Source: Bacillota bacterium (GTDB lineage: Bacteria > Bacillota > Sulfobacillia > JAJYWN01 > JAJZPE01). From it: 64,000 bases of DNA. The DNA lies in assembly GCA_021787335.1 (NCBI GenBank), contig JAJYMC010000041.1, forward strand, positions 1-64,000, in the 5' to 3' direction. Positions 1 to 64,000 of the stretch are shown in pieces. The notes below the pieces were generated by a model. It did no database searches. It saw only the letters and a list, made by a program, of their open reading frames with translations, and was not told the origin of the DNA. Position 1 is the first letter of the stretch. Each line of letters starts with the position of its first letter. The translations under genes and the position numbers were made by a program.

Positions 1-583
1 GTTCTCGCGGGGTCAGGGACGCTACTGCGACATATTGCCTTCCTTTGTGCTCGAAGACGCGGTACAGGGTGTCGTCCACGCAGAGGCTGCGACGCAGGCG
101 CACCCGTGGCGGCCTGCCCAGGGCATGACGCAAACACCGGCGCAGGAACCGCGCCACCTCCTTGCGTTCGGGGATTGGGACGGCGAACTCCGGGACTGGA
201 GCCATGCCTTGCAGGACAGACCCCAGGCGGGCGTAGCTCTTCAGCAGCCAGAACGCATAACGCCGCTTTTCACCTGAGTAGCGTCCGAACACCTTTGCCT
301 TCACATGCGAGAAAATGATCCCGGCTTCGACGAATCGGCGCATGGTGTGAACAGCGTCGAAGACGGCTTGGTCCTGCAGGTGGACGGGGACCCCTTCCGG
401 GTAACGGGCCTTCATCTGGTCCCGGAACCGCCGAGGGTGGTCCAGGAAGTCCCAAGCGGCGGTGCGGGCCAGGGCGCGCAAGGCTGTATCCTTCGTTTCG
501 GAGAAGGCGTTCACCATCAGCCCGAGTTCGCGCCACTTGTCCTTGTTCAGGGGTTGCGTCTCGTACCTCGCGGTGCGCTTCAC
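1..583 (-). CDS. TnpB-like transposon protein, N-terminal part, runs off the left edge
   Basis: The frame is open from a GTG at 583 to the left edge, giving about 194 N-terminal residues. The start is chosen because GGGAGG lies about ten bases upstream. The product is Arg/Lys-rich: a helical half comes first, then a block with RRYAFWLLKSYARLG, then a beta-rich stretch with GRQYVAVASLTPRE. That order resembles IS200/IS605 OrfB (TnpB) proteins ahead of their RuvC-like core. The catalytic acidic residues and zinc ribbon would lie outside the window, so activity cannot be judged. No TnpA partner is visible in the 190 bases upstream. It is a different lineage from the IS607-type TnpB near 54 kb. 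Confidence 0.55.
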   Translation of the reverse strand, partial: MKRTARYETQPLNKDKWRELGLMVNAFSETKDTALRALARTAAWDFLDHPRRFRDQMKARYPEGVPVHLQDQAVFDAVHTMRRFVEAGIIFSHVKAKVFGRYSGEKRRYAFWLLKSYARLGSVLQGMAPVPEFAVPIPERKEVARFLRRCLRHALGRPPRVRLRRSLCVDDTLYRVFEHKGRQYVAVASLTPRE

Positions 584-774
584 CTGCCGCCTACCTCCCG
601 TCCCGAAGTGCTCGTGCTACCCCTTCCCCCCGTGGATTTCGGCGGCCAAAGGCGGACACCTTCCGCCGGGAGGCGCGGCGGCGGACCCGTCGAATGACTT
701 AGATGCCGGCCCCAACGACCAGGGGGTTGGACGGAGGCCGCCGCCGAGGGCGCGATGGAACTGGGGGCGAGATC

Positions 775-2052
775 GTGGAGTACGTCATTGGCATCGATCT
801 GGGCGGGACGAAGACCCGGGTGGCCGCGGTCGGCTTCGACGGTAAGATCCTGGCGACCCGCCAGGGCCCGACCGACGCGCGCGACCCGAAACGCGGCCTG
901 GAAGCTCTGGCCGGACTGGCCAAAGAGGTCATCGCCGAAGTCGGGGGCAGCGCGGGCAGCGATGCCGCGTCCGCTGGCGCTCCCACTCCCGTGGCCGCCG
1001 GCCTCGGGGCGCCCGGGCCCCTGGACCTGGCCGGCGGGCGCGTCCTCGAGGCCCCCAACCTGCCGGGATGGAACGGCTTCCCGGTGGTCCGCCAGCTATG
1101 GCAGGCCCTCGGTGTCCCGGTCGTCCTCGAGAACGACGCCAACGCCGCGGCCGTCGGGGAACACCGTTTCGGCGCCGCGGCCGGGCTGAGCGACTTCTTC
1201 TACGTCACCCTGGGGACGGGCGTCGGCGGAGCCGTCTTCATGGACGGGCGTTTGCGGCGCGGGACGGCCGGCGGGGCCGGCGAGGTCGGTCACGTCCAGG
1301 TCGACCCGGACGGCCCGCCCTGCGGCTGCGGGCGGCGCGGCTGCGTCGAGGTCTTCGCCGCCGGGCCCGGGATCGCCCGGGCCGCCGGCAAAGAGCGAGC
1401 CGAGGACGTCTTCGCGGCCGCCGCGGCCGGCGACGCCGCCGCCCGCGACGCCCTGCGGACGGCCGGTCGAGCCCTGGGGCGCGGCCTGGGCTTTGCGGTG
1501 TCCCTCCTCGACCCGCAGGCCATCGTCATCGGCGGTGGCATCGCCGGCGCGGCCCCGGACGGGTTGGCCGTCTACCTCGAAGCCGCCCGCGAGGTCCTGG
1601 CCGGGGCCTTCGTCCCCGGCGGCCAGCGCGTCCCGCTTATCCGGGCGGCCCTCGGCCCCGACGCCGGCACCCTGGGGGCGGCGGCCCTGGCCATGGAGAC
1701 GGCCGCCCGGCCCTCCTCGCGGCCGCCGAAGGTCGTCGACAAGCCCTGGGGGCGCGAGGTCTGGTGGGCCCAGACCGACCGCTACGTCGGCAAGATCATC
1801 GAGGTCCGGGCCGGGGCCTCGCTCAGCCTGCAGTACCACCGGCAGAAGCTGGAGACCATGCTCTTCGTCGACGGCCAGGGGCTGATGCAGCTGGGCGACG
1901 AGATGGTGACCGTCACCCCCGGCCGCTCCATCACCATCACCCCGGGCATGCTGCACCGCGTGAGCGCGGTCACCGACCTCCGTCTCTACGAGGTCTCCAC
2001 GCCCGAGGTGGAGGATGTCGTCCGGGTCAAGGACGACTTCGGGCGGGCCTGA
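775..2052 (+). CDS. ROK-family sugar kinase fused to a mannose-6-phosphate isomerase-type cupin
   Basis: Residues 1-300 are a ROK kinase: phosphate-loop DLGGTKT near the N-terminus, LENDANAAAVGE with the catalytic Asp, GTGVGGA, and the ROK zinc motif CGCGRRGC (Cys183, Cys185, Cys190 following GHVQV). The last 115 residues are a separate cupin: it opens with KPWGREVWWAQ, as in phosphomannose isomerase and ManC C-terminal domains, followed by SLQYHRQKLETMLFV and GMLHRVSA, where metal-ligand His residues would sit. ROK enzymes are usually near 300 residues, so the 425-residue length reflects the fusion. The expected chemistry is ATP-dependent hexose phosphorylation plus a possible aldose-ketose isomerisation. 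The GTG at 775 is preferred over upstream ATGs because GGGGG precedes it and the Gly-rich loop then falls at the N-terminus. The gene stands alone and converges on the kinase gene. Confidence 0.88.
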   Translation: MEYVIGIDLGGTKTRVAAVGFDGKILATRQGPTDARDPKRGLEALAGLAKEVIAEVGGSAGSDAASAGAPTPVAAGLGAPGPLDLAGGRVLEAPNLPGWNGFPVVRQLWQALGVPVVLENDANAAAVGEHRFGAAAGLSDFFYVTLGTGVGGAVFMDGRLRRGTAGGAGEVGHVQVDPDGPPCGCGRRGCVEVFAAGPGIARAAGKERAEDVFAAAAAGDAAARDALRTAGRALGRGLGFAVSLLDPQAIVIGGGIAGAAPDGLAVYLEAAREVLAGAFVPGGQRVPLIRAALGPDAGTLGAAALAMETAARPSSRPPKVVDKPWGREVWWAQTDRYVGKIIEVRAGASLSLQYHRQKLETMLFVDGQGLMQLGDEMVTVTPGRSITITPGMLHRVSAVTDLRLYEVSTPEVEDVVRVKDDFGRA

Positions 2053-2094
2053 GCCGACCCCTTGCCCCATAACAAGCCTGCATGCGCAAGGAAA

Positions 2095-2124
2095 AACGAG
2101 CGCCCCAGAAAATGGGCGCTCGTT
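2095..2124 (-). terminator. intrinsic terminator of the hybrid kinase gene
   Basis: Perfect 11-base arms AACGAGCGCCC and GGGCGCTCGTT enclose an eight-base loop. Read on the minus strand the stem is followed by a T run. It lies 87 bases beyond the kinase stop and between two convergent genes, so it may act in both directions. Confidence 0.8.
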
Positions 2125-2156
2125 ATGTCATGGGGCCACCGCGCATCGGGGCGGAC

Positions 2157-2217
2157 CCCACGGCTCACGATTCCCACGGCTCACGATTCCCACGGCTCAG
2201 GGCCCACGCCTCACGAC
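2157..2217. repeat. short tandem repeat, 16-base unit
   Basis: Two exact copies of CCCACGGCTCACGATT (2157-2172 and 2173-2188) are followed by two degenerate copies. The array runs over the stop codon of the hybrid kinase gene. No function is evident; slippage is the simplest origin. Confidence 0.8.
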
Positions 2218-5200
2218 ACGCGTTGCTCACCCGGCCGGTCGTTCCGGTGGGCCCGCTTCACCCGGGTGATCCCGGCCAGGAGGTCGTTCACCCGCACTGG
2301 CTTCGCCAGGATCAGGTCGACCAGCCCGGTCTTCGCCTCGTCCTCGTCGATGCTCGCCCCCCACCCGGTGAGGAGGACCACGCCGGTCTCCGGCGACCGC
2401 TCGCGGACCTCGCGGGCCACTTCCCACCCCGACATCTCGGGCATCCCAAGGTCGGTGATGACCACGTCGAAGGTCTCCTCGCCCAGCATCCGGACGGCCT
2501 CGCGCCCGCGGTTGGCGGTCACCACGCGGTGCCCGCCGATGGCCACCAGGGAGGCCAGGACCTCCAGGACCAGCTGGTCATCGTCGACGATGAGGACCTT
2601 CGTCGGCACTTCCAGGTCGACCTTGGCCTCGGCGATGGCCACGAGATCCTCCGTTTTCTCCTCCTCGGCCAGGGGGATGGTCACGGTGAAGGTCGTCCCG
2701 ACGCCCGGGGCCGAGTCCACGCCGATGCTCCCGCCGTGCTGGTTGACGATGTTGTAGGCGGTCGACAGCCCCAGGCCGCTGCCCATCTTCCCTTTGGTCG
2801 TGAAGAACGGCTGGAAAAGGCGGCCGAGGACCTCGGGGGACATGCCGACGCCGTTGTCCATCACCCGGACCTCGGCCAGCTCGCCGCGTTTGAGGGCGGA
2901 GACCTCGATCCGGCCGCCCTGGGGGAGGGCGTCGATGGCGTTCAGGATCATGTTGATGAAGACCTGGCGCAGCTCGGCGGGATGCCCGCGGACCGAGAGC
3001 CCGTCGGACACCCGGCAGGCCACCTCGATGGACCGCCCCGACCGTTCGGCCTGGCTCTTCCACCGCGGCCGGGTGACATGGGCCGCGTCCTGGACCACGG
3101 CGGCCAGGTCGACGCGCTGCCCGGGCTCTTCGCGGACGCGGGTCGAGGCCTGGATCCGGCGGACCAGGTCGGCCCCGTCGGTCGCGGCCCGCTCGATGAC
3201 CCGCATGGCCGGCTGCATCTTCTCGTGGATCGGATTGCGTTTGATGTCGTCGACGGTGCCCAGGATGCTGGTCAAGATGTTGTTGAAGTTATGGGCGATG
3301 CCGCTGGCCATCTCGCCGAGGGCCACCATTCGTTCGTGCTGGCCCAGATAGGTCTGCATCCGGCGCTCGTCGGTGATATCGCGGGTGATGCAGACGACGG
3401 CCGGACCGTCGTCCATCTGTAGGCCCGAAGCGACCACATCGTAGAGACGGCCGGCCACCGATTCGCGGACGTAACGGTAGGTCCAGGCGTCCGGGGCGTC
3501 CCACGGCAAGGGGCAGTCCGGGCACGGCTCATGCCGTCCGATGAAGAACTCGTAACAACGGCGGCCGGTCTGGTCGCCGTACTGCTTGATGGCGGCGGCG
3601 TTCATGAAGACGGCCGTCCGGTCCGGGTTCAGCACCATCAGGGCCTCGCCCATGTTGGCCATGATCAGCTCCAGCTCGTTGCGGGCCCGGTTGGCCTCGC
3701 CGAACAGCTCGGCGTTGCGGATGGCCGCGACCAGGTGATCGGCGATGGACTCAAGGACGGGGATGCGCTCCGCCTCGAAGGGCGGGGAATCAATGGTCCG
3801 CAGCTCCAGGACGCCGATCGCGTAGCCGGCGCTCTTCAGCGGCACGGCGATGTGATTGCGGCCTTCCGGCCCGAAGCCGGCCAGGCACTGCGTCGCCGTC
3901 CGGCGACAGGCGGAGACCGTCCGGCACTCCGCGAAGGCCTCCTCGACAAGGGCCAGGCGTTGTGGGTCGACGCCGCCGCCGCCCGGCTCCTCCCCGGCCG
4001 CGGCGCCGGAGGGTCCTCGGGCGACCTTGACCCGCAGGCGATGGTCGGGTTCGGGCAGCCAGATGGCCACGGCGGCCCCGCCGGCCAGATCGGAGACCAA
4101 CCTGGCCCCCTCGGCCAGGGCCTCGTCGATGTCAAGGATGGAGACGATCTGGTCGCCGATCAGGCCCGCCTGGCGGGCGTCCTCGGTCTGGCGCGCCCTG
4201 GCTTCGGCCAGGTGCCGGTTCAGCAGGGCGAGGGTCAGGTTGCTTCCGATCATCGAGGCCCGCGTGACGTGGTCCTGGGTGAAGGGAGGGGCATCACCTG
4301 TCCGGCCGACGGCCAGCGCCCCGAGAGCCTGTCCTTCGTAGGCCAGGGGGACCACGATCAACTGTCCCGGCTTTCCGCCCACGCCGAGGACGATCGGCTG
4401 TCCGGTGCTGACCGCCTCCCTGAAGACCGGGGCGAAGGACCGGCGCTGGCATGACGCTCGTTCGCCGTCCAGGCCGAGGCATTCCAGGGGGCCGTGAACG
4501 GCGAGCAGCCTGGGGCCCCGCTCGCCGCTGGCCGGCCCGAAGAGCCACATGGCGCAGGCGGAGGCCTCCATGGCGAAGGCGGCCTCATGGACGATGGTCT
4601 CGGCGGCCCCGGCGTCGAGGCGGGAGTTGGCCGCCGCCGTCAGACTGGCGATGGCCTCCATCCGGTGGGCCAGCCCCATCGCTTCGCCGTAGAGGGCGGC
4701 CTGCAGGACGAACGGGCTGAGCGTGGCCACCAGGGACTTGGCCAGCTCGAAGTCCTCCTGGGCGAACGGGCGGGTCCGCGAGGCCAGGTTGACGACACCG
4801 AGGACGCGGCCGCGGGCCTTCAGCGGTACACTCATCACTGAGACCAGGCCCTCGGCCTCGACGATGGCCTTGACCGTCCGCGAATCGTCGGCGGCGTCGA
4901 CGGCCAGCATACCTACGCCCCGTTCGGCGGCCAGGCCGGACAGGTTGTTCCCGAACGTGCTCTGCCGGGCGAGCTTGACGGTCTCCGGCTTGAGCCCGCG
5001 TTGGGCGATGACCGGCATGCATCGCGAGGTCGGGTCGACCACCCGGACGGTGGCCACGTCCACCTTGACGGCCTGGGTGAAAAGGTCGAGGGCGAGGTCG
5101 AGGAGTTCCTCAGGCGGCTGGAACAGCTCGGCCTCGGCGATCTGCCGGAAGGCGGCGATGAGTTCCTCGCGATACCGGCTGTCCGACCGACCGGGTGGCG

Positions 5201-5753
5201 GAGCCTTGAGGGGCGGGCCACCCGACGTGAAGGCCGTCTGGACGCTCAGGGGGACGGGGTTCGCTACCAGATGGCCGCTGTGGGTGTAATGCGAATGGCA
5301 ACGCATGGCCCGGACGGCGAGTCCGTTGTCGACGCGTTGCCAATCATAGAGGCACAGGATTTCGAGCGGGAGTTCGGTCGCCAGGCCGGCTGCCCCTTCC
5401 TCCCAGACCTGAATGGAGAAAGCCTGATCGGCGAACCCGTTGCGGAAATGCTCGGCGATCACATGGACGTCGACCGCCAGGCGCCGCGGCCGGTCGCCGA
5501 GGGCAGGCTCTCGAATGCGCCGCCATAACGCCTCTTTCAGCCGGGGTAGACTATAGACACCCTCGGCCGAGAGGTACTCCTCGGGTTTCAATTCGTTGCC
5601 GCCACAACCGATGGTCAGTGTCGCTTCGTCGGACGCCGGCCGAGCCTGGGAGAAAGCCGCGATCAGAGCTGCTTTTTCAGCCGCGTCATGGTAGAAAGCG
5701 GCAACGTGGTCGCCGGAAACCAATCTGGTCCAGCCACTTGGGCCGTCGGCCAC
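2211..5753 (-). CDS. hybrid sensor histidine kinase with MEDS, GAF, PAS and receiver domains
   Basis: A soluble protein of 1180 residues with no membrane segment. Order: residues 1-170 resemble the MEDS/DcmR sensory domain (GDHVAAFYHDAAEKAALIAAF, HSHYTHSGHLV); GAF-like domains at about 200-360, 375-520 and 530-690; a PAS domain near 700-810 with a CPDC motif; HisKA with phospho-acceptor His821 (GIAHNFNNIL); HATPase with NAIDAL, DNGVGM and GSGLGLS; and a C-terminal receiver with phospho-acceptor Asp1101 (VVITDLGMP) and a conserved KPV Lys. Start GTG at 5753 follows GGGGAGGC. It should sense a small cytoplasmic ligand or redox state and phosphorylate its own receiver; an output partner is not visible nearby. 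MEDS domains occur in regulators of methanogens and methylotrophs, which suits the methylamine-type operon at 57 kb, but that link is inference. Confidence 0.9.
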   Translation of the reverse strand: MADGPSGWTRLVSGDHVAAFYHDAAEKAALIAAFSQARPASDEATLTIGCGGNELKPEEYLSAEGVYSLPRLKEALWRRIREPALGDRPRRLAVDVHVIAEHFRNGFADQAFSIQVWEEGAAGLATELPLEILCLYDWQRVDNGLAVRAMRCHSHYTHSGHLVANPVPLSVQTAFTSGGPPLKAPPPGRSDSRYREELIAAFRQIAEAELFQPPEELLDLALDLFTQAVKVDVATVRVVDPTSRCMPVIAQRGLKPETVKLARQSTFGNNLSGLAAERGVGMLAVDAADDSRTVKAIVEAEGLVSVMSVPLKARGRVLGVVNLASRTRPFAQEDFELAKSLVATLSPFVLQAALYGEAMGLAHRMEAIASLTAAANSRLDAGAAETIVHEAAFAMEASACAMWLFGPASGERGPRLLAVHGPLECLGLDGERASCQRRSFAPVFREAVSTGQPIVLGVGGKPGQLIVVPLAYEGQALGALAVGRTGDAPPFTQDHVTRASMIGSNLTLALLNRHLAEARARQTEDARQAGLIGDQIVSILDIDEALAEGARLVSDLAGGAAVAIWLPEPDHRLRVKVARGPSGAAAGEEPGGGGVDPQRLALVEEAFAECRTVSACRRTATQCLAGFGPEGRNHIAVPLKSAGYAIGVLELRTIDSPPFEAERIPVLESIADHLVAAIRNAELFGEANRARNELELIMANMGEALMVLNPDRTAVFMNAAAIKQYGDQTGRRCYEFFIGRHEPCPDCPLPWDAPDAWTYRYVRESVAGRLYDVVASGLQMDDGPAVVCITRDITDERRMQTYLGQHERMVALGEMASGIAHNFNNILTSILGTVDDIKRNPIHEKMQPAMRVIERAATDGADLVRRIQASTRVREEPGQRVDLAAVVQDAAHVTRPRWKSQAERSGRSIEVACRVSDGLSVRGHPAELRQVFINMILNAIDALPQGGRIEVSALKRGELAEVRVMDNGVGMSPEVLGRLFQPFFTTKGKMGSGLGLSTAYNIVNQHGGSIGVDSAPGVGTTFTVTIPLAEEEKTEDLVAIAEAKVDLEVPTKVLIVDDDQLVLEVLASLVAIGGHRVVTANRGREAVRMLGEETFDVVITDLGMPEMSGWEVAREVRERSPETGVVLLTGWGASIDEDEAKTGLVDLILAKPVRVNDLLAGITRVKRAHRNDRPGEQRVS

Positions 5754-5973
5754 GTGTCTTGCCTCCCCGGGACAACCTCAGAGCCGCGCTCACCGAGGCC
5801 GCAATAGTGCCTTGCTGACCAATTGCGGGAAGGTCGTGCTTTGGCGCACGAGCGAGGAAGGTGATGGCAATATTTCGTCATTGGTGACCCTTTCCCTCCC
5901 GACCCCGTTCGCAAACCATTCGACCGGATTCGCGGTAAAAAGTGCCCGTTCGGCAGGAAGGAGTTATGACAAC

Positions 5974-6405
5974 TTGACAGATAGGCGCCACAAAGGCCGG
6001 CGGGCTGGGCGGCCCGAAGGCCGCCGGAACCTCATCGCCGGTTTCGACGACCCCCTGGCCGCCCGCCGCGCCGCGGACGAACTGACCGCTTACGGCTTCC
6101 AGACCGTGCGGGTCGACCCGATGACCCAACACCCGCGGATGCCGTCGCGGGACGAGGATAACGCCGGCTACCCCGATACCTTCACCGGCGAGGGGGACCC
6201 TGTCGCCCGGGCCGGGCTCATCGCCAGCACCGCCGTCAGCGGGATGGCCGGTGAGTCGGACCCGTTCGCCGGACCGGACAGTTACGACCCCTTCCCGGGA
6301 GCCCGTTATGTCCTGACCGTGGTCATCGAGGCCCCGAGAGACAAAACGCCCGGCCTCGAGGCGGAGGCCGAGCGGATAATCAAGCGACATGGGGGCGCGC
6401 TCTAG
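5974..6405 (+). CDS. hypothetical protein with a YflT/GS17M-like N-terminal pattern
   Basis: I do not recognise this protein firmly. The segment IAGFDDPLAARRAADELTAYGF recalls the N-terminus of general-stress YflT-like proteins (loop, helix pairing Ala residues, Gly-Phe turn), followed by an acidic Gly/Asp/Pro-rich middle and a C-terminal strand-helix pair (ARYVLTVVIEAPRDK, AEAERIIKRHGG). The TTG at 5974 is chosen because AAGGAG sits ten bases upstream and coding bias begins there; the frame stays open further upstream. A three-codon ATG mini-frame (5966-5977) stops across this TTG, so coupled initiation is conceivable. The gene is divergent from the hybrid kinase; their starts are 220 bases apart, which leaves room for both promoters. 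Confidence 0.5.
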   Translation: MTDRRHKGRRAGRPEGRRNLIAGFDDPLAARRAADELTAYGFQTVRVDPMTQHPRMPSRDEDNAGYPDTFTGEGDPVARAGLIASTAVSGMAGESDPFAGPDSYDPFPGARYVLTVVIEAPRDKTPGLEAEAERIIKRHGGAL

Positions 6406-6437
6406 GACGCCGAGGCCGATGGCGACGATGACTCTCG

Positions 6438-6650
6438 CTACACCCAGAACGGATGGATGTGGTCCGCGGGCCGGGGGCGTCGTGACCGCCGGTCGCCGGC
6501 GGCCATCCTTGTCTCGTCGTCATCATCTTCCGGGGGGATGAAGGATGCGCAATCGGCCCTTTGCTCGTCTTGGACCACTTGGATCTCGTCCAGGGTGCAC
6601 AGACCCTCCTCCTGGAAGACACACTCGACGGTACAGTTGACCGTGGTCAC
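6438..6650 (-). CDS. small DUF1540-like cysteine protein
   Basis: A 70-residue product from a GTG preceded by GGGGGGAT. The N-terminal half carries four cysteines in the pattern VNCTVECVFQEEGLC followed by DCASF, typical of DUF1540 proteins, which probably bind a metal ion. The C-terminal half is acidic (PPEDDDDE), then basic and looks disordered. It follows the DUF1667 gene on the same strand after only 27 bases and may be the last gene of the redox operon. Function unknown. Confidence 0.6.
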   Translation of the reverse strand: MTTVNCTVECVFQEEGLCTLDEIQVVQDEQRADCASFIPPEDDDDETRMAAGDRRSRRPRPADHIHPFWV

Positions 6651-6677
6651 CCCAGATCCCCCCGGTTATCTTGCCCG

Positions 6678-7103
6678 TCACCCATCGCGGGCAATTCGGC
6701 CGGGCGTCGCCGGCAGGTCGCGCGTCGCCGGCAGGTCACGCGTCGCCACCACCGGCACGCCGAAGCCGAGGAGGTCGTCGACGATGACCTGGCCCAGGCG
6801 CACGGGGGCCACGACGACCACGGCATCGAGGGCGCGGACGCCTCGGCGCACGGCTTCCTTGGGGATCTCGCCGAGGGTGCGCACGGGAAGGCGGTCAGGC
6901 TTCGCCCCTTCGACCCGCACGGTGGTCGTCAACGTCCGCGTCGGCGCGGTCAGTTCTTTGAGGGCGTAGTCACGGCCCTTGGGGCAACGGCCGCCGGTGA
7001 CTTCGGGGGCGGTCACCATGAGGTCGCAGCCAGCCGGACAGAGGACACACGTCAGGCGGCGCTCTTCGCCCCTCGCCCCGCCCATCGTTCTTTCACCGTC
7101 CAT
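6678..7103 (-). CDS. DUF1667 protein of the FAD-oxidoreductase operon
   Basis: The 141-residue product has the DUF1667 signature: LTCVLCPAGCDLMV near residue 18, GRCPKGRDYALKEL, then PTRTLTTTVRVEG and LPVRTLGEIPKEAV. The four or five conserved cysteines suggest an Fe-S or metal site. In Bacillota this small protein usually follows a GlpA-like dehydrogenase and an FAD/NAD oxidoreductase, which is the arrangement here. The start overlaps the stop of the preceding gene by 11 bases and has its own GGGAGG, so it is probably translationally coupled. The C-terminus contains a duplicated ATRDLP unit caused by an 18-base tandem repeat. Confidence 0.85.
   Translation of the reverse strand: MDGERTMGGARGEERRLTCVLCPAGCDLMVTAPEVTGGRCPKGRDYALKELTAPTRTLTTTVRVEGAKPDRLPVRTLGEIPKEAVRRGVRALDAVVVVAPVRLGQVIVDDLLGFGVPVVATRDLPATRDLPATPGRIARDG
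6704..6747. repeat. in-frame 18-base tandem repeat inside the DUF1667 gene
   Basis: Two 18-base units beginning GCGTCGCCGGCAGGTC, at 6704-6721 and 6722-6739, differ by one base; a partial third follows. The period is a multiple of three and adds one TRDLPA unit to the protein tail. Confidence 0.85.
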
Positions 7104-8499
7104 CGCCGTCGCCTCCCTTGGCCCGCACGTCGGCGCGGATGGCCGTCACGCCTGGTGCCAGCGAGTCGGGCCGGACCTTGACGGCCACCATCTCCGGCGG
7201 CCGCACGGCTCGCTCGCGCCGGTGGGCCAGGACGACGTCGCCCCCCGGGCTTCGCCCGGTCATGGTCACGTCGGCCGACCGGCCGGGCTCCCGCACGCGG
7301 AGGAAGAACTGCACCGGGCGGTCCTGCGGGCGACCGGCCGCCCGCCGCGCGTCGATCCGCTGAGGGACGACATAGGCCACGTTCTCGCCGGGCTCGACGG
7401 GGCACCATTCGCGCTTGGCGTCAACCACCCCCGGTTCCGCTACCGCCCCCGGTTCCCCTGCCACCACCGGTTCCCCCGCCGCCCCCGCGCCGCCTGCCGC
7501 CGTCCGGCCGGCGGCCCGCTCGGCCAGGTACTCGGCGGCCCCGCGACCGGCGATGGTCCCGCCCATCGAGACGTAATCGACGAGGTCATGGACGTGGACG
7601 ACGTTGCCGCAGGCGAAGAGGCCGGGCACGGTGGTCTCCAGGCGGTCGTCGACGACCGGCCCGCGGGTGACCGGGTCGAGGGCCACCCCGGCCCCGCGCG
7701 ACAGCTCGTTCTCGGGGATCAGCCCGGCCGAGATGACCACCGTGTCGCAATCGACGTGGCGCTCGGTGCCGGGGATGGGCCGGCGGTCGGCGTCGACGCG
7801 GGCGACGGTGACCCCCTGGACCCGCTTCGGCCCATGGATGAAGGTGATGGTCGTCGAGAGGTGCAGCGGGATGCCGTAGTCGTCGAGGCACTGGACGATG
7901 TTGCGGGTCAGGCCGCCGGGGTGCGGCATGATCTCGTAGACCCCTTCGACCTCGACCCCTTCGAGGGTCAGGCGCCTGGCCATGATCAGCCCGATGTCGC
8001 CCGAGCCCAGGATGACGGCCCTGCGACCGGGCCGGAGCCCCTCAATGTTCACGTAACGCTGAACCGTGCCGGCGGTGAAGACGCCGGCCGGGCGGTGGCC
8101 GGGAATCAGCAACTGGGCTCGTGTCCGCTCGCGGCAGCCCATGGCCAGGATGACGGCGGGCGCGCGGAAGGTGACGAGGCCCGACTCGGCCCCGCTGACC
8201 AGCACCTCATGCTCGGGCCCCGGCCGGACCTCGAGGGCCATGGCGTCGAGGACGGTCTCGACGCCGGCCTCCGGGATCCGCCCGGCAAAGCGGGCCGCAT
8301 ACTCCGGCCCGGTCAGGCGTTCGCGGAAGAGGAAGTTGCCGAAGCCGTCGTGGATGCACTGCTGGAGGATGCCCCCGAGTTCGTGGTCGCGCTCGACCAC
8401 GGTCACCCGTGGGACACCGGCCTCCCTGGCGGCCAGGGCCGCGGCCAGGCCGGCCGGCCCGCCGCCGATGACGATCAGGTCCCGCTCATGAGTCTTCAC
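7093..8499 (-). CDS. FAD/NAD(P)-dependent oxidoreductase, GlpA-operon type
   Basis: A 468-residue flavoprotein with an N-terminal FAD dinucleotide fold (VIGGGPAGLAAALAAREAG), a second GxGxxG nucleotide fold (AVILGSGDIGLIMARR) and a C-terminal FACGNVVHVHDLVDYVSMGG that would contact FAD. MGCRERTR and GHRPAGVFTAGTVQ are typical of the thioredoxin-reductase-like enzymes that accompany GlpA-like proteins. It probably passes electrons from the partner dehydrogenase to a pyridine nucleotide or quinone. The GTG at 8499 is chosen because its GTGA overlaps the upstream stop by four bases and GGGGG lies just upstream; this puts the Gly loop near residue 12. About 100 Pro/Ala-rich residues extend past the usual end. 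Confidence 0.85.
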   Translation of the reverse strand: MKTHERDLIVIGGGPAGLAAALAAREAGVPRVTVVERDHELGGILQQCIHDGFGNFLFRERLTGPEYAARFAGRIPEAGVETVLDAMALEVRPGPEHEVLVSGAESGLVTFRAPAVILAMGCRERTRAQLLIPGHRPAGVFTAGTVQRYVNIEGLRPGRRAVILGSGDIGLIMARRLTLEGVEVEGVYEIMPHPGGLTRNIVQCLDDYGIPLHLSTTITFIHGPKRVQGVTVARVDADRRPIPGTERHVDCDTVVISAGLIPENELSRGAGVALDPVTRGPVVDDRLETTVPGLFACGNVVHVHDLVDYVSMGGTIAGRGAAEYLAERAAGRTAAGGAGAAGEPVVAGEPGAVAEPGVVDAKREWCPVEPGENVAYVVPQRIDARRAAGRPQDRPVQFFLRVREPGRSADVTMTGRSPGGDVVLAHRRERAVRPPEMVAVKVRPDSLAPGVTAIRADVRAKGGDGDGR

Positions 8500-10250
8500 G
8501 TCAATCCCCCTTCCCTGGTCCGCCCGGCGAACAGCCACGACCCGGGCCCTTCCTTGGTGATGGCCGTCGTCGGCCGGCCGAGCTCCTCGGCCAGGATGGC
8601 CGCCACCCGCGGCCCGCAGAACCCGCCCTGACAACGGCCCATGCCGGCGCGGGTCCGCCGCTTGACGGCGTCGACCGTCGTCGCCGGGACGAGGCCGCGG
8701 ATGGCCGCCCGCACCTCGGCCTCGCTGACCGTCTCGCAGCGGCAGACGATCCGGCCGTAGGCCGGGTCCCGCTCGACCAGCTCAGCCAGGGCCCCCTGGG
8801 GCAGCCCGGCGACGTGCGGCGGCTCTGTCCGGCGCGGCTGCCAGCCGTCCCGCTCGATGAGCAGGATACCTTCGGCCCGCAGGAGGTCGAGGACCATCTC
8901 GGCCACGGCCGGGGCCGAGGCCAGGCCGGGCGACTGGATGCCGGCCACGTGGATGAGCCCGCCGGCCCGGCGCGACGGGGCGATGTGGAAGTCTTCCTTA
9001 TAGGTCGCCGCACGGAGGCCGGCGAAGGCGGCGATGACGGCGTTCCGCGGGAACTCCGGCAGAAGCCCGCTGAACTTGTCGACCACCTGCCCGACGGCCT
9101 CGGTGGTGACGGCCGTGTCCTCGCGGTCGGGGACCTCCTCAGCGTCGGGGCCCCACTCCATGTTGCCGTCGACGGTGAACATGGCCCCGCCGCCCTTGCT
9201 ATGCTTGGGCATGCCGAGGCCGAACCAGCCGACCGACGCCCCCGCCGGGCCGCTCTCCTGATGGTCGAAGATGACCAGGGCTCCGCGTCGCGGATGGATG
9301 GTGAACTCCTGGTGGCCGGTCATCGCCGAGACGCGGTCGGCGTAGATGCCGGCGGCGCTGATGACCCAGCGGGCGGCGATCGGGCCGCGGTTGGTACGGA
9401 CCCCGGTCACCCGGCCGCCCTCCACGTCGAGGCCGACGACCGCCGTCTCGAGGAACAGCCTGACCCCGTTGGCCACGGCGTTCTCGGCGTAGGCCAGGGT
9501 CAGCTTGTAGGGCGAGGTCATCCCGGCCGTCGGGCAGAAGAAGGCGCCCGTCGCCCGCGGCGTCGCCCCGGGCACGCGGCGCAGCAGCTCCTCGCGGTCG
9601 AGGACCTCCACCCCGGGGACGCCGTTGACGTCGCCGCGCGCCTTGAGGAGCGGCAGGATGGCCGCGTCCTCGGGGGTCAGGGTCAGGCCGTAGAACCCGT
9701 CGCGGGTGAAGGGGACGTCGAGCTCGCGGCAGACCCCTTCGAAGAGGGCGTTGCCGCGGACGTTGAGGATGGCCTTGAGCGAGCCGGGCTCGGGGTCGAT
9801 GCCCGGGTGGACCATCCCGTTGTTGGCCTTACTGGCCCCGCAGGCCACGTCGGACGAGCGTTCCAGGACGACCACGGTCAGGCGATAGCGCGACAGCTCG
9901 CGGGCGATGGCCGCGCCGATGACCCCGGCCCCGATGACGACCACGTCGGCCTGGGCCACCCAGCCAGGCAGGGGTGGCCCCGGCGCCGGCCAGGCCGCTT
10001 CGAGGACGGGGGGCGGGACGCGGGCCGCGCGGATGGCGTTGACCACCTCGCGGACCCCGCGGCGCTCGGCGGCCAGGTAGCCGGCGGCGACGACCTCGTC
10101 CCACGTCTCGACCTCGCCGACGACGGTGACCACGCCGTCGTCGACGGCCGCCCGGAGGCGATACCGCGACAGCTCGGGTGACGCGTCGAGGTCGGCCTGG
10201 ACCTCCAGGCGCAGGGCCTCGTCGGCGGCGCGGCTGGGGTCGGTGGCCAT
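8496..10250 (-). CDS. GlpA-like FAD dehydrogenase with N-terminal BON domain and C-terminal [2Fe-2S] domain
   Basis: Residues 1-75 form a BON-like domain (LRLEVQADLDASPELS, VTVVGEVETWDEVVAA, VVNAIRAA). From about residue 100 comes an FAD-dependent glycerol-3-phosphate dehydrogenase/DAO fold (VVIGAGVIGAAIARELSRY, GASKANNGMVHPG), and the C-terminus is a BFD-like [2Fe-2S] domain (VCRCETVSEAEV, GRCQGGFC). The substrate is probably glycerol-3-phosphate or a related 2-hydroxy compound, oxidised in the cytoplasm. The ATG at 10250 overlaps the preceding stop as TGATG; a GTG one codon earlier is the alternative. The 584-residue length is explained by the extra BON domain, which is normally found on periplasmic or membrane-associated proteins and is odd here. 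Confidence 0.85.
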   Translation of the reverse strand: MATDPSRAADEALRLEVQADLDASPELSRYRLRAAVDDGVVTVVGEVETWDEVVAAGYLAAERRGVREVVNAIRAARVPPPVLEAAWPAPGPPLPGWVAQADVVVIGAGVIGAAIARELSRYRLTVVVLERSSDVACGASKANNGMVHPGIDPEPGSLKAILNVRGNALFEGVCRELDVPFTRDGFYGLTLTPEDAAILPLLKARGDVNGVPGVEVLDREELLRRVPGATPRATGAFFCPTAGMTSPYKLTLAYAENAVANGVRLFLETAVVGLDVEGGRVTGVRTNRGPIAARWVISAAGIYADRVSAMTGHQEFTIHPRRGALVIFDHQESGPAGASVGWFGLGMPKHSKGGGAMFTVDGNMEWGPDAEEVPDREDTAVTTEAVGQVVDKFSGLLPEFPRNAVIAAFAGLRAATYKEDFHIAPSRRAGGLIHVAGIQSPGLASAPAVAEMVLDLLRAEGILLIERDGWQPRRTEPPHVAGLPQGALAELVERDPAYGRIVCRCETVSEAEVRAAIRGLVPATTVDAVKRRTRAGMGRCQGGFCGPRVAAILAEELGRPTTAITKEGPGSWLFAGRTREGGLT

Positions 10251-13027
10251 CACCGCGCCCCCCTTCCAGCCGCGCGGTCAAGGAGTTCGGTGAAGTCGAG
10301 GGCGCCGAGGCGCTCCTCGCAGAAGGGGCAGGCGGTGACGATGGTGACATCGGCGTTCGCGACTCCGGCAGTCCGCGGTCTGTCAGTCCGCGCCGCCCGG
10401 AGCAGTTCCTCCTGGCGGCCGGCGGCCACTCGGCGGGATCCGTCCGGCGAGACACGGTCGTAGAAGAGCCCTCCGCCGCAGCAGTGAGTGGCCCGCCCGG
10501 CGCTCCCCTCCGGTTCGGCGACCTCATAGCCGGCCCGCCGGAGGAGGTCGGCCGGGAGGCCGTCCTGTCCGAGTTCGCGGGCCAGCACGCAGGGGGCGTG
10601 ATAGACCAGACGGCCGCGGGACTTGGGCGGGGCGGATCCTTGGTCTGTCCTTCCGCCCTCGCCCGCCCGTTCCGCCAGAAAAGCGGCCAGGGTCAGGACC
10701 GGGAGGCCGAGATCCATTCCTCGCTCTGGGTAACGCCGCCCTAGGGCGATGGCGCATTCCGGGCAGCCCGTGACGATGGCCTTCGCGCCTGTGGCCTTGG
10801 CCGCCTTCCCAATCACGTCCTGGACCCGCCGCGCGTCCGCCGCCGCCAGGTCCGGGCGGCCGGCCGCCATGTGGGCGTGGCCGCAGCAGAGGTCGGGCGG
10901 GCCGATGAGTTGCCAGGGCGCGCCCGACCGCGCCAGGAGGTTCAGAGAAGCTTGGGCCGCCTGCGGCCGCAGCCGCAGGGTCGAGCAGCCCGGGAAGAAG
11001 AGGACGGGCCCGTCGGCGGAGGCCTCAGTCTCATCGACAGCCGAGGCCACCCGCGCCGTCAGGGCCGCGGCCGCCGCGGTCAGCTCCCCGGCCACCGCCG
11101 CCGTCTCCTCACCGTATGGGTTGCCCCGGGTGCTTTCGCGTCCTAAATCAGCGAGCCCGGCCGGCAGGGAGCCCTTCGCGGCCGCGGGCGCCCGGAGGAT
11201 GGCGAGGTTGTCGGGCAGGCTGAACCCGTGGAACCGGCAGAGTTCGGCGCAGGCCCGGCAACCCAGGCAGGAGGCCAGGAGCTCGGCGGCCTCGGCGCTC
11301 CAGCCCAGCCGGCCCGTGGCCAGGAGATAGGCCAGCCGGGCCTTGCCCGAGGGGGTCACCCCCTCCCGCGGGTCCACGCGGGTGGCCGGACAGTCGAAGC
11401 GGCAGATGTTCGGACAGATGGCGCAGTCGGTCACGCCCTTGAGGTCGAACCCCTCGGTGGCGTCCAGCTGGGCGCCCGGCGCGGGGCCGCTCCCTTCGGG
11501 CGGAATGGCCGCGGTCGCGGCCGCGGTCGAGGTCGAGGTCGCGGTCGAGGGTTCCGCCGGCGCGCCGCCCAGCCCCATCTTCCCCGGGTTGAGGATGCCC
11601 TTGGGGTCGGCCACCGCCTTCAACCCGCGCAGCCATTCGTACGCCGGCCCGAGCTCCCGTGGTAGGTACGGGGCCCGCACGAGCCCGACCCCGTGGTGAT
11701 GGCTGATCGTCCCGCCGTTCTCGCCGCAGGCCTTCATGGCCGCGTCCCAGATGGCACGGTAATAAGCCTCGTGCTCGCCCGGTCCGGGCATCGCGGCCAC
11801 CGTCAGGTACAGGCAGACGCCCTCGGGATAGGCGTGGGACCAGTGGCCGGAGACGAGCATGGTCCCGGGGACGGCCTCGATGCCCTTCTTGGCCGCCGCG
11901 TAGAGGGCCGTCGCGTCCCGCCACAGGCTGGCCACCTCGATGGTCTCGAAGAGGCCGCCGCCCCTGATCAGGTAGGAGCTGAGGCTGACGTCGAAGCGCG
12001 TCTTCAGCCAGTGCTCGACCGGCCCCCAGCCGGTCGGCGTGTAGCCCGCGGCCCCCGCGGCCCCGTCGAAGGCCGCCGCCTCCAGTTCGGCCAGCTCACG
12101 GTCTCCCTCGCACAGGACGACCAGCATCGGGTGGCCGGCCACCTCGGGGACATCGGCGAAGTGCCGGGCCGCCTCGGTCTCGTCGTAGAGCCGGACGACC
12201 GCCGGCCGCAACCCCCGCCGCAGCACGCCGCGGATGAGGTCCAGCCCGCGCGCCACGTCGGGGACGACATACGAGCGTCCGACCCTGGCCTCGGGCACCG
12301 GCCAGACGCGGATGGTCGCCGCCGTCACCACCCCGAGCGTCCCCTCGCTGCCCAGGAGGAGCTGATCCAGGCGCGGCCCCGTCGAGGCCCGGGGCACGGC
12401 CTTCGAACGCCAGATCTCGCCTGAGGGGAGCACGGCCTCGAGCCCGACGACGATGTCCTCGATCTTTCCGTAGCGCGTGGAGAACTGGCCCGCGGCCCGG
12501 CAGGCGATCCAGCCGCCGAGGGTCGACGCGTACATCGATTGCGGCACGTGGCCGCAGGTGAACCCGGCCCGGTTCAGCTCTTCCTCGAGGACCTGCCCGA
12601 TGATCCCGGCCTCGACCTCGGCCACCAGCGAGTCCGGGTCCAGGCGGCGGATGCGGTTCAGCTTCTTCAGGTCGAGAGCGATCCCTCCGGCCACGGGCAC
12701 GGCCCCGCCCATCACCCCCGAGCCCGCCCCGTAGGGCGTCACCGGGACGCCGCGTTCGCCCGCCAGGCGGAGGACCGCCGCCACCTCCTCGGGCGATTCG
12801 GGCCAGACGACGGCCTCTGGCAACGCGGCCAGCCGCCCCTTGACGAACCAGGCCGCGGCGAGCGGCCAGAAATCGCGGGCATAGGCGACGCGTCCGGCCT
12901 CGCTGACGTCGACATCCCCGGGGCCCACCAGACGGGCCAGCGCGTCGACCAGTTCCACAGGAAGAGGGTCCCCCGCGCGGCCCTCCGGCCGCCGGTGACC
13001 CTCGTACGCCAATTCATACCGGCTCAA
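10250..13027 (-). CDS. FAD-linked oxidase (alkyl-DHAP synthase-like) fused to Fe-S and CCG domains
   Basis: A 925-residue fusion. Residues 40-490 are a PCMH-type FAD-binding oxidase: PEAVVWPESPEEVAAVLRLA, PYGAGSGVMGG, then FTCGHVPQSMYASTLGGW and RYGKIEDIVVGLEAVLP, which are close to alkyl-dihydroxyacetone-phosphate synthases, and HHHGVG near residue 460. Residues 525-620 carry two Fe-S cysteine clusters (CAICPNICRFDC, CLGCRACAELC). The rest has two CCG domains (CCGHAHM with CPECA, CCGGGLF with CPFCEERLG) as in GlpC, GlcF and heterodisulfide reductase D. It should oxidise a 2-hydroxy acid or glycerol ether and pass electrons through the clusters. The TTG at 13027 is preferred because AGGAGGGG precedes it; an upstream GTG at 13093 lacks a ribosome site. 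First enzyme gene after the GntR regulator. Confidence 0.85.
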   Translation of the reverse strand: MSRYELAYEGHRRPEGRAGDPLPVELVDALARLVGPGDVDVSEAGRVAYARDFWPLAAAWFVKGRLAALPEAVVWPESPEEVAAVLRLAGERGVPVTPYGAGSGVMGGAVPVAGGIALDLKKLNRIRRLDPDSLVAEVEAGIIGQVLEEELNRAGFTCGHVPQSMYASTLGGWIACRAAGQFSTRYGKIEDIVVGLEAVLPSGEIWRSKAVPRASTGPRLDQLLLGSEGTLGVVTAATIRVWPVPEARVGRSYVVPDVARGLDLIRGVLRRGLRPAVVRLYDETEAARHFADVPEVAGHPMLVVLCEGDRELAELEAAAFDGAAGAAGYTPTGWGPVEHWLKTRFDVSLSSYLIRGGGLFETIEVASLWRDATALYAAAKKGIEAVPGTMLVSGHWSHAYPEGVCLYLTVAAMPGPGEHEAYYRAIWDAAMKACGENGGTISHHHGVGLVRAPYLPRELGPAYEWLRGLKAVADPKGILNPGKMGLGGAPAEPSTATSTSTAAATAAIPPEGSGPAPGAQLDATEGFDLKGVTDCAICPNICRFDCPATRVDPREGVTPSGKARLAYLLATGRLGWSAEAAELLASCLGCRACAELCRFHGFSLPDNLAILRAPAAAKGSLPAGLADLGRESTRGNPYGEETAAVAGELTAAAAALTARVASAVDETEASADGPVLFFPGCSTLRLRPQAAQASLNLLARSGAPWQLIGPPDLCCGHAHMAAGRPDLAAADARRVQDVIGKAAKATGAKAIVTGCPECAIALGRRYPERGMDLGLPVLTLAAFLAERAGEGGRTDQGSAPPKSRGRLVYHAPCVLARELGQDGLPADLLRRAGYEVAEPEGSAGRATHCCGGGLFYDRVSPDGSRRVAAGRQEELLRAARTDRPRTAGVANADVTIVTACPFCEERLGALDFTELLDRAAGRGAR

Positions 13028-13100
13028 CGCAACCCCTCCTCGGCCGTCCCGGTGATGGTCGTCCCCGGCGCGCGGCCCCAGCGCGCCGCCCACGGCAGCG

Positions 13101-13826
13101 TTACCGCCGGGTCAATTCCGCCTTGACCTGATAAAGATCCCCACGATAGACGAAGTGCATCGTCTCGAGCGGCTTCCCGTCCTGGATGAAGCTCAACCGG
13201 TCGATGACCAGGACCGGGGAACCTCGGCGGATGCCGAGGAGCTCGGCCTCGCGGCCGCTGGCCAGACCGGGCTGCACCGTCTGCTGGACGCGGGTTATCC
13301 GAAGTTCATGGACGTGGACCAGGCGGTGATAGAGCGACCCGGTCAGGTCCTCCTTCTCGAGCCCGGGGACCATCTCGTAGTTGAGATGGGCCAGCTCCAG
13401 CGCGATGGGCACGCCGTCGCCGAAGCGTAGCCGCTCGAGCCGCAGGGCCTTGTCGTTGTCCTTGAGCTGCAACTGTTCCCGGATGTCCGCCGGCGCGTTC
13501 ATCACCCAGGTCCCGAGGACGCGGGCGCTGGGCGTCACCCCGCGGGCGGTCATCTCGGCGGTGAAGCTGATGAGGGCCTCGATGTCGTCCTCCTGGCGCG
13601 GCCGCGAGACGAACGTCCCCTTGCCCTGCTTCCGGTAGAGCAGCCCCTGGTTGACCAGCTCCTGGAGGGCCTGCCGGACGGTCGCCCGCCCGACCCGGTA
13701 CTGCTCCATCAGTTCGGACTCGGTGGGCACCTGCGAGCCGACCTTCCACTCCCCGTTCTCGATCTGCCCCCGTAGGGCATCGCGGAGTTGGACATAAAGT
13801 GGCAGACGGCTGTATGGATCGAGCAT
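13101..13826 (-). CDS. GntR/HutC-family transcriptional regulator
   Basis: 241 residues: N-terminal winged helix (LPLYVQLRDALRGQIENG, SELMEQYRVGRATVRQAL, YRKQGKGTFVS) and a C-terminal UTRA ligand domain (RLRFGDGVPIALELAHLNYEMVPGLE, VLVIDRLSFIQDGKPLE). This HutC-like subgroup usually binds a small sugar-phosphate or acid effector and represses the adjacent operon. It lies 73 bases upstream of the FAD oxidase gene on the same strand and probably heads the transcript. A half-palindromic TTGTCCG site upstream is a plausible operator. Confidence 0.9.
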   Translation of the reverse strand: MLDPYSRLPLYVQLRDALRGQIENGEWKVGSQVPTESELMEQYRVGRATVRQALQELVNQGLLYRKQGKGTFVSRPRQEDDIEALISFTAEMTARGVTPSARVLGTWVMNAPADIREQLQLKDNDKALRLERLRFGDGVPIALELAHLNYEMVPGLEKEDLTGSLYHRLVHVHELRITRVQQTVQPGLASGREAELLGIRRGSPVLVIDRLSFIQDGKPLETMHFVYRGDLYQVKAELTRR

Positions 13827-13890
13827 CTCTTCCGCCCCCCCCCACGCCCACTGGCGCCCGGCCTCACCGGCGGCTCGGCCGGGTCACTCA

Positions 13891-13910
13891 TTGTCCGGTT
13901 GTCCGAACAA
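13891..13910. promoter_or_regulatory. probable GntR operator
   Basis: TTGTCCGG and TTGTCCGA lie in tandem nine bases apart and end in a near-palindrome TTGTCCGAACAA (13899-13910). The site is 65-85 bases upstream of the GntR start in an AT-richer stretch shared with the divergent gene at 14090. Autoregulation is inferred from position and symmetry only. Confidence 0.45.
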
Positions 13911-14089
13911 TTTCTCTGACACCATCTTACAACGTCTCCCCCCTCCCCCACAAGGGGAAACCGTCGGACAAGTGGCGACCCCATTCGGCGAGGTTCGACG
14001 GCGGGATGGGCCGCCGTTCATCGGAAGGTGAACCGCGGGGCCTTCGCGAATCTTCCTCACGACAATCACCCGATAGGAGATGAAGTGGC

Positions 14090-14872
14090 ATGGCCCAGTT
14101 AGGCATCCACGGGATCGTCGGGCTTTACGGCGGGAAGGTGGCCGGCTCTTCGGCCGCGGCCGCGGCCGCGGCCGCTCCGGCCGAGACCCTCAGGTCGAAG
14201 AAGGACTTCGCCTTCGGTTACGTCCTTGGCAACCTCCTGCCGGACACGGACTTCTTCCTTCTTGTCTTCGCGTACCTGGTGGCCCCGAAAGCGGCCGTCA
14301 CCCTGCACCGCTCGTTCAGCCACAGCCTCATCACCATCAGCATCCTCACCGCCATCCTGGCCCTCGCCCGCGGCAGGGCCGGCCGCCCGCTGGCCTGGGG
14401 CATCGGCCTGGGCATGCTCACCCACGCCGTCCTCGACTTCTTCGTCTGGTTCAGCGCCGTCAACTTCCTGTGGCCCCTTGGCTACCTGGGGATTCCCAGC
14501 ACGGTGAACCTGTGGGCCAACTTCCAGACCCCGCCCCTCCTGTCGAACCTCCTCGGGGCAGCCGATTATCTGGCCTTCGCCCTCTATTTCCTGCTCCTGC
14601 GCTCAGCCGCCAAGCGCACCGGCGCCTCGACCCAGTGGCTCCCGCGGCTGAACTTCTTCATCAACCTGAACTGGGTCCTGACCGTGGTCTATGGGGCCCT
14701 GTCCTTCTTCCTCAACGGCACCATCTTCAACATCGTCCACTACGCCGTCTTCACGCTGGTCATGCTGCCCATCGTCCTGTGGACGACCTTCAAGTTCCGT
14801 CCGGCCATCGAAGCCTTCGCCACGGCCCCGGCCACGCCCCCGGCGGCCAAGGGCGCCGGGACGCCGGCCTGA
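14090..14872 (+). CDS. DUF457/YdjM-type membrane protein, putative metal-dependent hydrolase
   Basis: A 260-residue polytopic protein. GYVLGNLLPDTDFF, LHRSFSHSLITI and GMLTHAVLDFF give the Asp/His pattern of the DUF457 (YdjM, LexA-regulated membrane hydrolase) family, distributed over four to six hydrophobic helices. Residues 20-30 are a run of eight alanines from a GCGGCC repeat. GGAGATG precedes the start. The C-terminus is an Ala/Pro-rich tail. Its substrate is unknown; relatives resemble membrane-bound phospholipase C-like proteins. The gene is divergent from the GntR regulator. Confidence 0.75.
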   Translation: MAQLGIHGIVGLYGGKVAGSSAAAAAAAAPAETLRSKKDFAFGYVLGNLLPDTDFFLLVFAYLVAPKAAVTLHRSFSHSLITISILTAILALARGRAGRPLAWGIGLGMLTHAVLDFFVWFSAVNFLWPLGYLGIPSTVNLWANFQTPPLLSNLLGAADYLAFALYFLLLRSAAKRTGASTQWLPRLNFFINLNWVLTVVYGALSFFLNGTIFNIVHYAVFTLVMLPIVLWTTFKFRPAIEAFATAPATPPAAKGAGTPA

Positions 14873-14900
14873 GACTTCAACTGCCGGCCTGAGACTTCAA
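14863..14900. repeat. tandem duplication across a stop codon
   Basis: GCCGGCCTGAGACTTCAA occurs at 14863-14880 and again at 14883-14900, so the last codons and the TGA of the DUF457 gene are duplicated with a 20-base period. A recent slippage or repair event is the likely cause. Confidence 0.85.
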
Positions 14901-14920
14901 TTCATAGAGAAGACGCCAAA

Positions 14921-14946
14921 GAGGCCCTCCACCGCCGGAGGGCCTC
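14921..14946. terminator. bidirectional intrinsic terminator
   Basis: Ten-base arms GAGGCCCTCC and GGAGGGCCTC with a six-base loop, followed by short T-rich sequence on both strands, between two convergent genes. Confidence 0.8.
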
Positions 14947-14994
14947 ATCATTATTCGTGCCGGGCCTTGCCTGGTCCAACCCGTCGACTGGACC

Positions 14995-16326
14995 TCACCC
15001 CACCCGCCGGTAGATCAGGCGCACGGCTTGGCCGGTGAGGAGTTGCGTCACCGTGGCCGCGCGGGCGAGCAGGATGGGCAGGGCGGTCGAGGCCAACAGG
15101 ACGGCCACCCCGCCGAGCCCGGCGGCGATCAGGTCGCCGGGGCGTACGGTATAACCGAAAACTGAGGACATGGCCGGCGAGGCCAGGCCGCCGAAGACCG
15201 CCCCGGCCGCGCCGACGATGAGGACCTCCGCCGCCAGGAGCTTGGAGATGGCGCCGCCGCCGAGGCCGACGGTCTTGAGGATGGCCAGTTCGCGCCGCCG
15301 GTCGAGGAAGGACAGGAGCATCGTCCCCATGGCCCCCGCGCCGACGAACAGGCAGACCAGGATGGTGACCACGGCCGCCGGGAAGGTCACGTCCATCCCG
15401 ACGATGTCGCCGGCCAGGGCGGCCGCGCTCGACCGGCTGGTCATCTCGACGACCGGATAACGCCGGCCAGTGTGGAAGTTGCCTTTGTCGTCCCACCAGG
15501 GTCCCTCGGTGAGCCAGGCCCGCAGCCGCTCGACCCCCGCGTCCCCGCCGATGTCGAAGAACAGGAGGTTCGGTGGGGTATCCTCGAGGCCGGCTGTTCG
15601 TCCGCTTATCCGGGTCACCTGCGGGTCGGACGGCCGCAGGTGGAGGACGGGCTGGTCGAGGTAGTCCAGCTTCGGCCGGAAGGTCCCTACCAGGGTAAAG
15701 CGCTCGGTGGTCGCCTTCCCCAGGTAGTCCAGGTAGTTGCCGGTGAAGGGGGCAACCGACCCAGACAGCAGGTAGCGGAACTCGATGACGCCCCCGATGG
15801 GCCGCCCGGCCGCCAGGGACTCCGGCAGGGCCATCTCGCCGCGGGCCGCCGGCAGGCGTCCGGCGACCAGTTCGACCGCCCCGGCCAGGAACCGGCTGCC
15901 CGGCACGAACGACAGGGTCGGCCTCACTCCCCAGGGGGTGAAGGCCTGAACTCGCCGGACAGGCTCGTAGTGTCTGACCCCCGGCGCGCTGGCCAGGGCC
16001 GCGAACTCCGGCCCGCCGGCCGGGTCGGTCGGGCAGGCGATGATGTGCTCACCCGGGACCTCCAGTTGCGACGGGGGGACGTCGACGTTGCGGGGGTCGG
16101 TCGTGTAAGGGACCCAGTGGTGCAGGACCTGCACCTCGACCACCAGGTCCGCGGGCAGCGCGGTCGGCCTGGTCGTGACGACCAGGTCCCGGCCGGCGGC
16201 GGCGAAGAACGGGTGGACGATGGCGAAGATGGTCACGCCCGCCCCGAGCAGCGCGGCCATCAGCGCGTATCTCCCCGACCACCGCCGGACGCTGGCCCAG
16301 GCGGCCGACCACAGCTCGCCGCTCAT
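14995..16326 (-). CDS. FtsX/MacB-type ABC transporter permease, second subunit
   Basis: 443 residues with one N-terminal hydrophobic helix (YALMAALLGAGVTIFAIV), a large extracytoplasmic domain (about residues 45-310) and three C-terminal helices around DRRRELAILKTVGLGGGAISKLL, the conserved loop of FtsX-like permeases. The ATG at 16326 is chosen because its ATGA overlaps the upstream stop by four bases. Such subunits normally work with an MJ0796-like ATPase to move lipids, peptides or envelope proteins, but no ATPase gene lies in this transcription unit. Confidence 0.85.
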   Translation of the reverse strand: MSGELWSAAWASVRRWSGRYALMAALLGAGVTIFAIVHPFFAAAGRDLVVTTRPTALPADLVVEVQVLHHWVPYTTDPRNVDVPPSQLEVPGEHIIACPTDPAGGPEFAALASAPGVRHYEPVRRVQAFTPWGVRPTLSFVPGSRFLAGAVELVAGRLPAARGEMALPESLAAGRPIGGVIEFRYLLSGSVAPFTGNYLDYLGKATTERFTLVGTFRPKLDYLDQPVLHLRPSDPQVTRISGRTAGLEDTPPNLLFFDIGGDAGVERLRAWLTEGPWWDDKGNFHTGRRYPVVEMTSRSSAAALAGDIVGMDVTFPAAVVTILVCLFVGAGAMGTMLLSFLDRRRELAILKTVGLGGGAISKLLAAEVLIVGAAGAVFGGLASPAMSSVFGYTVRPGDLIAAGLGGVAVLLASTALPILLARAATVTQLLTGQAVRLIYRRVG

Positions 16327-17837
16327 TCGCTCCTGAGCACCTCCTGCGGGGTGAGTTGGACCGCGCGGGTGGCCGGGACAAGGCCGAAGAGGAGGCCCAT
16401 GGCCAGGGCGCCGCCGATGACCCGCCAGGCGTCGGCGCCCACCCGGGCAAGGACGGCGGCGGGTTCCGCGTGGGCGGTGACCAGGGTCCACAGAGCGAAC
16501 GGGTAGACGGCAAGGTAGCCGAGGCCGGCCCCGATGATGGAGACGGCCGCGCTCTCGGCCAGGACCATGACGACGACATCGACCCCGCGGGCCCCGACCG
16601 CCCGCAGGATGCCAATCTCACGGCGCCTGCCGGCCATCACCGTGGTCAGGTTGACGGCGATGAGGATGGACGCCAGGAGGTACATGAGGACCGCCATCAG
16701 CGAGTCGGCCTTGATGGGCAGGGCGACCCGGCCAGGGTCATGTCCGCCGAGGGCCGTCGCCGCTTCGTCCACCGCCGTGCTGATGGTGAAGCCGGGAAGG
16801 GCCTCCCGCAGTCCCGTCGCGACTTCCTCGAGACGGGCGATGCCGTCGAGGGTGACGGCCACCTCGGTGACCGGGATGGGCGGGCGCCCGCCGCTCTCCG
16901 CGTAGATGGTCGCAAAGGTGGCCCGTGGGATGTAGACGAAGGGCGTCGAGCCGGTCCACTCGTTGCCGGCGCCCCTCTCGGTGGGGCCCGAGGCCAGGGC
17001 CCGTGCGTCGACCACGGTGAACTCATAGACCCGGCCGCGTGAGTGGTCGAAGACCAGCCGGTCGCCGTTGCCGTCCGAAGCGTTGCCGTCCGAAGCGTTG
17101 CCTTCCGAGGCGATGGCCGGCACGGTCAGGCGGAGGGTCGAGCCGACCCTGAGCCCGGCCAGGGCGCCGGGCAGAATAGGGTTGCGGAAGCCGGCCCGGC
17201 TCGCGTCGACCACGGCCACAAGGCGCCCCTCGTCGCCCGGCGTCAGGTCCCGACCGGCGGTGATCAGCGAGGCGAAGTCGTCGGCGGCCGAGGCGGAGCC
17301 TCTGGGCACCGCGCCGGCCCCCGGGTCTGCCGCCCTGAGCACCGACATCGCCCCGAAGGTGACGCCGGCCAGGTCCGGGTTCGACCGGGTCTCGAAGGCC
17401 GGGAGGGCATAGACGGGACGGACCGAGACCACGTGCCCCTTGGTCCCGAGCGCGGCGGCTACGGGGGCGGGGTCGAACCACGGCCCGCGGCCGTCGGCGG
17501 CCTTGAGGGCCCCACCGGTGTAGAGACCGGGCCGGAAGACGATGGACGTCCCGACGTCGTCCGGGTCCCAGGTGGCCAGGGACAGCTCGCCGGCGCCGGC
17601 CAGCGACGCGCGGGAGAAGGCGTAGCGCCCCGCGCGCACGACGAGATCACCGCCGATGACCCGGCGGGCGGCCAGGTCCTTCTCGGCCGGGTAACCCTGG
17701 GCCAGGGTCAGATTGGCCGACAGGATGGCCGCGGCCAGGGCCATGGCCCCGATGGCCAGGGCGCTCTGACCCAGGTTGCGTCTGAGGTTGGTCAGGCCGA
17801 GCCCGACGAAGGTCATCACGGCCGCAGACCCCCACAT
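16323..17837 (-). CDS. FtsX/MacB-type ABC transporter permease, first subunit
   Basis: 504 residues with the same architecture as its downstream partner: N-terminal helix (LALAAAILSANLTL region follows LRRNLGQSALAIGAM), a periplasm-side domain to about residue 365, and three C-terminal helices containing AGRRREIGILRAVGARGVDVVV and a final TPQEVLRSE. A second ATG, seven codons in at 17816, has a comparable ribosome site and could be the true start. Residues near 255-265 contain a three-fold NASDG-type repeat from a 15-base DNA repeat. The pair probably forms a heterodimeric permease. Confidence 0.85.
   Translation of the reverse strand: MWGSAAVMTFVGLGLTNLRRNLGQSALAIGAMALAAAILSANLTLAQGYPAEKDLAARRVIGGDLVVRAGRYAFSRASLAGAGELSLATWDPDDVGTSIVFRPGLYTGGALKAADGRGPWFDPAPVAAALGTKGHVVSVRPVYALPAFETRSNPDLAGVTFGAMSVLRAADPGAGAVPRGSASAADDFASLITAGRDLTPGDEGRLVAVVDASRAGFRNPILPGALAGLRVGSTLRLTVPAIASEGNASDGNASDGNGDRLVFDHSRGRVYEFTVVDARALASGPTERGAGNEWTGSTPFVYIPRATFATIYAESGGRPPIPVTEVAVTLDGIARLEEVATGLREALPGFTISTAVDEAATALGGHDPGRVALPIKADSLMAVLMYLLASILIAVNLTTVMAGRRREIGILRAVGARGVDVVVMVLAESAAVSIIGAGLGYLAVYPFALWTLVTAHAEPAAVLARVGADAWRVIGGALAMGLLFGLVPATRAVQLTPQEVLRSE
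17066..17110. repeat. 15-base in-frame tandem repeat in an FtsX-type gene
   Basis: Three copies of CGTTGCCGTCCGAAG (the third with two changes) encode SDGNA-type units on the minus strand, in the exposed domain of the permease. The length is a multiple of three, so reading frame is kept. Confidence 0.85.
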
Positions 17838-17943
17838 CCGTCGACCCGCGGCAGGACTCGGGCGCCGCGGGTCGAACCGCTAATCGGTTGGCCTTGCCCA
17901 TGACAGAGCGACACACACCACGTAAAGGAGACCTGTCCATCCG

Positions 17944-19113
17944 ATGAGAGACATCGAAGCCGTCCGCCGGGACTTCCCCGTCCTGTCTCGCTGCACCTAC
18001 CTGAACACCGGGACCCTTGGTCCCAGCCCCGAACCGGTCAACCGCAAGCTCGTCGACCTCTATCTCGAATGGGAGCACGGCGGCCCGGGCCACCCGGACA
18101 ACTACGGGCGGATGCACGAGGCCACGAACCCGGTCCGCGCGCGGCTCGCCGCCTGGCTCGGGGTGGCCCCCGAGGAACTGGCCTTCACCGCCAACGCCAC
18201 CGACGGCGTGGACATCGTCGCCTGGGGCCTCGACTGGCGCGAGGGCGACGAGGTCCTCATCAGCGACCAGGAGCACCCGGCCGTCTTCGTCCCCTGGCTG
18301 TGGTTGGCGCGCCGCCTGGGGATCAAGACGAAGGTGGTCAAGCTCAGCAACGACCCGCGGGTGACCCTGGCCAATGTGGAGCGGGCGATCACGGCACGCA
18401 CGCGGCTCCTGGCCTTCAGCCACGCCACCTCGATGACCGGGCTGCGCCTTCCGGTGGCCGACATCTCCCGCCTGTGCCACGACCGCGGCGTCCTCGTCAT
18501 GTACGATGGGGCCCAGACCTGCGGCCAGTTCCGCGTGAACATCCCGGCCACGGGGGCCGACTTCTACAGCCTCAACGGCCACAAGTGGATGCTCGGGCCG
18601 GTCGGCACGGGCGCCGTCTATGTCCGCCGTGACCTGCAGGACCGGGTCCGCCCGAGTTGGGTCGGGGGCGGCTCGACCAGCGTCTGCGATTACCCCGAGG
18701 TCGGCCGGTTCGAGTTCCACGATTCGGCCCTCAAGTATGAGTTCGCCACGCGCCCCTGGCACATCCTTGTGGGCTGGGGTTACGCCCTGGACTACCTCGA
18801 CAACCTGGGCTGGCCGGAGATCGAGGCCCGCGTGCGGAAGCTGGCCGCGCTGCTCAAGGAGCGCCTGGCGGCCATCCCGGGGGTCGAGGTCCTCTCACCG
18901 ACCGACCCGGACGGGGCGACCGGCCTCTCCAGCTTCACCCTGGCCGGCTGGCCGTTCGAGAAGCTCTACGAGGCCCTGAAGAAGGACGGCGTGATCAGCC
19001 GGCCGGTCGCCGAGCTCAACGCGTTGCGGTTGTCGACCCATTTCTACAACACCGAGGAAGAGGTCGACCGGGCCGCGGCGATCATCGCCAAGGCGGCCAA
19101 GGCTGGGGCCTGA
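17944..19113 (+). CDS. class V aminotransferase (isopenicillin-N epimerase/cysteine desulfurase-like)
   Basis: 389 residues with a fold-type I PLP core: YLNTGTLGPSP near the N-terminus, FTANATDGVDIVAWGL (phosphate-binding region), HATSMTGLRLPVADIS, VMYDGAQTCGQF (Asp that pairs with the pyridine nitrogen) and NGHKWMLGPVGTGAVYVRR, where the Lys forms the aldimine. It lacks the mobile cysteine loop of NifS/IscS enzymes, so it is more like the epimerase or kynureninase-type members; the substrate is not deducible. AAAGGAGA precedes the ATG. It is followed by a strong terminator and has no operon partner. Confidence 0.88.
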   Translation: MRDIEAVRRDFPVLSRCTYLNTGTLGPSPEPVNRKLVDLYLEWEHGGPGHPDNYGRMHEATNPVRARLAAWLGVAPEELAFTANATDGVDIVAWGLDWREGDEVLISDQEHPAVFVPWLWLARRLGIKTKVVKLSNDPRVTLANVERAITARTRLLAFSHATSMTGLRLPVADISRLCHDRGVLVMYDGAQTCGQFRVNIPATGADFYSLNGHKWMLGPVGTGAVYVRRDLQDRVRPSWVGGGSTSVCDYPEVGRFEFHDSALKYEFATRPWHILVGWGYALDYLDNLGWPEIEARVRKLAALLKERLAAIPGVEVLSPTDPDGATGLSSFTLAGWPFEKLYEALKKDGVISRPVAELNALRLSTHFYNTEEEVDRAAAIIAKAAKAGA

Positions 19114-19185
19114 GAGGGCTCGTCCGCACCTCTGGTACGGGCGGCTTCCCTTCCAGGTTTCCCCGCCGCGGTCCCACAAAAGCCA

Positions 19186-19215
19186 AGAAGGCGGGAGCGA
19201 TCGCTCCCGCCTTCT
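19186..19215. terminator. bidirectional intrinsic terminator
   Basis: A 30-base perfect palindrome made of AGAAGGCGGGAGCGA and its complement, followed by CCTCTTT on the plus strand and TTGGCTTTTG on the minus strand. It ends the aminotransferase gene and, from the other side, the 31-residue peptide gene. Confidence 0.85.
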
Positions 19216-19228
19216 CCTCTTTCGGGTG

Positions 19229-19324
19229 TCAGGACTTCTTGTCCGTCTTTTCCTTAGGACCGAACACGAGGGACAGAAGCACGATCACGGTCATCAGAGC
19301 CATGATTCCCAAGAGCTTAAGCAC
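19229..19324 (-). CDS. 31-residue single-helix membrane peptide downstream of ahbD
   Basis: A GTG start with AGGGGAGG about nine bases upstream opens a 31-codon frame ending in TGA. The product has a hydrophobic helix (residues 1-22, LLGIMALMTVIVLLSLVF) and a charged tail (GPKEKTDKKS), so an N-out or N-in single-pass membrane peptide is expected. It lies 176 bases downstream of ahbD on the same strand and is bounded by the palindromic terminator at 19186-19215. Small single-helix subunits accompany haem-bearing oxidases and cytochrome assembly complexes (CydX, CcmD), but I see no sequence identity with them. Function unknown. Confidence 0.6.
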   Translation of the reverse strand: MLKLLGIMALMTVIVLLSLVFGPKEKTDKKS

Positions 19325-19500
19325 GACGTTTTCGCCTCCCCTTGGTGTGTTGATGGTGGGAAAATTGTGGTGAACCAACCGGCTCTCGGCCAAAACGACT
19401 GGTTCGCTTTCGAGGGCCGCATTCCTCCTAGGAATACGCCGGTAACCCTGGAAAGGTTTCGTCTTTACCTACCGCTGGGTTGTGTCTGGCGGCACTAGGC

Positions 19501-20721
19501 CTAGGCCTTGGCGGCCCGCGCCTCGCCGCCTTCTCGGCCCTCGCGGCGGCTGTCGGTCCCCGGCTGGTAGAGGCAGAACGGTTCCTCGTCGAGGTAGTCG
19601 CCGGTGACGCCGTAGGCCCGCGCCCGGCAGCCCTCGCAGACGTTGCGGTACTCGCAGACGCCGCACTTCCCCTTGAGCTTGGTCACGTCACGCAGGTCCA
19701 GGAAGACCGGGGACGACTCCCAGATCTCCTTGAGCGGCTGCCGCTTGACGTCCCCGGCCTCGATGGGCAGGTAGCCGCAGGGTTGCACGCGACCGGTGTG
19801 GGAGATGAACATGACACCGGTGCCGGCCAGGCAGCCCTTGGTCATGGCGGCCAGGCCATGGGTCTGCGGGGTGATGGTCACGCCCTCGGCCTTCGCCCGC
19901 TGGCGCATAACCCGGAAGTAGTGCGGGGCGCAGGTCGCCTTGAACTCGATGGGCGCCTTGCGCGACGCGTCGTAGAGCCACGACAGGACGCGCTCGTACT
20001 CATCGGCCGGGACCATCTGGCGATCGGCGATCTCCAGGCCGCAGCCGACCGGGACGAGCATGAAGATGTGCAGGGCGTCGGCTCCGTGCTCCAGAGCGAG
20101 CTTGAGGATGTCCTCCAGCTCGCGGACGTTGTGCTTGGCGATGGACGTGTTGAATTGCAGGCTCATCCCGCGCTTCTTCAGCCGGTCGAAGCCGGCCAGG
20201 GCCGCGTCGAAGCTGCCGGGCAGGCCGCGGAAAGAGTCGTGGGTCTGGGCGTTGGCCCCATCGATGCTGATGCTGACCCGCTTGACGCCGGTGGCCACGA
20301 TGCGGTCGGCCGTGGCGTCGTCGACGAGGGTGCCGTTGGTGGCCAGGGCCACGCGAAGGCCCTTGCCGTTGGCGTAGGTGGCGATGTCGAAGACGTCCGG
20401 CCGGTAGAGCGGCTCACCGCCGGTGAGGATGAGGATGGGACTGGCGAACTCGGCGATCTGGTCGACCAGGCCGAAGGCCTCGGCCGTGGTCAGCTCGTCG
20501 GGCGAGCGCTGGGCCTGGGCCGTGGCCCGGCAGTGGACGCACTTCAGGTTGCAGCCGTCGGTCAGCTCCCAGAAAAGCACGCGGAGCTGATTGGCCTTGT
20601 TACGGCGGAACTCGACCGCGTCGGCCTCACCCATGTGCTCGCCGTGGGCGCGGGCTTCCTTGATGTCGGCGTAGCCGGGATGGCCGCCCGGGTGGCCGCC
20701 TTGCTTGCTTTCGTCAGCCAT
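19501..20721 (-). CDS. ahbD: AhbD-like radical SAM haem synthase (Fe-coproporphyrin III decarboxylase)
   Basis: 406 residues. The radical SAM cluster motif CNLKCVHC uses Cys57, Cys61 and Cys64, preceded by LFWELTDG, and TGGEPLYRPD binds SAM. The C-terminal part has the auxiliary-cluster cysteines GRVQPCGY, GKCGVCEYRNVCEGCRARA and FCLYQ, as in AhbD/NirJ2. The family decarboxylates two propionates of iron-coproporphyrin III to vinyl groups, the last step of siroheme-dependent haem synthesis. The first 30 residues are His/Gly-rich and may bind metal. It starts three bases after ahbC ends, so the two are one operon. A PqqE/SPASM peptide-modifying role is the alternative, but pairing with AhbC argues against it. 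Confidence 0.85.
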   Translation of the reverse strand: MADESKQGGHPGGHPGYADIKEARAHGEHMGEADAVEFRRNKANQLRVLFWELTDGCNLKCVHCRATAQAQRSPDELTTAEAFGLVDQIAEFASPILILTGGEPLYRPDVFDIATYANGKGLRVALATNGTLVDDATADRIVATGVKRVSISIDGANAQTHDSFRGLPGSFDAALAGFDRLKKRGMSLQFNTSIAKHNVRELEDILKLALEHGADALHIFMLVPVGCGLEIADRQMVPADEYERVLSWLYDASRKAPIEFKATCAPHYFRVMRQRAKAEGVTITPQTHGLAAMTKGCLAGTGVMFISHTGRVQPCGYLPIEAGDVKRQPLKEIWESSPVFLDLRDVTKLKGKCGVCEYRNVCEGCRARAYGVTGDYLDEEPFCLYQPGTDSRREGREGGEARAAKA

Positions 20722-20724
20722 GTC

Positions 20725-21936
20725 TTACTTCGCCCCCGTGGCGGCCGCGGTCCCGCCGAGGCCGATCTCCTCGTCCGTCAGATAGCAGGCCGGGTCGGAC
20801 TCCCAGAAGTCGCCGTAAGCCGCTTCGGCCCGGGCCCGGAAGTTGCCGTTGCAGAGGTCGAGCCACTTACACTTGGCGCAGCGCCCCTTGAGCAGACCCT
20901 TGCGGTCCTTGAGCCCCTTCAGGGTCGGGTTCGAGAGGTCGGTCCAAATGTCGCCGAACTTGCGCTCACGGACGTTGCCGAAGGTGTGGCTGGTGGTGAA
21001 CTGGTCCGGGTGGACATAGCCCAGGTTGTCGACGTTGGCGATGGCGACGCCGGTGTTGTTGCCCCCGTTGAACTCCAGGAGGGTCAGGGCGTCGGCGGCC
21101 CGCGCCGGGTCCTCCTTGAGCAGGCGCATGTACAGGTAGATGGCGTCAGCGTGGTTGTCGACGGTCAGGATGTCCTTCTCGAGGCCACGGGCATGCATGG
21201 CGCGGACGCGGTCGATGATGAGGTCGACGACCTTGCGGGTCTCCTCGTGGCTGAGATCGTCCTTGGAGATGCCCTCGCCGCGGCCGGCGTAGACCAGATG
21301 ATAGAAGCAGGCCCGCGGGATGCCTTCCTTCTCGATGAGGTCGAAGATGGGGCCGACGTCCTTGTAGTTGTGGTTGGTCACGGTGAAGCGCAGGCCGACC
21401 TTCTGGTTGATGGCCAGGCAGTTGCGGATGCCGGCGAGGGCCAACTCATAGGCGCCCTTGTGGCCGCGGAACTTGTCGTTATGCTCGCCGATGCCGTCCA
21501 GGCTTACGCCGACGTAGGAGAAGCCGGCCTCCTTGACCTGCCGGGCCTTCTCGGGGGTGATCAGCGTGCCGTTGGTGGAGATGACCGTGCGGATGCCCTT
21601 CTCCTTGGCATAGGCGCCAAGCTCGAAGAGGTCGGGGCGGATGAACGGCTCACCGCCGGAGAACAGGAGGACCGGCACGCGAAACTCGGCCAGGTCGTCG
21701 ATGAACCGGCGGGCCTCCTCGGTCGTCATCTCGTTCGGGTACTCGTGGTTCTCGGATTCGGCGTAGCAGTGCACGCAGTGAAGGTTGCAGCGCCGGGTCG
21801 AAGTCCAGACGACCACCGGCCGCTTGTCCACGGCGAACTGAAGCATGTTCGCCGGCAGCTTGGCCGTCTCCCGGTTATAGCGGAGGGTGTCGCCCGCGGT
21901 GACTGTCCCGCAGAGGAGTTTGGAGAATCCGATCAA
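20725..21936 (-). CDS. ahbC: AhbC-like radical SAM enzyme (12,18-didecarboxysiroheme deacetylase)
   Basis: 403 residues. The N-terminus SKLLCGT followed by LRYNR and VVVWTSTRRCNLHCVHCYA (Cys50, Cys54, Cys57) is characteristic of AhbC/NirJ1. SGGEPFIRPD is the SAM-binding motif and the C-terminal cysteines (RCAKCKWLDLCNGNFRARAE, PACYL) hold a second cluster. The enzyme removes two acetate side chains from didecarboxysiroheme to give iron-coproporphyrin III. Start TTG at 21936 follows GGGAGGCGG. A good promoter lies 90 bases upstream. Earlier pathway genes (siroheme synthesis, ahbA/B) are not in the window. Confidence 0.88.
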   Translation of the reverse strand: MIGFSKLLCGTVTAGDTLRYNRETAKLPANMLQFAVDKRPVVVWTSTRRCNLHCVHCYAESENHEYPNEMTTEEARRFIDDLAEFRVPVLLFSGGEPFIRPDLFELGAYAKEKGIRTVISTNGTLITPEKARQVKEAGFSYVGVSLDGIGEHNDKFRGHKGAYELALAGIRNCLAINQKVGLRFTVTNHNYKDVGPIFDLIEKEGIPRACFYHLVYAGRGEGISKDDLSHEETRKVVDLIIDRVRAMHARGLEKDILTVDNHADAIYLYMRLLKEDPARAADALTLLEFNGGNNTGVAIANVDNLGYVHPDQFTTSHTFGNVRERKFGDIWTDLSNPTLKGLKDRKGLLKGRCAKCKWLDLCNGNFRARAEAAYGDFWESDPACYLTDEEIGLGGTAAATGAK

Positions 21937-22023
21937 GGTGTCCGCCTCCCGTCAGCCTAATGCCCGTTTTCACAATCCTGGGTCCACAAAAGCAACATAA
22001 AACAAGCCTATGGCACCTTTCTA

Positions 22024-22052
22024 ATGATAACCTCCTGGGCAGGGCAAGTCAA
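22024..22052 (-). promoter_or_regulatory. sigma-A-type promoter of ahbC-ahbD
   Basis: On the minus strand TTGACT (22052-22047) and TATCAT (22029-22024) are separated by 17 bases. The start codon of ahbC is about 80 bases further on, leaving room for an untranslated leader. Confidence 0.65.
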
Positions 22053-22104
22053 CCAGCGACGACGCGGCAATCGGTGAGGATTGGGTGAGAGAATCTTAAC
22101 GAAA

Positions 22105-22127
22105 AGGCCCGGTGGCCGGCGGGCCTG
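22105..22127 (-). terminator. intrinsic terminator of the multidrug pump gene
   Basis: AGGCCCG and CGGGCCT arms, extended by weaker pairs inside, are followed on the minus strand by TTTTCGTT, 40 bases beyond the pump stop codon. Confidence 0.65.
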
Positions 22128-22167
22128 ATGGTCCAAGGAGATCGTGGAGCCGTGGATCAGCGAAGCC

Positions 22168-23832
22168 TCACTCGGCCTGCGACGGGGCCGCGGCCGGGGT
22201 CTCGGCCTCGACGGCCGCCTCGGGGGTATGGTGCGAGCGCCGCAGCGGGATCTCCCGGATGAAGACGGTGACCACGAAGCCGGCGATGAGGAAGACGATG
22301 CCGACCATGAAGAGGCCCGTGATCGAGGTCGCCAGGCTCTGCCGGATGGCCTCCATCAGCTGCTTGAAGAGGGCCATCCCCTGCGGGCCGAACTGGGCGA
22401 AGGCCTGCTGGATCTGAGCCGTGGCCTGGGGGGCCAGCAGGATCTGCGGGTTCTCCAGCAGGGCCAGCTTGTCGCCGGCCGCGCCGACCAGGGTGGCCGG
22501 CAGGTTGGCCTGCAGGGCCGAGTTGAAGTGGTTGGTCATCAGCGTGCCGAGGACGGCGACGCCGATGGTCCCGCCGACTGAGCGGAAGAACTGCAGGCTG
22601 GCCGTGACCTCGCCGAGCCGCTTGAAGGGGAACGCGTTCTGGACGACGATGGTGAACAGGCTCATCTGGACGCCCAGGCCGAGCCCGGTGATGATCATGT
22701 TGCGAATGACGATGGCGTTGGTGGCGTTGACCGTCATCCTGGCGTTGAGGTACATGCCGAAGATGGCGATGACGAAGCCCACCAGCGAGATGATGCGGTA
22801 GCGGCCGGTCCGCGAGAGGAGCAGCCCGCCGATGATGCTGGAGGCCATGAAGCCGAGCATCATCGGGGTCATCACGGCGCCCGAGTTGGTGGCCGTGGTG
22901 CCGATCACGCCCTGGACGAAGAGCGGCAGGTACATGATGGCGCCGAACATCCCCGCGCTGATGACGAACGAGGCGATGACCGACACGGTGAAGATGTTCT
23001 CCCTGAAGAGGCTCGGGCTGATGATGGGTTCGGCCGCCCGCCCTTCGGCGACGAAGAAGACGACCCACATCACGGCGGAGAAGGCGAACAGCCCGATGAT
23101 CTGGGCCGACTTCCAGGCGTACTCGGTGCCGGCCCAGCTGAAGGCGAGGAGCATCGGGACCGCCGCGGCGAGGAGCATGGCCGCGCCGCCGTAGTCGATG
23201 GCGTGCTGCTGACGCCGCGCCTGCGCCGGGATGGCCAGCAGGCCGACGATGATGGCCAGGAGGCCGACCGGCAGGTTGACGTAGAAGACCCACTGCCAGC
23301 CCCAGTTGTCGGTGATCCAGCCGCCGAGGGTCGGGCCGACGATGGTGGCCAGACCGAAGACGGCCATCATCAGGCCCTGCCACTTGCCGCGCTCGGCCGG
23401 CGGGAAGACGTCACCGATGATCGACTGCATGACCGGCATCATCGCCCCGGCGCCCAGACCCTGGATCCCGCGGAAGATGATGAGCTGGGCCATGGTGTGG
23501 CTGTGTCCGGACAGGAACGAGCCGACGAGGAACAGCGACAGGCCGATGGCGAAGAACGGCTTGCGGCCGTAAACGTCGGAGAGACGTCCGTAGAGTGGGA
23601 CGGTCGCCGTCGAGGTCAGCATGTAGGCGGTGAAGACCCAGGCGTAGTGCTGGAGTCCGTTGAGGTCGGCGACGATGCGGGGCATGGCCGTCCCGACCAC
23701 CGTCTGGTCGAGGGCCGAGAGGAGCATGCCGAGCATGGTCGCGACGATGACCATGACCAGCCGGCCGGGAGCGAGGGTCCGCAGCCCGATGGGCTGGTCG
23801 AGTTCATGCGTTTCAAGGGTCGGTGATTCCAA
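22168..23832 (-). CDS. EmrB/QacA-type multidrug transporter (14 TM, DHA2 family)
   Basis: About 554 residues with 14 hydrophobic helices. Motifs LDQTVVGTAMPRIVADL (DHA2 motif D1), GRLSDVYGRKPFF (motif A), FRGIQGLGAGAMMPV (motif B) and GPTLGGWITDNWGWQWVFYVNLP (motif C) place it in the proton-coupled EmrB/QacA group. The TTG at 23832 is preferred because GGAGG precedes it; the frame stays open to an ATG at 23922 and an ATG pair at 23856/23853. It overlaps the 3' end of the MarR gene, so the two are one transcript and the pump is probably repressed by that regulator. Confidence 0.88.
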   Translation of the reverse strand: MESPTLETHELDQPIGLRTLAPGRLVMVIVATMLGMLLSALDQTVVGTAMPRIVADLNGLQHYAWVFTAYMLTSTATVPLYGRLSDVYGRKPFFAIGLSLFLVGSFLSGHSHTMAQLIIFRGIQGLGAGAMMPVMQSIIGDVFPPAERGKWQGLMMAVFGLATIVGPTLGGWITDNWGWQWVFYVNLPVGLLAIIVGLLAIPAQARRQQHAIDYGGAAMLLAAAVPMLLAFSWAGTEYAWKSAQIIGLFAFSAVMWVVFFVAEGRAAEPIISPSLFRENIFTVSVIASFVISAGMFGAIMYLPLFVQGVIGTTATNSGAVMTPMMLGFMASSIIGGLLLSRTGRYRIISLVGFVIAIFGMYLNARMTVNATNAIVIRNMIITGLGLGVQMSLFTIVVQNAFPFKRLGEVTASLQFFRSVGGTIGVAVLGTLMTNHFNSALQANLPATLVGAAGDKLALLENPQILLAPQATAQIQQAFAQFGPQGMALFKQLMEAIRQSLATSITGLFMVGIVFLIAGFVVTVFIREIPLRRSHHTPEAAVEAETPAAAPSQAE

Positions 23833-24355
23833 TGGTTCTCCCTCCGATTTCATCATCAGCGGCGGCGGGGTGTTCGGCGTCGCCGGCAGGCTTCCGCGTT
23901 TCGGCCTGCCCTTGCGCGTCATCCTCGATGGCCGCGGCCAGGGCCTGCAGCCCGCGCTGAAGGGCGCTCAGGTCGCCGTCGGTCATGGCGGCCAGCCAAC
24001 GTTCCAGGGACTCGCGGCCCCCGTGACGCATGTTGGCCACCAGGTCAGTACCTTCTTTGCTGAGTGAAGCGATGGTCCGGCGGCGATCCTCGGGGTCCTC
24101 GCTGCGGGCCACCCAACCCTGGCGGACCAGGCGGTCGACCAGGAGGCTGGCAGTCGGTTCGCCGACACCGAGCCGTTCGGCCAGGCGTCCGATGGTCGCG
24201 CCACCGGACTTGGCCAGGGCGAAGAGCCCTTTGATCTGCCCCATGGTCAGGTCCAAGCCGAGCCAAGCCGGGGCGGCGGCACCCTGGAACGCCACGGCCA
24301 GCCGCTTCATGTTCTGGGCCGTGTCTTGCACGGCCTGCCTGCGCTTTTCGTTCAT
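23813..24355 (-). CDS. MarR-family transcriptional regulator
   Basis: 180 residues with a winged helix: LTMGQIKGLFALAKSGGATIGRLAERLGVGEPTASLLVDRLVRQGW, then the DPEDRRRTIASLSKEG wing, the defining MarR motif. About 40 acidic, Pro-rich residues follow the family end, read out of frame over the start of the pump gene. The ATG at 24355 has GGGTGA upstream; a GTG six codons earlier is possible. An inverted repeat overlapping its promoter is the likely operator, giving autorepression with induction by pump substrates. Confidence 0.88.
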   Translation of the reverse strand: MNEKRRQAVQDTAQNMKRLAVAFQGAAAPAWLGLDLTMGQIKGLFALAKSGGATIGRLAERLGVGEPTASLLVDRLVRQGWVARSEDPEDRRRTIASLSKEGTDLVANMRHGGRESLERWLAAMTDGDLSALQRGLQALAAAIEDDAQGQAETRKPAGDAEHPAAADDEIGGRTIGITDP

Positions 24356-24386
24356 GCAGTCACCCGCTTTCACGTCAACGCCCTAC

Positions 24387-24437
24387 ATCATATAGCAGAA
24401 AGTTTGCCCTGGCAATAATATATTTGCTCCAGGCAAA
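24387..24437 (-). promoter_or_regulatory. MarR-pump promoter with overlapping operator
   Basis: On the minus strand TTGCCA (24415-24410) and TATGAT (24392-24387) are 17 bases apart. An inverted repeat, TTTGCCCTGG at 24403-24412 against CCAGGCAAA at 24429-24437, spans the -35 box, as expected for a MarR repressor site. Confidence 0.65.
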
Positions 24438-24496
24438 GCTTTTTCGGCTCGCTCACGGCCGCGCAACCCATGACCTCTCGAGTGAAAAACAAGAAC

Positions 24497-24530
24497 GGCC
24501 CAGCGCCCTCGAGGAGGAGGGGACTGGGCC
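24497..24530 (-). terminator. intrinsic terminator of the aminopeptidase region
   Basis: GGCCCAG and CTGGGCC arms with further pairing inside, followed on the minus strand by GTTCTTGTTTTT. Confidence 0.7.
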
Positions 24531-24568
24531 ATGAGGGTCGGATCCTGTCGCCAACGGGTCCGATCCTT

Positions 24569-24690
24569 CTATTTGCGAGCAGTGACCAGTGGTTGGAAGA
24601 AGCCGCTTTCGTCGGGCATGAGCCATGTGACCTGGGAAAAATGCGCCTCTTCCAAGAGCCCTCGCAATTCCTCGCGGGTCAAGGCTCGAC
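24569..24690 (-). pseudogene. C-terminal remnant of a SAM-dependent methyltransferase
   Basis: The last 40 codons of this frame read ALTREELRGLLEEAHF then QVTWLMPDESGFFQPLVTARK and stop. This is the usual C-terminus of class I methyltransferases (helix before the last strand, Gly/His-Phe turn, final strand with QPLVxARK). Upstream the same frame is only an antisense-like shadow of the aminopeptidase gene, so the rest of the methyltransferase is missing. The remnant joins the end of the M29 gene out of frame, which points to a deletion or recombination junction near 24680. Family assignment rests on this short segment only. Confidence 0.45.
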
Positions 24691-25695
24691 GCGGACCGTC
24701 GGGGCCCTGACCACCACGTCCCAGTGGGCCGGGGCGTCGTTGTTGCCCCCATAGAAGAGGTCGTTGCCGAAGCCGAAGTGACAGGTGCCCTGCAGGCACT
24801 CGTCGGCCGCGATGGCCCCGGTGACGATGCCGCGGGACAGGCCGAAGCCAAGCTCCACGAGCTGGTCACAGCCGCCGCCCGCGCGGTCCACGAGGGCCGT
24901 CAACCGCCGGGCGATGTCCCCGCCGCGGATGCCCGTCAGACGGCCATCCGCGACCTCGATGGTCACCGGGGCGTCGACCGCCCCGAGGAGGTCGATGACC
25001 ACACCGTTGACGACGAACTCGCCCGCGGTCAGGTCGACGACGATCTTCCCCCGGGCGCTCCCGGCGACGACTCCCCAGGCGACCTCGGACGGCGGCAGGT
25101 AGGCGTGTCGGGACTGGCCGGCCACCTTATATGGTAGGGCGACGGGTGACCGCAACTCCAGGGTCAGGTCCGCGCCGCCCGGCGCCGTCACCCGCAACCG
25201 CGCGCCGCTCTTCAGGCTCATCGCCCGCGCGGCAGCCTGATCGGCCAGGTTCACGTCGGTCTGCAGGTGGCGCAGCAAGTCTTCTTCCGGATAGCGTGGG
25301 CGGATGAAGGCCGAACGCCCGGAGAAACCCTCCGGCGGGCGGAAGGCCGGGAAGAGCTGACGATAGGCCGGCGGTGGGTCCGGTCGCACCCCGACGGCGG
25401 CCGTCGTATCGGAGAAAGCGGCGATGACGATATCTCGCTCCCCGAGGGAGGCCAGGCGCTGGGCGACTTCATCGGGGGCGGCCGCCGCGGGCAACTCGGC
25501 CAAAGCGGCCTCGAGCCCCAGTTCGCGGGCGGCCGACACGAAGCCCCCGGCCAGCCATTGCCGGCCGGGGTCGGTAAAGCAGGTGAGGCGCTTGCACTCG
25601 GTGGCCCGCAGATACTGTCCGAGGACGTGCCGTGCGGCCCGGTGCACCCCCGCGGTCAGGTGAGCCTCGGCGGCCCGGCTTCGGTCTTGTCCCAT
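24679..25695 (-). CDS. M29-type (thermophilic) aminopeptidase
   Basis: 338 residues in the leucyl aminopeptidase T/M29-like family: RLTCFTDPGRQWLAG region at the N-terminus, NLADQAAARAMSLKSGARLRVTAPGGADLTLELR in the middle and, near the end, VELGFGLSRGIVTGAIAADECLQGTCHFGFGNDLFYGGNNDAPAHWDVVV, which holds the Glu, His and Asp residues expected for a cobalt or zinc site. It would release N-terminal residues from peptides in the cytoplasm. The last residues (RAPTVRVEP) are replaced or shortened where a methyltransferase remnant abuts. Start and operon are simple; it is divergent from ylbJ. Confidence 0.75.
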   Translation of the reverse strand: MGQDRSRAAEAHLTAGVHRAARHVLGQYLRATECKRLTCFTDPGRQWLAGGFVSAARELGLEAALAELPAAAAPDEVAQRLASLGERDIVIAAFSDTTAAVGVRPDPPPAYRQLFPAFRPPEGFSGRSAFIRPRYPEEDLLRHLQTDVNLADQAAARAMSLKSGARLRVTAPGGADLTLELRSPVALPYKVAGQSRHAYLPPSEVAWGVVAGSARGKIVVDLTAGEFVVNGVVIDLLGAVDAPVTIEVADGRLTGIRGGDIARRLTALVDRAGGGCDQLVELGFGLSRGIVTGAIAADECLQGTCHFGFGNDLFYGGNNDAPAHWDVVVRAPTVRVEP

Positions 25696-25873
25696 CCGTC
25701 AGCCTCCTGAAGATTCGCCCGGGGGACGGCGGAGTTCTTCCTTCTTCTCCACCGGGCTCGGGCGACCCTTCAAGCGCTGTTATCTCGGCTCGGGGGGCTC
25801 GTCCCTTCGCGCCAGCATAGCCGCCTGCCGCTGCCCATATAGATTAGCGATCATGAGGACGGAGGCGGCGCCG

Positions 25874-27202
25874 ATGAGAAGCAAGGTCTGGTGGGCCACC
25901 CTGGCCGGGTTGGCCACCCTCACCCTGACCCTGACCCTCGTCTTCTTCGCCGAAGAGGGCTACCACGCCGCGGCCGACGGGCTCAAGCTCTTCCTGAACG
26001 TCGTCTTCCCGTCGCTCCTGCCCTTCTTCGTGCTCTCCGAGATCATGCTGGGGATGGGCGTCGTCCACTTCATGGGGGTCATCTTCGAGCCGCTGATGCG
26101 GCCGCTGTTCAACGTCCCCGGGGTGGGGTCGTTCGTCCTATCCATGGGCCTCGCCGCGGGCTATCCGATGGACGCCGTCATCACCGCCAAGTTCCGCGCG
26201 GGCAAGCTGTGCAGCCGAATCGAGGGTGAGCGCCTGCTGGCCTTCACCAACACCGCCGACCCGCTCTTCATCTTCGGGGCCGTCGCCGTGGGCATGTTCG
26301 GCCTCCCCCGCCTCGGCTACGCCATGGCCGCCGCGCATTACCTGTCCGCCCTGGCCGTCGGGCTATGCTTCCGCTTCTACGGGGTCCGCGCCGAGCGCTT
26401 GCAGCTGGCCGGGGGTTCGGGCAGGGGCAGGGTCGGGGCGCGCTTCTCGGCCGCCGACGACGACGCCGACGATGGACTCGCCCCCAACGTCCCTGGCGCC
26501 GGAGACCGCGGCTTCATGCTCGTCCGCGCCGCCCGCGCCCTCTACAAGGCCCGCCGCGAGGACGGGCGTTCGCTCGGCAAGATGCTGGGCGACGCGGTCA
26601 ACGAGTCCGTCCGCACCCTCCTGATGATCTGCGGCTTCATCATGCTCTTCTCGGTGATGATCCGCGTCCTCTCGGCCGTCGGCCTCGTGGCCTGGGTCAG
26701 CCAGGCCCTCGCGCCCGTGTTGGGGTTCATCGGGTTGAGCCCGAATCTGGTCCCGTCGATGCTGTCCGGGATCTTCGAGATCGACGTCGGCACGGTGGCG
26801 GCCAGCGTGGCCCAGGCCCCGTTCCTTCAGAAGGTCGCCGTGGCCAGCGCTATCATCGCCTGGAGCGGCCTGTCCGTGCACGGCCAGGTGATGAGCGTCC
26901 TCTCCGGCACGGACATCCGCATGGGCCCATATGTGGTGGCCCGCCTGCTCCACGCGGTCTTCGCCGCCGGCTTCACCCTCCTCTTCGTCGGCCCGGCGGC
27001 CCCGGCCATCGATGCCATCGTCCGCCCGGTCTTCAGCCGCTTCGCCTACGCCCCGGCCGTTGGCGTGATGAGCGGGTTTTACCGAGCCCTGGGGCTCGGC
27101 CTGAACCTGCTGGTGATCAGCCTGGTGCTGCTCCTCGGGGCGCTACTGGTCACCCTGCTGGTCAGCGGGTGGAGGAGCCTGAAGGTGAGGATAATAAGAT
27201 AA
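25874..27202 (+). CDS. ylbJ: YlbJ-like sporulation integral membrane protein
   Basis: 442 residues, eight or more hydrophobic helices. GLKLFLNVVFPSLLPFFVLSEIM, then GLAAGYPMDAVITAKFR, ERLLAFTNTADPLFIFGAVAVGMF and GSKIM-free C-terminal helices match YlbJ, a sigma-E-dependent membrane protein needed for spore cortex or SpoVA-like transport in Bacillus. The ATG at 25874 follows GGAGG by eight bases and is preferred over the ATG at 25853. A Gly/Asp-rich cytoplasmic loop of about 40 residues (near 185-225) is an insertion relative to the usual protein. Its presence is good evidence that the host forms endospores. Confidence 0.85.
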   Translation: MRSKVWWATLAGLATLTLTLTLVFFAEEGYHAAADGLKLFLNVVFPSLLPFFVLSEIMLGMGVVHFMGVIFEPLMRPLFNVPGVGSFVLSMGLAAGYPMDAVITAKFRAGKLCSRIEGERLLAFTNTADPLFIFGAVAVGMFGLPRLGYAMAAAHYLSALAVGLCFRFYGVRAERLQLAGGSGRGRVGARFSAADDDADDGLAPNVPGAGDRGFMLVRAARALYKARREDGRSLGKMLGDAVNESVRTLLMICGFIMLFSVMIRVLSAVGLVAWVSQALAPVLGFIGLSPNLVPSMLSGIFEIDVGTVAASVAQAPFLQKVAVASAIIAWSGLSVHGQVMSVLSGTDIRMGPYVVARLLHAVFAAGFTLLFVGPAAPAIDAIVRPVFSRFAYAPAVGVMSGFYRALGLGLNLLVISLVLLLGALLVTLLVSGWRSLKVRIIR

Positions 27203-27312
27203 AGCCGGACAGATTGGCGGTGTGGTTTTTCAGTCGACAATCCCCTTCTCCGGGAGGAACGGTGAGGTCCGTGTTGAAAGACAAGCCACCAGTACGGGAG
27301 AGGGGGAATACG

Positions 27313-27537
27313 ATGGCCACCGCTGTTGAAAAGGCTTTCAGTGGTCTGCCCCAAAAGGCTGGGGCGCGTCGAGCAGCCAAGATAGAGCGGTCCCTGCCCC
27401 CTGTCGACCCCGATTCGACCGACTTGACGGACCTGTTCGAGTGGGGCGCCGCAGTCGCCAAAGCGGGGCGTCTGACGCCCGCACGGTCCAAGGAGATAAT
27501 CGCATCGGTCAGAAAGAATGCTAAGAATCGTCGTTGA
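27313..27537 (+). CDS. antitoxin-like small protein paired with a PIN toxin
   Basis: A 74-residue basic, Ala-rich protein with AGAGGGGG upstream of its ATG. Its last 20 bases overlap the PIN-domain gene, the usual antitoxin-toxin arrangement. No DNA-binding motif can be named with confidence; the C-terminal helix with LTPARSKEIIASVRKNAKN is probably the toxin-binding part. Base composition is less GC-rich than the neighbours, consistent with acquisition by transfer. Confidence 0.6.
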   Translation: MATAVEKAFSGLPQKAGARRAAKIERSLPPVDPDSTDLTDLFEWGAAVAKAGRLTPARSKEIIASVRKNAKNRR

Positions 27538-27937
27538 TACGAATGTTTTTGTCCGGGCCGTTTTTTACGAGCACCCGCCGCCCAAGCGGGTGCTTCGGCT
27601 TGTTAGTGAGGACCAAGTCAGATTGCTGGTAAGTGACTCCACCGAAGAGGAAATCCTGGCCGTGATAGCCACTCACGCCTATGAGGCCGGCTTTCCCAAG
27701 GCGAGAGCTCGACCAGCCGTAATCAAAGTGCTGCGCTTGCTCCGGCGAGCCGAGAGAGTGGTCCCCTTACACGAGTTCACTGGCTGCGTAGACCCCGACG
27801 ATAACAAATTCTTCGAGTGCGCGATCGCTGGGCACGCTGATTGTATTGTTAGCGAAGACCAGCATATGGGCACGACCCCCGACTCGCCAGTGCCGGTCAT
27901 GTCCCCGTGGCAATTCCTCAAAGCTTATAGGCCGTAA
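27518..27937 (+). CDS. PIN-domain toxin (VapC-like ribonuclease, COG1569 type)
   Basis: 139 residues. VVDTNVFVRAV supplies the first catalytic Asp (Asp7), SDSTEEEIL the acidic residue near 47, and GCVDPDDNKFFECAIAGHADCIVSEDQHM the C-terminal acidic cluster of the PIN fold. Expected activity is Mg-dependent RNA cleavage, held in check by the product of the overlapping upstream gene. Codon use is noticeably less GC-biased than the flanking genes. A terminator follows immediately. Confidence 0.8.
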   Translation: MLRIVVDTNVFVRAVFYEHPPPKRVLRLVSEDQVRLLVSDSTEEEILAVIATHAYEAGFPKARARPAVIKVLRLLRRAERVVPLHEFTGCVDPDDNKFFECAIAGHADCIVSEDQHMGTTPDSPVPVMSPWQFLKAYRP

Positions 27938-27945
27938 GAACAGCA

Positions 27946-27969
27946 GGGGCAGCCATTTTGGGCTGCCCC
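27946..27969. terminator. intrinsic terminator of the toxin-antitoxin pair
   Basis: GGGGCAGCC and GGCTGCCCC arms with a six-base loop, followed by CGTTCTCTTTC on the plus strand; it may also serve the convergent M16 gene. Confidence 0.8.
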
Positions 27970-28001
27970 CGTTCTCTTTCGCGTGGTCCGATGACGGGCA
28001 T

Positions 28002-30713
28002 TCAGCGCCCACTGCAGGTGAAGGTCTGCGGTCCGAGCCCCGGCCCGACCACGACCAGGACGTGCCGCTCTGGATCGAAGCAGCGCCAGGCGACCTCGAG
28101 CACATCCTCGCGGGTGACCGCCCGGTAGATATCGGGCAGCCGCCGCAGGTGATCCAGGCCGAGGCCGTATAGCTCTATCTCGACCAACGCCCGTGACAGG
28201 CCCTCGGCCGTCTCGAGGTTGATGGGCAGTGTACCGGTGGCGTAGCCCTTGGCGTCGGCCAGCTCCTCGTCCGAGACGGGCTCGGTGGCGATGCGATGCA
28301 GGTGGCCGACCATCGAGTCGACGGCCCGGTCGACGGTCGCTGGGTTGACCCCGGCGAAGATGAACCAGGGGCCGGGCCCGCGCCTTGCCCGCAGGGCCGT
28401 ATAGACGTAGTAAGCCAGCCCCTGCCGGTCGCGGATGTCGCCGCCGAGCCGCCCGCCGAGGCCCATCCGGCCGAGGATGAGGTCGGCCATGTAGAGGCGG
28501 TCGTAGTCGGGGTCGCTGCGCGGGATGCCGGGCAGGCCGAGGACGATGTCGGACTGCGTCTTCCCAGCCAGGTCGCGGCGGATGACGACCCGCTCGGCCG
28601 GGCGGGAGGCCGGCGGCGGTGCCGGACACGGAGCCGCGCCGACGATGCCCGGCCCGGCCGAACCCGGCCCGACGAGGCCCGGCCCGGCGAACCCGCCGAA
28701 GGCTGCCTCCAGGATATCGAGCATGCCCTCGGCCTCGAGCCCGCCGACGGCCGTCAGGATGAGCCGCGCCGGGACGAGCCTCGCCCGGTAGTAGTCGCGG
28801 AGGGCCTCCGGGCGCAGCATCTGGACCTCGGCCGGATACCCCAGGACCGGGTAGTGGTAGGGATGGCTGTGCGGGTAGGCCGCCTCGTGGAACAGCCGCA
28901 CGGCGAGGCGCCTGGTGTCCGAGTCGCGTTCGCGAATCCTGGTCAGGAACTGCCCCTTGACCGTCTCGATCTCGGGGTCGGGGAAGGTCGGCACCAGCGC
29001 GGCGTCGGCCATAATCGCCAAGCCCTGGGCGAAGTCCTCGTTCAGGGCGGTCACGCTGAAACTCAGCTTCTCGCCGTCGGACGCGGCGTTGAGGGACATG
29101 CCGTTGGCGTCGGTCAGCTCGCTCTGCTCCTGGAAGGTGCGACGGGCGTTGCCGCGCATCACCCCTTCGGCGCAGACCTCTTGGATGCCCGCCCGCCCCT
29201 GCGCCTCGTCGGCCGGGGCCAGGACCAGGGTGGCCTTGGCCAGGGCGAACGGAAGGCCCGGGTTGTTGACGGCGAGGGCGATGGCGCCGTTGGCCAACCG
29301 GCGCCGTCTGATGGTCTCCGGCCCAGGCATGGACGCGCCGGCGGTCCGCGGTTCGAGGTGAGCCGGCGGTTCGTGGTGAGCCCGCGGTTCGTGGTGGAAG
29401 AACATGTGCGCTCCGCCCCCGCCCGCCCCCGCCGCGGCGTCCCCCGCCTGCGCCGGGACGAACCAGCCGACCGTGCGGTTGCTCTCCCCGAGGTACTTCT
29501 CGGCCACCGCCCTGACCGCGTCGGCCGTCACCGACGCCACCTGTTCGGACAGCCCGTCGTCGAGGCGCGGGCAACCCAGCACTTCCGCGGCGCCGAGGAG
29601 CAGGGCCTCGTTCTCGACGCCCTCACGGACATAGGCCAGCTGCGCCCGGACCTGTTTCCTGGCCCGCCGCAGTTCGTCATCTGGGACGGCCTCCGCCCGC
29701 AGCCGCTCGACCTCCGCGGTGATGGCCTCCTCGATCTCGCGGGCGCCGGTACCGGCCCGGGCCGTCGCCGAGATGTTAAAGAGCCCTGGGTCGATGGCCA
29801 GGCCGACGCGGCTGTCGACGGCGGCGGCCAGCCGCCCGTCGATGAGCGCCCGGTACAATCGCGAACTGCGGCCCATCGGCCGGCTTCCGAAGCTATAGGG
29901 AGGCTTGCCGCCTGAGAGCACGGCATCGAGGACCATCAACGGCGCGATATCGGGGTGGCCGGCCGCCGGCAGATGATAGGCCATCATGACATAGCTCGTC
30001 GGGCCAGGGCGGCGGACGACGACGCGGCGCTCCTCCGTCTGCGGGGGTTCGACCGCGCCGAGGGGCGGCAGGGGCCGGCCCCCGGGGATCCCGCCGAAAT
30101 GCTTCTCGATGAGGTCGCGACCGCGAGCCTCCTCGATGTCTCCGACCAGCACGGCGACGGCATTCGCCGGGGAATAGTGCGAACGGTAATACCCGTAAAG
30201 GTCTTCGCGGGTCATCGACAGGAGGTCGGCCTTGGCCCCGATGACCCCGTGGCGGTACGGGTGGACCTGGAAGGACGCCTCGGTGACGGCCTCGTCGAGC
30301 CAGAAGGTCGGCCGGTTCTCGGCCCCCTCACGCTCGGAGATGATCACGTTGCGCTCCGAGGCCACCTCGGCTGGGTCGAAGAGGCAGTTGGCCATGCGGT
30401 CGGCCTCGATCTCCGCGGCCAGCTCGATGCGGTCCGCCGGGAGCACGGCGTAGTACGCGGTGAGGTCCTCCGAGGTGAAGCCGTTCCAGTAACCACCGTT
30501 CTTGCTGACGAGTTTGTCAAGCTGACCCTTTCCAAACTTCGGCGTGCCCTTGAACATCATGTGCTCGACCCAGTGAGAGACGCCGGTCAGGCCCGGGACC
30601 TCGTACCTGGCCCCGACCCGGTAGAAGATGAAGAAGGCGGCGACAGGGTTCTGGTGGTGCTCGCGGATGAAGACGGTCAAGCCATTGCTTAGAGCCTGAG
30701 CGTTTTCGTTCAC
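28002..30713 (-). CDS. M16 zinc peptidase with two fused halves
   Basis: 903 residues. The first half carries the inverted zinc motif HWVEH (in TGVSHWVEHMMFKGTPKFGKG) with the distal Glu in ERNVIISEREGAENRP, so it should be catalytic. The second half, after residue 480, has the M16C-like fold (GKTQSDIVLGLPG, GGRLGGDIRDRQGLAYYVYTALRA) but GIQEVCAEGVM in place of HxxEH, so it is the non-catalytic clamshell partner. Most bacterial enzymes encode the halves separately; Pro/His-rich repeats (29347-29400) form the linker. The GTG at 30713 follows GGGGGAGGGCAAGG. Likely cytoplasmic turnover of small peptides. Confidence 0.85.
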   Translation of the reverse strand: MNENAQALSNGLTVFIREHHQNPVAAFFIFYRVGARYEVPGLTGVSHWVEHMMFKGTPKFGKGQLDKLVSKNGGYWNGFTSEDLTAYYAVLPADRIELAAEIEADRMANCLFDPAEVASERNVIISEREGAENRPTFWLDEAVTEASFQVHPYRHGVIGAKADLLSMTREDLYGYYRSHYSPANAVAVLVGDIEEARGRDLIEKHFGGIPGGRPLPPLGAVEPPQTEERRVVVRRPGPTSYVMMAYHLPAAGHPDIAPLMVLDAVLSGGKPPYSFGSRPMGRSSRLYRALIDGRLAAAVDSRVGLAIDPGLFNISATARAGTGAREIEEAITAEVERLRAEAVPDDELRRARKQVRAQLAYVREGVENEALLLGAAEVLGCPRLDDGLSEQVASVTADAVRAVAEKYLGESNRTVGWFVPAQAGDAAAGAGGGGAHMFFHHEPRAHHEPPAHLEPRTAGASMPGPETIRRRRLANGAIALAVNNPGLPFALAKATLVLAPADEAQGRAGIQEVCAEGVMRGNARRTFQEQSELTDANGMSLNAASDGEKLSFSVTALNEDFAQGLAIMADAALVPTFPDPEIETVKGQFLTRIRERDSDTRRLAVRLFHEAAYPHSHPYHYPVLGYPAEVQMLRPEALRDYYRARLVPARLILTAVGGLEAEGMLDILEAAFGGFAGPGLVGPGSAGPGIVGAAPCPAPPPASRPAERVVIRRDLAGKTQSDIVLGLPGIPRSDPDYDRLYMADLILGRMGLGGRLGGDIRDRQGLAYYVYTALRARRGPGPWFIFAGVNPATVDRAVDSMVGHLHRIATEPVSDEELADAKGYATGTLPINLETAEGLSRALVEIELYGLGLDHLRRLPDIYRAVTREDVLEVAWRCFDPERHVLVVVGPGLGPQTFTCSGR
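29347..29400. repeat. 18-base in-frame tandem repeat in the M16 linker
   Basis: Three units around CGCGGTTCGTGGTGAGCC encode HHEPRA-type repeats on the minus strand between the two peptidase halves. Expansion here would only lengthen a flexible hinge. Confidence 0.8.
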
Positions 30714-30904
30714 GGACCTTGCCCTCCCCCAACGGCCTGGATGGTTGATGTGTGTTGGCCGCCCATGTCTTAAGAGACTTCGGCGGGCGGTGGCGTTCAC
30801 CTTCGCCCTGAGGGCTCGAACAGTCAGAAAATGGCAGATTCCCCGCGTCCGCGGCGGACGAGGCAGGTGAAGTCGGCCCTAGCTGCGAATTCCCCAACGG
30901 GGTG

Positions 30905-31855
30905 ATGCCCATGAACAGGCAGACCATGAGCAACAAAGGCAGCCGAGCGGCGACCCGCGTCGCCCGCTCGAACAGCATCTACGCCTTTAGCCGCGAGAAC
31001 CGCCCCGCCCTCAAGGTGCGGCCGCCGGCCGACCTCGTCTTCGAGACCCAGGACTGTTTCAGCGGGCAGGTCACGCCGGCCAGCCCCGTCCTCGGGGCCG
31101 TCGACTGGGCCCACATCAACCCGGCGACCGGGCCCGTTCACGTCGAGGGGGCCCGGCCCGGCGACATCCTGGCGGTGAGCATCAAGTCCGTCAAGATGGC
31201 TCCGCTGGGCCTGATGGCCGCGCTCGAGGGCGAGGGCATCCTGCGCGACCGGGTCCGGGCGACCGAGGTCAAGTTCGTCAAGGTGTCGCGCGGCCTGGCC
31301 GCCTTCAGCGACCGCGTCAAACTGCCCGTGCGACCGATGATCGGGGTCATCGGGGTGGCCCCGGCCGGTGAGCCCGTCCCCTGCGGCACCCCGGGCGGCC
31401 ACGGCGGCAACATGGACACCCGCCTCATCGGCCCAGGCGCGACGGTCCTCTTCCCCGTCGCCGTCGAGGGCGCCCTCCTGGCCATGGGCGACGTCCACGC
31501 CGTGATGGGCGACGGCGAGATCATGGGCACGGGCGTGGAGATCGGCGCCGACGTGACGGTCCGGGTCGAGGTGCGCCGCGACCTGGCCGACCTCGGGCTG
31601 AAGAACCCGGCCATCCTGACCGAGTCGCATTTCGTGACGATAGCCTCGGCGAAGTCCCTCGACGCGGCGGTCAAGGCGGCCACGCGGGACATGGTGGGAA
31701 TCCTGATGCGCCGCGGCAAGCTGGGATTGAACGAAGCCGGCATGCTATGCAGCGCGGCCGGAACGGTCGCCGTTTCGCAGGTCGTCGACCCGCTGAAAAC
31801 GGCTCGTTTCGAGATGCCGCTATCCGTCCTGGCCGACCTCGGCGTGACGATATAG
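30905..31855 (+). CDS. acetamidase/formamidase family protein
   Basis: About 316 residues. SRENRPALKVRPPADLVFETQDCFSGQ, VDWAHINPATGPVHVEGARPGDILAV, then GTPGGHGGNMDTRLIGPGATVLFPVAVEGALLAMGDVHAVMGDGEIMGTGVE match the FmdA_AmdA beta-sandwich amidases, with His and Asp metal ligands in HGGNMD and GDVHAVMGDGE. It would hydrolyse formamide, acetamide or another short amide to ammonia and an acid. The start is uncertain: a GTG at 30902 and in-frame ATGs at 30905, 30911 and 30929 all lack a strong ribosome site. Single gene, divergent from the M16 peptidase. Confidence 0.85.
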   Translation: MPMNRQTMSNKGSRAATRVARSNSIYAFSRENRPALKVRPPADLVFETQDCFSGQVTPASPVLGAVDWAHINPATGPVHVEGARPGDILAVSIKSVKMAPLGLMAALEGEGILRDRVRATEVKFVKVSRGLAAFSDRVKLPVRPMIGVIGVAPAGEPVPCGTPGGHGGNMDTRLIGPGATVLFPVAVEGALLAMGDVHAVMGDGEIMGTGVEIGADVTVRVEVRRDLADLGLKNPAILTESHFVTIASAKSLDAAVKAATRDMVGILMRRGKLGLNEAGMLCSAAGTVAVSQVVDPLKTARFEMPLSVLADLGVTI

Positions 31856-31871
31856 GCACCGGGCGCGGCGA

Positions 31872-31889
31872 TGGTCGATGAATCGACCA
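31872..31889. promoter_or_regulatory. perfect 8-base inverted repeat
   Basis: TGGTCGAT and ATCGACCA separated by two bases. The loop is too short for a good hairpin, so this is more like a protein-binding palindrome. It lies 20 bases after the amidase stop and 22 bases upstream of the -35 box at 31911. Confidence 0.4.
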
Positions 31890-31910
31890 TTTAGCACTCG
31901 AGGACGTCGC

Positions 31911-31940
31911 TTGACAAAGACCGCCTGTTTGGACTATATA
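31911..31940 (+). promoter_or_regulatory. consensus-like promoter for the FmdB gene leader
   Basis: TTGACA (31911-31916) and TATATA (31935-31940) with an 18-base spacer, in a locally AT-rich stretch. The octamer GACGTCGC occurs just before the -35 box and again at 31951 just after the expected start point. Confidence 0.65.
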
Positions 31941-31961
31941 AGAACTTAGAGACGTCGCTGG

Positions 31962-31986
31962 AGCCAGCTCTTTGGGCTGGCTTTTT
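31962..31986 (+). terminator. intrinsic terminator or attenuator in the FmdB leader
   Basis: AGCCAGC and GCTGGCT arms with a seven-base loop are followed directly by TTTT. It sits only about 20 bases after the expected transcription start at the 31911 promoter and 55 bases before the FmdB start, so it must be read through or controlled. Confidence 0.65.
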
Positions 31987-32039
31987 GCCGACGCTTCAGA
32001 CGGCTCGCTTGGCAAACCAGTGTTCAGGAGGTCCTTCCG

Positions 32040-32300
32040 ATGCCGGTCTACGAATACAAGTGCCCGAAGTGCGGCCACTTCGAGGTGGAACAACCGATCA
32101 CCGCTGACGCCCTGCGGACCTGCCCCAAGTGCGGCAAGCCGGTCAAGAAGCTGATCAGCCGCTCGACGGTCATCTTCAAGGGCTCCGGGTTCTATGTCAC
32201 CGACAACCGCAAGTCCGACGATAAAACCAAGGCGTCCGGCGACGGCTCTAGCAGCGACTCCTCCTCCGGAAGCAAGACCAAGCCGGCGGCGGGGGCCTGA
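32040..32300 (+). CDS. FmdB-family zinc ribbon protein
   Basis: 86 residues. [20 protein letters not shown] and [18 protein letters not shown] give the CxxC-CxxC zinc ribbon of FmdB/CxxC_CXXC_SSSS proteins, followed by [13 protein letters not shown] and a Ser/Gly/Lys-rich tail. The family is named for a putative regulator beside formamidase, and here an acetamidase/formamidase gene lies just upstream. AGGAGG precedes the ATG. The family is often found as a single small gene in Bacillota, so the neighbour may be fortuitous. Confidence 0.9.
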
Positions 32301-32376
32301 GGCATCACTCGGCCCGGTCGGCCGTTCTGACGTGCGTCTTCATCTGCTTTGAAAAATGCTTTGAAAAAAACCAGGA

Positions 32377-32401
32377 CCAGGGCGGCTTTTCGTCGCCCTG
32401 G
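32377..32401. terminator. bidirectional intrinsic terminator
   Basis: CCAGGGCG and CGCCCTGG arms around a nine-base loop. On the minus strand it is followed by TCCTGGTTTTTTT, ending the membrane protein gene; it lies between convergent genes. Confidence 0.8.
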
Positions 32402-32433
32402 CCCGCGCGTTTATCCCCGGTCATATCCCTGTC

Positions 32434-33372
32434 TTAGGCCGGCGTCGCGGTTCCCGCCCCGGTAGGGGGGGCGACAGGCGGGGTGGCACGGGCACGCCGC
32501 GCCGTCATCGCGCCCAGGACCCACAGCCCGATTCCGACCAGCGCCCCGACAAGACCGATGAGCAAGAACTGGCTCTGCACCGCGGCCGCCGCCCCCTGAA
32601 CCATCCCGGCGATGGTCTTGGCACTCACGCCGGCCATGGGGGAGCCGCTCCTTTGAATGTCCGCCAGGATCGGCGCGACCCACTTCCCAGCCAGGAACGA
32701 GGCCACGGCCACCGCCAGGCCGGCGGTCAGCACGGGAGCGCCGAGCCACTGGCCCCAGTACCGGCGACCGGCCAGGAGGAAGATGAAAAGTCCCAGGACG
32801 ACGGCCAGGCCGCTCGCGGCCAGCAGCCCCCGGCTGTAGTAACGATAGTACCTGGACGCCTCGACCAGGTTGGCACGGGTCAGCCCGCCTTCTCCCAGAA
32901 CGTCGATCTGCTTCGGGATCTGCGAGTTGACCTCGGCCTTGACCACGGCCACCTGCCAGGACGGCGCGCCGATCTTCTTGGCCTCCTGGTCGATGGACGT
33001 GCTCAGGTTCTGGCGGAACTTGGTCAGGTCCAGCGTCAACTGGGGCTTGTCTGGCGGGTTCCTGACCAGGTCGAGGGCCTTCGGGATGAGCACCTGCGCC
33101 TGCTCGCGAATGAGGGCCGGTGTGAAGGCGTTCTCAATGGCTGTCCGCATGGCCTTCGCCCCGGTCGCCCCGAGCAGTTCGGGCGAGGGCGCGAAGGCGT
33201 CGACCGCCGCCGTGCGGATGACGTCATAGAAGCCCACGCGGTCCACGGTCCGGAGGACGAATCCCGGGCTGAGCGCCGTCGTCCGGACCCCCAACCCGAC
33301 AAGGCCGACCAGAAGGTCGGCCAAGAGCAGTACCACGAGGACCGTCAGCCCGAGGCCACGGAGCAAACGCAC
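32434..33372 (-). CDS. hypothetical membrane protein with three to four helices
   Basis: About 312 residues. An N-terminal helix (LGLTVLVVLLLADLLVGLVGLG) anchors a soluble domain of about 150 residues that is presumably outside, rich in Lys and Asp (FRQNLSTSIDQEAKKIGAP); three helices follow (LLAASGLAVVLGLFIFLLAG, LTAGLAVAVASFLAG, FLLIGLVGALVGIGLWVLG). I do not recognise a family. The GTG at 33372 has GGGGGTGG just upstream; an ORF start further up at 33435 has none. It precedes nothing on its strand before the terminator, and follows the peptidoglycan-binding gene by about 85 bases. Confidence 0.65.
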   Translation of the reverse strand: MRLLRGLGLTVLVVLLLADLLVGLVGLGVRTTALSPGFVLRTVDRVGFYDVIRTAAVDAFAPSPELLGATGAKAMRTAIENAFTPALIREQAQVLIPKALDLVRNPPDKPQLTLDLTKFRQNLSTSIDQEAKKIGAPSWQVAVVKAEVNSQIPKQIDVLGEGGLTRANLVEASRYYRYYSRGLLAASGLAVVLGLFIFLLAGRRYWGQWLGAPVLTAGLAVAVASFLAGKWVAPILADIQRSGSPMAGVSAKTIAGMVQGAAAAVQSQFLLIGLVGALVGIGLWVLGAMTARRARATPPVAPPTGAGTATPA

Positions 33373-33456
33373 GACTTCCACCCCCGCACTCTTCTTACGT
33401 CGATGGCACGTCCTTGATTCGCCCTCCGAGGCCATTCCCCCTGCCGTTCAGGCGGA

Positions 33457-34212
33457 CTACGACCGCGTCGCCAGTTCGTAGAAGACGCTGGAATCGGCCA
33501 CGCCGTCGGGGTCAAGGCCGGCCATGCGCTGCAGCCGTCTTACGGCGGCCTCCGTCTCGGGGCCAAAGAAGCCGTCCTGTTCGCCGTGGAAGCCGGCGAT
33601 GGCGGCCAGGCAGCGCTGCAGCGACACGACGTCGCAGCCCTTACGCCGCCGGCGCATCGGCCGACCGCCATGGCCGCTGAAGACATGCAGCGAATCGTAG
33701 GTCTCCGGGCCGCAGGTGCCGTCCGTCGGCACGCCCGGGTTGAGGCTCTGGACGTCCTGTTGATAAGCCCGCAGGGCTTCGGTCGCCCGGACGTCGAATA
33801 TCCCATCCGGGGCCCGCCCGAGGATGACGGCATACCTGCGCCCGCTGGCGACCAGCCGGTTTTGAAGGATGCGCACGTCGTTCCCCGACTCGCCCTCGGA
33901 CAGGACGCGGCTGCCGAACTCCGGTCCGTTGACGAGGTACCCACCGGTCAGGTGGCCGAGGGCATAGTAGGTCTTCGGCCCGACGAAGCCGTCGGTGTCG
34001 ACTTCGAAGAGGGCCTGCAGCTTCTGCACCGCTCGGGCCGTCTCCGAACCGTAAAGCCCGTCGGTGGGGACCTCCCCGGCCTTGGCCGCCGGGCTGGCGT
34101 TGTAGAGGTGTTGCAGGACCTTGACGTCGGTCCCGCTCATCCGCGGTAGGGTAAGCCGCAGGATGCGACTGCCGAAAGGGACATAGGTCAGGGCGTCTTC
34201 CAGGGCTGCCAC
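33457..34212 (-). CDS. protein with three peptidoglycan-binding repeats
   Basis: 251 residues made of three PG_binding_1-type modules: GTDVKVLQHLYN with DGLYGSETARAVQKLQALF, GNDVRILQNRLVASG with DGIFDVRATEALRAYQQ, and GCDVVSLQRCLAAI with DGFFGPETEAAVRRLQRM. Each is a three-helix wall-binding unit. No signal peptide or catalytic domain is visible, so export is unproved; spore-coat or cortex association would be one reading. GTG at 34212 follows GGGGGAGG; the longer frame up to 34557 is antisense to the GNAT gene and is rejected. Confidence 0.85.
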   Translation of the reverse strand: MAALEDALTYVPFGSRILRLTLPRMSGTDVKVLQHLYNASPAAKAGEVPTDGLYGSETARAVQKLQALFEVDTDGFVGPKTYYALGHLTGGYLVNGPEFGSRVLSEGESGNDVRILQNRLVASGRRYAVILGRAPDGIFDVRATEALRAYQQDVQSLNPGVPTDGTCGPETYDSLHVFSGHGGRPMRRRRKGCDVVSLQRCLAAIAGFHGEQDGFFGPETEAAVRRLQRMAGLDPDGVADSSVFYELATRS

Positions 34213-34306
34213 CGGACTCCTCCCCCGGGTCAAGTTCTGACCCATCCTATTCCGGCTGCTTGGCCGGGGTGAGGTTGCATAACGCGCCCCAAAGGGAGAT
34301 GGCACG

Positions 34307-34903
34307 ATGATCCCGAAGCGAGGCGAACCGATCCGCGGGCGGCGGGTGACCCTGCGGCCACTCGGCCCCGACGACCTGCCCGCCAAGGCCCGTTGGAGCG
34401 TGGACCCGGAACTGGTCGGGCTGATGTCCGGGCATCCCGAATACGCCAGGACGGGCTTCGATGAGGCCATGGCCGAGACCCGGCGCTGGTGGGAAGCGCG
34501 CGTCAAGGAAACTACGAGTGAACAATGGGCCATCCTTGGCCCAGACGGCTCGCTCATCGGCAGCCTGGACCTGTATGACTTAAGCGCACGGCCAGCGGAG
34601 CCGGCGGCGGGGCCGGTCGTTACGCGCCGGGCCGGGCTGGTGCCCGAGATCTATGAGTCCCGGCATCGAGGACAGGGGCTCGGCACCGAGGCCATGGCGC
34701 TGGCCATCAAGCGGGCCTTCGAGGAACTCGGCCAAAGCGGGTTCGAGGTCGAGGTGCTGCCGGACAACGTCCGGGCCCGGCGAGCTTTCGCCAAGCTCGG
34801 CTTCATGGAGAGCGGGCGGCGGACAGGGCCCGACGGCATCGAGTGGGTGGTCATGGTCCTTTCGGCGGCATCGCCGGGCCACCGCCAGGGTCGGGGCCGG
34901 TAA
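34307..34903 (+). CDS. GNAT-family N-acetyltransferase (RimJ/RimL-like)
   Basis: 198 residues with the RimL-type layout: GRRVTLRPLGPDDLP at the N-terminus, EQWAILGPDGSLIGSLDL (strand pair), then the acetyl-CoA loop RHRGQGLGTEAMALAIKRAFEELG and VLPDNVRARRAFAKLGFMESGRR. Substrate unknown; relatives acetylate ribosomal protein N-termini, antibiotics or polyamines. GGGAGATG lies before the ATG. It is a single gene flanked by divergent and convergent neighbours. Confidence 0.88.
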   Translation: MIPKRGEPIRGRRVTLRPLGPDDLPAKARWSVDPELVGLMSGHPEYARTGFDEAMAETRRWWEARVKETTSEQWAILGPDGSLIGSLDLYDLSARPAEPAAGPVVTRRAGLVPEIYESRHRGQGLGTEAMALAIKRAFEELGQSGFEVEVLPDNVRARRAFAKLGFMESGRRTGPDGIEWVVMVLSAASPGHRQGRGR

Positions 34904-34968
34904 CGGCACCGGCCCGGCCCCGGACCACCAGCCCGGTGGCGACGAACCCCAGAACATGAGACACAAAG

Positions 34969-34997
34969 AACCCTGAGAGATTCGTTCTCTCAGGGTT
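34969..34997. terminator. intrinsic terminator between convergent genes
   Basis: Perfect 12-base arms AACCCTGAGAGA and TCTCTCAGGGTT with a five-base loop; it closes the nine-gene minus-strand catabolic cluster and the GNAT gene. Confidence 0.8.
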
Positions 34998-35015
34998 CGG
35001 TCTTGCCCAGGGTGA

Positions 35016-36002
35016 TCAGGTGATCTCGTTGACGGCGAATTCCGGGCGGTTCCCCTGCAAGACGTTGGCCACGTTCTGGGCCGAACGTCGTTTGAGCTCC
35101 ACAAGCGACGTCTCGGAGGCGTAGGCAGCATGGGGAGTGAGGATCACGTTTTCAAGGCCGAGGATCGGATTCCTCCGGTCGGGTGGCTCGGCGGCCAGGA
35201 CGTCCAGGGCTGCGCCCGCCAGTTTGCTCCCGGCCAGCGCCGCCACGAGGGCATCCTCGTCGATGAGGCCTCCGCGAGAGGTATTGATCAAGAAGGCACC
35301 GGACTTCATCATCCCAAACTCGTGCGCTCCGATGAGCCCGCGCGTCCTCGGGGTCAGGGGAACATGGATGGAAACGAAGTCCGAGGTGGCGAGGACGTCG
35401 TCGAGACTGGAAGGAATTACTCCGGCGACCCCCATGGCGCCCAGGTCGGCGTTGGGGTCAAAGGCCTTGATGGCCAGTCCGAACCCACGCGCCTTGGCCG
35501 CCACCATCCGGGCGACCCGGCCGAAGCCGATGAGGCCCAGGGTCTGACCGCGAAGACGCCGGACAGCCCTCTGCCCGTGAGGGTCCCAACGACCCGCCCG
35601 CACCGACCGGTCGTGCCAGACGATGCGCCTCGACAGGGCGAGCAACATGGCCAGGCAGTGGTCGGATACCTCTTCGGTGCAGTAGTCGGGCAGGTGGGTG
35701 ACGTGGATCCCTTTTTCCGTCGCCGCCCGCACGTCAACGTTCTCGTAACCGACCCCAAACACGGCGATTATTCGGCACCGGTCGAGACCGGCAATGGAGC
35801 CGGAATCGAGCGGAAACGACACCTGACACAAAACGCCCTCGGCCGATCCCGCATAGAGGGGGTAGTGCTGGCCGAACTCACGACTTCGAGTCGTGACCAC
35901 CGTGAACCCTCGGGGTTCAAGGACCGAGCGCTCGATATTATAATCGGACCACTCGTCGTCGAGGATCCAGATGAGAGGACTAGTGGAATTCACGAATGCC
36001 AT
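35016..36002 (-). CDS. D-2-hydroxyacid dehydrogenase (NAD-dependent)
   Basis: 328 residues of the D-isomer-specific family: AVFGVGYENVDVRAATEKGIHVTHLP, the Rossmann motif LGLIGFGRVARMVAAKA, and the catalytic triad Arg (INTSRGGLIDED), Glu (AALDVLAAEPP) and His (LTPHAAYASE). It should interconvert a 2-oxo acid and a D-2-hydroxy acid. The ATG at 36002 has CTGGGGG upstream; a GTG three codons in is possible. It is the last gene of the cluster, 55 bases after the urocanase fusion, next to a LarA-type racemase gene, which makes an alpha-hydroxy acid substrate likely. Confidence 0.88.
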   Translation of the reverse strand: MAFVNSTSPLIWILDDEWSDYNIERSVLEPRGFTVVTTRSREFGQHYPLYAGSAEGVLCQVSFPLDSGSIAGLDRCRIIAVFGVGYENVDVRAATEKGIHVTHLPDYCTEEVSDHCLAMLLALSRRIVWHDRSVRAGRWDPHGQRAVRRLRGQTLGLIGFGRVARMVAAKARGFGLAIKAFDPNADLGAMGVAGVIPSSLDDVLATSDFVSIHVPLTPRTRGLIGAHEFGMMKSGAFLINTSRGGLIDEDALVAALAGSKLAGAALDVLAAEPPDRRNPILGLENVILTPHAAYASETSLVELKRRSAQNVANVLQGNRPEFAVNEIT

Positions 36003-36057
36003 CCCCCAGGAGCCAGTTCTCCAGGATCTGATCGCATTCCATGATTCGCGTCATTTC

Positions 36058-38163
36058 CTACCTCTCGGTCATGGGAATCCGTATCCCATGTTGGTTCGCA
36101 AAATCAAGAGCGGCCTGGTAGCCGGCGTCGGCATGCCGGATGATGCCCATGCCCGGGTCCGTCGTGAGCACCCGCTGAAGCCGCGCGTCCGCAGCCTCGC
36201 TGCCGTCGGCCACGGTTACCTGCCCGGCGTGGATCGAGTAGCCGATGCCAACGCCGCCGCCGTGGTGCACCGACACCCAGGAGGCGCCGCCCACGGCATT
36301 GATGAGGGCGTTGAGGATGGGCCAGTCGGCGATGGCGTCGCTGCCGTCTTTCATACCTTCGGTTTCGCGGTAGGGTGAGGCCACTGAGCCGCAATCGAGG
36401 TGGTCGCGACCGAAGACGATCGGCGCCGAAATCTCGCCCGTCCGCACCATCTGGTTGACCAGACGCCCGAAGCGGGCTCGTTCCCCGTATCCCAACCAGC
36501 AGATGCGGGCCGGCAGCCCCTGAAACTTAATCTTCTCGCGAGCCAGCCGGATCCAGCGGACCAAAGCCTCATTGTCCGAGAACTCCCTCAGGAGGACTTC
36601 GTCGGTCCGGTAGATATCGTTGGGGTCGCCGGACAGCGCGACCCAGCGGAACGGGCCCTTGCCCTCGCAGAACAGCGGCCGGATGAAGGCCGGCACGAAA
36701 CCCGGGAAGTCAAAGGCGCCCTTGACCCCCGCCTCCTTGGCCTGGGCGCGGATGTTGTTGCCGTAGTCGAACACCACGGCGCCCTTCTTTTGGAAGTCGA
36801 GCATCGCCTGGACGTGCTCGCCCATGCTTCGAACGGCCTGCCGGCGGTAATCGGCGGGGTCTTTCCGCCGCAATGCGTTGGCTTCGGCGAGGGTCATCCG
36901 GTTCGGCACGTAGCCGTTCAGGGGATCGTGGGCCGAGGTTTGGTCGGTCACGACGTCCGGAGTAACGCCCCTCCGAACCAGCTCAGGGTAGACGTCGGCC
37001 GCGTTGCCGACGAGCCCCACCGAAAACGGCTGGCGATCGGCCATTGCCTTTCGCACCATGGCGAGGGCCTCATCAAGGTCCGTCGACATCGCATCGCAGT
37101 ATTTTGTGTCGAGCCGCCGCTCAATGCGATGTGGGTCGACCTCGACGACGAGGGCGACGCCACCGTTCATGGTGATCGCGAGCGGCTGGGCCCCGCCCAT
37201 GCCACCCATGCCCGCAGTGAGCACGAACCGCCCGACGAGGGTGCCACCGAAATGCTGTCGCGCTGCCTCGGCCATGGTTTCATAGGTGCCCTGGACGATG
37301 CCCTGGGAGCCAATGTAGATCCAGCTTCCGGCGGTCATCTGGCCGAACATGATGAGGCCCTTCTTCTCGAGTTCCCAGAAGTGGTCCCAATCGGCCCAGT
37401 GGGGCACGAGAAGGGAGTTAGCGATGAGAACCCGCGGCGCCTCAGGGTGACTCTTCATGACGCCAACGGGCTTCCCCGACTGGATCAACAAGGTTTCATC
37501 GTTCTCCAAGGTCTTCAGGGTGCGAATGATGGCCTCGTACGACTCCCAGTTGCGGGCGGCCTTGCCCGAGCCACCGTAGACGATGAGCCGCTCAGGGTCT
37601 TCGGCCACGTCGGGATCCAGATTGTTCATGAGCATCCTCATGGCTGCTTCCTGGGCCCATCCTTTACAGGTGCGCACCGGGCCGCGTGGGGCGTGGATGC
37701 CATGCTGTTTCGTAGATGGTCTCTCGCTCGACGCCTTCGTCAGCACACCAGCGTCCGCATTCACCTCAACGACGTCGCCGTCGTGCACTCCCTCGTAAAA
37801 GGCGGGGTCCACGCGGTCAACCATGGGGATGTTGAAGATGATGCAGGTTGCGACCAGGACCGTATCGGGGTGGCTGACGACGACGGCCTTGGGGGCGTTG
37901 TTCTTCATCGCCAGCTGGTAGAGCCCGTCAGCCTGGACCACCGAGCTTCCCTTTCCGCCCGGGACGACCAGTACCTTGCCGGCCACGCTCTTGCCCTTCA
38001 GGTCGTGACCGTCTTCGATCACGGTCCCCGTCGACGGGTCAACCAGGTAAAAGCACATGGCGTCGCGAGAGAACAACACCTCTCCGCGGTCGACGCCCGG
38101 TGAGATCCTGTGACACGTGTAGGTCTTGGCGGAGTGGGTACTGCGGGCACCCTTCTCGTTCAT
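36058..38163 (-). CDS. hutU: aconitase X swivel (small subunit) domain fused to urocanate hydratase
   Basis: 701 residues. Residues 1-140 are an AcnX small-subunit (DUF126) domain: [48 protein letters not shown] with the active-site GKGSS Ser, then [22 protein letters not shown]. From about 150 it is a complete urocanase: [93 protein letters not shown] and [23 protein letters not shown]. Free urocanases are about 550 residues. Its ATG overlaps the stop of the AcnX large-subunit gene as ATGA, so the two AcnX parts are made together. Urocanase hydrates urocanate to imidazolonepropionate using tightly bound NAD. The fusion tells against simple histidine degradation, as no hutH, hutI or hutG is present. 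Confidence 0.9.
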
Positions 38164-39365
38164 TTGGCTTCCCCCCTGAGCGCAGATTCAACGCACTCTT
38201 CGAGGCTGCGGATGACGAAGCTCATGTCGCGGCGAGTAGCATAGTAGGCGCACTTCGGGGAATCGGTTGCCCCGACCTTGCCGGCCAGGTGGTGCCAGCA
38301 GGGCTCGTCAATACAGGTGTCAGCCACCACGTGGCCGCCGGCCTCCTCGATCTCCTGGAGGAGCCCCATCCTTCCGGCCATCTCCTTAGTGTACGACGAG
38401 ACGCTCACCCACAGCTCGCTGGCAAGCCTCCGCCCTTTCACCATGGCCGCTATCTTCTGGACTTGGGAGATGGTGAGGTGCGGACAACCCATCATCACGA
38501 AGTCGATCTTGCCGGGGGGCTTGGACAGGTGCCGGTGGGTCTCCTTGAGGTCCTGATCGGTGATGGTCACGGTCCGCTCCGGACTGCGGCCTCCGAAGGC
38601 GGCCTCGATCGTCGGCGCCTCCGGCGTCACCCCGACGATGTGGTAGATGGTCACGGCGCCCGCCGTGTTGAGCTCGGCGCCCAAGTTCATGAGACCTTCC
38701 GGGGTGGGGACCTCCGGCATTCCCACGAACACCGGCACGTCGTTGCCGATCTTCTTGGGGGCCGCGTAGCCGAGAAGGGTGTAATCGAAGTCGTTCTTGA
38801 TCCGGGCCTCGACCTTGACCAGGACCTTGCCCAGTCGGTTCTCATCGAGGAGGTAGCCGTATAGAGGGACCCTGCCGGTCACCGCGGCGCACAGCGCGCT
38901 CTGGGAGGATTCGCGGTTGGACCTGGCCCCCCAAACCGAGTTCACGTACGGAGTGGCACTGGACTCGGAGAAGGCCACGATCTCGCCGCGGTGAGGTATG
39001 TTGTCGAACAGGTAGGGCGTGCAACTGTAGCTCAGGATCGCCCCGAGCGCCTTATACGCGTTATGAGTGCGTTCCATCATCTCCGCGTCGGCGTCGGAGA
39101 TGGTCGTTACCTTGCGGAAGTAGTCCAGGTCGAACCCGGGGTTCACCGTCGGGCGAACTCTGCAGGTGGCCCCGCCCTTGGCAAGCCTTTCGGCGAACCA
39201 TGTATCCGCCTCCTGGTTACTCAGGGCAGCGTGAGCGCGGGTGATTTCGACCATCCGCGGAGCGTCGAAGGCCTCGCCGATGCCCACGAGAACCCTCATC
39301 GCCAGGGCGACCCCTTCCCCAAACTCGCCGCTCAACATGGCTTTTTCTTCAGCTGTGAGGAACAT
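38160..39365 (-). CDS. aconitase X catalytic (large) subunit
   Basis: 401 residues of the AcnX (DUF521) family: [31 protein letters not shown], then [41 protein letters not shown] with one Fe-S Cys, [13 protein letters not shown] and [10 protein letters not shown] with further cluster cysteines, and [11 protein letters not shown]. Known members are cis-3-hydroxyproline dehydratase and mevalonate-5-phosphate dehydratase, which need a swivel subunit; here that subunit is the N-terminal domain of the next gene. The expected reaction is dehydration of a hydroxy acid via a [2Fe-2S] or [3Fe-4S] cluster. Start ATG at 39365 follows AGGAGGG and overlaps the end of the LarA gene. Confidence 0.88.
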
Positions 39366-40800
39366 GACGACCCTCCTCATTCAGATTCGCGTTTGCGGTG
39401 TGAACGGCGGGGTAGCAGATTCCTCCCAGTGGAGAGGAGACGGCCACTCCCGTGGGTTTCAACTCGACCGCCCTGGCCAGCATGGAACCGAGGTCGGAGA
39501 AGAGCTCAAAGGCGCCCAGGCGTTCTCCCGTATCGGGCGGTAGGTCAGGGGCGTAGATGAGGACGTGGTGCCGGCGCGCCACTTCGGCCATGAACTCGTT
39601 CATGTAGACCGCGTCCATATCCATGTGGAGGCCGGAGAGTTCCGCCCGCATGCGCACAAGCTCCTCAGCCCCGTGGACCGCGGCGTACTGGCGCATCTTT
39701 CCAAGGGGCCACAGGGCAGGGGGGATGAACATGTCGCCGACGCCCTCCTCGCACCGGAGGAAGCCCAGGAGGAGGGCGCCCTCCCGCGCCGCGGGGAGGA
39801 CGTTGGCCAGGCATTTTGTCCCCTGCCGGAGGTCGTGGTCCATGGGTGAGGAGCTGACGAGGAAGATGTCCGCACTGGCTCTCGAGGTCAGGGTGTGGGG
39901 TTCCGGCCCCACCGGCTGCCGGGCACCGTAGATCCGCGCCGCGAGATCGCTTCCGCTCCGGTGCGCGGCCACGGGATCGCCGGCGAAAACGCCCGCGATC
40001 GTCCCATCGGGATTCAGCACGGTGTTGACCATGAAGTACTCGGCCGGCACCATCTGGGCCGCTTCCTCGAGGCGGCGCCTCGTTACGCAGTCGGCCGCCG
40101 GCGTTCCCGCCATGGTGTACCGCGATGAAGCCTTGACCCCCAGATGAACCTCGGCAATCACATCTTCGCCCGCGCAACCTGGAACCGCGTTCTTGAGCCC
40201 GCCGCCGAACCCCGCCAGAAGGTGAGGCTCAATGGTGCCCACGAGGACCACGAAATCCGCCTCGCAGAGGTACCGGTTGACGAGCACATCCGTTCCGCCG
40301 GCCGTCCGGCCGACGCGCTGTAGGAGGGCTCGGTCGCGGCAATCGTGGTTCACCACGGCAAGCTCTCCGAGCATCAATGCGCCTTTGGAGTTATCCCCCG
40401 CGCCCGGGCCCTGGGGAGGCCGGCTCGGATCCCAGATGCCCAAGCGCCTTCCTATCTCTTCCGGGGTCATGGGGCGATGTGTGCCAAGGGCAACGATGAC
40501 GCTCATGTCCCGTGCCCTCGCCCCAGCCGCCAGAAGTTCCTCCAGGAGCAGGGGGAAGACCTTTGAGACCGGGGTCGGCCGGGTGAGGTCGTCGACGACG
40601 ACGGCTATACGTTTGCCGCTGAGGTCTATGTCGCGTATCCCGGGGGACTGGACGGGCCCGCGCAGCGCGGCCAGAATCGCCCCGGCTTCGTCGCGCAGCG
40701 ACGGGGCCGGCGTAGGCAACAGCTCACCGGCCAGTTTCCAGCCAGCCGGCAAGTCTATATCCAGGTATTCCCGCGCCCCCCAAGGAAGGCGTACCACCAC
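39349..40800 (-). CDS. larA: LarA-family nickel-pincer racemase/epimerase
   Basis: 483 residues. IAVVVDDLTRPTPVSKVFPLLLEEL, VIVALGTHRPMTPEEIGRRLG (His equivalent to LarA His108), NHDCRDR, and VVLVGTIEPHLLAGFGGGLKNAVPGCAG, where His and the NPN-binding Lys are expected, mark the LarA family. Members racemise lactate, phenyllactate, malate or other alpha-hydroxy acids with a nickel-pincer nucleotide. The LarB, LarC and LarE cofactor genes are not in the window and must be elsewhere. Start GTG at 40800 follows GGGGGGTGG. It lies between the importer and the AcnX genes, pointing to a hydroxy acid substrate of unknown side chain. Confidence 0.88.
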   Translation of the reverse strand: MVVRLPWGAREYLDIDLPAGWKLAGELLPTPAPSLRDEAGAILAALRGPVQSPGIRDIDLSGKRIAVVVDDLTRPTPVSKVFPLLLEELLAAGARARDMSVIVALGTHRPMTPEEIGRRLGIWDPSRPPQGPGAGDNSKGALMLGELAVVNHDCRDRALLQRVGRTAGGTDVLVNRYLCEADFVVLVGTIEPHLLAGFGGGLKNAVPGCAGEDVIAEVHLGVKASSRYTMAGTPAADCVTRRRLEEAAQMVPAEYFMVNTVLNPDGTIAGVFAGDPVAAHRSGSDLAARIYGARQPVGPEPHTLTSRASADIFLVSSSPMDHDLRQGTKCLANVLPAAREGALLLGFLRCEEGVGDMFIPPALWPLGKMRQYAAVHGAEELVRMRAELSGLHMDMDAVYMNEFMAEVARRHHVLIYAPDLPPDTGERLGAFELFSDLGSMLARAVELKPTGVAVSSPLGGICYPAVHTANANLNEEGRHVPHS

Positions 40801-40872
40801 TGAAAACCACCCCCCGCACAAAAGGCCGCACCGCGCCGAGACCTGGGCATCTGACTACATGCCCACCCCGAT

Positions 40873-41676
40873 CTAGGCTTCGCCACTTGCCGCACCAAGC
40901 GACATGGTCTTGATGGTCTCCTCGCGGATGAGGTCGACGGCTATGCGCTTGTATTCTAGGAAGGCCAGCTCCGTGCGAACCTGGTAATCGCGGGAACGGG
41001 GCAGGCCTACCTCGATGACCTTCTTAATCCGGCCTGGCCGAGCGCTCATCACCACAACCCGGTCGGCCATGAAGATTGCCTCATCAACATCGTGGGTCAC
41101 GAAAAGAATGGTCTTGTGAGACTGCTCCCAGACGTCTAGGAGCAACTCCTGCATGAGGCTGCGGGTCTGTGTGTCCAGCGCCCCGAAGGGTTCGTCCAAG
41201 AGCAGCACGCTCGGGTCGTTGGCGAGAGCCCTGGCTATCGCCACGCGCTGCTTCATTCCGCCGGATAGGGCCTTTGGGAAACTGTCCTCGAACCCCTTAA
41301 GACCAACGATTTCAATATAGCGGCTCGAGATATCGGACCGGTCGGAAGGACTGATGCCCTTCTCCTTGGGCCCGAACTCGATGTTCTGCCTCACCGTGAG
41401 CCAAGGAAAGAGGGTATAGGATTGAAACACCATCCCGCGATCCGGCCCCGGGCGTTTCACTTCAGCCCCTCCCACGAGCACGCGGCCCGCGGAAGGCGCA
41501 ATAAGGCCACCGATGATCCTGAGCAGAGTGGACTTGCCGCAACCAGACGGTCCAAGGAGGGCGACGAATTCCTTGTCCCGCACCGTCAGGTCGATCCGGT
41601 CGAGGGCGTGAACCTTCCGGCCCCCACTCTCATAGGCCTTGAACACTCCGTCCACGACCACGCGGTCCTGCTCCAT
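40873..41676 (-). CDS. ABC transporter ATPase, nitrate/taurine/sulfonate type
   Basis: 267 residues with Walker A GPSGCGKST, Q-loop FQSYTLFPWLTVRQNI, signature LSGGMKQRVAIARAL, Walker B VLLLDEPFGALD and switch His in FVTHDVDEAIFMADRV. The Q-loop and D-loop wording is typical of SsuB/TauB/NrtD ATPases. It energises the permease encoded 48 bases upstream and the binding protein further up, to import the substrate that the downstream LarA-AcnX-urocanase set would process. Confidence 0.93.
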   Translation of the reverse strand: MEQDRVVVDGVFKAYESGGRKVHALDRIDLTVRDKEFVALLGPSGCGKSTLLRIIGGLIAPSAGRVLVGGAEVKRPGPDRGMVFQSYTLFPWLTVRQNIEFGPKEKGISPSDRSDISSRYIEIVGLKGFEDSFPKALSGGMKQRVAIARALANDPSVLLLDEPFGALDTQTRSLMQELLLDVWEQSHKTILFVTHDVDEAIFMADRVVVMSARPGRIKKVIEVGLPRSRDYQVRTELAFLEYKRIAVDLIREETIKTMSLGAASGEA

Positions 41677-41724
41677 CTCGATCCACTCCAGTCCCTTAAA
41701 TCATTGCTGCCACGTCTTCCGGTA

Positions 41725-42549
41725 TCAGTCGGCCCACGGAAACAGGGCGCTGCGCGACCACTTGAAGCCGTAGTCGGCCACAAGTCCCAGGATACCGATG
41801 GACACTATGCCGGCAATGATGTTCCAGGTGCGCAGCATCCGCTGAGACTCGATAATCATGAACCCCATGCCTGATGAGGCCCCAATCAGTTCGGCCACGA
41901 TGACGTAGGTCCAGGCCCATCCAAGGATGATTCGAAGGTTGTCGACAATCGCCGGCCAGGCTCCGGGCAAAAGGACCCTCCACAACACACGGGACGGCGA
42001 AGTGCCTAGGGTATAGGAGACCTCGACCAGTTCTTGGGGGACGCTGCTGGTCGACGTGGCGACCATCAGCACCAGTTGAAAGAAGCTCCCGAAGAAGATC
42101 ACCGCGACCTTCTCCGGCTCGTTGATCCCGATCCAGATGATGAAAAGCGGGAGAAACGCCGATGCGGGCATGTAGCGGACAAAGGCCATCACCGGTTCGA
42201 CCATGGCTTCGATCGGTTTGTAGGTCCCGACCAGGATTCCGAGCGGCACCCCGATCAGCACGGCCAGGAAGAAGCCGGCGAACACCCGGAAGACCGTGAC
42301 GATCACGTCATTGAGATAACCGTGGTAGGCCAGGAGATTGAAGGCGGCCGCCGCGACCTTGGTCGGGGTCGGCAGAAAAAGCGGGTCCAGCATCCCCGTA
42401 TAGGTCAGAAGGGACCACACGGCCAGAATGAATGCGAAAGAGGCCACACCCAACGCCATATAGAGGCGTGTGGATATGGGCGCTCTCGGTATGAGTTCCA
42501 GTCCACGCCTCCGCTCCGGGGACGTTCGGACTTGGACGGGGTCTTCCAC
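41725..42549 (-). CDS. ABC transporter permease, SsuC/TauC type
   Basis: 274 residues with about six helices and the cytoplasmic coupling loop EVSYTLGTSPSRVLWRVLLPGAWPAIVDNLRIILGWAWTYVIVAELIGA, the EAA motif of the nitrate/sulfonate/taurine class. GTG at 42549 is chosen because GGAGGAGC precedes it; an upstream ATG at 42612 lacks a ribosome site. It is separated from the binding-protein gene by 187 bases containing a stable hairpin. Confidence 0.9.
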   Translation of the reverse strand: MEDPVQVRTSPERRRGLELIPRAPISTRLYMALGVASFAFILAVWSLLTYTGMLDPLFLPTPTKVAAAAFNLLAYHGYLNDVIVTVFRVFAGFFLAVLIGVPLGILVGTYKPIEAMVEPVMAFVRYMPASAFLPLFIIWIGINEPEKVAVIFFGSFFQLVLMVATSTSSVPQELVEVSYTLGTSPSRVLWRVLLPGAWPAIVDNLRIILGWAWTYVIVAELIGASSGMGFMIIESQRMLRTWNIIAGIVSIGILGLVADYGFKWSRSALFPWAD

Positions 42550-42636
42550 GGCTGCTCCTCCTTGCCTACACTTAAGTGGACCTAACTGGGATTCACGCCC
42601 GACCGGCCGCAATTCGCCGGCCCCCCGAGGCGAAGC

Positions 42637-42685
42637 GGGGTGCCGAAAGGCTTGCCCCCCGGCAGCAAGAACCTACCGGCACCCC
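42637..42685 (-). other. intercistronic hairpin between binding-protein and permease genes
   Basis: GGGGTGCCG (42637-42645) and CGGCACCCC (42677-42685) pair perfectly; an inner CTTGC/GCAAG stem extends the structure. It lacks a T run. Structures in this place commonly protect or attenuate the message so that the binding protein is made in excess. Confidence 0.55.
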
Positions 42686-42736
42686 ACTGTCAGGCCTTGG
42701 CGTCGTGGGTCGGCCCATGCCGGCCGACTGCACGTT

Positions 42737-43738
42737 TTACTTAATGAAGGACCCGTTGATGAGGTCAGCGATCACGGGCTTCTGATCGATTAGCTTCTCT
42801 TCCAGCCACAGGTTGGCGCATTCCTCGCTTATCTGATAGAGCTTGCCGGGCTTGTCCGCCGTCCCGAAGTAGTCGGCGTTTTCCGGCCGGCCATAGAACT
42901 TGACCGTGGAGAGCGAGGCCACGAAGTCGGGCACGGATTGGTCCATGGCCTTGGCCATGATGGCGTTGGCGTCGTCCGGATTTGTCTTGGCATAGTCGAG
43001 GGCGTCGAACCATGCCTGGGTGATTCCGCGGACGGCATCAGGATACTGAGTGACAAAATCCTTGCGGAAAGCGAGCGTATCGACGATGATACCCGGGGTG
43101 TCCGTGCTGCTCACGAGGACCTGCCCGAACGTGGTGGCCTTGGCCTTGGAGAGCCAGGGTTCCCACGTAACGGCGGCGTCAATCTTGCCCGCCACGAAAG
43201 CCGCGCCGGCGTCGCCCGCGCTCATGTTCTGGACGTTCACGTCAGAAAGCTTCATCCCCTGCTGCTTGAGGAGGTACTGGAACCAGAAATAGCTCGCGCC
43301 GCCCCCCGTCTCGAGGGCCACCTTCTTGCCTTTGAGATCCTTGAGGGACTTGAACGCCTTCTTCGCCACCACACCGTCCCCGCCGTACGAGTCATCGAGG
43401 GCCAGCACCTGCACCACCGGTATGCCCGCCGCGACGGTCATGACGTGGGTATCCACCGTCGACGCGAAGCCCTGGATCCGGTTGGCAGCCAAGGCCGACC
43501 GGCGGTCGGTCACGCGCTGGATCACCTGGAGATCGACTTTCACGCCTTGTTTCTCAAAGAAGCCCTTCTGGGCCGCTATGTGAAGCGGCGCGAACCCTGT
43601 CCAGGAAGAAATCGCGATCTTCACGGGCTCGGTTGGAACCTTCGCAGCCTTTTGGCTCGACTTTCCGCATCCGGCTAGGGAAAAGGCGATCGCCACAGTC
43701 AGTAGAGCCACTGCGCTTATCAGGCGTCTTGTCTTCAT
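42737..43738 (-). CDS. lipoprotein substrate-binding protein, NMT1/SsuA type
   Basis: 333 residues with a lipoprotein signal: MKTRRLISAVALLTVAIAFSLAGCG, the LAGC lipobox placing the mature Cys near 23. The mature part has VKIAISSWTGFAPLHIAAQKGFFEKQGVKVDLQVI, TVDTHVMTVAAGIPVVQVLALDDSYGGDGVVAKK and AAVTWEPWLSKAK, typical of NMT1/SsuA/TauA-like receptors for small organic anions or aromatic nitrogen compounds. The ATG at 43738 follows AAGGAGG. It is the first transport gene after the IclR regulator. Confidence 0.9.
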   Translation of the reverse strand: MKTRRLISAVALLTVAIAFSLAGCGKSSQKAAKVPTEPVKIAISSWTGFAPLHIAAQKGFFEKQGVKVDLQVIQRVTDRRSALAANRIQGFASTVDTHVMTVAAGIPVVQVLALDDSYGGDGVVAKKAFKSLKDLKGKKVALETGGGASYFWFQYLLKQQGMKLSDVNVQNMSAGDAGAAFVAGKIDAAVTWEPWLSKAKATTFGQVLVSSTDTPGIIVDTLAFRKDFVTQYPDAVRGITQAWFDALDYAKTNPDDANAIMAKAMDQSVPDFVASLSTVKFYGRPENADYFGTADKPGKLYQISEECANLWLEEKLIDQKPVIADLINGSFIK

Positions 43739-43844
43739 GCCGCTGCTTTTCCTCCTTTTTCTCTGTGCCCCATGTTGGGATAGAAACGAATCCAAAACTA
43801 CCCCGCACGCCGCCTGTCCGGCTTCTGGCTGGGACCAGTTCAAT

Positions 43845-44648
43845 CTAAACCAATCGCCCCCCCCTTTCCAAGTCCTGCTTAGTGTTGGCGCTCAAACTGG
43901 CGGTGATCTTCTGGGACACTTCCTTGAGTTTCTGAAGTACCCAGGCCGATTTTCTCTCATCCAATCGAAAACGTGGGCCAGGCACACTCAGACCGGCTAT
44001 CGCGCGGCCTTCGGGATCGAAGATGGGAACCGCGATGGCCGTGACGCCTCGGTCATACTCCTCGTCGCTGATGGCGTGTCCCTGCTCTCGCACCTGACGC
44101 AGCAGTTCTCTTAATTGGGCGGCATCGGTGATCGTGTTTTCGGTGTAACGGTCGAGTCCTGCGTGCTGGACGACGGCCTCCAACTCCTCGTCGCTGAGAT
44201 AGGCCATCAGCACCCGGGCCGAGGCCCCTGCGTGTAGGGGAAGCACGGCGCCCTTCTCAAACGAGAGTCGGACCACCGTATCGCTTTCAACTCGCTCCAG
44301 GCAAATTGCCTCATACCCCGTGACCTGGGTGATGATCACGGTCTCACCAATCTCCCGTGAGAGCAACTGCATGTGAGGTAGCGCGCACTTGACCAGTTCC
44401 CTTTGAGCTGGAATCTTGCTCGCCAATGAAAGGAGCCTATTCCCTAGCTGATACCGGGCAAGACGGCGGTCATAGTGAATGATCTCGTGAGCCGTGAGGA
44501 CGGCAATGTAACGGTACAAAGTCGACAGCGATGTCTCGGTCTCGCTGGAGAGCCGGGACGCGGAAAGACCGTCCGGGAACCGTTCGAGGGCAAAGACGAT
44601 GGCGAGTGCTCGCTCCAGGCTAGCCATTGTTGGAAGCTTAGTTCTCAC
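43845..44648 (-). CDS. IclR-family transcriptional regulator
   Basis: 267 residues: winged helix MASLERALAIVFALERFPDGLSASRLSSETETSLSTLYRYIAVL and the IclR effector domain (LHAGASARVLMAYLSDEEL, YDRGVTAIAVPIFDPEGRAIAGLSVPGPRFRL). It heads the minus-strand catabolic cluster with 106 bases to the binding-protein gene. A 13-base palindrome overlaps its GTG start and is a candidate operator. IclR proteins often activate catabolic genes when an aromatic or hydroxy acid binds. Confidence 0.92.
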   Translation of the reverse strand: MRTKLPTMASLERALAIVFALERFPDGLSASRLSSETETSLSTLYRYIAVLTAHEIIHYDRRLARYQLGNRLLSLASKIPAQRELVKCALPHMQLLSREIGETVIITQVTGYEAICLERVESDTVVRLSFEKGAVLPLHAGASARVLMAYLSDEELEAVVQHAGLDRYTENTITDAAQLRELLRQVREQGHAISDEEYDRGVTAIAVPIFDPEGRAIAGLSVPGPRFRLDERKSAWVLQKLKEVSQKITASLSANTKQDLERGGRLV

Positions 44649-44656
44649 GCCGTGAG
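44644..44656. promoter_or_regulatory. palindrome overlapping the iclR start codon
   Basis: CTCACGCCGTGAG is a perfect odd palindrome covering the GTG start and part of the spacer to AAAGGAG. Its place fits autorepression, but a chance palindrome cannot be excluded. Confidence 0.35.
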
Positions 44657-44841
44657 AGCACTCCTTTCATGGAATAAGAACTTACAGAGCGCAGATTTGA
44701 ATTCCTGCCTCACTAGGCCAAATAATCATAATCGGACTATAATTCCTTTAAAAGGTTTTCAAAAGCCCTGATCCCTGCATGTCAGGCAACCCAGAGACGA
44801 GAGGCGATTAGTGTTTTGGGGGCGAGTTGGCGAAAAGGCGA

Positions 44842-44873
44842 GCCCGTCGGGCCGGAGCCCGACGGGCCTTTTT
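44842..44873. terminator. intrinsic terminator with strong T run
   Basis: GCCCGTCGGGC and GCCCGACGGGC arms with a four-base loop are followed by CTTTTT on the plus strand, and by TCGCCTTTT on the minus strand where it would end the DUF362 gene. Confidence 0.8.
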
Positions 44874-44900
44874 AAGTCCTTATCATCTAAAGTTCCCTAC

Positions 44901-46085
44901 CTACTTCAGCACCCGTCTGATCAGCCACGGGCGGTGGATCTCGACCGCCTTCTGGGCGCAGAGTTCCTGGCAGCAGAAGCAACGGATGCAGGTGTCGAGG
45001 TCGACATAAGGCCGCTTGGGCCGGGCGCCGTTGCCGCCGTCCTTGCGGACACCGGTCTCCCGCATGGCGATGGCCTTTGGCGGGCAGTTCTTGAAGCAAT
45101 CGCTGCAACCGGAGCAGAGGTCATGGTGGAAGACCGGGCGCGGGCCGGCCACCCGCCGGATGACGCGCCCGACCCCGGGCGAGACGCGGCTTTCGATGAG
45201 GCCCTTCCCGGCGGTGCCGGGGAGGTTGAAGTCGTGCAGGCGGACCTCGCCGAGCGGCGTGCCAAGTAGATTTATATCTTCGATATTTCCTGGAAGACCT
45301 CGCCTAGCTGCGGCGACGACGGTGGGAACGCGCAGCGGGTCGTGACCCAAGGCGTCCAGCGCGGCCACGTCCAGGGCGAACGGGCTGGGACTGGCCATGA
45401 TGAAGCCGACCGGCCGCGCCCGGCCGGCCGACGGCCCGGGGCCATCCATACCGACCACCGCGTCCATCACCGTCAGCACCGGCTTGACGCAGAGGGCCAG
45501 GTCCACCAGCATGTCCGCGAAGTCCTGGACGACGGGCATGCGGACATGGTACTCCATCTTGTGAAGTCCGGGGATGCAGCCGAAGAGGACCTTGACCGCG
45601 CCGGTGAAGGACATGAAGCCATGGCTCTTCAGCTTGGGCACGGCGACGATGACGTCGGCCTCGGCCGCCGCCTTGGTCAGGACGAAGCTCTTGACCAGCT
45701 TCCCCTCGGGGAAGGCGCGGGTCGCCTCGACATACTCCTGGTCGATGGCCGCGCCGGTGCGCTGGGCGACCTCGTCCATCCCGGCCGCCCGCCGGATCGG
45801 CCCGACCCAGCGCTCCGTGTACGGACCGCCCGGGCTGTCGCCGATGGTCACGATGCCGCCGGCCGCCTGGACCATCCGGACGACGGCTTCGACCACCGCC
45901 GGGTGGGTGGTGACCGCCTCTTCAGGGTGGCGCTTCGTCAGCAGGTTGATCTTGACGTAGACCCGCTGCCCCGGCACGATGTATCGTTCCATCCCGCCGA
46001 CCAGCCGGACGCTCTCGGCGACGGCGCGGTCGACGGCTTCCGTCTCATACGTCGAGCACTTGACGACCGACACTGGCACATGCAC
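44901..46085 (-). CDS. DUF362 protein with C-terminal 2[4Fe-4S] ferredoxin domain
   Basis: 394 residues. Residues 1-300 are DUF362: VYVKINLLTKRHPEEAVTTHPAVVEAVVRMV, GGIVTIGDSPGGPYTERWV, KLKSHGFMSFTGAVKVLFGCIPGLHKMEYH. The C-terminus has two four-cysteine clusters, CSGCSDCFKNCPPKAI and CIRCFCCQELCAQKAV, of the bacterial ferredoxin type. The function of DUF362 is unknown; a redox role with a small substrate is plausible. It begins 48 bases after glyA ends and has AAGGA upstream of the GTG. It may share a transcript with glyA and cysK. Confidence 0.88.
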   Translation of the reverse strand: MHVPVSVVKCSTYETEAVDRAVAESVRLVGGMERYIVPGQRVYVKINLLTKRHPEEAVTTHPAVVEAVVRMVQAAGGIVTIGDSPGGPYTERWVGPIRRAAGMDEVAQRTGAAIDQEYVEATRAFPEGKLVKSFVLTKAAAEADVIVAVPKLKSHGFMSFTGAVKVLFGCIPGLHKMEYHVRMPVVQDFADMLVDLALCVKPVLTVMDAVVGMDGPGPSAGRARPVGFIMASPSPFALDVAALDALGHDPLRVPTVVAAARRGLPGNIEDINLLGTPLGEVRLHDFNLPGTAGKGLIESRVSPGVGRVIRRVAGPRPVFHHDLCSGCSDCFKNCPPKAIAMRETGVRKDGGNGARPKRPYVDLDTCIRCFCCQELCAQKAVEIHRPWLIRRVLK

Positions 46086-46133
46086 CGGTATCCTTCATCT
46101 CCCCATGGCGACTGGGATGAGCCTGGGATCCGC

Positions 46134-47381
<1,248 letters not shown>

Positions 47382-47455
47382 CGTCGATATCCTCCTTGGG
47401 GTGGTCGGTTGGCGGCGGTGGTCAGTTCGCGCCGGTAGTCAGTTCGCGCCGGTGG

Positions 47456-48400
47456 TCAGTTCGCGCCGAATAGGTTCAGGCTCAGATATCGTTCCCCGGT
47501 GTCGGGGCAGATGGTGACGATGGTCTTGCCGGGACCGAGCGTCTCGGCTAGTTGGAGAGCGGCCCAGACGTTGGTGCCCGAAGAGACCCCCGCGAAGAGG
47601 CCCTCCTCCATGGCCAGGCGCCGGGCCATGGCCACGGCGTCTTCGTCTGATACCGTCACAAGCCGGTCGATGAGCTTCGTGTCAAGGACCTCCGGAATCA
47701 GGCCGTCGCCGATGCCTTGCTGGACGTGATGGCCGATGCATCCGCCGGCCAGGATGGCCGCGTTGGAGGGCTCGGCCGCGACGACCAGGCAACCGGGGAA
47801 CTCCTTCTTGAGCGTTTGCCCGATCCCGGTTATTGTGCCGCCCGTGCCGATGCCGGAAACAAAGGCGTCGACCCGCCCGCCGCGGCCGATCTGGGCGATG
47901 ATCTCGGCGGCGGTGCCGTCGCGGTGCGCCGCCGGATTAGCCGGGTTGGTGAACTGGCTGGCGAAGAAGACCCGCGGGTCCTCTTTGGCCATCCGTTCGG
48001 CCGTCGCCTTGGCGATGCGGATGGCCTCGCCGATGTCCCGGCCCGGCTCGGTCAGGACCAGCTCGGCGCCGTATGACCGCATCAGGGTCTGCCGCTCCAC
48101 GCTCATGTTGGCCGGCATGACGATCCGCACCTTGTAGCCCAGGGCCGCGCCGACCAGGCATAGGGCGATGCCCTGGTTGCCGCTGGTGGCCTCGACGATG
48201 ATCGAGTCCGGCTTCAGCCGGCCGTCCGCGCGGGCGGCCATGACCATGGCGTAGGCCGGGCGAATCTTGATGCTTCCACCGGGGTTGAGGAACTCCATCT
48301 TGGCCAACAGCCGTGTACCGTTGGCCGGCCTGACTCGGTTCATCTCCACCAGGGGCGTCTGTCCGACAGCTTCGAGAATGGATGCTTTGATGTCGCTCAC
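47456..48400 (-). CDS. cysK: cysteine synthase (O-acetylserine sulfhydrylase)
   Basis: 314 residues. VGQTPLVEMNRVRPANGTRLLAKMEFLNPGGSIKIRPAYAMV holds the PLP Lys, ATSGNQGIALCLVGAALGY the substrate loop, GIGTGGTITGIGQTL the phosphate cradle and TICPDTGERYLS the C-terminal Ser-free end. The residue after the Lys is Ile rather than the common Asp/Cys, a minor variation. GTG at 48400 is chosen because GGGAGGACC precedes it; the frame extends to 48529 without one. Gene order glyA-cysK suggests serine-derived glycine and cysteine metabolism. Confidence 0.92.
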   Translation of the reverse strand: MSDIKASILEAVGQTPLVEMNRVRPANGTRLLAKMEFLNPGGSIKIRPAYAMVMAARADGRLKPDSIIVEATSGNQGIALCLVGAALGYKVRIVMPANMSVERQTLMRSYGAELVLTEPGRDIGEAIRIAKATAERMAKEDPRVFFASQFTNPANPAAHRDGTAAEIIAQIGRGGRVDAFVSGIGTGGTITGIGQTLKKEFPGCLVVAAEPSNAAILAGGCIGHHVQQGIGDGLIPEVLDTKLIDRLVTVSDEDAVAMARRLAMEEGLFAGVSSGTNVWAALQLAETLGPGKTIVTICPDTGERYLSLNLFGAN

Positions 48401-48532
48401 GGCGGTCCTCCCTGTTAGGTAGATGGATCGATCTGAGCGATGAGCCACCAGTGAGAGTCGGAACTTGTCGATGAAAAGGCCAAATCCATTCTTTCCATAC
48501 CAGAACCGTTTGTCCTGCGCCGCAAGCAAAAA

Positions 48533-48561
48533 AGCCTGGGCGGCCGTCGGCCGACCAGGCT
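48533..48561 (-). terminator. intrinsic terminator of the oxoamine synthase gene
   Basis: AGCCTGG and CCAGGCT arms with a GC-rich inner stem are followed on the minus strand by TTTTTTGC, 45 bases after the stop codon at 48605. Confidence 0.8.
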
Positions 48562-48604
48562 CTTTAGCTGGGTCAGGGAACGATTGCGGGACGAGGCGGA
48601 GGGC

Positions 48605-49993
48605 TCAGATCGCCCCGACGGCCTTCCCCGTCTTCTCGATGGCCGCTAGGGTGTCGTCCAGATCCTCCTGGGTGTGGGTGGCCATCAGCGACAGGCGGAT
48701 GCGGGACAGCTTGCGGGCCACGGCCGGGTAGAAGACCGGGTTCACGTAGATGCCCATCCGGTCGAGCTGGCGGCCCATCTCCTTGACCTTGTAGTCGTCG
48801 CCGATGATCAGCGGGAAGATGGCCGTCTCGGCGTTGCCGAGGTTCCAGCCCATGGCCAGGAACTTCTCGCGCATGTAGTCGATGTTCTTCCACAACCGCG
48901 CCCGCAGCTCTGGCTCGTCCTCGATGACGTCGAGGGCCGTATTGAGCGAGGCCGAGACGGCCGGCGGCAGGGCTGTCGAGAACATGTAGGAGCGGGCGAA
49001 GAAGCGGAGGTAGTTGACGACCTCCTTGTTGGAGGCGACGAAGCCGCCGACCCCGCCGAGGCCCTTGGAGAGCGTCCCGGCGACGATGTCGACCTGCCCA
49101 TCGACGCCCCAGTGCTCCGGGGTCCCGTGGCCGTTCTTGCCGATGACGCCGGTGGCGTGGGCCTCGTCGATCATCAGGCGGGCGCCGTGCTTGCGGACGA
49201 CGGGGATGAGCTCCGGCAGCGGCGCGATGTCGCCGTCCATGGAGAAGACGCCATCGACGATGACCAGGATGCCGTGGTCACCTTCCTGGCGGCGCAGGCG
49301 GCCAAGGAGCTTGTCGAGGGCTTCCGCGTCCTGGTGGGGGAAGACCTTGATGGTCGCCCCGGAGAGCCTGGAACCGTCAACGATGCTGGCGTGATTGAGG
49401 ATGTCGTTGACGATGATGTCGCCCTCGCGGGCCAGGGCGGTGACGCAGCCGACGTTGGACGAGTAGCCGGCCGGGAAGACGATGGCGTCCTCGCAGCCCT
49501 TGAACCGGGCCAGCTTCTGCTCCAGCTCGGCGTGGAGGTCGACGGTCCCGGCCAGGAGCGGCACGCTGCCGGCGCCGGCGCCATACTTCTCATAGGCCTT
49601 GATGCCGGCCTCGATGACCCGTGGGTGAGTGGTCAGGCCCAGGTAGTTGTTGGAGGCCATCATGACCATCTCGCGGACCTCGCCGGTGTCCTCGTCGCGG
49701 ACCTTGACCCGGTTCGCCGACGGGCCCAGGAGGGTGCGGCGGTACAGATAGTAGCCGCTCTCTTTGTTCAGCTCGGTGAAACGCCAGAACGGCCCGACCT
49801 TGGCAAAGATGTCCCGGTCGGGGCCTTCGTAGAAGTCGGCCAGGCTGTCGCGGAAAAGGTCGTAGTCACCGCGGGCGAGACGGTCGAGCCGCTCTTTCTC
49901 GCGGGCGTCGGCCCGGGCACGATGGGCCGGCGCGGCCTTGGCGGCCTGCGTCTCGGCGCTCGGACCTTCCTCGGGTGTGATGTCCTCTGGCAT
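48605..49993 (-). CDS. alpha-oxoamine synthase (KBL/BioF/serine palmitoyltransferase-like)
   Basis: 462 residues. MASNNYLGLTTHPRVIEAG, GSVPLLAGTVDLHAELEQKLARFKG, IVDGVFSMDGDIAPLPELIPVV, LMIDEAHATGVIG and AGTLSKGLGGVGGFV (PLP Lys) identify the alpha-oxoamine synthase family. About 75 extra N-terminal residues, including FWRFTELNKESGYYLYRRTLLG, are longer than standard BioF or KBL and resemble serine palmitoyltransferase-like enzymes. The acyl-CoA and amino acid cannot be decided: glycine plus acetyl-CoA (KBL) fits the neighbouring glyA, but no threonine dehydrogenase gene is present. GGGGGTCC precedes the ATG. Confidence 0.85.
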   Translation of the reverse strand: MPEDITPEEGPSAETQAAKAAPAHRARADAREKERLDRLARGDYDLFRDSLADFYEGPDRDIFAKVGPFWRFTELNKESGYYLYRRTLLGPSANRVKVRDEDTGEVREMVMMASNNYLGLTTHPRVIEAGIKAYEKYGAGAGSVPLLAGTVDLHAELEQKLARFKGCEDAIVFPAGYSSNVGCVTALAREGDIIVNDILNHASIVDGSRLSGATIKVFPHQDAEALDKLLGRLRRQEGDHGILVIVDGVFSMDGDIAPLPELIPVVRKHGARLMIDEAHATGVIGKNGHGTPEHWGVDGQVDIVAGTLSKGLGGVGGFVASNKEVVNYLRFFARSYMFSTALPPAVSASLNTALDVIEDEPELRARLWKNIDYMREKFLAMGWNLGNAETAIFPLIIGDDYKVKEMGRQLDRMGIYVNPVFYPAVARKLSRIRLSLMATHTQEDLDDTLAAIEKTGKAVGAI

Positions 49994-50068
49994 ATCGGTG
50001 GACCCCCTGATTGGACGTCTGGGTTGCCGACCGTCGGGGCGGCGGCCTCAGGCTGGCACTTTCTTGCG

Positions 50069-50087
50069 TTGTGCACAGCCTTGTGCA
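50069..50087. repeat. short direct repeat upstream of the oxoamine synthase gene
   Basis: TTGTGCA occurs at 50069-50075 and 50081-50087, a 12-base period next to an AT-rich ATATATT. It is in the 110-base gap between dnaE2 and the synthase gene. It could be a regulator site; the likeness to DnaA boxes is weak. Confidence 0.3.
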
Positions 50088-50110
50088 AATATATTCGACG
50101 GTCCGGGGGC

Positions 50111-53100
50111 TTAACCCTTCTTCCGACTGTAAAAGGGCGGGCTTGACCGCGCGGGGCGCGGGACAGGGCCGGCGGGGACGCCCCCAGGCGCCGGACGGGA
50201 CGGCGGCGGCAGGTCCTTCGGGTCGAGGTGGGCCACCCGTTCAGCGGTCACGCTGACCCCCTTCCCCCGTCGCTCGACCTTGCCCCAGACGACGAGGGGC
50301 GGGCACGGGTCGCAGAAGATGTACTGGCCGTACTTTTGGTACACGTTTTCGAAGACGGTGACGTCGGCCAGCCCGAACTCGTCCTCGAGGGAGAGGAAGA
50401 CGACCGTCCTCCCGCTCTTGGTCGGCGGCCGATGGGGCCGCACCAGCAGCCCGGCCACCTTGACCCGGCGGCCGCGGGCCATCGTCGCCAGCGAGCGGCT
50501 GGCGGTGAAGCCGTCGGCCTTCAGCCGTTCGCGGAGGAGGCTCATGTAGTGTCGGCTGACCTGGATGCTGAGGATATCATGCTCGAAAGCAACCTTTTCG
50601 AAATCAGTGAAGTCTTCGACCGCCGGCCACTGGGCCACCGAATCCTGAGGCGCCGGCTCGGCCGTCTCCAATAAGCCACCCACGGTCCGCCTGGCCAGGG
50701 CGTCGTCGAGGAGCCAGAGGAGAGCCCGCCGGTTCGGCTCGAGGGCGTTGAAAGCGCCGGCCTTGATGAGGTTCTCGATGATGTCCCGGTCGACGGTGGT
50801 CCGGGCGCAGAAGTCGAAGAGGTCGGCGAAGGGCCGCCCAGCACGGGCCGCGATGATGGAGTCCAATGCCTCGCGGCTCATCCCTTTGAAGGCCTTCAAG
50901 GACACTCGGATGCCCGGCTTGCCCGCGGCCTCCTCGACGGCGAACGCCTCCTGGCTTTTGTTCACATCGGGGGGAAGGATGGCCACCCCGCGCCGCCTGG
51001 CTTCGACGCAGATGGTGTTCGGCGGGTAGTAGCCCATCGGCTGCAGACTGAGGATGCCGGCGAAGAAGTGGGCCGGGTAGTAACGGAGGAGGTAGGCCGT
51101 CTTGTAGGCGGTGCTGGCAAAGGCCGCCGCGTGGGCTTCGCAAAACCCGTAGCTGGCATAGCCGGCGATGTAGCCGAAGACGGTCTCGGCCACCTCCCGC
51201 TCGACCCCTTGAGCCATAGCCTTCTCAATGAAGAGGCGGCCGATCTCCTGCATCTCCTGGCGCGAACGGGCATGGCTCATCACCCGCCGCAGGCGGTCCG
51301 CTTCGCCCGGGGTGAAGCCGGCGACCGCCGTGGCGATCTCGATGACCTGCTCCTGGAAGAGGACCACGCCATAGGTCTTCTCCAGGATGGGCTGCAGCTT
51401 GGGGTGAAGGTAGGTGACCGGCTCGCGGCCACGGCGGCGCTCGACGAAAGGCTCGACCATGTTGCCCTTGATCGGCCCGGGGCGGATGATAGCCAGGCTG
51501 GCCACGATGTCTTCCATATTATCCGCGCCGAGCCGGGCCTGGAGGGCCCGCTGCGCGGGACTCTCGAGCTGGAAGACGCCGATGGTCTTGCCCGTCCGGA
51601 GCAGCCGGTAGACCTCCGGGTCATCGGGGGGCAGTTTCTCGTAATCGAAAGGGGCCGCGCCGGCGCGTCGTCCGCCCGAGATGCCGTTCCCCTGGACCGC
51701 GCCGTTGATCGACCGCACCGCCTCCTCGACCGCCCCCATCGTCCTTAGGCACAGGAGGTCCAGCTTGACCAAGCCGGCGTCCTCGGCGAGGTCCTTGTCC
51801 AGCTGGCAGACGACGATTCCCTTGGCCGCCTCCTGGAGCGCGGTGACCTCGGTCAACGGGCGGGCCGAGATGACCAGCCCGCCGAGGTGGGTGCCCAGGT
51901 GACGCGGGAAACCGGCCACGGCTTTGGCCGCCTCGAAGAGACGCTGGTAACGCCGGGCCGGCAGAAGGCCGCCCTGCTTGAGTTCGGGCAGGCCCTCGAA
52001 GGCCAGTTCGACCTCATCGGCGCCGATCCAGGGCAGCCGCTTGGCCAGCCGGTCGATCTCCTCGGGCGGAAAGTCAAGGGCCTTGCCCAGGTCGCGGATG
52101 GCCGACCGCCCCTGGAAGGTGTTGAAGGTGGCCACCGCCGCCACGCGCTCCGCGCCATAGCGGTCGTAGACGTACCTGGTGACCCGGTCCCGGTGGCGGG
52201 CATCGAAGTCGATGTCGATGTCCGGCTTCTCGGCCCGCTCCAGGCTCATGAAGCGTTCGAAGAGGAGGCCGCGGCGGACCGCGTCGACGTCGGTGATGCC
52301 CAGGCAGTAGGCGACGGCCGAGTCGGCGGCCGAGCCGCGCCCGGCGAAGTGGATGCGTTCCTTGCGCGCGTACTTGGCGACGTCCCAGACGAGGAGGAAG
52401 TAGTCCTCGTAGCCGAGGCGGGTGATGATGTCCAGCTCGTGGTCCAAGCGTTGCCGCACGGCGGCGGTGATGGTCCCGTAACGCCAGCGGGCCCCCTGCT
52501 CGACGACCCGTTTGAGGTAATCGGCGGCCGTCCCAGCCGGGACCTCGAACCGCGGGTAGAAGCGCGCATCAAGGTCCAGGGCTGGTCCACAGCGCTCGGC
52601 GATCTCCTCAGCGGTGCGGATGGCCTCCGGGAACTCCGCGAAGAGGGCGGCCATCGCCGGCGGGGACTTGAGGTCGTTCTCGGCGTTGAGCCGCCGCTCG
52701 GGATGGATGTCGCTGATCTTGGTCAGGGTCCGGACGCAGGTCAGGAGGTCATGGGCGGGAAAGCGGTCCGGGGTGGCGTAGTGGACGTCGTTGGTGGCCA
52801 CCAGCCGCAGGCCGAGGTGGTCGGCCAGTTCCCTGAGGTCGCGGAGGAGCCCAGTGGTTCCGGGCAGCTGTTCGTTCTGGACCTCGATGAAGAACCGGTC
52901 CGGCCCGAGCAGGTCGCGGTAACGACGGGCCACCTCCAGGGCCGTGGCATAGTCACCGCGCAGGACCAGGGAGGGGATCTCACCACGGCGGCATCCGGAA
53001 AGGACGGCCACGTCATCGTTGTGGGCGGCGAGGTCGGCCCAGGCCAGGCGGGGCTTGAGGCGCTCGTTGGTCAGGTGGGCCTGGCTGACCAGCCGGCAGA

Positions 53101-53374
53101 GGTTGGCGTAACCGCGCGGGCCGAGGGCCAGGAGGGTGAGGTGGCCGCCTTCTCGGGTCAGCGGCGAGGCCGCCCAGACCTCGGCCCCATGGATGGGCTT
53201 GATACCGGCCGCCCTGGCCGCTTTGACCAGCGGGATGGCCGAGCTGACGTTGTCGTGGTCGGTCACGGCCAGGGCCGGGGAACCGTCGGCGGCGGCCTTT
53301 CGGACAAGGTCCTCGATCCGGCTGGCGCCGTCAAGGAAAGAGAACTGGCTGTGCACGTGAAGGTGAGAGAACAT
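50111..53374 (-). CDS. dnaE2: DnaE2/ImuC-type error-prone DNA polymerase III alpha subunit
   Basis: 1087 residues. PHP domain with HLHVHSQFSFLDGAS and TDHDNVSS; polymerase core with GRGSAADSAVAYCLGITDVD, FERFMSLERAEKPDIDIDFDARHRDRVTRYVYDRYG (catalytic Asp residues in DIDIDF) and GFPRHLGTHLGGLVIS; C-terminal OB-fold region VKVAGLLVRPHRPPTKSGRTVVFLSLEDEFGLADVTVFE. The short length and operon with a degenerate Y-family gene and DUF6504 fit DnaE2/ImuC rather than the replicative DnaE. It would carry out mutagenic bypass synthesis after DNA damage. Start ATG at 53374; it lies 15 bases after the DUF6504 gene. Confidence 0.9.
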   Translation of the reverse strand: MFSHLHVHSQFSFLDGASRIEDLVRKAAADGSPALAVTDHDNVSSAIPLVKAARAAGIKPIHGAEVWAASPLTREGGHLTLLALGPRGYANLCRLVSQAHLTNERLKPRLAWADLAAHNDDVAVLSGCRRGEIPSLVLRGDYATALEVARRYRDLLGPDRFFIEVQNEQLPGTTGLLRDLRELADHLGLRLVATNDVHYATPDRFPAHDLLTCVRTLTKISDIHPERRLNAENDLKSPPAMAALFAEFPEAIRTAEEIAERCGPALDLDARFYPRFEVPAGTAADYLKRVVEQGARWRYGTITAAVRQRLDHELDIITRLGYEDYFLLVWDVAKYARKERIHFAGRGSAADSAVAYCLGITDVDAVRRGLLFERFMSLERAEKPDIDIDFDARHRDRVTRYVYDRYGAERVAAVATFNTFQGRSAIRDLGKALDFPPEEIDRLAKRLPWIGADEVELAFEGLPELKQGGLLPARRYQRLFEAAKAVAGFPRHLGTHLGGLVISARPLTEVTALQEAAKGIVVCQLDKDLAEDAGLVKLDLLCLRTMGAVEEAVRSINGAVQGNGISGGRRAGAAPFDYEKLPPDDPEVYRLLRTGKTIGVFQLESPAQRALQARLGADNMEDIVASLAIIRPGPIKGNMVEPFVERRRGREPVTYLHPKLQPILEKTYGVVLFQEQVIEIATAVAGFTPGEADRLRRVMSHARSRQEMQEIGRLFIEKAMAQGVEREVAETVFGYIAGYASYGFCEAHAAAFASTAYKTAYLLRYYPAHFFAGILSLQPMGYYPPNTICVEARRRGVAILPPDVNKSQEAFAVEEAAGKPGIRVSLKAFKGMSREALDSIIAARAGRPFADLFDFCARTTVDRDIIENLIKAGAFNALEPNRRALLWLLDDALARRTVGGLLETAEPAPQDSVAQWPAVEDFTDFEKVAFEHDILSIQVSRHYMSLLRERLKADGFTASRSLATMARGRRVKVAGLLVRPHRPPTKSGRTVVFLSLEDEFGLADVTVFENVYQKYGQYIFCDPCPPLVVWGKVERRGKGVSVTAERVAHLDPKDLPPPSRPAPGGVPAGPVPRPARSSPPFYSRKKG

Positions 53375-53389
53375 GGCTGTCCCCGATTT

Positions 53390-53668
53390 TTAGTCGTAGA
53401 CCTTATAGAGTCGCCACTCGCCCGGCGCCTCTGCTTGTCCGCCGGGCGAGTCGTTTTTGCGGACCTCCCGCGACAGCTCGAAAGTCCCGCCGTCGACGGT
53501 GGTCACTCTGAAGACTTCCTTCGGGCCGTCGCCATCCCACCATTCGCCGGCCTCGAACCAGTGGTCGAGGACCTCCTTCACCCGGTGGTGGGCGCGGTAG
53601 CGAAAGGCCCTGGGAGTGAGGTCAGGATTGAGTTCGACGGGCACGGGGCGGTCGATGATCCGGGACAT
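53390..53668 (-). CDS. DUF6504 protein of the mutagenesis operon
   Basis: 92 residues: VPVELNPDLTPRAFRYRAHHRVKEVLDHWFEAGEWWDGDGPKEVFRVTTVDGGTFELSRE, a small beta-rich DUF6504-like protein. Such proteins are encoded beside imuB and dnaE2 genes in several phyla; their role is not known. GGAAAGCAGGGA precedes the ATG. Between it and the Y-family gene lies an IS607-type remnant, so the once-compact operon is now split by about 1.55 kb. Confidence 0.7.
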   Translation of the reverse strand: MSRIIDRPVPVELNPDLTPRAFRYRAHHRVKEVLDHWFEAGEWWDGDGPKEVFRVTTVDGGTFELSREVRKNDSPGGQAEAPGEWRLYKVYD

Positions 53669-53702
53669 TGGTCCCTGCTTTCCGCAACATACCCAAACGT
53701 GT

Positions 53703-54923
53703 TCACGTCGGGCAGAGGTCGCTAGAGTTTACGTTGTTTCCCGCTTCACCCAGCTTGCTTACACCGAAACGTTTCCGCTTTGGCATAGAGGCATTCTGTC
53801 CACAGGCGTCAGTTCCCGTGCGGCCCACGGTACGAAGACCTTCACACAAGATGTTTCGGCTGGCGTTGAGGTCACGGTCTTCGATATGACCACAGTGCAC
53901 ACAGACGTATGTCCGATCCTTGAGGGTCAAGTCTTCCTTGATGCTTCCGCATTTCCGGCAAGCCTTGGAGGACGGGAAGAACCTGTCGACCACGGCCAGG
54001 GTTCCACCGTGTCTCGGCACCTTGTACTGCAATTGCCGCCTGAACTCGCCGAAGCCCACATCGCTGATGGAGCGTGCCAGCTTTTCGTGTCGTAGCATCC
54101 CGGCGATGTTCAAATCTTCGATGGCGACGAAGGCGTAGCGCCTTGCCAGCATGGTTGTAGTCTTGTGCAGCCAGTCGTGGCGAATGTTGGCGATCCGCTC
54201 ATGCAGACGGGCGACACGTTCTGCAGCCTTTCGACGGTTGGCGCTTCCCTTCACCTTTCGGTGCAGGCGGCGGTTCAGCCGCGCCAAGCGCCTCATGGAC
54301 TTCTTCAGGGGCTTGGGGGCTTGGACGTCCTTTCCAGTGGACACCACGACGATTGCCTTCAGGCCAAGATCAATCCCGACTTTCACGTGGCTTTTGTGAA
54401 TGACGGGCTTGTCCTCAACCTGAACCTGAATTGATATGAACCAGTGATTGGCAGTCCGGGACACCGTTGCACCCATGAGTTTCCCGTCAAACCGGAGCGC
54501 TTCGGTCATTGCTACCCGATTCGTGGTAGGCAGACGAACTTGCCTTCGACGCGGAACTTGTCGTTGCTGACGTAGAATCTGTCTGGTGAACGGCCCTTCT
54601 TCTTGAAGCTCGGGAAGCGAACCTTACGGCCCTTGCGCTTGCCGGCTTTTGATGCGGAAGTTACCCATGGCCGAACCCAAGTCCGACAGGGCTGCTTCCG
54701 TGGCGCACTTTGTTACCTCGTACATCCAAGGAAAGTCCGTCTTCTTGGCGGCATTCAGGCGTTTCTTCAAGGCCATCCAGTTCGTCTTCTCGCCAGCTTC
54801 CACTGCCTTCTTCCACTCAGCAAGGCCCTAGTTATAGGCAAAGCGCGCTGTCCCGCAAGCCTTGCGGAAGTACGTCTCCTGCTTTGGAGTTGGGTTCAGC
54901 CTGATCTTATGGGCAAGTAGCAC
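53703..54923 (-). pseudogene. tnpB: tnpB of a decayed IS607-type element
   Basis: The first part is read from GTG at 54923 (AHKIRLNPTPKQETYFRKACGTARFAYN), the usual TnpB start, but an amber codon follows AYN (54832-54830). Later the frame shifts twice: near 54650 (RKVRFPSFKKKGRSPDRFYVSNDKF continues in another frame) and near 54520. The intact C-terminal 268 residues carry the RuvC acidic residues (GIDLGLK, AIEDLNIAGML, CGHIEDRDLNASRN) and the zinc ribbon (CRKCGSIKEDLTLKDRTYVCVHCG). It cannot make a full protein without suppression and frameshifting. It follows the resolvase remnant by three bases, as in IS607 elements. Confidence 0.8.
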
Positions 54924-54926
54924 TGC

Positions 54927-55251
54927 CTATTCACCACCCTTCACCATCGCGGTTATTTCTTGCTTGTGCTTCCGTAGGCCATATAACTGCGACGAGAAGC
55001 AGTGAATGATCGATAAGAGGTCCCGCGTCATTTCCTCTTCGGGTGACAGCGACTCGGCATTCATGACCTTACAATCTTGGTGCCGGTGCTGCGCAGAACT
55101 ACTCGAACCATTCGTAGCCGAATCGGACGAACCGATCCTGGTGGGCGATCACGATTTCGGCCACTTCATTGCGCTCCACCATCTGCATGAGGAGATTAAA
55201 ATGCTTGCACTTCAGTCCACTGCCGATGTCCTCAAACCTAACGCCGATACG
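54927..55251 (-). pseudogene. tnpA-like serine recombinase remnant of an IS607-type element
   Basis: Read on the minus strand the segment gives IGVRFEDIGSGLKCKHFNLLM, VERNEVAEIVIAHQDRFVRFGYEWFE, an in-frame stop, a frameshift, and then MNAESLSPEEEMTRDLLSIIHCFSSQLYGLRKHKQEITAM. This is the middle and C-terminus of the IS607 resolvase (DRFVRFGYE and EEEMTRDLLSIIHCFS are typical). The HTH and catalytic Ser region is missing where it meets the Y-family gene near 55.25 kb, so the left end has been deleted. Confidence 0.8.
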
Positions 55252-56503
55252 CGGCCAGATGCAACACAGAACTTGAGCTTGAGCGGTACGGATCCCAAAG
55301 AGCCAGCATCCGTTCGCGCCGGGGCACCTCGTCGTCCTTGCCGAGCGTGATCACCCGGTCGGAGTACTTCTTCTTCAGGGCCTCGAGGGTGTGGCCGAGC
55401 CGCTCCCTGGCCTCGACCCGCTCGTGGGAGTCGGTGACGGGTTCGAAGAACAGGTCGGGCTGGATGCCGACGGCGGGTTGGACATCGCCGGCCACCACTT
55501 TCAGTGAGGTCACCGGCTCGTTCACCGGCAGCCTGGCGATGAGGTTCTGGAGGGCCGTGCGCAGCGCCCCCGCCGAGGCCTCGGGACGGGCGAAGCCACG
55601 GGCCGCGTGGTAGGCCGTCGGACCGGCCCGCACCTCGAGGAGGAGACGGCGGCAACCCTCGAGGTCCCGGCTCAAGCGGCCCTCCAACCTGGCGGCCATC
55701 CGGCCGAGGGCGACGGCCATGACGCCGGCGTCGGCCGTCCCTTCGTCGAAGGCCATTCGCTCTTCGAGTTCGCGCCGCGGGTAGAGCGGCCGGACCGGGA
55801 CCGGGTCGATGCCCCGGGCCAGGTCGATGAGGAGCCGGCCACCCGACCCGAACCGCCGGTTCAACTGACTCTGGGGGAGTTTGGCCAGTTGCCCGATGGC
55901 GGTGACCCCGAGCGACTCGAGGGCCGACACGGTGGCCCCGTCGAGCCGCCACAACCGGTCCGGCGGCAGCGGGGCGAGATATTCGGCTTCAGCCCCCCGC
56001 AGGACCTCGATGACCTCGGCCCCCGGGAGCCTGGTCACCCGGCAAAGGCGGCCCGGGGCATAGCCGCTCTGAAGGCCGACCACGGCCGCCTTGGCCAGCA
56101 GCTTGGAAGAAGCCACCCCGATCCGGACCCGGTCGGCCAGGTCCGGGACGAGGGCGCTGACAAAGGCGGCCAGGGCCGCCGCCTCGTCGGGCAGACCGGT
56201 CAGGTCGGCGAAGGCCTGGGTCTCGGAGACCGGCTCGACGATGGGTGAGACTCTCGTCACCAGCTCGAGGAAGGCGTCGATGACCGGCCGGGCGGCGGCC
56301 TCGTCGTAACGGACCAACGTCGCCCAGTGGCAGGCCTGCCGGGCATGTCGCTCCCGGATGCCCACGCTGACACCGGCCGACCCGGCTTCGGCCGAATAGT
56401 CGATGACCGCGCCGTCCTTCAAGACGACGCTGGCGCCGGAGGACACAGCGGTCAGCTTACCGCACAGGAGCCCACGAAGCTCGATGAAGGCGACCCGTTT
56501 CAT
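55238..56503 (-). CDS. ImuB-like Y-family protein lacking catalytic acidic residues
   Basis: 421 residues with the Y-family layout: N-terminal palm-like strand VAFIELRGLLC where active polymerases have an Asp-containing strand, IVEPVSETQAFADLTGL where they have the SIDE motif, fingers RIGVASSKLLAKAA, and a little-finger region up to RRERMLALWDP. Both catalytic acidic positions are substituted, so it is probably a non-polymerising adaptor as ImuB is. The last residues (after DPYR) are read into the IS607 remnant. Start ATG at 56503; longer frames upstream overlap the promoter and are rejected. Induced through the LexA box ahead of it. Confidence 0.8.
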   Translation of the reverse strand: MKRVAFIELRGLLCGKLTAVSSGASVVLKDGAVIDYSAEAGSAGVSVGIRERHARQACHWATLVRYDEAAARPVIDAFLELVTRVSPIVEPVSETQAFADLTGLPDEAAALAAFVSALVPDLADRVRIGVASSKLLAKAAVVGLQSGYAPGRLCRVTRLPGAEVIEVLRGAEAEYLAPLPPDRLWRLDGATVSALESLGVTAIGQLAKLPQSQLNRRFGSGGRLLIDLARGIDPVPVRPLYPRRELEERMAFDEGTADAGVMAVALGRMAARLEGRLSRDLEGCRRLLLEVRAGPTAYHAARGFARPEASAGALRTALQNLIARLPVNEPVTSLKVVAGDVQPAVGIQPDLFFEPVTDSHERVEARERLGHTLEALKKKYSDRVITLGKDDEVPRRERMLALWDPYRSSSSSVLHLAAYRR

Positions 56504-56530
56504 GGATCCCACCCCAAGGTACAGAATTTG

Positions 56531-56548
56531 CCCGAACATCTGTTCGGG
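56531..56548. promoter_or_regulatory. LexA (SOS) box
   Basis: CCCGAACATCTGTTCGGG contains CGAAC-N4-GTTCG, the Gram-positive LexA/DinR consensus, with three extra symmetrical bases on each side. It lies just downstream of the -10 of the Y-family gene promoter, so LexA would block initiation. Confidence 0.85.
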
Positions 56549-56557
56549 TCTAAACAC

Positions 56558-56587
56558 ATTATACCGGTCCACCCCGGGGCCTGTCAA
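56558..56587 (-). promoter_or_regulatory. consensus promoter of the SOS mutagenesis operon
   Basis: On the minus strand TTGACA (56587-56582) and TATAAT (56563-56558) with an 18-base spacer, exact matches to both hexamers. The LexA box overlaps the expected start point about ten bases further on. Confidence 0.85.
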
Positions 56588-56796
56588 CCGCCTCGCCGAC
56601 CTTGGACTTAGGGACTTCTTCCCAGCTAGAACAGGTGAACGAGTTTCGCCCTCGGAATCAAAAAACGGCCGCCGGTCGCAACGGCGTCCTTCTTCGGGCA
56701 GGATTCGACGGGGGAGTCCTCGAAGAATGGCCATGCCGAGTTTTCGGCGAGGAGGGCCCCCAGTAGCTCGTTAGACGGAAAATCGGCGCTCTTTCC

Positions 56797-56820
56797 CGAC
56801 GAAAAGCCGGATTTTCGTCG
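56797..56820. promoter_or_regulatory. candidate upstream activator site for the sigma-54 operon
   Basis: CGACGAAAA (56797-56805) and TTTTCGTCG (56812-56820) form a perfect nine-base inverted repeat with six bases between. It lies 117 bases upstream of the -24 box, the usual distance for an enhancer bound by a sigma-54 activator such as the one encoded in the operon. Confidence 0.55.
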
Positions 56821-56936
56821 CTCCCCCACCCACTCCACACCCCCCACCCCACCCTTCCGCCCGCTCTGGTCCCTTCGGCCCAAGCCCCATCGCTATTTCC
56901 GCGATTCATAACCCGGTGCCCCGGATGGCGGATTCC

Positions 56937-56952
56937 TGGCACGCTTCTTGCT
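56937..56952 (+). promoter_or_regulatory. sigma-54 (-24/-12) promoter
   Basis: TGGCACGCTTCTTGCT matches TGGCACG-N4-TTGCW exactly, with GG at -24 and GC at -12 correctly spaced. It is 91 bases upstream of the mttB-like start and precedes an operon that encodes its own sigma-54 activator. Confidence 0.85.
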
Positions 56953-57042
56953 CTGTATGACCGGTGAGAACCGACGGCTGGGCCGCCGAGGTCCAACCTC
57001 GCCGCCTTCAACGCCGTCCTCGGATGAGAGAGGAGAGGACTC

Positions 57043-58509
57043 ATGGCCCATCAGAAGATCGTCCCCATCGAGCTGAAACTCCAGACCAGATTGTTCTCCC
57101 CGGACGACCTGAAGCGCTTCCATCTGGCCGCGCTGGAAATCATGGAGGAAGTCGGGGTCTCCATGCCGTCCCACAAGGCCCTGGACATCCTGGCCGGTGC
57201 CGGCGCCACCGTCGACCGCCAGAAGATGGTCGCCAAGCTCCCGCGAAGCCTGGTGGAGAAGGCCCTCAAGGCCGCGCCCAAGCGCTACACCCTTGGCGCC
57301 CGCGACCCGGGGAACAGCCTGGACCTCGACGGCAAGCACAGCTACCTGTCGACCGACGGTTGTGGCATCGAGACCTATGACCTGTGGACCGGCGAACGCC
57401 GCCTGTCGACCAAGCAGGATATCGAGGACTCGGCCCGCCTGGCCGACTCGCTTCCGCAGATCGCCTTCTACTGGGGGCCGATGGTCAGCGCCCAGGACGT
57501 CCCGGCCAAGACCCGCCCCCTGCATGAATTGCAGGCGGCCTTCACCGGCACGGCCAAGCACGTCCAGCCGGAGACGATCATCACCGAGGAGATCGCCAAG
57601 TACGCCGTGGACATGGCGGCCGTGGTCGCCGGCGGATACGAGGAACTGCGACGGCGCCCGCTCCTCTCGGTCATGCAGTGCGCCATGGACCCGCTCGGTC
57701 AGGACGGCGGGAGCCTCGAGGCCTCGCTGGTGGCTGCGGAGCACGGGCTGCCGACGGGCTTCATGCCGATGCCGATGTCCTGCGCCACCGGCCCGGCGAC
57801 CCTGGCCGGCAACCTCGTGGTGACGACCATCGACGCCCTCGCCCCGCTGGTCCTGATGCAGACGGCCTACCCCGGCTCGCCCTTCTTCTTCGCCGCCGCG
57901 CCGACCGCCATCGACCTGCGCCTGGGGAGTTACACCGGGGGCGGCCCGGAGGACTACCTCCTCGCCGCCGGGTTCCAGGAGATCTGCGCCTACTATGGCA
58001 TCCCGCTGTCGATGGGGACGATGGCCACCGGGGCCAAGGTACCCGACTGGCAGGCGGCCGTCGACAATGTCTTCTCGACGCTGGCCTCGGTCCTCACCAC
58101 CGTGGCCATGATGACCGGAGCCGGCATGCTCAACGGCTCGAAGATCATGTCCTTCCAGCAGATCGTGATGGACTGCGAGATCTACGAGATCGCCCGCCGC
58201 TTTGCCGCCGGCATCGAGGTCAACGACGAGACCCTGGCCGTCAAGGTCATCAAAGAGGTCGGCATCGGCGGCAACTACCTGGCCCACAAGCACACCCGGG
58301 CCCACATGCGGGAGATCTGGCGGCCGACCGTCGTCGACCGTAGCCCGCTCCAGGTCTGGGAGGACTCCGGCCGCGCCGGCGCCTTCGAGAAGGCGACCGA
58401 GATCGCCCGCCGGACCCTCAAGGACTATCAGACCGAGCCCCTGGCCCCTGAGGTGCAGAGGGAACTCGACGAGATCATCCGCAAGGCCGAGAAGACCATC
58501 AGGGACTGA
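57043..58509 (+). CDS. MttB-like corrinoid methyltransferase, pyrrolysine-free
   Basis: 488 residues of the trimethylamine methyltransferase superfamily: FHLAALEIMEEVGVSMPSHKALDILAGAGATVD, GGGPEDYLLAAGFQEICAYYGIPL, TTVAMMTGAGMLNGSKIMSFQQIVMDCEIYEIARRFAAGIEVNDETLA and HTRAHMREIWRP. There is no in-frame amber codon, so it belongs with MtgB, MtcB or MtpB (glycine betaine, carnitine, proline betaine) rather than pyrrolysine MttB. It would demethylate a quaternary amine and methylate Co(I) of the next gene product. GAGAGGAGAGGA precedes the ATG; the substrate is unknown. Confidence 0.9.
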   Translation: MAHQKIVPIELKLQTRLFSPDDLKRFHLAALEIMEEVGVSMPSHKALDILAGAGATVDRQKMVAKLPRSLVEKALKAAPKRYTLGARDPGNSLDLDGKHSYLSTDGCGIETYDLWTGERRLSTKQDIEDSARLADSLPQIAFYWGPMVSAQDVPAKTRPLHELQAAFTGTAKHVQPETIITEEIAKYAVDMAAVVAGGYEELRRRPLLSVMQCAMDPLGQDGGSLEASLVAAEHGLPTGFMPMPMSCATGPATLAGNLVVTTIDALAPLVLMQTAYPGSPFFFAAAPTAIDLRLGSYTGGGPEDYLLAAGFQEICAYYGIPLSMGTMATGAKVPDWQAAVDNVFSTLASVLTTVAMMTGAGMLNGSKIMSFQQIVMDCEIYEIARRFAAGIEVNDETLAVKVIKEVGIGGNYLAHKHTRAHMREIWRPTVVDRSPLQVWEDSGRAGAFEKATEIARRTLKDYQTEPLAPEVQRELDEIIRKAEKTIRD

Positions 58510-58549
58510 ACCCATTACCTGAAGCCAACACCCACGAGGAGGAACGGCC

Positions 58550-59203
58550 ATGTCCGACAAGGGCGCTTTGCTCGAAAAACTGAAAGGTATCGTCATCGAC
58601 GGCATCATCGAGGATTCGGAGGGAGCCACGAAAGAGGCTCTGGGGCAAGGGGTCGAGCCCCTGGAGATCGTCGAGAAGGGCCTCGTGCCCGGGATTGAGG
58701 AGGCCGGCGCCCGCTTTTCCCGCGGCGACTACTTCCTTCCCGAGCTGGTGGCCTCGGCCGAGGCCATGCAGACGGCGATGGCCGTCCTCGACCCGCTCCT
58801 GCGGGCCAAGCAGGAAGCCCGCAAGACCCTCGGCCACGTCCTCCTCGGCACGGTTGAGGGGGACATCCACAGCATCGGCAAGAACATCGTCGGGGCTCTC
58901 CTCCAGGCGGCCGGCTTCGTCGTCACCGACCTCGGGGCCAACGTCGCCGTGGGGACCTTCGTGGCCAAGGCCCGCGAGCTGAGGCCGAACATCATCGGGA
59001 TGTCGGCCCTCCTCACCACGACCATGGTCAAACAGCAGCAGACCATCGAGGCGCTGGCCAAGGAGGGGTTGCGGAGCGGCCTCAAGGTGATGGTCGGCGG
59101 GGCGCCGGTGACCGGCGACTGGGCCAAAAAGATCGGGGCCGACGACTTCGCCGAAGACGCCGTGGCCGCCGTGGCCGTCGCCAAGCGGCTCGTCGGGGCC
59201 TGA
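58550..59203 (+). CDS. corrinoid methyl-carrier protein (MtbC/MtgC type)
   Basis: 217 residues: N-terminal helical cap domain (KLKGIVIDGIIEDSEGATKEAL, VEPLEIVEKGLVPGIEEAGARFSRGDYFLPELVASAEAM) and a C-terminal Rossmann B12 domain with GDIHSIGKNIVGALL, His107 being the expected cobalt ligand, VTDLGANVAV and GMSALLTTTM. It carries the methyl group from the MttB-like enzyme to the MtrH-like enzyme. AGGAGG precedes the ATG; spacing of 40 bases from mttB. Confidence 0.95.
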   Translation: MSDKGALLEKLKGIVIDGIIEDSEGATKEALGQGVEPLEIVEKGLVPGIEEAGARFSRGDYFLPELVASAEAMQTAMAVLDPLLRAKQEARKTLGHVLLGTVEGDIHSIGKNIVGALLQAAGFVVTDLGANVAVGTFVAKARELRPNIIGMSALLTTTMVKQQQTIEALAKEGLRSGLKVMVGGAPVTGDWAKKIGADDFAEDAVAAVAVAKRLVGA

Positions 59204-59230
59204 TGCCGTGGCGACAGAGGGGGCGGTCCG

Positions 59231-60052
59231 ATGATCACCATCGGTGAACTCATCAACACCAGCCGCAAAGCCGTCGGGGAAGCCGTCCGGACGCGCGACG
59301 CGGCCCGCATCCAGGACCTGGCCCGCCACCAGGCGGAGGCCGGCGTGGACTACATCGATGTCAACGCCGGGACCCTGGTCGGCGAGGAGCCCGAGGCCCT
59401 GACCTGGCTGGTCCGCACGGTCCAGGCGGCCGTCGATAAGCCCTGCTGCGTGGACAGCGCCGACCCGGCCGCCGTCGACGCGGCCCTGGCGGCCCACCGG
59501 GGCCGGGCCGTCGTCAACTCGGTGACCCTGGAGAAAGACCGTTTCGAACGAATGGCCCCGCTGGCCCCCAAGTACGGGGCGCGTCTGGTGGCCCTGTGCA
59601 TGGACGACCGCGGCATCCCGGTCGACGCCAGATACCGCTTCGAAGTCGCCAACCAGCTCGTCGAGGGCCTTACGGCGATGGGCGTCGCCCGCGACGACAT
59701 CCTCCTCGACCCGCTGGTGCAGCCGATCAGCACGGGCACTGACAACGGGCTGGTCGTCCTGGACACCATCCGGGCCATCCGCGACCAGCTTCCCGGGACC
59801 CACGTCGTCTGCGGACTGTCCAACGTGTCCTACGGGCTGCCCAATCGCAAGCTCCTGAACACGGCCTTCCTCGTCCTGGCGATGGCCGCCGGCCTGGACG
59901 CGGCCATCCTCAACCCGCTCGACGAGGAGCAGATGGCCTTTCTCACCGCGACCAGGGCGCTGTTGGGCCAGGACCGTTTCTGTCGAGGCTACCTGGGCGC
60001 CCACCGTCGCGGTGTGCTCGGCGGAGATAAAGGGATTAGCAAGGAGAAGTAA
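59231..60052 (+). CDS. methyl-corrinoid:tetrahydrofolate methyltransferase (MtrH/MtgA/AcsE type)
   Basis: 273 residues with a pterin-binding TIM barrel: YIDVNAGTLVGEEPEAL, PCCVDSADPAAVDAALAAH, VVNSVTLEKDRFERM, LDPLVQPISTGTDNGLVVLDTIR and VVCGLSNVSYGLPNRKLLN. It would move the methyl group from the carrier to tetrahydrofolate, joining the Wood-Ljungdahl one-carbon pool. It lies 27 bases after the carrier gene and the next gene starts immediately at its stop. Confidence 0.93.
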   Translation: MITIGELINTSRKAVGEAVRTRDAARIQDLARHQAEAGVDYIDVNAGTLVGEEPEALTWLVRTVQAAVDKPCCVDSADPAAVDAALAAHRGRAVVNSVTLEKDRFERMAPLAPKYGARLVALCMDDRGIPVDARYRFEVANQLVEGLTAMGVARDDILLDPLVQPISTGTDNGLVVLDTIRAIRDQLPGTHVVCGLSNVSYGLPNRKLLNTAFLVLAMAAGLDAAILNPLDEEQMAFLTATRALLGQDRFCRGYLGAHRRGVLGGDKGISKEK

Positions 60053-61557
<1,505 letters not shown>

Positions 61558-61561
<4 letters not shown>

Positions 61562-62880
61562 GAGACTACCGCAGCATCCCCCGCTTCACCAACGTGACGC
61601 CCGCCGAATGGAACGACTGGCACTGGCAGATAAGGAACCGCCTGATGAGCGTGGAGGACCTCGAAGGGGTCGTCGACCTCCTTCCCGAGGAGAAGGAGGG
61701 CATCCGCCGCTGCCTGGGCACTTTGCGGATGGCCATCACGCCTCACTACGCCTCCCTCATCGACCCGAACGACCCCAATGACCCCATCCGTCGCCAGGCC
61801 GTCCCGACCATCAACGAGCTGCACTTCGCGGCCGAGGACCTCGAGGACCCGCTGTTCGAGGACATCGACTCGCCGGCCCCGGGCCTGACTCACCGCTACC
61901 CCGACCGGGTCCTCCTCCTCGTCACCGACCAGTGCTCGATGTACTGCCGCCACTGCACCAGGCGGCGCTGGGCCGGCCAGAACGACCGGCCGCGGACCAA
62001 GGACGAGATCGACGCGGCCGTTGACTACATCCGCCGGACCCCGGCCGTCCGTGACGTCGTCATCTCGGGCGGCGACCCGCTGACCATCGAGGACGACCGG
62101 TTGGAGTACGTCCTCAAGAGCCTCCGGGCCGTCCCGCACGTGGAGATCATCCGCGTCGGCACGCGGACGCCGGTGGTCATGCCGCAGCGGATAACGCCCG
62201 CGTTGGTCAAGATGCTCGCCAAGTACCACCCCTTCTTCCTCAACACGCACTTCAACCACCCGAAGGAACTGACCCCGGCCTCCGTCGGGGCCTGCGCGCG
62301 CCTGGCCGACGCCGGCATCCCCTTGGGCAACCAGACCGTCCTCCTGCGGGGCATCAACGACTGCCCGGTGACCATGCGCCAGCTGATGCACGGGCTTCTG
62401 AAGGCCCGCATCCGCCCATATTACCTCTACCAGTGCGACCTCTCCCAGGGCCTGTCCCACTTCCGCACGCCGGTGTCCCGCGGCATCGAGATCATCGAGA
62501 TGCTCCGCGGCCACACCTCGGGCTTGGCCGTGCCGACCTTCGCCATCGACGGCCCGGGAGGCGCCGGGAAGATCCCGCTCAGCCCGCAGTACCTGATCTC
62601 CCAGGCGCCCGGCCAATACGTGCTCCGCAACTACGAGGGGACGATGACCGTGTACAACGAGCCCCTCTCCATCTACGAGGCCGACGCGGTCGCCCACCGG
62701 CCGAGGCCCGACGGGCGCTGCCCCGTCTGCGGCACCGACCACTCCTCGCTCTCCTCTGGTGTCGGCACCCTCTTCCGCGGCGACGCCCTGAGCGTCGAAC
62801 CGACCGGCCTGGCCCGCACGAAGCGCCGGAACGGTCATCCGGGCCATGGCGGCGAAGGTTCCGAGAAGCACGGTGACTGA
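61558..62880 (+). CDS. kamA: lysine 2,3-aminomutase
   Basis: 440 residues. Radical SAM motif CSMYCRHC with Cys126, Cys130 and Cys133, then TRRRWAG, VISGGDPLTIEDDRLE, IRVGTRTPVVMPQRIT and HFNHPKELTP, PLGNQTVLLRGINDCPVTMRQL, and GGAGKIPLSPQYL, whose Lys should bind PLP. The C-terminal CPVCGTDH may bind zinc. The normal reaction is L-lysine to L-beta-lysine; a methylated lysine or beta-amino acid is possible given the operon. The ATG overlaps the regulator stop (ATGA), so expression is coupled. Confidence 0.9.
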
Positions 62881-62929
62881 CGGCCGTCGGCCGCTTGCTT
62901 TAATGCCCTAAAGCCCTCCGACAAAGCAT

Positions 62930-62957
62930 AGCCCCTCCCGCGCCCGCGGGAGGGGCT
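62930..62957 (+). terminator. intrinsic terminator of the methyltransferase-kamA operon
   Basis: AGCCCCTCCCGCG and CGCGGGAGGGGCT form a 13-base stem with a two-base loop, followed by TCTTCGTCTCTT. Confidence 0.8.
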
Positions 62958-62999
62958 TCTTCGTCTCTTGCCTCGGGTCGGCCGCGCCATCGCCTCGGT

Positions 63000-63473
63000 T
63001 CAGAGGCTGATGATGTAGATGATCTCGGCCAGCATGGTCGCCAGCGGCACGCCGGTCATGACCCAGGTCTCCGCCCGCCCGGGCCGGGGCCGCCCGATGA
63101 GGTACAGCGCCCCGGTGACGAAGTTCCAGGCGGCCAGGACGGCGGCCATGACCAGCACCTGCCAGAAGCCGCGGATGATGACCCCCCAACCGGCGACGAG
63201 GAAGAAGAGGAAGAACAGCACGCCCAGAACCATGTACAAGAGGCCGCCCCGCCGCAGGCGCATGGCGGCGTGGTTCACCCCGATGAGCAGGAGCGCCAGG
63301 ATGAGCATCTGGGGCTGTAGTTCGCGAAGTTGGGTGTCGGCCGCCGGCATGGCGAACAGGGCGGTCGCGGTGGACAGGAACGTCGACATGCCCACCGCTG
63401 CCCAGCCGATGGTGGCGGCCCGGCCACGGCCGCCTCCCGCGTTGACCGGGGCCTTCTCGACCGGTGTACTCAT
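63000..63473 (-). CDS. hypothetical four-helix membrane protein
   Basis: 157 residues with four hydrophobic helices (IGWAAVGMSTFLSTATALFAM, MLILALLLIGVNHAAM, LYMVLGVLFFLFFLVAGWGVI, VLVMAAVLAAWNFVTGALYLI). The N-terminal 25 residues are polar. No family recognised. GGAGGATCGGACG precedes the ATG. It is the minus-strand neighbour of the edge gene, 97 bases downstream, and may share its transcript. Confidence 0.65.
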   Translation of the reverse strand: MSTPVEKAPVNAGGGRGRAATIGWAAVGMSTFLSTATALFAMPAADTQLRELQPQMLILALLLIGVNHAAMRLRRGGLLYMVLGVLFFLFFLVAGWGVIIRGFWQVLVMAAVLAAWNFVTGALYLIGRPRPGRAETWVMTGVPLATMLAEIIYIISL

Positions 63474-63570
63474 CGTCCGATCCTCCTTCGTCCGCCTTTC
63501 GACCAGGAGCGGAAGAAAGAGCCCGTCGCGGTAATTCCCTATGTCAGCGGTCTGGCGGTCATGCCATGCT

Positions 63571-64000
63571 TTATGATGCGAAAGGACACCGCCCCCGGAT
63601 GGGGCAGCGTCCGCAGGCCCGCCGGCCGACGGGCGCGTGGCCGCCCGCGTCCCCGCCGGCGACCGCCCGTGTCAGGCCGATGACCCCGGCCACTGCTTTC
63701 ACCGGCGACAGCGCGCCGGAGGCTTGCACCGCGAGTCCGGCGGCGGCCAGGGCCGGCGCCGGCAGCAGACTCACCAGACGCGACTGGTGCTCGAGGGGGT
63801 AGTCCTCGTCGCCGGGGAAGGCGACGCTCACGGCCTCGAAGCCCGCGGCCGCGGCCGGGCCGGTGGCCAGGTGATGGACCAGGCTGTCGGTCAGGGTCAG
63901 GCAGGCCGCGGAGGCCACCGCGTCCAGGGCCATGGCCCTGACCAGCTTCCCCTCCCCGGCGGCGGCCATGGCCGCCAGCTCGACGGCTGGGCCGATGGTG
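63571..64000 (-). CDS. B12-dependent methionine synthase activation-like protein, partial
   Basis: The frame is open to the right edge, so about 143 C-terminal residues are seen. TIGPAVELAA, ALDAVASAACLTLTDSLVHHLA, VSVAFPGDEDYPLEHQSRLVSLLPAPALAAAGL and SGALSPVKAVAGVIGLTRAV resemble the activation domain of cobalamin-dependent methionine synthase, which binds SAM and helps reactivate the corrinoid. The C-terminus ends in ACGRCPIRGRCPFAS, a three-cysteine motif that could bind a cluster. Its closeness to the corrinoid operon suggests a repair role for the carrier protein, but it is on the other strand. Confidence 0.65.
   Translation of the reverse strand, partial: TIGPAVELAAMAAAGEGKLVRAMALDAVASAACLTLTDSLVHHLATGPAAAAGFEAVSVAFPGDEDYPLEHQSRLVSLLPAPALAAAGLAVQASGALSPVKAVAGVIGLTRAVAGGDAGGHAPVGRRACGRCPIRGRCPFAS

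What the first reader, a model, noticed from the sequence alone, without database searches (positions are those of the whole stretch)
53669..55260. Decayed IS607-type element splitting the SOS mutagenesis operon
The Y-family gene, DUF6504 and dnaE2 are normally adjacent. Here the last residues of the Y-family protein run into the middle of a serine recombinase remnant, followed by a tnpB with one amber codon and two frameshifts. The N-terminal recombinase part is gone, so the insertion is old and has suffered a deletion, yet the operon genes remain intact on both sides.
Basis: seen in the sequence. Interest (0 to 1): 0.55.

Follow-up and report, generated by a model that had tools for sequence, protein, structure and literature searches.

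The report
Broken jumping gene inside repair operon
A mobile DNA element of a well-known type jumped between two genes of a DNA-damage mutagenesis operon in one bacterium and then fell apart, trimming the tail of one gene but leaving the conserved parts of the operon readable; this is ordinary genome wear and tear, well documented by two relatives that still have the empty site.

Summary
On the minus strand an IS607-type remnant (about 53677-55277, 1.6 kb, 55.7% GC against 67.5% for the window) lies between an ImuB-like Y-family gene and DUF6504-dnaE2. A same-genus (G001) and a same-family (G002) genome carry the empty site. The left flank ends at 55278 and tnpA homology starts at codon ~87 of 207, so the left end, the DNA-binding domain and the catalytic serine are gone. 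The insertion lies in what was the ribosome-binding region of DUF6504 (AAGGAGG in G001), which fits a GG-targeting IS607 transposase. In both relatives the Y-family frame runs 91 nt into DUF6504; the insertion replaced its 34-residue tail with 13 residues and a stop, and the lost tail is still readable inside DUF6504. The Y-family core, DUF6504 and dnaE2 remain open, without significant relaxation of selection. "Old" is weakly supported: the insertion is lineage-specific, foreign in composition, and its tnpB is no more diverged than an intact relative's. An SOS box and a consensus promoter precede the operon. Ordinary; low interest.

The parts
55238..56503 (-). Y-family, ImuB-like gene (421 aa); conserved core ends LALWDPYRS at ~55278, last 13 residues and the stop are encoded by the insert
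   Evidence: Pfam IMS and IMS_C; alignment with G001/G002; start and lengths
56558..56587 (-). consensus promoter TTGACA-18-TATAAT upstream of the operon
   Evidence: 12 of 12 consensus bases; 1 site found, shuffles mean 0.4
56533..56546 (.). SOS (LexA-type) box CGAACNNNNGTTCG between promoter and Y-family start
   Evidence: only exact site in 64 kb, 0.09 expected, 8 of 100 shuffles had at least one; also upstream of the Y-family gene in G001 and G002
55272..55283 (-). left deletion junction: tandem CTCAAG CTCAAG where the Y-family flank meets tnpA codon ~87
   Evidence: microhomology is inference
53677..55277 (-). IS607-type remnant as a whole (boundaries uncertain by several bases)
   Evidence: absent from G001 and G002; 55.7% GC for 53677-55278 against 67.5% for the window
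54927..55277 (-). tnpA (serine transposase) remnant: C-terminal part only, 1 amber and 3 frameshifts; its own stop at 54927-54929
   Evidence: frameshift-aware alignment to G020 TnpA residues 87-203 of 207, 76 of 114 identical; NF033518
53703..54923 (-). tnpB pseudogene (probable GTG start 54921-54923): amber 54828-54830, frameshifts ~54640 and ~54515; last 268 codons open (53703-54509)
   Evidence: 231 of 395 identical to G020 TnpB; Pfam PF01385, PF07282
53677..53698 (-). putative right end of the element (GTTTGGGTA...GCGGAAAGC)
   Evidence: resembles, by eye, the right end shared by three TnpB elements in G003; single site in own genome at up to 3 mismatches
53390..53668 (-). DUF6504 gene (92 aa), intact; its +1 frame still carries the lost Y-family tail with the same stop
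   Evidence: PF20114
50111..53374 (-). second dnaE, DnaE2-like (1087 aa), intact
   Evidence: Pfam and NCBIfam; higher-scoring dnaE and a third, weaker dnaE/PolC-like gene elsewhere in the genome

Best explanation
An IS607-family element (tnpA serine transposase plus tnpB) inserted, in the lineage of this genome after it split from its same-genus relative, in the ribosome-binding region of DUF6504, probably at a GG, inside an SOS-controlled imuB-like/DUF6504/dnaE2 operon whose first two genes overlapped by 91 nt. Later a deletion starting at the left flank removed the left end and the first ~86 codons of tnpA, possibly across a CTCAAG microhomology, and stops and frameshifts disabled what was left of tnpA and tnpB. 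The element cannot move on its own. The Y-family protein now ends 13 residues after its last conserved block. DUF6504 keeps its own start with a purine-rich ribosome-binding sequence at the right junction, and dnaE2 is untouched, so the operon is probably still expressed. Shown: the empty sites, the remnant's identity and lesions, the tail swap, the SOS box. Inferred: GG targeting, the microhomology deletion, the order of events, continued expression.
For: Empty site in G001 (flank matches 1 nt apart) and G002 (3 nt apart), the only 2 of the 60 other genomes searched in which both flanks matched side by side at the DNA level (up to 4 first-look candidates scored per genome; junctions printed). 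tnpA and tnpB aligned to an intact IS607 element in G020. No IS607 TnpA over the family cut-off in the own genome (3 matches: the two pieces of this remnant and one weak one on C24), and no second copy of the insert. The Y-family frame overlaps DUF6504 by 91 nt in both relatives, and the lost tail is still readable in the +1 frame of the window's DUF6504. Duplex energy of the DUF6504 leader with the 16S tail is -10.3 in the window against -11.2 and -11.7. Branch-specific synonymous/nonsynonymous counts, window against G001: Y 35/42 v 47/37 (p 0.21), DUF6504 12/8 v 7/8 (p 0.51), dnaE2 114/70 v 110/67 (p 1.0). IS607 inserts at GG without target duplication (PMC6188088, passages).
Against: The left end is gone, so the exact insertion base and the GG at both ends cannot be checked. 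The right flank differs from G001 and G002 by a few bases, so the right boundary is uncertain. IS607 leaves no target duplication, so precise loss in the relatives would leave no mark; direction rests on parsimony over two relatives. No expression data. The duplex energy ignores spacing, and 5.1% of random 22-mers do as well. The branch counts include time before the insertion. The Y-family gene shows somewhat more nonsynonymous change than in G001, not significantly.
Confidence: 0.93

Rival explanations
1. The stops and frameshifts are sequencing or assembly errors and the element's tnpB is intact and active.
For: The genome is a draft in 65 contigs; no reads could be seen. The last 268 codons of tnpB are open.
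Against: Seven lesions in 1.54 kb of element, none in the neighbouring Y-family, DUF6504 and dnaE2 frames, about 4.8 kb. The left end and ~86 tnpA codons are missing outright.
Confidence: 0.04
2. The insert is kept because it is useful: the open 268-codon tnpB end keeps ribosomes moving to about 35 nt before DUF6504 and so protects dnaE2 from polarity, or a short TnpB product or guide RNA regulates the operon.
For: No lesion lies in the last 776 of 1536 nt of the aligned element; chance of this about 0.007 for seven lesions, or 0.03 if the three close ones count as one (the cut was chosen after seeing the data). TnpB acidic residues are present in the open part (by eye).
Against: The first and last parts of tnpB are about equally similar to relatives (mean ratio 0.91, range 0.61-1.08, against 0.80, sd 0.12, in 106 other pairs), so no sign of constraint limited to the last part. 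No Rfam match in the region. A recent insertion explains an open frame just as well.
Confidence: 0.04
3. The element was ancestral to the genus or family and was lost precisely in G001 and G002.
For: IS607 transposition leaves no target duplication (PMC6188088, passages), so precise loss would leave no mark.
Against: Needs two independent precise losses; composition of the insert is still foreign; the 91-nt gene overlap is the same in both relatives.
Confidence: 0.03

Closest known systems
IS607-family insertion sequences (tnpA serine transposase + tnpB)
   Same: tnpA C-terminal half and tnpB in the same order as in an intact G020 element; insertion site in relatives holds GG
   Different: this copy has lost its left end and the N-terminal part of tnpA and carries seven lesions; the best relative found is only 58% identical in tnpB (231 of 395)
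TnpB elements without a recognised tnpA, such as the three copies in G003
   Same: tnpB with a similar right end
   Different: G003 copies have an open tnpB, and two of the three share a left end; the window copy keeps neither. A tnpA leftover in front of their tnpB is only a weak hint (tblastn E 0.30 and 1.0), and NF033518 did not report one there
ImuB-DnaE2 mutasome cassette
   Same: inactive-looking Y-family protein, second dnaE, SOS box upstream
   Different: DUF6504 between them; no ImuA gene between the SOS box and the Y-family gene; elsewhere in the genome not searched

Membership tests
IS607-family insertion sequence | tnpA of the IS607 serine-recombinase family | tested here: met
   remnant matches NF033518, below its cut-off and in two pieces; 76 of 114 residues identical to G020 TnpA, which is over the cut-off
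IS607-family insertion sequence | N-terminal DNA-binding domain and catalytic serine in tnpA | tested here: not met
   lost in this copy: homology starts at residue 87 of 207; the serine's place at ~70 is recalled from the YxRVS motif. So a remnant of the family, not a working member
IS607-family insertion sequence | tnpB downstream of tnpA | tested here: met
IS607-family insertion sequence | insertion at GG without target duplication | tested here: inconclusive
   the relatives' empty site holds GG (AAGGAGG in G001, CAGGGAGG in G002) and no duplication was seen, but the left end is gone
RNA-guided TnpB | three RuvC acidic residues and zinc finger | tested here: met
   present by eye in GIDLGLKA, AIEDLNI, CxxC...CxxC, EDRDLNA of the open C-terminal part (motif positions recalled)
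RNA-guided TnpB | complete open reading frame | tested here: not met
   amber and two frameshifts
RNA-guided TnpB | guide RNA at the right end | tested here: inconclusive
   no Rfam match up to E 1, but Rfam need not cover this element's RNA
ImuB (inactive Y-family protein) | catalytic acidic residues missing | tested here: met
   SETQ in place of SIDE in the alignment to DNA polymerase IV 7yll; the other catalytic position was not aligned there
ImuB (inactive Y-family protein) | clamp-binding motif followed by a RecA-like N-terminal motif | tested here: inconclusive
   QPDLF conserved in three of three, followed by LEALKKKYSDRVITLG in the window; assigned by eye after PMC11791113 (passages)
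ImuB-DnaE2 SOS cassette | LexA-type box upstream | tested here: met
   consensus recalled
ImuB-DnaE2 SOS cassette | imuA in the cassette | tested here: inconclusive
   promoter and SOS box lie directly in front of the Y-family gene, so no imuA precedes it on this transcript; no search for ImuA was run in the window or the genome

The most novel reading that the evidence does not exclude
The decayed insert has been put to use: the open end of tnpB, which stops about 35 nt before DUF6504, carries translation through the insert and prevents polarity on dnaE2, while the clipped Y-family tail uncouples translation of the two genes, so an insertion has rewired expression of an SOS mutagenesis operon.
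Probability: 0.04. Interest if true: 0.45.

Novelty: new member of a known kind. Interest (0 to 1): 0.16.

Why it matters
It is a clear worked example of an IS607 insertion into a ribosome-binding region between overlapping genes, with two empty-site relatives and the lost gene tail still readable in the neighbouring gene. It changes nothing in the understanding of IS607 or of SOS mutagenesis.

Tried and rejected
Looked for close relatives of the element. Two collection scans with a few exact peptides of the tnpB end confirmed none (genome contigs, viral contigs; such scans reach close relatives only). None of 3,682 matching plasmid records reached 60% identity. In a phylum sample, 6 of 397 other genomes had a match at E <= 1e-60, none above 50% identity. 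The best relative is G020, same class, 57% over the tnpB end. So the element's own ends could not be set from a close copy.

Tested whether the last part of tnpB is under separate constraint: not supported. Tested for relaxed selection on the operon genes: not significant for any of the three. Searched for a known RNA at the right end: none. A library search for DUF6504 gave 0 papers.

The overlapping Y-family tail of G001 and G002 was considered as a functional domain and rejected as unlikely: in the 19 other loci with a Y-family match upstream of DUF6504, the Y-family frame stops before DUF6504 or at most 17 nt inside it. The 30 loci examined were those returned for the best matches among 112 matching genomes of 154 searched; 9 of the 30, the window's own locus among them, showed no Y-family match in the up to 1.5 kb fetched on that side.

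Full report
What is there. The reported stretch lies on the minus strand between a Y-family polymerase-like gene and DUF6504-dnaE2. The Y-family protein matches Pfam IMS and IMS_C, the 92-residue protein matches DUF6504, and the 1087-residue protein is a DnaE-type polymerase. The genome holds a higher-scoring dnaE on another contig (1305 bits against 818 for this copy, TIGR00594) and a third, weakly matching 1507-codon frame that I take for PolC, so this is a second, DnaE2-like copy.

The element. A piece of the C-terminal part of an IS607 transposase (NF033518 positions 93-139, E 2.3e-11, below the model's cut-off) is followed by tnpB. A frameshift-aware alignment to an intact element of a same-class genome (G020) shows tnpA residues 87-203 of 207 with one amber and three frameshifts, and tnpB residues 1-403 of 432 with one amber and two frameshifts (the alignment also lists tnpA's own stop, which lies before the tnpB start). 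Identity is 76 of 114 and 231 of 395. Nothing of the transposase before about residue 87 is present: the Y-family flank ends at 55278 and tnpA sequence begins in the next bases, in a tandem CTCAAG that could reflect a microhomology deletion (inference). The right end resembles, by eye, that shared by three TnpB elements in G003.

Empty sites. Of 61 genomes searched with the region (the own genome and 60 others), the same-genus G001 and the same-family G002 have the two flanks side by side, 1 and 3 nt apart, at 83/83% and 78/74% identity. G001 reads CTCAAGGAGGAGCGCCCAATG at the junction, G002 CTCAGGGAGGAGCGAACCATG; the window has CTCAAG on one side and AGGGACCAATG on the other. IS607 inserts at GG without duplicating the target (PMC6188088, passages; PMC4058570, passages), which fits an insertion into the AAGG-AGG of the DUF6504 ribosome-binding region. 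The exact base cannot be fixed because the left end is lost and the right flank differs slightly from both relatives. G001's contig has the same length (11,109 bases) as a record titled Bacillota bacterium isolate SKS1.bin113, so the host is probably a Bacillota lineage.

Effect on the genes. In G001 and G002 the Y-family frame overlaps DUF6504 by 91 nt. In the window the insertion replaced the last 34 residues with 13 and a stop. The old tail is still readable in the +1 frame of the window's DUF6504, with its stop in the same place. That tail is probably not functional: in the 19 other loci with the Y-family gene upstream, the frame stops soon after a conserved block ending in DPxR (LALWDPYR in the window), before DUF6504 or at most 17 nt inside it. 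The window keeps that block. DUF6504 keeps its start, with a leader-16S duplex energy of -10.3 (G001 -11.2, G002 -11.7; 5.1% of 2000 random 22-mers of the window do as well; spacing was not scored). Branch-specific changes show no significant relaxation in any of the three genes.

Is it an SOS operon? Upstream of the Y-family start (56503) lie a 12-of-12 consensus promoter and the only exact CGAACNNNNGTTCG site in the window, 0.09 expected, at least one in 8 of 100 shuffles. The site is also found in G001 and G002 upstream of the same gene. The Y-family protein has SETQ where an active enzyme has SIDE. It carries a QPDLF and a RecA-N-terminus-like stretch before its end (assigned by eye), in the order described for ImuB (PMC11791113, passages). 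So an ImuB-like reading is well founded. The order Y-DUF6504-dnaE was found in 20 of 30 loci examined, with 21 showing Y upstream and 27 dnaE downstream. Those 30 include the window's own locus, where the fetched stretch ends before the Y-family gene.

Age. The insertion is absent from a same-genus genome, its GC is 55.7% against 67.5% for the window, and third-position GC of the tnpB end is 0.70 against 0.89 for dnaE2. The window's tnpB is as close to 13 other TnpBs as the intact G020 TnpB is: mean identity 0.445 against 0.438, lower in 4 of 13. Its first and last parts are about equally similar to relatives: ratio 0.91 on average, range 0.61-1.08 over 16 comparisons, against 0.80 (sd 0.12) in 106 other pairs. 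Of the 20 loci given to that call, 4 yielded no usable row, and two of the 17 aligned sequences were second copies of others (removed). This argues for a fairly recent loss rather than a long-dead element. All seven lesions fall in the first half of the aligned element, chance about 0.007, or 0.03 with clustered lesions merged, but the cut was chosen after seeing them.

Verdict. It is ordinary, with a clean before-and-after record.

Noticed in passing
L044 (box 2115-2128), L076 (box 2531-2544), L037 (box 2740-2753): TnpB elements with an SOS-type box at their promoter. In two G003 copies CGAACNNNNGTTCG follows a TTGACC...TATAAT pair inside the shared left end, with the spacer differing and the half-sites kept; in G001 (L037) the box overlaps a TTGACA...TACAAT pair upstream of a different tnpB. 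3 of 30 tnpB loci scanned, 105 kb in all, hold the box (promoter pairs and element limits by eye and). Damage-controlled TnpB elements would be worth a look.
   Followed up: partly
50111-56503 and loci L047-L075: DUF6504 sits between the Y-family gene and dnaE in 20 of 30 class loci examined, behind an SOS box in the window, G001 and G002. It may be an unrecognised third part of this mutasome; a library search for DUF6504 gave 0 papers.
   Followed up: partly
L042:644-2026 and L043:685-2061: In G001 and G002 the Y-family frame runs 91 nt into DUF6504 and stops at the same place in both, an unusually long overlap compared with the 19 other loci.
   Followed up: partly
whole genome G000 (e.g. 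G000:C28:94107-94787, G000:C30:24161-24853): The window's genome has 24 matches to the TnpB end at E <= 0.001, while G001 has 2 and G002 has 1, yet no IS607 TnpA over the family cut-off. The TnpB load looks lineage-specific.
   Followed up: no
genome G020: A same-class genome with 20 matches to the IS607 transposase model, 12 of them over the cut-off, a possible reservoir of such elements in the class.
   Followed up: no
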